22,581 nucleotides of DNA, taken from the IMG/VR virus record IMGVR_UViG_3300006112_000057, positions 1-22,581 of that record. The stretch is one strand, 5' to 3'. The translations under genes were made by a program, and so were the position numbers. The notes below the pieces were generated by a model. The model was not told the DNA's origin. It made no database searches and was given only the letters and a program-made list of their open reading frames with translations. Shown here one piece after another: positions 1 through 22,581 of the stretch (positions are counted from its first letter, which is position 1; each line of letters begins with the position of its first letter). This DNA is from a virus.

Positions 1-1575
1 ACCAAGTGCAACTATGAAGATGTGTTTGCACAAACTCGTATGTGGGATGCATTGACTTACAACCGTCTGATGCAAGATAACATTGTTGTACCTCCACGTG
101 AAGTACAAGACAAAGACTCTGCCTTTGAAGGTGCATATGTTAAAGACCCTCAAGTTGGTCTACATGAATGGGTTGCATCATTTGACTTGAACAGTTTGTA
201 TCCTCACTTGATGATGCAATACAATATCAGTCCTGAAACACTGATTGAGCCAGAAGACTACACGGATGAAATGCGTGAGATTCTATCACAAGGCGTAACC
301 GTTGATAAATTACTTGTTAAGACAGTTAATCTATCAAATATGCCAGATAAAGTCACCATGACTCCGAATGGTCAATTCTTCCGTACTGACTTTCAGGGTT
401 TCTTGCCTAAGATGATGGCTGAAATGTATGAAGACCGTAAGAAGTTTAAGAAGATGATGTTGGCCGCAAAACAGGAGTATGAGAATGAAAAAGACTCAAC
501 CAAAAAGTATGACATCGAAAAACGAATTGCACGATTCAATAATCTACAACTTGCAAAGAAGGTTTCTCTTAACTCTGCTTATGGCGCTCTTGGTAGCCAG
601 TATTTCCGCTTTTATGATCTCAGAATGGCTCTTGGGGTCACTTCTGCTGGTAAGTTGTCTATTCGGTGGATCGAAAACAAACTCAACGAATACATGAACA
701 AAATTCTACAGACTTCTGGTGTGGATTATGTGATTGCTTCTGATACAGATTCAATCTATATGAAACTTGGACCTCTGGTGAATAGTGTTTATGGTGCAGG
801 TGGTACTGTTGGTCTGCCGAAGTCTAAAGTGATTGATTTCATGGATCGTGTTTGTGAACAGAAGATTCAACCGTTCATTGACAAGTCATATCAAGAATTG
901 GCCAATTATGTGAACGCATATGCACAAAAGATGCAAATGAAACGTGAATGTTTGGCCGACAAAGGTATCTGGACTGCCAAGAAACGTTACATCATGAACG
1001 TGTATGACAATGAAGGTGTTCGTTACAATGAACCTGACCTGAAAGTTATGGGTCTTGAAATGATTAAGTCTTCAACTCCTGCGGCAGTTCGTACAAAGAT
1101 GAAAGAATCTATCAACATCATGATTGGTGGTTCTGAACACGATATGCACAAGTTCATTCAAGAGTTCCGTGAAGAATTCAAGAACCTGCCTGTTGAAGAA
1201 GTATCTTTTCCTCGTGGTATCAATGGTCTTGCAAAGTATGCGGATGCAGTCACACTATATAAAATGGGAACACCAATACATGTAAAGGGTGCAATAATTT
1301 ATAATCACAATCTGGAAAAGATGGGACTCACAAAGAAGTATCCCAAGATTCAGGAAGGCGAGAAGATTAAGTTCTCCTATCTTAAGAAACCTAATCCTTT
1401 CAAAGATACTGTTATCTCTTATCCTTCTCGTTTACCAAAAGAGTTTGACATTACCAAATTTATCGATTATGATACACAGTTCGACAAGACTTTTGTAGAA
1501 CCGATTAAAGTTATCCTAGATTGTATCGGTTGGACAACTGAGAAGCAAAGCACACTTGATGATTTTTTTAGTTAA
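1..1575 (+). CDS. 43: DNA polymerase gp43 (family B), C-terminal part
   Basis: Replicative DNA polymerase of the T4 gp43 type. The reading frame is open from base 1, so the N-terminal exonuclease half lies outside the window. The palm and thumb are present. Motif A is DLNSLYP (184-204) followed by the gp43-like NISPETL. Motif B is KKVSLNSAYG (around 553-588). Motif C is DTDS (742-753), whose aspartates bind catalytic metal. The protein ends in QSTLDDFFS (from 1546), which fits a clamp-binding QxxLxxFF peptide, so it probably contacts the gp45 sliding clamp. No frameshift or intein is seen in the part visible. It is followed after 8 bases by uvsX, whose SD (AAGGA) overlaps the stop region, suggesting co-transcription. 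Family assignment is secure. Confidence 0.97.
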   Translation, partial: TKCNYEDVFAQTRMWDALTYNRLMQDNIVVPPREVQDKDSAFEGAYVKDPQVGLHEWVASFDLNSLYPHLMMQYNISPETLIEPEDYTDEMREILSQGVTVDKLLVKTVNLSNMPDKVTMTPNGQFFRTDFQGFLPKMMAEMYEDRKKFKKMMLAAKQEYENEKDSTKKYDIEKRIARFNNLQLAKKVSLNSAYGALGSQYFRFYDLRMALGVTSAGKLSIRWIENKLNEYMNKILQTSGVDYVIASDTDSIYMKLGPLVNSVYGAGGTVGLPKSKVIDFMDRVCEQKIQPFIDKSYQELANYVNAYAQKMQMKRECLADKGIWTAKKRYIMNVYDNEGVRYNEPDLKVMGLEMIKSSTPAAVRTKMKESINIMIGGSEHDMHKFIQEFREEFKNLPVEEVSFPRGINGLAKYADAVTLYKMGTPIHVKGAIIYNHNLEKMGLTKKYPKIQEGEKIKFSYLKKPNPFKDTVISYPSRLPKEFDITKFIDYDTQFDKTFVEPIKVILDCIGWTTEKQSTLDDFFS

Positions 1576-1583
1576 GGAACAAT

Positions 1584-2618
1584 ATGAGTATTTTAGATAA
1601 AATCAAAAAGAATAGTAGCATTAAAGACTCTGCTATTCTATCCAAATCAAAGTTCTTCACACAGAAGGACATGATTCCAACGGCAATACCAGCAGTCAAC
1701 ATTGCTCTATCTGGCAGTTTGAATGGCGGTCTAACACCAGGTCTTACAATGTGGGCAGGTCCATCAAAACACTTTAAGACTGCTTTCTCACTTTTGATGG
1801 CAAAATCTTATCTGGACAAATATGAAGACGCCGCATTACTTTTTTACGACAGCGAATTTGGAACGCCTCAGTCTTATTTTGATAGTTTCGGCATCGATAC
1901 TGATAGAGTTTTACATACTCCTCTTACTGATATTGAACAACTAAAGTTTGACGTAATGAAGCAATTGACTGAATTGGAACGTGGTGAACACCTCATCATT
2001 GTTATTGATTCTATCGGTAACTTGGCATCTAAGAAAGAAGTTGAAGATGCCTTGTCTGAGAAATCTGTGGCCGATATGTCACGAGCAAAACAAGTCAAGA
2101 GTTTGTTCCGTATGGTAACACCACACTTGTCGTTGAAAGATATTCCAATGATTGTTGTGAATCACACATACAAAGAAATTGGCATGTTCCCTAAAGATAT
2201 TGTTGGTGGCGGTACAGGTTCATATTACTCTGCTGATAACATTTTCATCTTGGGTCGCCAGCAAGAAAAAGAAGGCACCGAGATTGTCGGTTACAATTTT
2301 ATTATCAACGTAGAAAAGTCTCGTTATGTTAAAGAGAAATCTAAAATCCCTATCACTGTATCTTTTGATGGTGGCATTAGTAAGTGGTCTGGCTTACTTG
2401 ACATTGCCCTTGAATCTGGACACGTTATCAAACCATCAAACGGATGGTATTCTAAAGTGGACAAAACTACTGGTGAAGTAGATGAGAAAAAGTATCGCAT
2501 CAAAGATACTGACACCAAAGAGTTTTGGACTTCTATTGTTGAAGATGAAACGTTTCAACAATACGTATCGGACAAGTATGCCATTGCAACTGGCGCAATC
2601 ATGCAGGAAGAAGAATGA
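1584..2618 (+). CDS. uvsX: UvsX RecA-like recombinase
   Basis: T4 UvsX-type strand-exchange protein, which forms filaments on ssDNA for recombination-dependent replication and repair. At 344 aa it is slightly shorter than T4 UvsX. The Walker A loop is AGPSKHFKT (residues 58-66), the characteristic UvsX form of the P-loop (T4 has AGPSKSFK as I recall). Walker B is LIIVIDS (137-143). The region from NHTYKE to VGGGTGSYYSADN (around 195-220) corresponds to the L2 DNA-binding area. The start is ATG with AAGGA upstream. The stop codon overlaps the next gene by 4 bases (ATGA), so the two are likely translationally coupled. Position directly after gene 43 fits a marine T4-like replication block. Confidence 0.95.
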   Translation: MSILDKIKKNSSIKDSAILSKSKFFTQKDMIPTAIPAVNIALSGSLNGGLTPGLTMWAGPSKHFKTAFSLLMAKSYLDKYEDAALLFYDSEFGTPQSYFDSFGIDTDRVLHTPLTDIEQLKFDVMKQLTELERGEHLIIVIDSIGNLASKKEVEDALSEKSVADMSRAKQVKSLFRMVTPHLSLKDIPMIVVNHTYKEIGMFPKDIVGGGTGSYYSADNIFILGRQQEKEGTEIVGYNFIINVEKSRYVKEKSKIPITVSFDGGISKWSGLLDIALESGHVIKPSNGWYSKVDKTTGEVDEKKYRIKDTDTKEFWTSIVEDETFQQYVSDKYAIATGAIMQEEE

Positions 2619-2917
2619 TTGAGGGAATCGATTACTGCTTCATCTATCCTAAAGATGATGCAACTATAACCCACATCAAACTACTGAGCGGTAGATACAA
2701 AGATGTGGTGTTCAAATATGGCAAAGTTAAAATAACGGAAGAAGTTGATGGCCCCCATTTACATTTCGCTTATGATGTGTTAGAATCGCCAGATATTAAG
2801 TCTAAAAAACTTATGACTGATGCCGACTTTAAACAATTTGCAGGTGATATGTTGGTAGAACTGATGACTACCAACCTTGATGAGGATATTATAGATGAAA
2901 CTAGAACAAACGATTAA
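2615..2917 (+). CDS. conserved phage protein, unknown function
   Basis: A 100-aa acidic protein starting IEGIDYCFIYPKD. I recognise it as resembling small genes found between uvsX and gene 41 in cyanophage-type genomes, but no function is known to me. No membrane segment or cysteine cluster is present. It starts inside the uvsX stop (ATGA overlap). Its last codons overlap, in another frame, an 8-codon reading frame that copies the start of gene 41, and its stop overlaps the stop of the convergent endonuclease gene (TTAA, 2914-2917). Its C-terminus was therefore probably set or changed when the endonuclease gene arrived. In an uninterrupted relative the protein may be longer. Confidence 0.75.
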   Translation: MIEGIDYCFIYPKDDATITHIKLLSGRYKDVVFKYGKVKITEEVDGPHLHFAYDVLESPDIKSKKLMTDADFKQFAGDMLVELMTTNLDEDIIDETRTND

Positions 2918-2921
2918 TTAA
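2895..2921 (+). pseudogene. fossil 5' end of gene 41
   Basis: Reading ATG at 2895 gives MKLEQTIN-stop. The live gene 41 at 3576 begins MRLEQTILK. The nucleotides also match: GAACAAACgATT here against GAACAAACaATT at 3586-3597, preceded in both by an A/T-rich GGATATTAT-like stretch. This copy has the better SD (GAGG, 2882-2885). The endonuclease gene lies exactly between the two copies. The simplest reading, an inference, is that the endonuclease gene entered at the start of gene 41 and left a cut-off copy of the original start on the left side. A chance match of six of seven residues directly at the insertion junction seems unlikely. Confidence 0.6.
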
Positions 2922-3498
2922 TTCCACATTTATCAAAATGCCATTGTTTCATTTGAGGAAAACCACCAATTTTATTACAGTGGGGACATTGAATTTTTTG
3001 TTTTGGTTTTCCAATTTTAGATTTTGATATATTTTGTTTATGTTCTTCGGTTAAAGGCAAAACACAATTAATTCTAGGTTTTCTTAATAATAATTTTCTT
3101 TCTTCACTTAATGGTTTGCCTTTATTTTTTGCAATTTGATTCCCTTTCATCATATCACTTCTCTTTTTTTTCTCATCATCTGATTGTATTCTATGTAAAC
3201 CAAACACACCTTCTCCTCCCAAAGTGGAATTGTATCCCCACTTAAATGAATCATATTCTTTTATAAAATATGGTTCCATAACTTTTAATGTGTGTTGCCT
3301 ATCTTTAGATTGATATAAAATAGACCATTCAAAATTTTCCCAACCATGTTTTTTTATGGCTTTGTGGAAATGGAATGTTGAATTATGTTTTGCTTTGGAT
3401 TTATGCTTTTTTTGCCTATTAGGCCATTGACTGTCGAAACCAACATAAACTTTACCGTTTACTGTATTGACACATTTGTAAATTGTATATATAATCAT
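2914..3498 (-). CDS. GIY-YIG homing endonuclease
   Basis: Free-standing homing endonuclease of 194 aa, comparable with the T4 Seg proteins. The GIY-YIG module has YTIY (residues 4-7), VYVGF (18-22), a likely catalytic Arg28 in NRQKKHK, Glu75 in MEPYFIKEY and Asn90 in GYNSTLGGEG. DNA-binding parts follow: NUMOD3-like KGNQIAKNKGKPLSEE (118-133) and HKQNISKSKIGKPK (153-166), then a zinc-finger-like CPHC...HFDKC (C171, C174, H187, C191). It is the only gene on the minus strand and looks richer in A/T and T-runs than its neighbours, which fits horizontal arrival. It has its own late promoter (3559-3566) and a strong SD (AAGGAG, 8 bases before ATG). All expected active-site residues are present, so it is probably active. 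Confidence 0.93.
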   Translation of the reverse strand: MIIYTIYKCVNTVNGKVYVGFDSQWPNRQKKHKSKAKHNSTFHFHKAIKKHGWENFEWSILYQSKDRQHTLKVMEPYFIKEYDSFKWGYNSTLGGEGVFGLHRIQSDDEKKKRSDMMKGNQIAKNKGKPLSEERKLLLRKPRINCVLPLTEEHKQNISKSKIGKPKQKIQCPHCNKIGGFPQMKQWHFDKCGIN

Positions 3499-3525
3499 GC
3501 TGATGTCTCCTTGAAAGATATTAGA

Positions 3526-3555
3526 GTAGGTGCGGATGCCAGTCCGGCGACCTAC
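3526..3555 (-). promoter_or_regulatory. stem-loop at 5' end of the endonuclease mRNA
   Basis: GTAGGT (3526-3531) pairs with ACCTAC (3550-3555), and CGGA (3533-3536) with TCCG (3543-3546), around a six-base loop. There is an uneven internal loop of 1 versus 3 bases. On the minus strand it lies just downstream of the TATAAATA motif, so it would form the extreme 5' end of the endonuclease transcript. It does not include the SD (3507-3512). It may stabilise the message. It is G/C-rich in an A/T-rich gap. Confidence 0.55.
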
Positions 3556-3558
3556 ACC

Positions 3559-3566
3559 TATTTATA
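3559..3566 (-). promoter_or_regulatory. late promoter TATAAATA (minus strand)
   Basis: An exact T4 late promoter motif, TATAAATA, read on the minus strand 60 bases before the endonuclease start. T4 homing endonuclease genes commonly have their own late promoter, so motif, strand and position agree. Gene 41 starts on the opposite strand only 9 bases beyond it. Confidence 0.7.
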
Positions 3567-3575
3567 TGGAATATT

Positions 3576-4967
3576 ATGCGACTTGAACAAACAATTTTAA
3601 AGAACCTGATTTACTCAGATGAATACCTGAGAAAGGTTCTTCCTTTCCTAAAGAGCGAATACTTCACAGATAGAACAGAACGGTTGATTTATGATGAGAT
3701 TAAGTCCTTCACAGAAACTTACAATACTACACCATCAGTTGAGGCGATTGAATTGGCCGTCAAAGAAAGGCGTAATCTCACAGATGACGAAGTGGAGAAG
3801 TCGGAAACTTATCTTAAAGAAATTGAAAGTTCTAACCGAGAAACAACCCAAATTCAGTGGCTCACCGATAAGACTGAAAAGTTTTGTCAGGAGAAGGCCA
3901 TTTACAATGCCGTATTGGGTTCCATTTCAATACTCGATGGAAAAGACAAGACGCATGACAAAGGTCAGATTCCGAAAATTCTATCCGATGCTTTAGCCGT
4001 AACTTTTGATACCTCAGTTGGTCATGATTATTTGGAGAACAGTGATGAACGATATGAATTCTACCACAGAAAAGAAGAACGAATCCCATTCGACTTGGAC
4101 TATTTCAACAAGATTACTAAAGGTGGGTTACCTGGTAAAACTCTCAACATTGCTCTTGCTGGGACTGGTGTGGGTAAGTCTCTTTTCATGTGTCATGTTG
4201 CTGCAGGTGCTATGTCTCAAGGCCGTAATGTTTTGTACATCACGATGGAGATGGCTGAAGAAAAGATTGCCGAACGTATTGATGCAAACCTCCTTAATGT
4301 TACATTGGATGATTTAACAAGTCTTCCAAAAGAAATGTATGACAAGAAGGTTGAGAAACTGAAGGCCAAGACCACAGGTAAATTGATTATCAAAGAGTAT
4401 CCAACCGCTTCGGCATCCGCAACACACTTTAGGTCTTTATTGAATGAACTTAATCTTAAAAAATCGTTTCGTCCTGATATTATCTTTATTGATTATCTTA
4501 ATATATGCTGTAGCTCTCGCATTAAAGCCGGAGCCAACATTAACTCTTATACCTATGTCAAATCAATTGCCGAAGAATTGCGAGGTCTTGCCGTTGAGTA
4601 CGGAGTCCCAATTGTTTCTGCAACTCAGACCACAAGATCCGGTTTTACAAGTTCCGATCCAGGACTTGAGGACACAAGTGAGAGTTTTGGTTTGCCAGCA
4701 ACCGCTGACTTGATGTTCGCCTTGATTACATCTGAAGACTTACAAGAACTTGGCCAAATCATGGTCAAACAATTAAAGAATCGTTATAATGATCCTACAA
4801 TGTATAAACGATTCACAGTCGGTGTTGATAGAGCAAAGATGAAACTGTATGACGTAGAACAATCTGGTCAAGATGGTTTGGTTGATGCAGGCCAAGATAA
4901 ACCATTGAACACATTTGGTGATAGAGAGAAACCTAAGAAAAAAGGTTTTGAAGGATTTAAAGTATGA
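3576..4967 (+). CDS. 41: replicative DNA helicase gp41 (DnaB-like)
   Basis: Hexameric 5'-3' replicative helicase of the T4 gp41/DnaB family, which unwinds DNA ahead of gp43 and works with primase. At 463 aa it is close to T4 gp41. The N-terminal helical domain covers about residues 1-150. The RecA-like motor has Walker A AGTGVGKS (195-202), the catalytic ITMEM element (222-226), Walker B DIIFIDYLN (301-309) and an ATQTTRSG segment corresponding to motif 4. The tail is basic (KPKKKGFEGFKV). The start MRLEQTIL is duplicated as a fossil at 2895. The present start has only a weak SD (GGA at 3568-3570), unlike the fossil copy, so expression may have changed after the endonuclease gene inserted. 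The stop overlaps the next gene by ATGA. Confidence 0.95.
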   Translation: MRLEQTILKNLIYSDEYLRKVLPFLKSEYFTDRTERLIYDEIKSFTETYNTTPSVEAIELAVKERRNLTDDEVEKSETYLKEIESSNRETTQIQWLTDKTEKFCQEKAIYNAVLGSISILDGKDKTHDKGQIPKILSDALAVTFDTSVGHDYLENSDERYEFYHRKEERIPFDLDYFNKITKGGLPGKTLNIALAGTGVGKSLFMCHVAAGAMSQGRNVLYITMEMAEEKIAERIDANLLNVTLDDLTSLPKEMYDKKVEKLKAKTTGKLIIKEYPTASASATHFRSLLNELNLKKSFRPDIIFIDYLNICCSSRIKAGANINSYTYVKSIAEELRGLAVEYGVPIVSATQTTRSGFTSSDPGLEDTSESFGLPATADLMFALITSEDLQELGQIMVKQLKNRYNDPTMYKRFTVGVDRAKMKLYDVEQSGQDGLVDAGQDKPLNTFGDREKPKKKGFEGFKV

Positions 4968-6070
4968 TTTTGACTAAAGAAGATGCTATTCATTGTGCAA
5001 ATGCCTTTCAGGATTACTTTGGTAATTTTGAACGTATTGATGAATACATGCGTGACCAAAAATTGAACTCTCTGGAAGAAATACCAACATCTTTGTTTCC
5101 TCCAGAAGATGATTTGTTCTCCGATTTCTCTATGCATCCTAATGATATGGATATCGAAGTGTGTGAAATTCCTAATGAAACATGGGAAACACTTCTAGCA
5201 ATTACATCATCTCACATTAACATTCGTCCTGTTGGCCGAAGCATTCATTTGGCCGTAAGAGAAAGAAAGACGCAACAGTTTCTAGGATTCATTCGTTTGG
5301 GTTCTCCTGTTATCAACTGCAAACCTAGAAATGAAATGTTGGGTCAAGTGTTTACTCAGAAACCTGAATGGGGTAAACGATTCAACGATTCTGCTATGAT
5401 GGGTTTTGTGATTGTTCCAAGTCAACCATTTGGTTTCAATTACCTTGGCGGTAAACTCTTGGCAGCAATCTGTACTTCACATACAGTCCGTGAGATTGTC
5501 AACAAGAAGTATGGAATGAACTTGTGTCTCTTTGAAACAACAAGTTTATATGGTTCTTCAAAACAAGTCTCACAGTATGATGGTATGAAACCATTCATTC
5601 GTTATAAAGGCTTGACAGAATCTGATTTCCTACCTATGATGCATGGTAAACCTTACTCAGATTTACGTGACTTTGTTCAAAGTAAAGTTGGACCTTTGGT
5701 TGAAGACAATGCTTCTAGTAAGAAGTTGAAGATATCACAACGTATAATTGCCTTGACAAAAGCCTCATTAAAAGGTACAATTGAGGGTGATGCATTTCTT
5801 AAAACGATTGAGAACGCTAAGAAGTTGACAGAACAGAAACGTTACTACATTTCTAACTATGGATATAGCAACTTTGTAGACTACATTTGTTGTAAGACTG
5901 ATACATTGATTAAAGACAAGGAGAACTATGATAAGTTTGAACTAGATAACATTATACAATGGTGGAAAAACAAGGCTTCAAACCGATATGAAACACTGAA
6001 AGGCGAAGGTCGGTTGAGAACCGAATTGGAGGTTTGGACCTCTGGAAAAGAGATTCAAATCATTAGATAA
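4964..6070 (+). CDS. DruA/DUF4338-like protein
   Basis: A 368-aa protein that I recognise as conserved in marine T4-like phages. Residues about 88-220 resemble the DUF4338 core of DruA from the Druantia defence system: RPVGRSIHLAVRERKT, then FLGFIRLGSPVINCKPRNEM (107-126), a hydrophobic FVIVPSQPFGFNYLGGKLL segment, VREIVNKKYGMNLCLFETTS (175-194), and a YDGMKPFIRYKGLT segment (205-218) matching the usual 'Y-x-G/A...G-x-T' end of the family. The C-terminal 140 residues are helical and basic, possibly DNA-binding. T4 has primase gene 61 next to 41, but I see neither a zinc-binding CxxC motif nor a TOPRIM core here. The ATGA overlap couples it to the helicase, so a role in replication or DNA processing is plausible. 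The homology rests on motif memory and has not been searched. Confidence 0.6.
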   Translation: MILTKEDAIHCANAFQDYFGNFERIDEYMRDQKLNSLEEIPTSLFPPEDDLFSDFSMHPNDMDIEVCEIPNETWETLLAITSSHINIRPVGRSIHLAVRERKTQQFLGFIRLGSPVINCKPRNEMLGQVFTQKPEWGKRFNDSAMMGFVIVPSQPFGFNYLGGKLLAAICTSHTVREIVNKKYGMNLCLFETTSLYGSSKQVSQYDGMKPFIRYKGLTESDFLPMMHGKPYSDLRDFVQSKVGPLVEDNASSKKLKISQRIIALTKASLKGTIEGDAFLKTIENAKKLTEQKRYYISNYGYSNFVDYICCKTDTLIKDKENYDKFELDNIIQWWKNKASNRYETLKGEGRLRTELEVWTSGKEIQIIR

Positions 6071-6083
6071 ATAATCTTTATTT
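6066..6083 (+). promoter_or_regulatory. possible late promoter GATAAATA and small A/T hairpin
   Basis: GATAAATA (6066-6073) fits the NATAAATA late motif described for cyanophage S-PM2. It lies at the end of the DruA-like gene and 19 bases before the next start. AAATAA-TCT-TTATTT (6069-6083) could form a weak hairpin just ahead of the SD GAGG (6084-6087). The motif is short and A/T-rich, so chance is possible. Confidence 0.35.
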
Positions 6084-6092
6084 GAGGACAAA

Positions 6093-7190
6093 ATGGCTTA
6101 TACTTTCTTTCCAACTACAGCCACAGAAATTAAGAAGACGTTAAAAGGCGATGTGAAAAAAATTGATGATATTATTTCAGTATTTGCAATACTGAAGGAT
6201 AAGTTTAAACATGTTAAAACTCCCATCAATGTTGATCCCAAAGCCATAAGTAAAATCAACGTATCGAGGGAATTACAGGAAGATATTAAACTAAAAGATA
6301 TCCAGACTGAAGTTCTCAGAAAAAGAAAAACGTCAACCTTCAATATAACAATGAAATTTGGTAATGGATCTTCTGGGGGCCGAGGAGTTCAGAACAAAGG
6401 CAATGCATACGAAGGACAACTAGCAGACGCTTTAAGAAAATGGTGGGCAGGAGAAAACATTACTGATCCAAAATTAAAAGAAGCGGTAGACTCAATAGTT
6501 GAACTACACGATTTAAAAAAGTGTAAAACGTTAGAGGTTAAAGAAGTTGGAGAATTAAATAACAAACGACCATTTGTGTTTACACCAAAGGTTCTTATTT
6601 CATCAAAAATTCAAGTAACTGATAACAATTTGGGGCCCGTTGTTACTGACATTACTTTGATTTGTGATGGTAAAAAAGAAATTTACTTGAGTTTGAAAAC
6701 CGGTGGTACAGTTACCTTCTTCAACTCTGGCATTCGAACCGTTCTTTCACCCGCAGAAATTAAAACTGGCGTTATAACCAATTCTGATGGTTTAAAAATT
6801 TTGGATATGTTTAATATCAATGATGCACTTTTCTGTGACATTTTTAATGGTAAATTGAAGAAAGGTTACTCTGAAGATATCTGGCAAAGAATGACATCAA
6901 AACAAAAAACAAACCTTAAAGACTTTTTAATTTCTGGTGTCGGCCATGGTTATACAATCGTTCATAAACTGTCTGGTAAAACAGAAGTCTATATGATTGA
7001 CAAAAAATACATGACTGAAGCTGCAACACCAAAATCTTGTACTGTGTATTACGGAGGTAAAACAGGAACAGGTAAACGTATTGATATGGAAATTGAAACT
7101 GGTCACTACATATTGAAACTAAACATGCGTGACACACAGGGTGGTGATGGTTATCCAACTCGAATGATGTGTGACTATTCTTATCTCTAA
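6093..7190 (+). CDS. possible PD-(D/E)XK nuclease-like protein
   Basis: 365 aa, starting MAYTFFPTTATEIKKTLKGD. I recall similar unassigned proteins in cyanophages. After a variable N-terminal half there is a glycine-rich GNGSSGGRGVQNKGNAYEGQL stretch with Glu107 in a helix (NAYEGQLADALRKWW), then Asp186 (VVTDITLICDG) and a strand ending YLSLKTGG with Lys202. E...D...(S)xK is the layout of PD-(D/E)XK nucleases, with Ser in place of the usual Glu/Asp two residues before Lys. A role as endonuclease, for example in host DNA breakdown or recombination, is an inference. The SD is GAGG five bases before ATG. A putative late promoter precedes it. The 16 bases after its stop are an inverted repeat leading into the glycan cassette. 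Confidence 0.5.
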   Translation: MAYTFFPTTATEIKKTLKGDVKKIDDIISVFAILKDKFKHVKTPINVDPKAISKINVSRELQEDIKLKDIQTEVLRKRKTSTFNITMKFGNGSSGGRGVQNKGNAYEGQLADALRKWWAGENITDPKLKEAVDSIVELHDLKKCKTLEVKEVGELNNKRPFVFTPKVLISSKIQVTDNNLGPVVTDITLICDGKKEIYLSLKTGGTVTFFNSGIRTVLSPAEIKTGVITNSDGLKILDMFNINDALFCDIFNGKLKKGYSEDIWQRMTSKQKTNLKDFLISGVGHGYTIVHKLSGKTEVYMIDKKYMTEAATPKSCTVYYGGKTGTGKRIDMEIETGHYILKLNMRDTQGGDGYPTRMMCDYSYL

Positions 7191-7206
7191 AATATAAGGT
7201 TATATT
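7191..7206 (+). repeat. inverted repeat filling the intergenic gap
   Basis: AATATAA-GG-TTATATT fills the whole gap between two genes. As RNA it could form a weak A/U stem with the SD (AAGG, 7196-7199) in the loop, directly before the ATG at 7207. It could modulate translation of the first glycan-cassette gene, or be chance in A/T-rich DNA. Confidence 0.4.
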
Positions 7207-7908
7207 ATGACAGCAACAGTGATTATACCAACAACAGGTACACCTGACCTTAAGAAGGCAATTGAAAGTGTTATCTCTCAAACATACATGACAACTTGTT
7301 ATGTTGTATGTGACGGCGAACAACACCTTGGAAAAGTTAAGGTCATCGTTGGTGAATATGGTAATAAGGTCAAACTCGCTAATCTTCCAATCAACGTTGG
7401 TGCAAATGGTTTCTATGGCCATCGAGTATATGCAGCTTTCACACACTTAGTCAATACTGATTATGTACTATATCTCGACCAAGACTGTTACATGGACAAA
7501 AACCATGTATTCTCACAAATTGAAAACATCAAGAAGAAAAACCTTCAATGGTCCTATTCATTAAGAAAGATTGTGGACAAAGATGGTAATTATCTCTGCA
7601 ACGATGACTGTGAATCACTAGGTAAATGGAAATGTTTTCAAGATTACCACCACATAGACACTAATTGTTATTGCCTTAAAACGGAAATTGCGATAAAATT
7701 GGCGAGTGCATGGCATGGTGGATGGGGCCAAGATAGGGTATTCCTAAATGCATTATCAACACACTTTAATGATTATGATTGCACAGGTGAATACACAATT
7801 AACTACAAACTTGCTGGTAATGAAGGTTCTGTTAAACCAGAATTCTTCTTACACGGTAACGAAGTGATGAATTCTCGTTATGAAGGAAAATTACCGTGGA
7901 AAAAATAA
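7207..7908 (+). CDS. family 2-like glycosyltransferase
   Basis: A 233-aa GT-A fold enzyme that probably transfers a sugar from a nucleotide donor. The N-terminus, ATVIIPTTGTPDLKKAIESV, is the typical GT2 opening strand and helix. The donor/metal DxD motif is D91-Q-D93 in YVLYLDQDCYM, and HGGWGQDRVF (around 175-184) corresponds to the acceptor-side W-G-x-D region. No membrane segment is present, so it is cytoplasmic. It opens a block of nine overlapping genes that all look like sugar or surface chemistry. The acceptor cannot be told: phage fibre or capsid protein, modified DNA base or host polysaccharide are all possible. Confidence 0.85.
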   Translation: MTATVIIPTTGTPDLKKAIESVISQTYMTTCYVVCDGEQHLGKVKVIVGEYGNKVKLANLPINVGANGFYGHRVYAAFTHLVNTDYVLYLDQDCYMDKNHVFSQIENIKKKNLQWSYSLRKIVDKDGNYLCNDDCESLGKWKCFQDYHHIDTNCYCLKTEIAIKLASAWHGGWGQDRVFLNALSTHFNDYDCTGEYTINYKLAGNEGSVKPEFFLHGNEVMNSRYEGKLPWKK

Positions 7909-8657
7909 TCAACAATCAAAATTGGGATAAAATCAGTGAAGACTTCTCAAAAGCAAAACCTTTTAATCATGTTGTAATTGATGATTTTTTTACCGAGGAA
8001 GTTGCACATAATATATTTGCAGGTATGCCAGGTTATGATGAAAATACTGATGCAAAATACGACAATGCAATTGAAAAGAAACGTACAATTCAAAACTGGA
8101 CCAAATTCTCCAAAAATGTTTATAAGGCATTGTCATATCTGGTAAGTGAACCATTTGTTGTTAAGCTTGCACGTATGACCGAAGAATATGATTTGGTTCC
8201 GGATTACGGTCTACATGGTGGAGGCATTCATATGCATCAATCTGGAGATTATCTAAATGTGCATTTAGATTATGATATACATCCAAAAATGGACATGAAA
8301 CGTAAACTGAATTTGATTGTATACTTAAATCCAAACTGGAAAAAAGAATGGGGTGGTAACATTGGTTTATGGTCACATGACAAAACATCTAAACAACCAA
8401 AAGCTTTGGTTGAGTCCATTTGGCCAAAGTTCAATCGTGCAGTATTGTTTGACACAACACAAAATTCATGGCACGGTGTAACCGAAGGCATCAATGCACC
8501 TGAAGGACAATACAGAAAAAGTTTAGCAATCTATTATCTCATTCCAACAGATGACATAGATAATAAGAGACAGAAGGCTTTGTTTGTTCCTCGTGAAGAA
8601 CAAAAAGGCGATGATGGTGTTATGAATTTGATTAAAACTAGATCAGGATTGAAATGA
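7896..8657 (+). CDS. 2OG-Fe(II) dioxygenase (prolyl 4-hydroxylase-like)
   Basis: 253 aa. Non-haem iron oxygenase that uses 2-oxoglutarate and O2 to hydroxylate a substrate. The iron triad is visible: H123-x-D125 in NVHLDYD and H193 in NSWHGV, with R207 in QYRKSLAIYYL as the likely 2-oxoglutarate-binding arginine. The N-terminal PFNHVVIDDFF opening is typical of this family. The start is GTG at 7896 with SD AAGGA eight bases upstream, and it overlaps the glycosyltransferase by 13 bases. Such enzymes are common in cyanophages and other marine phages. Its place in a glycan cassette suggests that it hydroxylates a sugar or a protein to be glycosylated, but the substrate is unknown. Confidence 0.9.
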   Translation: MEKIINNQNWDKISEDFSKAKPFNHVVIDDFFTEEVAHNIFAGMPGYDENTDAKYDNAIEKKRTIQNWTKFSKNVYKALSYLVSEPFVVKLARMTEEYDLVPDYGLHGGGIHMHQSGDYLNVHLDYDIHPKMDMKRKLNLIVYLNPNWKKEWGGNIGLWSHDKTSKQPKALVESIWPKFNRAVLFDTTQNSWHGVTEGINAPEGQYRKSLAIYYLIPTDDIDNKRQKALFVPREEQKGDDGVMNLIKTRSGLK

Positions 8658-9502
8658 AGAATTTAATTATTGGTGGTTATACAAACTACGGAATCAATCA
8701 ACTCAAACCTTGGGTCTTGTCTGCTCTAGAAGTTGCAGATGAAGATACCAATGTTGTCTTGGTTGCAGGCAATACCTCACAACAAACATTACAATGGTTG
8801 CACGAACAAGGTGTGATTGTTGCACCAATGCAGATGGTGGACAATATTCCACCACATGTGTTACGTTTCTTGTCAATCTATCACTTCTTGCGTCACAACT
8901 GGATGAATTATCGTTATGTTGTTACAACAGACGTTAAGGATGTTTATTTCCAATCTAGTCCTTTTGACATAATGAAAAGTATGGAAAATCTTGGAAACAA
9001 TCTTGTCATTGCATCTGAAGGATTGAAATACAAAGATGAACCATGGGGTGATGATAACCTCAAACAAGCATATGGTCCTTACGTCTATGGACAATTCAAA
9101 GACAATGAAATCTATAACGTTGGAACATTTGGTGGCACATCCGAATATGTAAAAGATATGGTGTTCAACATATTCACCAATGCTATCAATAGGCCAATTC
9201 CTATCTGTGACCAAGCAGTGTTCAACGTTCTAATCAACACACAACCATACAAAGACATTGCACAAATAACCGTTGATTGGGCTTGTGAAGCTGGTACTGT
9301 TGCCGATCCCACCAAGATGAATTATTTTAGACCAAACTTGCTGTGTGACGAACCAACAGTAAAAGACGGTTTGGTGTATTATAAAGATAAGTTATTCCCA
9401 ATTGTACATCAATACGACCGTGTACCAGAATGGAAAAAATTTGTTCAACAAAAGTATGAACAAGACGATGAATCGAAAATGTTTATTTATAGGACAACAT
9501 GA
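8654..9502 (+). CDS. putative glycosyltransferase (GT-A-like)
   Basis: 282 aa, starting MKNLIIGGYTNYGINQLKPW. The core RYVVTTDVKDVYFQSSPFD (87-105) carries D93-V-K-D96, a DxxD variant of the donor-binding motif, preceded by the RFLSIYHFLR helix. ICDQAVFNVLI (around 193-203) is the acceptor-side D-Q motif. This pattern is shared by glycosyltransferases that use nucleotide sugars, including plant-type nucleotide-diphospho-sugar transferases. I cannot name a CAZy family. It overlaps both neighbours by 4 bases, so it is translated in series with the dioxygenase and the methyltransferase. Confidence 0.7.
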   Translation: MKNLIIGGYTNYGINQLKPWVLSALEVADEDTNVVLVAGNTSQQTLQWLHEQGVIVAPMQMVDNIPPHVLRFLSIYHFLRHNWMNYRYVVTTDVKDVYFQSSPFDIMKSMENLGNNLVIASEGLKYKDEPWGDDNLKQAYGPYVYGQFKDNEIYNVGTFGGTSEYVKDMVFNIFTNAINRPIPICDQAVFNVLINTQPYKDIAQITVDWACEAGTVADPTKMNYFRPNLLCDEPTVKDGLVYYKDKLFPIVHQYDRVPEWKKFVQQKYEQDDESKMFIYRTT

Positions 9503-10068
9503 TGAGTGATATAATTACTTTTAACACAGTTACACAGGCTTTTGGAGAGCAAAAAATGTTTAAATGTTCAGGTTACGGCCTTGGTGAAATGATTAAAGAC
9601 ATGACCCAGGTTAGAGGGTTGGAAATTGGTTGTGACATTGGCGACACAACACACTTTTTATTGGATATCAACAAGAACCTAGAATTGGTATCAGTTGATC
9701 CTTATGAAAATTATGTTGATTGGAATGGAAGACCTTTGAACGAAAGACAACAAGTTTTTGAAACTATGTCTGATCGTATGGAAAAATTTAAACCAAGATT
9801 CAGTTTGGTACATAAAAACTCAGATGATGCATCCATTTTATTTGCTGATGAGGAATTTGATTTTATCTTCATTGATGGTTTACACACATATGAACAGTTA
9901 ACTAAAGATTGTGCCAACTATTACTCCAAGTTAAAAACTGGTGGTATTTTTTCCGGCCATGATTTTACAGCAATTGAAGGTGTCAATAGAGCCGCAAAAG
10001 AATTTGCTGCAAAGGTTGGTAAAGAAATTCTAACAACAGAATGTGATGTCTGGTATTGGATCAAATGA
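9499..10068 (+). CDS. class I SAM-dependent methyltransferase
   Basis: 189 aa, one Rossmann domain. Motif I is LEIGCDIG (41-48), followed by VSVDPY (64-69), whose Asp67 should bind the SAM ribose, and EFDFIFIDGLHTYEQ (119-133) and GGIFSGHDF (148-156). The IDGxHxYE and GGxxxGHD pattern fits the Methyltransf_24-type sugar/small-molecule O-methyltransferases rather than DNA methylases, since there is no DPPY or NPPY. It most likely methylates a sugar or hydroxyl made by the cassette. Two overlapping starts are possible (9499 or 9502), differing by one residue. Confidence 0.85.
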   Translation: MMSDIITFNTVTQAFGEQKMFKCSGYGLGEMIKDMTQVRGLEIGCDIGDTTHFLLDINKNLELVSVDPYENYVDWNGRPLNERQQVFETMSDRMEKFKPRFSLVHKNSDDASILFADEEFDFIFIDGLHTYEQLTKDCANYYSKLKTGGIFSGHDFTAIEGVNRAAKEFAAKVGKEILTTECDVWYWIK

Positions 10069-10751
10069 AAAATTGTATAGTATTATCTGGTCAGTATAGA
10101 ACATTTGACCAAACATGGGAAAACATTAAGACATACATTGATGCAAATGAGATGGATGTCTATTGTCACTTATGGTCGACCGATGAGAGAGAAATCAACA
10201 ATATACAAGAACGATTGAAACCAGTAAAGATTTTGGCTGAAGATTTTTCTGAATATGAAAATGTTTTTTTAGATATTGAAAAAAGAGTAGTTGCAAAAAA
10301 TCCAAAACCAAAAACAATCGATAGCATTTCAAAAAATGCATCTATGAATTATAGTAGATTCAAAGCTTATGGTTTGATTGATAGTGAATACGACAATCTT
10401 TCTTATTGCAGATACGATTTAGGATTCAATCCACCTTTCAAATTTACAGAAGTTGGATTCATTGTCACTCCATTGGAAGAATCGTATAACCTGATTTCGG
10501 ATATTTTTGCTGTTATGCCTTTCAAATGGGCAAATGCTTATTTCCTGTACAACAACTATGAACACCTACATTCAACTCAATTTGAACCTGAGTTTGAAGA
10601 TTGGTTAAGAAATGTAAAGAAATATCCTGAGGTGGATATTAAGATCCATAAGGAACAAAGATATTGTCCACACATGATGTTATTGCGAAACTTGTTTCTT
10701 AAAAATACACCATTTGATATCGTTAACATTCCAGTATATCTTCAAAGATGA
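10065..10751 (+). CDS. glycosyltransferase-like protein, paralogue A
   Basis: About 228 aa from the ATG at 10065, chosen over an upstream TTG because ATG overlaps the preceding stop as ATGA like most genes here. It opens MKNCIVLSGQYRTF, a pattern shared with the next gene (MKIALCFTGQARSF). It has DVYCHLW (around 33-39), matching DVYIHTW in the neighbour, and a central YCRYDLGFNPPF matching IKTRTDYALNVQIPF. The two are therefore paralogues that arose by tandem duplication or were acquired together. I know such proteins as phage or bacterial surface-glycan enzymes of uncertain class. The R-x-D may be the donor site. The function is inferred from context. Confidence 0.6.
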   Translation: MKNCIVLSGQYRTFDQTWENIKTYIDANEMDVYCHLWSTDEREINNIQERLKPVKILAEDFSEYENVFLDIEKRVVAKNPKPKTIDSISKNASMNYSRFKAYGLIDSEYDNLSYCRYDLGFNPPFKFTEVGFIVTPLEESYNLISDIFAVMPFKWANAYFLYNNYEHLHSTQFEPEFEDWLRNVKKYPEVDIKIHKEQRYCPHMMLLRNLFLKNTPFDIVNIPVYLQR

Positions 10752-11437
10752 AAATAGCATTATGTTTCACTGGCCAAGCCAGGTCATTCCAAAAGGGATT
10801 CGAATACTACAAAAAGAATCTATTGAATCACTATAACGTAGATGTTTACATTCATACCTGGAAGTTTGATGGTGAAGAAAAACTTATTGAATTGTATGAA
10901 GCAACTAAAACGATAACGGAACCTGTTTTGGTTACTGATGCTGACACAAAGTATACTAATACACCAAACGCACAAAAGTATCCACCAAGGTTCACCTATT
11001 CTGCATTGTATTCTATAAATGAATGTCGTAATTTGATGATGAGTTCTGGAATTGAATATGATTGGGTCATAAAAACAAGAACAGACTATGCATTGAATGT
11101 TCAGATTCCTTTTGAACAACTCGATAACACCAAGTTATACATTCCAAATTGTAGAATGGTACCTGAACGTGATTTTGGTAATGACCAGTTTGCTTTTGGT
11201 TCACAAAGTACCATGGACAAATATATGTCTACGTTCCAAAACATGGATAAGTATTATGATGCTGGTGCACAATATATTGGTGAAAATATGATGAGTGCCA
11301 ACTTGCATGAACACAACTTACATGGTGAAAATCTTGTATATGTTAACATGAATAATCCATTTCCACCTGGTGCACACAATGGCACTTGGCACTCTTTGAT
11401 TCGTAATGATTATGACAACTGGACCAAGAATAGTTAA
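10748..11437 (+). CDS. glycosyltransferase-like protein, paralogue B
   Basis: 229 aa. The N-terminus MKIALCFTGQARSF and DVYIHTWKFDG match the preceding gene. The core YDWVIKTRTDYALNVQIPF has the R-T-D triad expected at a nucleotide-sugar site. NDQFAFGSQSTMDKY (around 143-157) and GENMMSANLHEHN are acceptor-side segments. A family name cannot be given with confidence. It overlaps the previous gene by ATGA and the next by about 32 bases, an unusually long overlap in this block. Confidence 0.6.
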   Translation: MKIALCFTGQARSFQKGFEYYKKNLLNHYNVDVYIHTWKFDGEEKLIELYEATKTITEPVLVTDADTKYTNTPNAQKYPPRFTYSALYSINECRNLMMSSGIEYDWVIKTRTDYALNVQIPFEQLDNTKLYIPNCRMVPERDFGNDQFAFGSQSTMDKYMSTFQNMDKYYDAGAQYIGENMMSANLHEHNLHGENLVYVNMNNPFPPGAHNGTWHSLIRNDYDNWTKNS

Positions 11438-12173
11438 AAAGTTAAGTGGCCATTCAGGCAGTGAAATCTATTTGATGGAAAATTCTAATGGTCTATTTGT
11501 AAGAAAAATTGGTAACACAGAAAGAAACAGGAAAAGACTAATACCGTTACAAGCAGTTGGTTTTCCTGTTCCTAAAATTTATAATGTTGATGGTGATTCT
11601 TTTGACATGGAATACTTCCATGGCCTAGACATGAAGAATTATCTGGTGTCACATAACACCAATCAATTAGAAGAATTCTTATTCAAAACACTAACAAAAC
11701 TAAAAAGTATCTGTGTAGACAAAGCAAAAGACTTTACTGAAACATACTACCAGAAACTTGCTTGGATGGACACCTCAACTGAGGCATTTCCTTTTACCAA
11801 GCAACAACTGATTGATAAGTTACCTAAGATTTTACCACACACATCTTACCTTGGTGACTTGACATTAGAGAATATCATTTATACAATAAACGGATTCAAA
11901 CTGATTGATCCTGTAACCATTGAATACGATTCTTATGTATTCGACATAGCAAAACTTAGACAAGACCTAGAATGTCGCTGGTTTCTTAGACGAGAACCAA
12001 CCAAACTAGGTGCTAAGTTACACAACATTCAAAATAAACTATTTGAAGATTTCCCAGAAGCAAACAACGATTACCTTTTAATACTAATGTTGTTGAGAGT
12101 GTACCTACATACAACAAAAGGTGATTTAGAATATAACTTTATAATGGATGAAATAAAAAGATTATGGAAATAA
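11406..12173 (+). CDS. APH/choline-kinase-like phosphotransferase
   Basis: 255 aa, protein-kinase-like fold of the aminoglycoside phosphotransferase/choline kinase type. Residues about 15-75 form a small N-lobe: GSEIYLMENSNGLFVRKIG has a likely ATP-binding lysine at 34, and FDMEYFHGLDM is the hinge. The catalytic loop is SYLGDLTLENIIY (147-159), with D151 and N156, and the metal-binding LIDP has D168. The family's usual HGD histidine is replaced by Leu (LGD), which may lower or change activity. With the following nucleotidyltransferase/HAD gene it suggests a two-step activation: phosphorylate a small alcohol or sugar, then attach a nucleotide. The start is ATG at 11406 or 11412. Confidence 0.75.
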   Translation: MIMTTGPRIVKKLSGHSGSEIYLMENSNGLFVRKIGNTERNRKRLIPLQAVGFPVPKIYNVDGDSFDMEYFHGLDMKNYLVSHNTNQLEEFLFKTLTKLKSICVDKAKDFTETYYQKLAWMDTSTEAFPFTKQQLIDKLPKILPHTSYLGDLTLENIIYTINGFKLIDPVTIEYDSYVFDIAKLRQDLECRWFLRREPTKLGAKLHNIQNKLFEDFPEANNDYLLILMLLRVYLHTTKGDLEYNFIMDEIKRLWK

Positions 12174-13189
12174 TTGTACCAGCAGCAGGTCTTTCTAGTC
12201 GTTTCCCTAACATGAAACCGAAGTATCTACTATTTGACTACGAACATAAAATGATGTTGGAGAAAGCGGTTGCAGATTATCCCGATTGCAACATCACTGT
12301 TGGCATTCTCAACGAACACGATTCTGCATTTGATGCTGAGAAGTTTATCAACCATCAATTTGGTGGTAAAGTCAAAGTTGTCATAATCAAAGAACTGACA
12401 AAAGGTCCAGCGGACACAGTTTACCAAATCTTACAAATGGCTGGCATATCTGATGAGGCTGAGTTCTTGGTAAAAGACTGTGACAGTTTCTTTACTCACA
12501 CAAAAACACCAGGAAACTATATCTGTGTTTCTGATATTGCGGAACATGAAGTTTTGAATCGACTTAGAGCAAAAAGTTTTGTTGTATCTAATGAACAAGG
12601 CATCATTACCGATATTATTGAGAAACGTGTTGTATCCAATAAGTTCTGTGTTGGTGGTTATAAGTTTGAATCTGTTGCAGAATACAAAAAAGCATTTGAA
12701 TCTATATCAACCGAAAAAGAAATCTTTGTCTCTGATGTAATTTCAGTTATGTTACACGAAGGAAAGATTTTCACCGAGAAACTTATATCTAACTATGTTG
12801 ATGTGGGTACAGCACAAGAGTGGTTCAAGTACAATGACAAACCTGTAATCTTCTGTGATATTGATGGCACAATTATTAAGGCTCAAAGACGAGTGGGTAT
12901 CGATTCCTATGATTCTGATCCAGAAGTGTTGCCAAAGAATGTTGAAAGGTTGTTAGAATATGAACGAAATGGATCATTGATTATATTTACAACCGCCAGG
13001 GAAAAAAGTCAAGAGTGGGTCACAAGAGCAATGTTGAGTAATTTAGGATTCAAATCTAAAGAATTGATTATTGGTCTTCCAAATGCAAGAAGAATAATCA
13101 TCAACGATTTTGATTCCAGCAATCCACATCCTAGAGCTGAAGCCGTCAACATTTATCGTAATACCGATACATTGGATTATTACTTATGA
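12164..13189 (+). CDS. sugar/alcohol-phosphate nucleotidyltransferase fused to HAD phosphatase
   Basis: 341 aa, two domains. Residues 1-225: an NTP_transferase of the MobA/LicC/GlmU type with IIVPAAGLSSRFPNMKPKYL (3-22), the nucleotide-binding G-x-x-R...KP-K, then FLVKDCDSFF (101-110) for metal and VGTAQEW near its end. Residues 226-341: a HAD hydrolase with motif I FCDIDGT (230-236), motif II IFTTARE and motif IV INDFDSSN. The fusion would couple nucleotide activation with a phosphatase step, as in pathways that make CDP- or GDP-activated sugars or alcohols. The substrate is unknown. It overlaps the kinase gene by 10 bases and the next gene by ATGA. Confidence 0.85.
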   Translation: MEIIVPAAGLSSRFPNMKPKYLLFDYEHKMMLEKAVADYPDCNITVGILNEHDSAFDAEKFINHQFGGKVKVVIIKELTKGPADTVYQILQMAGISDEAEFLVKDCDSFFTHTKTPGNYICVSDIAEHEVLNRLRAKSFVVSNEQGIITDIIEKRVVSNKFCVGGYKFESVAEYKKAFESISTEKEIFVSDVISVMLHEGKIFTEKLISNYVDVGTAQEWFKYNDKPVIFCDIDGTIIKAQRRVGIDSYDSDPEVLPKNVERLLEYERNGSLIIFTTAREKSQEWVTRAMLSNLGFKSKELIIGLPNARRIIINDFDSSNPHPRAEAVNIYRNTDTLDYYL

Positions 13190-13878
13190 GTTTTATACCA
13201 GATAAAAACTTATTCCTTGTAACCTCGGCAATTAAATCTCTGAATACAAGGTTTTGGAGTCACGAACAGAGATTTAAACAAACAGTATTGACGGTTGAAT
13301 CTATCCGAAAACGAGTTCCAGAAGCAATCATTGTTTTGGCTGATGCATCTCTTACATCATTGACGGAAGAAGAACATAAACAACTTCAACCATATTTGAA
13401 TGCTTTTATGGATATGAATCGAGTTCCGGACGTTAACAAATTCTCAAGTAGTGGCCAACAGGCCATGGCAGAAAGTGTATTGTTATTTAATGCATTGCAC
13501 CTTTTAAAACAACAACCTTGGTTTAAAGACGTTAAAAGAATTTTTAAGATTTCTGGTCGTTCCATATTGGAACCAGAGTTTAAACTAAGTGATTACGATA
13601 ACTTATTTGGTAAATATGTGTTTAAGAAACGTATTCCAACTTGGATGCCTCAAGTAACACATGGTGCTACAGACTTATTGATTACTCGTTTGTTCTCTTT
13701 TTGCCCGTCCTTGGTTGATAATTACCTAGAAGTACTACAATATAACTTACCTTTGTTCAATTTTATGGACTTTGAACATGCTCATTTTGTCAACATTCCA
13801 AAAGAATATCTAGTAGAATTTGATAAAATTCACTGTTATGGTTGGTTGGCAGGCAATGGCCAAGTTGAAAATTATTGA
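13186..13878 (+). CDS. glycosyltransferase-like protein
   Basis: 230 aa. It opens NLFLVTSAIKSLNTRFWS, followed by RFKQTVLTVESIRKRVPEA, a helix then a strand (IIVLADAS) as in glycosyltransferase-A folds. The central RIFKISGRSILEPEF has the same placing as the R-T-D segment of the paralogues at 10065 and 10748, suggesting a distant relative. There is no clear DxD. It ends the glycan cassette. The next 104 bases hold a hairpin and a late promoter, so this is probably the end of one transcription unit. Confidence 0.55.
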   Translation: MSFIPDKNLFLVTSAIKSLNTRFWSHEQRFKQTVLTVESIRKRVPEAIIVLADASLTSLTEEEHKQLQPYLNAFMDMNRVPDVNKFSSSGQQAMAESVLLFNALHLLKQQPWFKDVKRIFKISGRSILEPEFKLSDYDNLFGKYVFKKRIPTWMPQVTHGATDLLITRLFSFCPSLVDNYLEVLQYNLPLFNFMDFEHAHFVNIPKEYLVEFDKIHCYGWLAGNGQVENY

Positions 13879-13890
13879 CTATGTATCGAA

Positions 13891-13913
13891 CCCAAACTCT
13901 CGACAGTTTAGGG
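13891..13913 (+). terminator. hairpin after the glycan cassette
   Basis: CCCAAACT (13891-13898) pairs with AGTTTAGGG (13905-13913) with one bulged A and a six-base loop, giving eight base pairs. There is no T-run after it, so it is not a classic intrinsic terminator. It may be a weak terminator or an mRNA 3' stabiliser at the boundary before the late promoter. Confidence 0.4.
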
Positions 13914-13931
13914 TTATAAACTAAAAAGTTA

Positions 13932-13939
13932 TATAAATA
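13932..13939 (+). promoter_or_regulatory. late promoter TATAAATA
   Basis: An exact T4 late promoter motif (TATAAATA, followed by C) in the longest non-coding gap of the window, 43 bases before the ligase-like gene. Transcription would begin a few bases downstream. Sequence, strand and position all support it. Confidence 0.8.
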
Positions 13940-13982
13940 CCCTCATGGCAATCATAGTGTATTGCAATGTCTAAAGGTAAAC

Positions 13983-15161
13983 ATGAGAACTTTTAAATCT
14001 CTACTTAAAGAGGAAGCTGACGAGTCCAAGCTGAAACACATTACGCATGTGGAAGATCATGCTATCCATGGTGGTTCAGAAGGATTTGACCATGCGGTTG
14101 GAGTATTGAATCAAGTTAGGAAACACATCAAAGCAGGCAAAAATGATCCTACTTTGACTATGAAACACGATGGTTCACCAAGTATCGTATACGGTCACCA
14201 TCCAGAAACCGGTAAGTTTTTTGTTGCTTCCAAATCTGCTTTTAATGTAAACCCAAAAGTTAATTACTCAGAAAAAGACATCGAATTAAACCATGGACAT
14301 GCTCCAGGTCTGGTCGCTAAACTAAAAGACGCATTACATCATCTACCTAAAGTTACACCTAAAACTGGTGTTTATCAAGGTGATATGATGTTTGGCCATG
14401 GTGATAAGACTGAACATGACGGTAGAGTTCACTTCAAACCAAACACAATCAATTATTCTGCACCTAAAGAGTCTGAAGAAGGTAAAAAGATTCGTAAAGC
14501 CAAGATTGGTGTTTATACGCACACACAATATCATGGTAAAACCTTAGCGGACATGAAAGCAGATTTTCATCCAGATTTGTCTGGTTTTAAAAACCATCCG
14601 GATGTCTATCATAGAGAACCCGGTCATGACACATCTAAAGTTATGATGTCCAAACATGATGATGAGCAATACCATCACCATTTGGCATCAGCACAAGCTC
14701 TACATGATCTGCATGGTAAACAAATGTATGCAGCCACAGAGCCACACCGAAATGCTGGTGGTCCTATTGAGACACATATTAACCAAACTATTAGAACTGG
14801 TGAAAAACCAAGTGTTGGTGGACTAAAGAAATCTATCGAAGCTAAATATGACAAAGATATTGCTAAAGTAAAAACTCCTGCTGCGATTGCTAGAAAAGAA
14901 GCAGAAAAGAAAGCTCACGTTGAACATATTGATAACAATACACAACACTATGAGAACTTCTTTAAAATGCATCATCACTTGCAACAAGCAAAAAATTCTT
15001 TGGTTCACGTTTTAGCAAGACATACAGGTGGCTTAGAACATACAGTTGGTGATGCATCAGTTAAACCAGAAGGTTTCGTTGCAACACACAAAGGTAAAGT
15101 TTCTAAACTAAATGATAGACAAGAATTCAACAGACTTAACTTTTTGGCAAGACCACGATGA
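13983..15161 (+). CDS. RNA-ligase-like nucleotidyltransferase (DUF6267-like), capsid-targeting-like N-terminus
   Basis: 392 aa from ATG 13983 (SD AAAGG just upstream), preferred to a TTG at 13962 because MRTFKSLLKEE then matches the N-termini of three later genes. It resembles a phage family I recall as DUF6267. Residues 59-68 (TMKHDGSPSI) give KxDGS, motif I of covalent nucleotidyltransferases (ligases, capping enzymes), with K61 as the candidate AMP-bearing lysine. GVYQGDMMF (129-137) fits motif III. EGFV (363-366) and KVSKL (372-376), followed by NDRQEF, fit motifs IV and V. A His-rich helical insertion of about 200 residues separates III from IV. A role in joining or nucleotidylating RNA or DNA ends is inferred. 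It is adjacent to a nucleotidylyltransferase/kinase gene (ATGA overlap). Confidence 0.7.
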   Translation: MRTFKSLLKEEADESKLKHITHVEDHAIHGGSEGFDHAVGVLNQVRKHIKAGKNDPTLTMKHDGSPSIVYGHHPETGKFFVASKSAFNVNPKVNYSEKDIELNHGHAPGLVAKLKDALHHLPKVTPKTGVYQGDMMFGHGDKTEHDGRVHFKPNTINYSAPKESEEGKKIRKAKIGVYTHTQYHGKTLADMKADFHPDLSGFKNHPDVYHREPGHDTSKVMMSKHDDEQYHHHLASAQALHDLHGKQMYAATEPHRNAGGPIETHINQTIRTGEKPSVGGLKKSIEAKYDKDIAKVKTPAAIARKEAEKKAHVEHIDNNTQHYENFFKMHHHLQQAKNSLVHVLARHTGGLEHTVGDASVKPEGFVATHKGKVSKLNDRQEFNRLNFLARPR

Positions 15162-17155
15162 AATCCTTTAGACAATTAGTAGAAGAAAAGACCAAGTCGA
15201 TTGTCCTGGCAATTGGCCGCATGAATCCACCAACTAAGGGTCATGAGGAAAATGTCAAAGGTATTCAAGATTTGGCTAAAAAGAACCACGCAGACCACAT
15301 TATTGTGGCTTCACATGCTCATGATGCCAAGAAAAACCCACTTGACATTAAGACGAAAATGAAGCACATCAAGCGTGCTTTTCCAGATGCAAACATTGTT
15401 CCTGCTACAAAAGAAGCACCAGGACTATTGCACCATGCTGCATTGATGCATAAAAAAGGTTACACCCACGCCATCGTTGCATCCGGTGAAGATGCATCAG
15501 CAAATTATCACCTCTTGAAAAAGTATAATGGTGTAGAAGGTCGTCACGGATACTTTAAGTTTGACCATATCGAACAACAATCAACTGGTGAACGTAAACC
15601 TGGTATATCAGGTACTGACATGCGTAACCATGTCAAAACTGGTAACTTCAAAGAATTCAAAAAGAATCTACCAACAAACATTCAGAAACATCCAGAACAT
15701 GCAACAGAATTGTTTCATGATGTAACTAAAGGCATGGGATTGCATGAATCTACCAATCGTGGACAAGGTAAAGCAATCTTTGTTACTGGTGGTCCTGGTT
15801 CTGGTAAAGATGTTGTTATCCGTGAGTGTATTGCAGAACAAAACATTGTAGAATTAAACTTCCAACAAGTTATGGACATTATGAACGACAAGCACAAATT
15901 GGCCATGCGTTCTATGAATCCTAAGATGGAAGCAATTCGTCAACGTGGTCCACTTATCATTAATGGTCCTGCTGATGATTATGAAAAGATTTCTCAAATC
16001 AAAGAAGAATTGGAAGAATTGGGTTACAAAACCATGATGGTATTTGTTGACACAACAGACCAAGTGAGCCAAGAAAGAAACACCTTATTGTCTAGAATGA
16101 TGGTAGAATCCATTCGTCATACCCGTTGGACAGAAGCACAAAAGAATATTACACATTTTTCCGAATTGTTTGAAAGTTTCTCTCGCTTCGACAACACTGG
16201 AGACCTAGAAGAAAAAGTTAGTGATATTGCTGACTTGTTTACAGAAACAACAAAATTCTTGGACAACGGTTCAATACACTACACAAGTGCAAATAAATTC
16301 TTGCAAATCTATGAATCTAAAGTTGGTGCAAAGTCTATTCAAAAGTCAAACCTTACATCTAAAGGTTTAAATGTATTGAAAGATAACAATAGTCCAGTTA
16401 TGCAATTTGCAGCAAAACTAGGTCGTAGAGATGATGTGAGAGATGGTGATATCAAACCTAATGGAGGTTATACACCTAAAATTGGTGGCGGTAGCACATA
16501 TACTGAAGATAAAGGTCCTGTATTAGTTAAACAACCAGAACCAAAAGTAGACAACTTCAATAAAGACGCAGACACAATCAAAAGAAAGAAATTTGGTGAC
16601 AAGTCTTTAAGTTCCGCAAAGATTGCTGACGTTGGTGGAATCGGACCAACAACAAACTCAAGAGCAGCAGGACAAAGTGCTGCTGCTAGTTCAGGTTTAG
16701 GAGATTCTACATACCGTGAGGAAAGAGAATTTAGCAACGATGATGTTGCAAATTTTGCTGGTCAACCAAGAAACGTAAACCCAAATCCACTAGCAGAAAA
16801 GAATAAAAAGTTGAAAAAGTTTAAGGAATCAATCTTTGATTTTGGTCAAGGAGATTCTGGTGTAGGTGGCACTCTTGGTGGTGCTGGTAATAAGGAAGAC
16901 TTTGTTAAGCCATCAGAAAAGTTTGGCCAATCAGGTATAACAATTAAAAAGAAAAAGATTAAAGAAGACCATGTTGCAGAACTGGAAAAAGGATTGAATG
17001 AATTGAAAGACCACGATTATGATACAATTAATCAATTAATGTTGACTATTTCTAAGAAACACAAGGTTACAGGTAAAGAGTTACATAATCACTTTAAAGA
17101 TAAACACGGAAAAACACCAGACAACTGGATCAAAAATAAAACAGGAGCAAAATAA
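15158..17155 (+). CDS. nucleotidylyltransferase fused to P-loop kinase, with long C-terminal tail
   Basis: 665 aa. Residues 1-11 (MKSFRQLVEEK) are the shared targeting-like peptide. Residues 13-170 are an NMNAT/cytidylyltransferase-type domain: IGRMNPPTKGHEE with T26-x-G-H29, and GISGTDMR (149-156), the ISSTxxR-like motif. Residues 205-370 are a P-loop kinase with GGPGSGKD (211-218) and an Arg-rich lid RMMVESIRHTRW. About 400-665 is a low-complexity tail with Gly/Ala/Ser/Lys-rich parts and a final folded segment (DTINQLMLTISKKHKVTG). NadR has the same order, adenylyltransferase then kinase, and makes NAD from nicotinamide riboside. NAD supply or nucleotide-end repair are possible roles; the substrate is not proven. 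Such RxNPPTxGHE proteins are common in marine T4-like phages. Confidence 0.8.
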   Translation: MKSFRQLVEEKTKSIVLAIGRMNPPTKGHEENVKGIQDLAKKNHADHIIVASHAHDAKKNPLDIKTKMKHIKRAFPDANIVPATKEAPGLLHHAALMHKKGYTHAIVASGEDASANYHLLKKYNGVEGRHGYFKFDHIEQQSTGERKPGISGTDMRNHVKTGNFKEFKKNLPTNIQKHPEHATELFHDVTKGMGLHESTNRGQGKAIFVTGGPGSGKDVVIRECIAEQNIVELNFQQVMDIMNDKHKLAMRSMNPKMEAIRQRGPLIINGPADDYEKISQIKEELEELGYKTMMVFVDTTDQVSQERNTLLSRMMVESIRHTRWTEAQKNITHFSELFESFSRFDNTGDLEEKVSDIADLFTETTKFLDNGSIHYTSANKFLQIYESKVGAKSIQKSNLTSKGLNVLKDNNSPVMQFAAKLGRRDDVRDGDIKPNGGYTPKIGGGSTYTEDKGPVLVKQPEPKVDNFNKDADTIKRKKFGDKSLSSAKIADVGGIGPTTNSRAAGQSAAASSGLGDSTYREEREFSNDDVANFAGQPRNVNPNPLAEKNKKLKKFKESIFDFGQGDSGVGGTLGGAGNKEDFVKPSEKFGQSGITIKKKKIKEDHVAELEKGLNELKDHDYDTINQLMLTISKKHKVTGKELHNHFKDKHGKTPDNWIKNKTGAK

Positions 17156-18237
17156 TGTTTACTAAATCTCTAGTACCACAATCATTGGTTGATGCAACCA
17201 GAGCAATCATGGAAGCTGATGAAAAGAAAAAGATGCTTTTAGAACCAGAATTAGACGAAACTGGTTTTCATAAGGCTGCACATGCTGCTAAAAGAGCAAA
17301 TCAATCCCACTTTGAATTTCAAGGTAAAAGATATCCAGTGACCGCAAAACACCACTCTGAAGGTATGGTTCCTCCAGAAAAAATTGGTGGAGAAATTGCA
17401 AAGAAAAAAGATGATAAAGCTGCTGCAAAAGGTCATTCTGCTGATGTTAGAGAAGAAGATGAGAAGAAATCTTCTAATCCTTTTGACGTTCTAAAAGGTA
17501 AATACATGAGCCAATTGCCTAAGAAAAAAGGTGAGTTGACTGGACATGAGCACAAGAAAACTTCTACTGGTGATGTATACACCAAAAAAGCAGTTAAGGA
17601 AGAATCTCATCCGGATGAGAAAGAAGACAAAGCACTTGTTAAAAAAATGGTTAAACCTTCTGCCTTGAAGAAAGAAGAAGAAAAAGAAACTCATTTGTCT
17701 GCTCACAAGATGACAGAAGAAGGTGATTGTGTAACACCACCACAAGCAAAGAAAATTGCTGACAAAGAAGTCGGTAAACACGTTGACAAGATGCACAAAG
17801 AGGAAGAAGAACGCCACATGACTAGTGGTGAAAAAGAAAAGCGTGAAAAGATTGTCAAATCTATGAAAAAAGGTTTGGCAGGATTCAAATCACGTTATGG
17901 TGATCGTGCTAAGAATGTGATGTACGCAACTGCTACAAAACAAGCAATGAAACATGAAAACCTTGGTGGTATCAGCACAATGAGCGAAGAAGAGGATGTG
18001 CATATCGATCCAACCGAAAACATGAAAACCAAAACTGTTGATACGTTAAAAGGTCGTGTAAAAGTTCCTGCTGATTATCACAACAAACCACTTTCTTACA
18101 AAGTTAAGTTGAATGTTGAGGAAGAAGAAAGAACACCAATGAAACTTGCAAAAGAATTGGCACACAAATCTTTTAAAAAAATTAGAACCGAAGTTATGGG
18201 CAAACTAGGAACTTCAGAGGAAAAGAAACATGACTAA
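17155..18237 (+). CDS. charged modular protein, probable internal/core virion protein
   Basis: 360 aa, very rich in Lys and Glu, with no membrane segment. Short modules that I recall from other marine phage proteins are visible: GFHKAAHAAKRANQSHFEF (around 37-55), DCVTPPQAKKIADKEVGKH (around 191-209) and KIVKSMKKGLAGFKSRYGDR with NVMYATATKQAMK (around 230-265). Between them stand repeated acidic joints: VREED, VKEES, MTEEG, MSEEED, VEEEER. Near the N-terminus IMEADEK has the I-x-E/A form cut by T4 prohead protease gp21. A prohead core or internal protein trimmed during maturation is an inference from composition and context. The start shares one base with the previous stop (TAATG). Confidence 0.55.
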   Translation: MFTKSLVPQSLVDATRAIMEADEKKKMLLEPELDETGFHKAAHAAKRANQSHFEFQGKRYPVTAKHHSEGMVPPEKIGGEIAKKKDDKAAAKGHSADVREEDEKKSSNPFDVLKGKYMSQLPKKKGELTGHEHKKTSTGDVYTKKAVKEESHPDEKEDKALVKKMVKPSALKKEEEKETHLSAHKMTEEGDCVTPPQAKKIADKEVGKHVDKMHKEEEERHMTSGEKEKREKIVKSMKKGLAGFKSRYGDRAKNVMYATATKQAMKHENLGGISTMSEEEDVHIDPTENMKTKTVDTLKGRVKVPADYHNKPLSYKVKLNVEEEERTPMKLAKELAHKSFKKIRTEVMGKLGTSEEKKHD

Positions 18238-19279
18238 AATGAAGGATGTGGTGAAAGGTGTTGCAAAACAATCTGCACCACCTTCCAAAGGAAATGTGGA
18301 CCCAAGTGATCCATGGTCTGCCACCGGTGCAGGTGGCGGCCTTCAAATTCCAGAAAATGTGACCTCACGCCGAGCAGACTTATTATCCAAGTTTTACAAA
18401 GCTAAAGGTTACAATATCAATTATGTAAGCAAAAACCAAAGAGTTGGTCAAGCAAAGACTGGTGAGTTTGATAAGTGGAAACGTGACCACGGCATTTATG
18501 AAGAGGATACTATCGATGAAGGCGTAACTTACGAGCCGGCTCATGGTAAACCTTCTAAAACAAGCGCAGGACATACACTTGTTGGTCACTCATGGCATTC
18601 AAATGGCACCAAACATGCCAACATTATGAAGCATGGTGAAACTGGTAAGTATTTTGCTGCCGGTGGCAGTTCTTCACATCCAACCAAGACTACCACATTC
18701 CATGATTCTCCAGAAGAAGCCGCAAAAGGTAAAAAGTCATCCGTGAAAGAAGAAACTGATCCAATTTCAGTTAAAAAAATTCGTTCACACGTTTCAGATT
18801 CACCAACCCGTAAAAGAGCACACCAATTGAATAAGGCTGCACAAGATGGTATAATCAAAACTGTGCATAGTCCAGCAAAAACTGGGTTAAGACAAGAAGA
18901 TAACATCAATGATCCACAATGCGCCACTCAATCTCCATTTGATGGTGCAAATACAACCAACGATGTTGCACCTAAGAAATCTAAGGCTGCCAAAATGGTC
19001 AAAGAAATCTATGCAAAACATAGATTAAAAGAAGACATGTATGACCATGAAAAAGACGATAAGGGTCCAGGTACTAATGTTAAACCACCAAAAGTGGTTA
19101 AAAAACAAGAGGTTAACGATGATGATGAAAAAGGAACCAATGCTCGAATGGTTCTAAAAGGTGGAACTACTCTCACTGGTGAGAAACGAGACACGATTGA
19201 AATTGATCCAATGATGAAAAATCGTGGCAAACAACCAGACTATATTGCCACAAACACAGGCAAAAAATCAATTCAATAA
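18230..19279 (+). CDS. charged modular protein, possible internal/core virion protein
   Basis: 349 aa, hydrophilic, with segments divided by acidic joints like those of the preceding gene: GIYEEDTIDEG, SVKEETD, LRQEDN and RLKEDM. An N-terminal part (VDPSDPWSATGAGG...) is followed by LLSKFYKAKGYNINYVSKNQ and by a His/Gly/Ser-rich stretch around residues 100-165. The C-terminus is Lys/Asp/Gly-rich and probably disordered. I cannot assign a fold. ATG at 18230 has SD AGAGG and overlaps the preceding gene by 8 bases, so the two are likely made together. The last codons coincide with an AATAAATA late-promoter motif for the next gene. Confidence 0.5.
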   Translation: MTKMKDVVKGVAKQSAPPSKGNVDPSDPWSATGAGGGLQIPENVTSRRADLLSKFYKAKGYNINYVSKNQRVGQAKTGEFDKWKRDHGIYEEDTIDEGVTYEPAHGKPSKTSAGHTLVGHSWHSNGTKHANIMKHGETGKYFAAGGSSSHPTKTTTFHDSPEEAAKGKKSSVKEETDPISVKKIRSHVSDSPTRKRAHQLNKAAQDGIIKTVHSPAKTGLRQEDNINDPQCATQSPFDGANTTNDVAPKKSKAAKMVKEIYAKHRLKEDMYDHEKDDKGPGTNVKPPKVVKKQEVNDDDEKGTNARMVLKGGTTLTGEKRDTIEIDPMMKNRGKQPDYIATNTGKKSIQ

Positions 19280-19282
19280 ATA
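19275..19282 (+). promoter_or_regulatory. late promoter AATAAATA
   Basis: AATAAATA fits the NATAAATA cyanophage late motif (7 of 8 with TATAAATA). It spans the stop codon of the upstream gene and lies 29 bases before a gene with the strongest SD in the window (AAGGAGATAT, from 19299). The pairing of promoter and strong SD suggests abundant late expression. Confidence 0.55.
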
Positions 19283-19311
19283 GGTAGATTACCCTTCAAG
19301 GAGATATAAAA

Positions 19312-19929
19312 ATGTCAGCATGGTCAAATAACGACAAACACATCAGCAAACCAAAAATGGATGTTGAACGTGAAACAAGAGAAAACGTTCAGCTTTACAT
19401 TCTTACCGGCAATACCGCAGGTAATACAATCATCCAAGTTTCTTACAATGATGGTGGATTAAATAACGTAGCCAATATTGGTATAACCGCCGGTCAATAT
19501 GTCTATTTCTGGGCAAACGGATTTGGAACTCCAGGTGGTACAGCAGGTAATGGTGTTCCAGGTTTCTTTGCTTCTAACACAACTGTTGCTTCCACAAGTG
19601 GTAATACAATCACTTTAGGTACAGCATTATTTAATACTGTAAGTGCAGGTTATGGCGTTGAGTTTGACAAAGCTATTGTTTATAACACAAACAAAACAAT
19701 GACTAAAACATATGGTGCAGACACAATTTTGGTAACACCAACTCGTCTAGCAAACAGCACTGTTGCTTTCGGTAGTGTTAATCCAGGTTGGGTTCACATC
19801 CAAAAGAAAACCAACAATGATGGAACAGTTCGTTACATCAATGAAACATTGGTTGCTTTGGCCAGTCCAGTTGCTTCCAATACTAACTCCGGCAATACAA
19901 GCTGGGGACAAGCATTCACTGGTCTATAA
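19312..19929 (+). CDS. probable virion structural protein
   Basis: 205 aa, low in charge, rich in Gly, Thr, Asn, Ala and Val, without Cys, and with alternating hydrophobic/polar runs that suggest a beta-sheet protein (GNTIIQVSYNDGG, GQYVYFWANGF, NTITLGTALF, TILVTPTRL). This composition is typical of head or tail decoration or fibre proteins. I recall similar proteins listed as structural in T4-like cyanophages, but the exact role is unknown. The opening MSAWSNNDKHISKPKMDVER is more polar and may be flexible. A strong SD (AAGGAGATAT) lies a few bases before ATG, and an AATAAATA late promoter lies upstream, both pointing to high late expression. A G/C-rich hairpin follows the stop. Confidence 0.7.
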   Translation: MSAWSNNDKHISKPKMDVERETRENVQLYILTGNTAGNTIIQVSYNDGGLNNVANIGITAGQYVYFWANGFGTPGGTAGNGVPGFFASNTTVASTSGNTITLGTALFNTVSAGYGVEFDKAIVYNTNKTMTKTYGADTILVTPTRLANSTVAFGSVNPGWVHIQKKTNNDGTVRYINETLVALASPVASNTNSGNTSWGQAFTGL

Positions 19930-19930
19930 T

Positions 19931-19956
19931 AAGGATGGGGCTTTTGCCCCAACATT
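19931..19956 (+). promoter_or_regulatory. Shine-Dalgarno bridged to its start codon by a hairpin
   Basis: AAGGA (19931-19935) is followed at once by a perfect hairpin, TGGGGC-TTTT-GCCCCA (19936-19951), then ACATT and the ATG at 19957. Unfolded, the SD is 21 bases from ATG, too far to work well. With the hairpin folded the effective gap is 5 bases. T4 gene 38 is known to use such a bridging hairpin. There is no other SD for this gene. The hairpin could also partly terminate or protect the upstream mRNA, but no T-run follows. Confidence 0.65.
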
Positions 19957-20343
19957 ATGTTTGATGATTTGAATGAAGACAATTTTGTGATGTATGCGGT
20001 TAAGTGTTACACATCCACTAGTTGTCTTATGTCGGAATTTGAAGGAGACTTGAAAAGAACTAAGTATCTCAAAAGGCTCCTTCGCAGATATAAGGTGACT
20101 AAGAACCTGAAAGAAAGGTTGATACTTAATCACATTATATTATTGAACAATGTATTTGGTGTTGAAGCAACGGCAAGAATATTGTTTTTTAGAATAGATG
20201 AGAAAGACTATGATGTACTCAAGACTTTCTTATTGTATCTAAACATATTACCTGAAGTCGTTAAAGGTATTAAAGGTAAGAATATAATAACGGACGTAAT
20301 TCCAGTGGACATGAAAGTCGCAGATATACTGAGGAAGATATGA
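19957..20343 (+). CDS. conserved T4-like phage protein, unknown function
   Basis: 128 aa, mostly helical and basic. It begins MFDDLNEDNFVMYAVKCY, followed by EFEGDLKRTKYLKRLLRRYK and RLILNHIILLNNVFGVEATARILFF. I recall closely similar proteins throughout marine T4-like phages, always unassigned. There is no membrane helix: the hydrophobic run is amphipathic. Translation probably depends on the hairpin that closes the gap to its SD. The stop overlaps the next start by ATGA. Confidence 0.7.
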   Translation: MFDDLNEDNFVMYAVKCYTSTSCLMSEFEGDLKRTKYLKRLLRRYKVTKNLKERLILNHIILLNNVFGVEATARILFFRIDEKDYDVLKTFLLYLNILPEVVKGIKGKNIITDVIPVDMKVADILRKI

Positions 20344-21218
20344 AAAGTTTCAAACAAATCAGAGAAGAAGAAAAAAAGAAATCTTTGAGAACCAGTAATC
20401 CATGCTGGACTGGATACCATCCTGTTGGTACAAAACAAAAAGGTGGACGTACAGTTCCAAATTGTGTACCGGAAGAAGTTGAAGATGTGACGGAAGGCAA
20501 TAAAAAACCACACCCACAGACTTGGTATGATGTTGATACCAAACTTGGCAAGCAAGTTGATAAGATGAGTCAGGCAGAAAAAGTCAAAAAAGGTCTAGCA
20601 CATCCTAACACATTGAAGAAGAAAGGTGTAATGGAAGAAAAAGATCCAGAATACTCTGATCCATACATGGCCATCAATCAATTACGTACCATCATGCACA
20701 ATGCACAAGAGATGATGGACTTGATTGGTGACAAAACGGACTTACCTGAATGGGTTGAATCTAAAATTACATTGGCAGAAGACTACATCATGACTGTTGC
20801 CAATTACATGCGTAGTGAACTTAAAGAAGAACACAATCCAGATGCAATGTTTGACATCGTTGAAGAACTGGTCATGGAGATTGCAGAGACACATAACATC
20901 GATCCTGAACAAATTTGGGAAGACCTAGAAGACGTTTCGGATGAAGAACTTTATGAGTCTGCCGCATGGCGCCGTAAAGAAGGTAAAGACCCTAAGGGTG
21001 GTTTGAATCGCAAAGGTGTTGCATCATATCGTAGAGAGAATCCAGGTTCAAAACTAAAGATGGCGGTTACAACACCTCCATCAAAACTTAAAAAAGGTTC
21101 TAAGGCAGCTAATCGCCGTAAATCTTTCTGTGCTAGAATGGGTGGTATGAAAGGTCCTATGAAGAAGGACGGTAAACCAACTCGCAAAGCGCTAGCACTA
21201 AGAAAATGGAACTGCTAA
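20340..21218 (+). CDS. modular virion-associated protein, capsid-targeting-like N-terminus
   Basis: 292 aa built of separate modules. Residues 1-10, MKSFKQIREE, are the shared targeting-like peptide. Residues 22-45, with CWTGYHPVGTKQKGGR and VPNCVPEE, form a small two-cysteine module. Around 104-160, DPYMAINQLRTIMHNAQEMM plus LPEWVESKITLAEDYI form a helical pair I know from many T4-like phage proteins. The C-terminus has AAWRRKEGKDPKGGLNRKG, RKSFCARMGGMKGPMK and a final LRKWNC, matching a domain I recall as DUF6321. The modules are joined by acidic links (CVPEE, VMEEKD, ELKEEH). The function is unknown. SD GAGGA lies close before ATG. Confidence 0.65.
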   Translation: MKSFKQIREEEKKKSLRTSNPCWTGYHPVGTKQKGGRTVPNCVPEEVEDVTEGNKKPHPQTWYDVDTKLGKQVDKMSQAEKVKKGLAHPNTLKKKGVMEEKDPEYSDPYMAINQLRTIMHNAQEMMDLIGDKTDLPEWVESKITLAEDYIMTVANYMRSELKEEHNPDAMFDIVEELVMEIAETHNIDPEQIWEDLEDVSDEELYESAAWRRKEGKDPKGGLNRKGVASYRRENPGSKLKMAVTTPPSKLKKGSKAANRRKSFCARMGGMKGPMKKDGKPTRKALALRKWNC

Positions 21219-21430
21219 TGAAACGTTTTAAACAATTCGTCAAAGAAGACGGTATGGGTGCTGGAGCTGTATCAGCAGGTCCAACAAACGTAACAAGTAG
21301 TGGTGCTGTTGCAGGCATGGGTCAACCACCAGGCAGTAAGTCTGGTGAACCTGGTGTTTATCTAAAGAAAAAGAAGGCACACAACCCCATAATGATGGGA
21401 ATGGGTTCTAGAAAACCACCAAAGGTGTAA
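21218..21430 (+). CDS. small Gly-rich protein with capsid-targeting-like N-terminus
   Basis: 70 aa from ATG 21218, which overlaps the preceding stop (TAATG). An in-frame ATG at 21206 is less likely because only the later start gives MKRFKQFVKEDG, the shared N-terminal pattern. The rest is Gly/Ser/Pro-rich (GMGAGAVSAGPTN, GQPPGSKSGEPGVY), followed by basic YLKKKKAHNPIMMGMGSRK. A targeting peptide plus a short disordered basic body is what T4 internal proteins look like, so a DNA-binding internal head protein is a reasonable guess. A short structural tag is the alternative. Confidence 0.6.
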   Translation: MKRFKQFVKEDGMGAGAVSAGPTNVTSSGAVAGMGQPPGSKSGEPGVYLKKKKAHNPIMMGMGSRKPPKV

Positions 21431-21432
21431 AA

Positions 21433-21855
21433 ATGTGGATATTAAAATGGCTTCCTGATTGGTTTTTTTATGCAGTTTTATTAATAGGTGTAATTGGTTA
21501 TGCCGCATCCTATTTGATAAAATTTCTTCCTGGTCTATCACTTTACAAAACTCCAGTACAAATAGGTTCCATATTACTTGTCGTAATTGGAACTTTTATG
21601 TCTGGTGCAAGTTATAATGAGAGTGTTTGGATTGCAAGAGTAAAAGAAATGGAAGCCAAGGTTGCAGTCGCAGAAGAAAAGTCAAAAGAAGCAAACCAGA
21701 CGGTTGTGACCAAGTTTGTCACCAAGAGAGAATACTATCGTGAAAAAGGTGATGATATTGTCAAATTTGTTGACCGTGAAATAGTCAAGTATGACAATCA
21801 ATGCACAATACCAAAAGAATTTATTGAAGTGTTGAACAAGGCGGCTGAGAAATGA
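21433..21855 (+). CDS. i-spanin-like protein with two N-terminal membrane helices
   Basis: 140 aa. Hydrophobic segments lie at about residues 10-30 and 43-62, with a loop containing Lys30 and Lys39. A charged coiled-coil follows (65-115, RVKEMEAKVAVAEEKSKEA onward) and the end is DNQCTIPKEFIEVLNKAAEK, much like the C-terminal end of Rz-type spanins. Spanins link inner and outer membranes and fuse them in the last step of lysis. The next gene, overlapping by ATGA, is the lipoprotein partner. Two helices instead of one imply both ends outside, or a combined holin-like role. No separate holin gene is visible. Confidence 0.7.
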   Translation: MWILKWLPDWFFYAVLLIGVIGYAASYLIKFLPGLSLYKTPVQIGSILLVVIGTFMSGASYNESVWIARVKEMEAKVAVAEEKSKEANQTVVTKFVTKREYYREKGDDIVKFVDREIVKYDNQCTIPKEFIEVLNKAAEK

Positions 21856-22112
21856 AATATACACTATTATCACTAATTCTACTCACTGGTTGTTCAACTG
21901 TTGTTCCTGTGACCGTAAAATTTCCAGAAGCACCTGTTGAATTAAAGACAAATTGTGAAGAACTAAATAAGTTATCTGACGAGGCCAAACTCAGTGATGT
22001 GGCAAAAACAGTTGTAAATAATTATACATTATACCACCAATGCTCTTCTAAAGTTGATGCATGGATAGATTGGTACAACAGTCAAAAGAAGATTTTTGAT
22101 GAGGTTAAGTAA
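21852..22112 (+). CDS. o-spanin-like outer-membrane lipoprotein
   Basis: 86 aa. The signal peptide MKYTLLSLILLTGC ends in lipobox LTGC (11-14), with Cys14 as the lipidated residue, giving a mature chain of about 73 residues. It is larger than lambda Rz1 and not notably Pro-rich apart from VPVTVKFPEAPVELK. Two further cysteines (around residues 35 and 64) may form disulphides. The pairing, with i-spanin then lipoprotein then endolysin, is a typical lysis order. It overlaps the upstream gene by 4 bases and the endolysin by 1 (TAATG). Confidence 0.8.
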   Translation: MKYTLLSLILLTGCSTVVPVTVKFPEAPVELKTNCEELNKLSDEAKLSDVAKTVVNNYTLYHQCSSKVDAWIDWYNSQKKIFDEVK

Positions 22113-22581
22113 TGCAACTTTCAAAAGCACAACTAAAACAAATTCTACCAAAGAATCAATACATTGACCATTGGTATTCTGCGTTAGAACAATTATTGCC
22201 AGATTACCAGATCGATACACCACAACGTATCGCTGCGTTCTTGGCTCAGTGTGCCCATGAGTCTGCTGAATTCACCGCATTGAAAGAGAATCTAAATTAC
22301 AAAGCGGCAACTCTACGTAAGATTTTTCCAAAGTATTTTCCTACAGACGAACTTGCAAATCAATATGCGAGTATGCCTAACAAACAGGAAGCGATTGCCA
22401 ACCGTGTTTACGCCAACCGTATGGGTAACGGCGATGAAGCGTCTGGTGATGGTTACCGTTACTGTGGTCGTGGTCTAATTCAGACTACAGGTAAAGACAA
22501 TTATTTCTGGTTTGCTGCAAGTATTGGTATATCACCAGAAGAAGCAGCTGAGTATATGCAAACATTTGAGGGTGCTGCACA
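22112..22581 (+). CDS. GH19 chitinase-like endolysin, N-terminal part
   Basis: 156 residues are visible, and the gene runs off the right edge. Glycoside hydrolase family 19 lysozyme/chitinase fold: FLAQCAHESAEFTALKENLNY (43-63) gives the HE...E pair, with Glu50 the likely acid and Glu59 the second carboxylate. YCGRGLIQTTGKDNY (117-131) is the family signature GRGLIQxTGxxNY. It has no signal peptide, so it needs a holin to cross the inner membrane. It would cut peptidoglycan glycan strands at the end of infection. SD GAGG lies in the end of the lipoprotein gene, whose stop overlaps the ATG. Confidence 0.93.
   Translation, partial: MQLSKAQLKQILPKNQYIDHWYSALEQLLPDYQIDTPQRIAAFLAQCAHESAEFTALKENLNYKAATLRKIFPKYFPTDELANQYASMPNKQEAIANRVYANRMGNGDEASGDGYRYCGRGLIQTTGKDNYFWFAASIGISPEEAAEYMQTFEGAA

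What the first reader, a model, noticed from the sequence alone, without database searches (positions are those of the whole stretch)
4964..6070. DruA/DUF4338-like gene inside the phage replication operon
Seen: VGRSIHLAVRERKT, FLGFIRLGSPVINCKPRNEM, VREIVNKKYGMNLCLFETTS and the YDGMKP...RYKGLT segment follow in the order I know for DUF4338, the conserved part of DruA in the Druantia antiphage system. It overlaps gene 41 by ATGA, where T4 has primase. Inference: the defence protein may derive from, or share ancestry with, a phage replication or DNA-processing protein, and the phage form may reveal the core activity. It could instead act as a decoy against the defence system.
Basis: partly seen in the sequence, partly recalled or inferred. 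Interest (0 to 1): 0.7.

Follow-up and report, generated by a model that had tools for sequence, protein, structure and literature searches.

The report
DruA-like acyltransferase-fold gene beside phage replication genes
A T4-like phage carries, right behind its replication helicase gene, a relative of the bacterial anti-phage protein DruA whose predicted shape is that of an acyl-transferring enzyme and most resembles phage Mu's DNA-masking enzyme Mom, so it may chemically mark new phage DNA; DruA-like genes in such phages were already on record.

Summary
ORF 4964-6070 (368 aa) overlaps gp41 by ATGA and is a true DruA/DUF4338 relative: Pfam PF14236 29.4 bits (cut-off 27), and profile-profile homology to Druantia DruA proteins over 256 columns (E 1e-23; controls negative). 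It is not a Druantia system (no druE-like gene in the window), and it does not replace primase, which lies elsewhere in 10 of 12 long relatives. The AlphaFold2 model (pLDDT 88) has a GNAT acyltransferase fold; for both phage paralogue types the top-ranked solved structure is phage Mu Mom (Z 9.4), the DNA-modifying enzyme, though sequence gives no Mom link. The gene sits in a few fixed slots, mostly beside replication or recombination genes: after gp41 (81/81 loci), between gp44 and gp62, after gp43, beside gp47/46. It is patchy (31 cultured-phage records) and under purifying selection. Best guess: an accessory acyltransferase that masks phage DNA from host defences; activity and substrate unproven. 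DruA-like proteins in Synechococcus phages (Phold paper, 2026) and DUF4338 as a GNAT domain (2024) were already published, so this is a new member of a known kind. Which form came first, phage or defence, is unresolved.

The parts
4964..6070 (+). DruA/DUF4338-family gene, 368 aa, GNAT-fold protein (phrog_19197)
   Evidence: PF14236 29.4 bits; phrog_19197 full length; AlphaFold2 pLDDT 87.9; GNAT fold
5276..5335 (+). Residues 105-124, QFLGFIRLGSPVINCKPRN region with G108 and R122, kept in Druantia DruA
5423..5461 (+). Residues 154-166, QPFGFNYLGGKLL: invariant loop and helix start; candidate cofactor-binding (GNAT motif A) element, role inferred
   Evidence: invariant in the phage set; P155, G162-L165 shared with DruA
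5531..5581 (+). Residues 190-206, FETTSLYGSSKQVSQYD: shared TTSxxG..SxY signature; Tyr205 is a candidate general acid, role inferred
4951..4956 (+). AAGGAT, ribosome-binding-like site inside the end of gp41
   Evidence: sequence
3576..4967 (+). gp41 replicative helicase, overlaps the DruA-like gene by ATGA; directly upstream in 81 of 81 clade loci
   Evidence: phrog_19

Best explanation
The gene encodes a GNAT-fold acyltransferase of the DruA/DUF4338 family, expressed with the phage replication proteins, that most likely acts on nucleic acid: working like phage Mu Mom, it would transfer a small acyl or acyl-like group to bases of freshly made phage DNA and so mask it from host nucleases or sensors. 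Shown: homology to DruA, GNAT fold in AlphaFold2 models with Mom as the top-ranked solved structure, fixed slots mostly beside replication or recombination genes, purifying selection, patchy distribution, no replacement of primase. Inferred: enzymatic activity, DNA as substrate, masking as the benefit.
For: Homology to Druantia DruA, E 1.3e-23, controls negative. Models with pLDDT 87.9 and 82.7 for two paralogue types; phage Mu Mom 8bv8 ranks first for both, Z 9.4, 176 and 184 aligned residues. Slots after gp41 81/81 and before gp62 69/80, after gp43 or beside gp47/46 in others. dN well below dS. Patchy: 31 records against 376 Synechococcus and 61 Cyanophage records with gp41. DUF4338 called a GNAT domain in PMC10853773.
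Against: No sequence link to Mom, with a shallow Mom profile. For the window model the other GNATs are within 1 Z of Mom, so tied. Catalytic residues of Mom could not be mapped. No modified base in these phages is known to me. The best-known GNAT substrates are small molecules and proteins. The Mosig type sits beside peptide deformylase and mazG or a peptidase, not beside the polymerase genes.
Confidence: 0.45

Rival explanations
1. It is a protein-modifying GNAT: it acylates a host or phage replication or transcription protein to steer takeover or replication.
For: GNAT fold with SpeG, AAC(6')-Ib and other small-molecule or protein acetyltransferases close behind Mom; slots beside clamp loader and helicase genes. 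Phage GNAT Rac acting on host RNA polymerase is on record (PMC7824862).
Against: The closest relatives by sequence are DruA proteins of a DNA-centred defence system; patchy presence speaks against a core role.
Confidence: 0.25
2. It is a catalytically altered DruA homologue used against host Druantia or similar systems, as decoy or inhibitor.
For: Clear homology to DruA.
Against: Strong conservation of the shared core residues and very wide spread. A survey of 297 Pelagibacterales genomes found long DruA relatives in 5, and in the two loci opened no DruE lay beside them, so the proposed target was not seen in these hosts. Cyanobacterial hosts were not surveyed.
Confidence: 0.1
3. It is a phage-borne defence gene used against competing phages (superinfection exclusion).
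For: Relative of a defence protein; accessory.
Against: No druB-E partners; expression with replication genes would hit the phage itself unless it is protected.
Confidence: 0.08
4. It is a replication factor that has taken the primase place or helps the helicase.
For: Overlap with gp41.
Against: gp61 primase lies elsewhere in 10 of 12 long relatives; GNAT fold; not found in most gp41-bearing cyanophage records; different slots in different clades.
Confidence: 0.07

Closest known systems
DruA-like proteins of Synechococcus phages (Phold paper, NAR 2026, PMC12774648)
   Same: Same protein family: S-PRM1, the paper's example, is a hit here (44.987% identity).
   Different: The paper reports structural similarity at 12.7-17.1% identity in six phages; in the passages read here nothing is said on operon slots, paralogues or Mom.
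DruA of Druantia type I (PF14236, PADLOC DruA)
   Same: Homologous over 256 columns with shared core residues.
   Different: No druB-E partners; about 18% identity; separate branch of the tree.
phage Mu Mom (8bv8, phrog_1384)
   Same: Top-ranked solved structure for both phage paralogue types; both are phage accessory genes.
   Different: No sequence match; Mom's own activity is not shown for this family.
phrog_19197 (PHROGs)
   Same: Full-length match, E 5e-140.
   Different: No difference; PHROGs gives no function.

Membership tests
DruA / DUF4338 (PF14236) | Profile score over the curated cut-off | tested here: met
   29.4 bits, cut-off 27
DruA / DUF4338 (PF14236) | Homology to DruA proteins encoded in Druantia loci | tested here: met
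   hhalign probability 99.6, E 1.3e-23, 256 columns; controls
Druantia type I system | druA together with druB-druE, the last a large helicase | tested here: not met
   No ORF of DruE size in the window; the neighbours are gp41, uvsX, gp43 and others. The window is a 22.6 kb fragment.
GNAT superfamily | GNAT fold | tested here: met
   AlphaFold2 models; most leading PDB rows are GNATs
GNAT superfamily | Acyl-CoA loop (Q/R)xxGx(G/A) | tested here: inconclusive
   QPFGFN fits except the last position
GNAT superfamily | Acyl transfer activity | not testable with these tools
   needs an assay
Mom family | Mom fold | tested here: inconclusive
   Ranks first for both models, but tied with other GNATs for one
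Mom family | Sequence match to Mom | tested here: not met
   hhalign probability 0.3 against a shallow Mom profile; no phrog_1384 match at E 0.01
Mom family | Adenine modification in DNA | not testable with these tools
   needs nucleoside mass spectrometry
T4 gp61 primase | Match to primase models | tested here: not met
   None among Pfam and PHROGs matches; a phrog_47 primase lies elsewhere in relatives

The most novel reading that the evidence does not exclude
T4-like cyano- and pelagiphages carry a replication-coupled, DruA-related enzyme that installs a so far undescribed acyl modification on phage DNA, and Druantia DruA is a bacterial version of the same chemistry; this would give DruA a biochemical activity.
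Probability: 0.2. Interest if true: 0.8.

Novelty: new member of a known kind. Interest (0 to 1): 0.45.

Why it matters
I found no paper that gives DruA an activity. A widespread phage homologue with cultured hosts is a tractable protein for finding it, and the Mom resemblance suggests a specific, cheap test: nucleoside mass spectrometry of virion DNA. If positive, it would reveal a DNA modification in abundant marine and freshwater viruses and link a defence protein to a self-protection enzyme.

Tried and rejected
Primase replacement: rejected. Restriction-modification pair with the 6093-7190 ORF: it was found next in 29 of 81 loci, and it occurs in cyanophages where no DruA-like gene was detected, so not claimed. 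Solved-structure search by sequence, single protein and profile: nothing significant. NCBIfam: no match for the window protein. Plain Foldseek against PDB: no match under E 0.001, top rows mostly GNATs. Mom-DruA link by sequence: none; a motif resemblance between Mom and DruA seen by eye was left out as untested. Rooting of phage versus defence forms: not possible with the long branches. Rows labelled 'cell' inside the phage clade: L269, L271-L274, L277 and L278 carry T4-type phage genes nearby, so they are probably phage or chimeric contigs; no such gene was seen for L270 and L275.

Full report
Observation. The ORF at 4964-6070 is real: 368 codons, an ATG overlapping the gp41 stop (ATGA), an AAGGAT site 7 nt upstream. 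It scores 29.4 bits against Pfam DruA, just over the cut-off of 27; relatives score up to 80 bits, and one of seven tested, S-T4, 21.6. PADLOC DruA models match weakly (E 4e-6). PHROGs places it full length in phrog_19197, of unknown function. dN against relatives is 0.08-0.17 with dS near saturation.

Distribution. 31 phage records carry a relative: 25 Synechococcus, 3 Pelagibacter, 1 Cyanophage and 2 marine single-cell viruses. By comparison 376 Synechococcus and 61 Cyanophage records carry a gp41 relative, so the gene is accessory; the records are partly redundant. HTVC008M holds one of each type, so these are paralogues.

Family. The comparison set holds P. putida and N. watsonii DruA encoded in loci with DruE. 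Profile-profile comparison gives probability 99.6, E 1.3e-23 over 256 columns; without the Mosig-type rows it is 98.6 and 5e-16, and five unrelated phage families give less than 1%. Columns kept in all or nearly all rows of both sides include P59, G91, G108, R122, P155, G162-G163-K164-L165, T192, S194, G197, S203, Y205, G216, T218 and R341. A maximum-likelihood tree separates the Druantia and other cellular DruA rows from the phage rows (100/99); the two phage types fall on separate, well-supported branches. Long branches make finer joins and any root unsafe. Several rows from genome bins inside the phage clade carry T4-type genes nearby.

Fold. AlphaFold2 gives pLDDT 87.9 for the window protein and 82.7 for the Mosig type. 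In the PDB second look most leading rows are GNATs, and phage Mu Mom (8bv8) ranks first in both: Z 9.4, rmsd 3.9 over 176 residues, and Z 9.4, rmsd 4.3 over 184. Mom is a full Z unit ahead only for the second model; for the first, other GNATs are tied. The plain Foldseek search had no match under E 0.001. A published analysis already names DUF4338 a GNAT domain (PMC10853773). No sequence link to Mom was found, with a shallow Mom profile. Among predicted viral structures the best matches include proteins of giant viruses (Faunusvirus E 2.8e-15, Yasminevirus, Dasosvirus).

Place. In all 81 window-clade loci counted the gene follows gp41. In the cyanophage clade gp62 lies downstream in 69 of 80, with gp44 or the small ORF behind it upstream in 62 of those; the rest are contig ends or other neighbours. 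The Mosig type lies after peptide deformylase in 74 of 80, before mazG or a peptidase. HTVC008M and L274 have it right after gp43, and S-B68 and L269 near gp47. A gp61 primase is found elsewhere in 10 of 12 long relatives, so the gene does not stand in for primase.

Hosts and the decoy idea. Of 297 Pelagibacterales genomes, 5 hold a long DruA relative. In the two loci opened it lies beside a GHKL ATPase gene, and no DruE-sized ORF was seen. Cyanobacterial hosts were not surveyed.

Mechanism. A GNAT fold beside replication genes, in an accessory gene that is kin to a defence protein and whose top structural match modifies DNA, is best read as an acyltransferase acting on phage DNA at replication. 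Tyr205 is a candidate general acid and QPFGFNYLGGKLL the candidate cofactor loop; both are inference from the order of elements. Activity, substrate and benefit are unproven. Protein acylation is the main rival; decoy and superinfection exclusion are less likely.

Known work. Phold (NAR 2026, PMC12774648) reports DruA-like structural matches in six Synechococcus phages, with S-PRM1 as its example. Some records already call these proteins methylcarbamoylase mom (S-SCSM2R) or iron-binding protein (S-CREM1). What is added here is sequence-level homology, the two paralogue types, the fixed slots, the primase check, and Mom as top-ranked match for both types.

Noticed in passing
L348:4300-8114 and L349:4020-7815 (two Pelagibacterales genomes): A two-gene pair: a GHKL/HATPase_c_3 protein of about 600 aa (weak PADLOC MzaB match) directly before a long DruA relative of 658 aa (PADLOC DruA E 2e-118 for L348), with no DruE-sized ORF in the 18 kb opened; possibly an undescribed defence module.
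   Followed up: partly
BFVD A0A3G4ZXG3 (Faunusvirus), A0A5K0UAJ3 (Yasminevirus), A0A3G4ZRA1 (Dasosvirus): Uncharacterised giant-virus proteins match the fold of both phage models (E 2.8e-15 and 4.4e-18 for Faunusvirus).
   Followed up: no
6093-7190: Neighbour ORF, phrog_8438, very weak PDDEXK_15 match (E 0.06) and a TDITL...SLK stretch; may be a nuclease-fold protein. It was found next to the DruA-like gene in only 29 of 81 loci.
   Followed up: partly
2914-3498 (-): GIY-YIG-type homing endonuclease gene on the opposite strand, just before gp41.
   Followed up: no
7207-13878: Run of genes including a family 2 glycosyltransferase, a 2OG-Fe(II) oxygenase and a methyltransferase match, behind the replication genes.
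   Followed up: no
L278 (CP070751.1): A 5.16 Mb 'Thermoplasmata chromosome' record holds a cyanophage-type DruA with gp62, regA, hsp20 and gp43 relatives downstream; probably a chimeric assembly.
   Followed up: no
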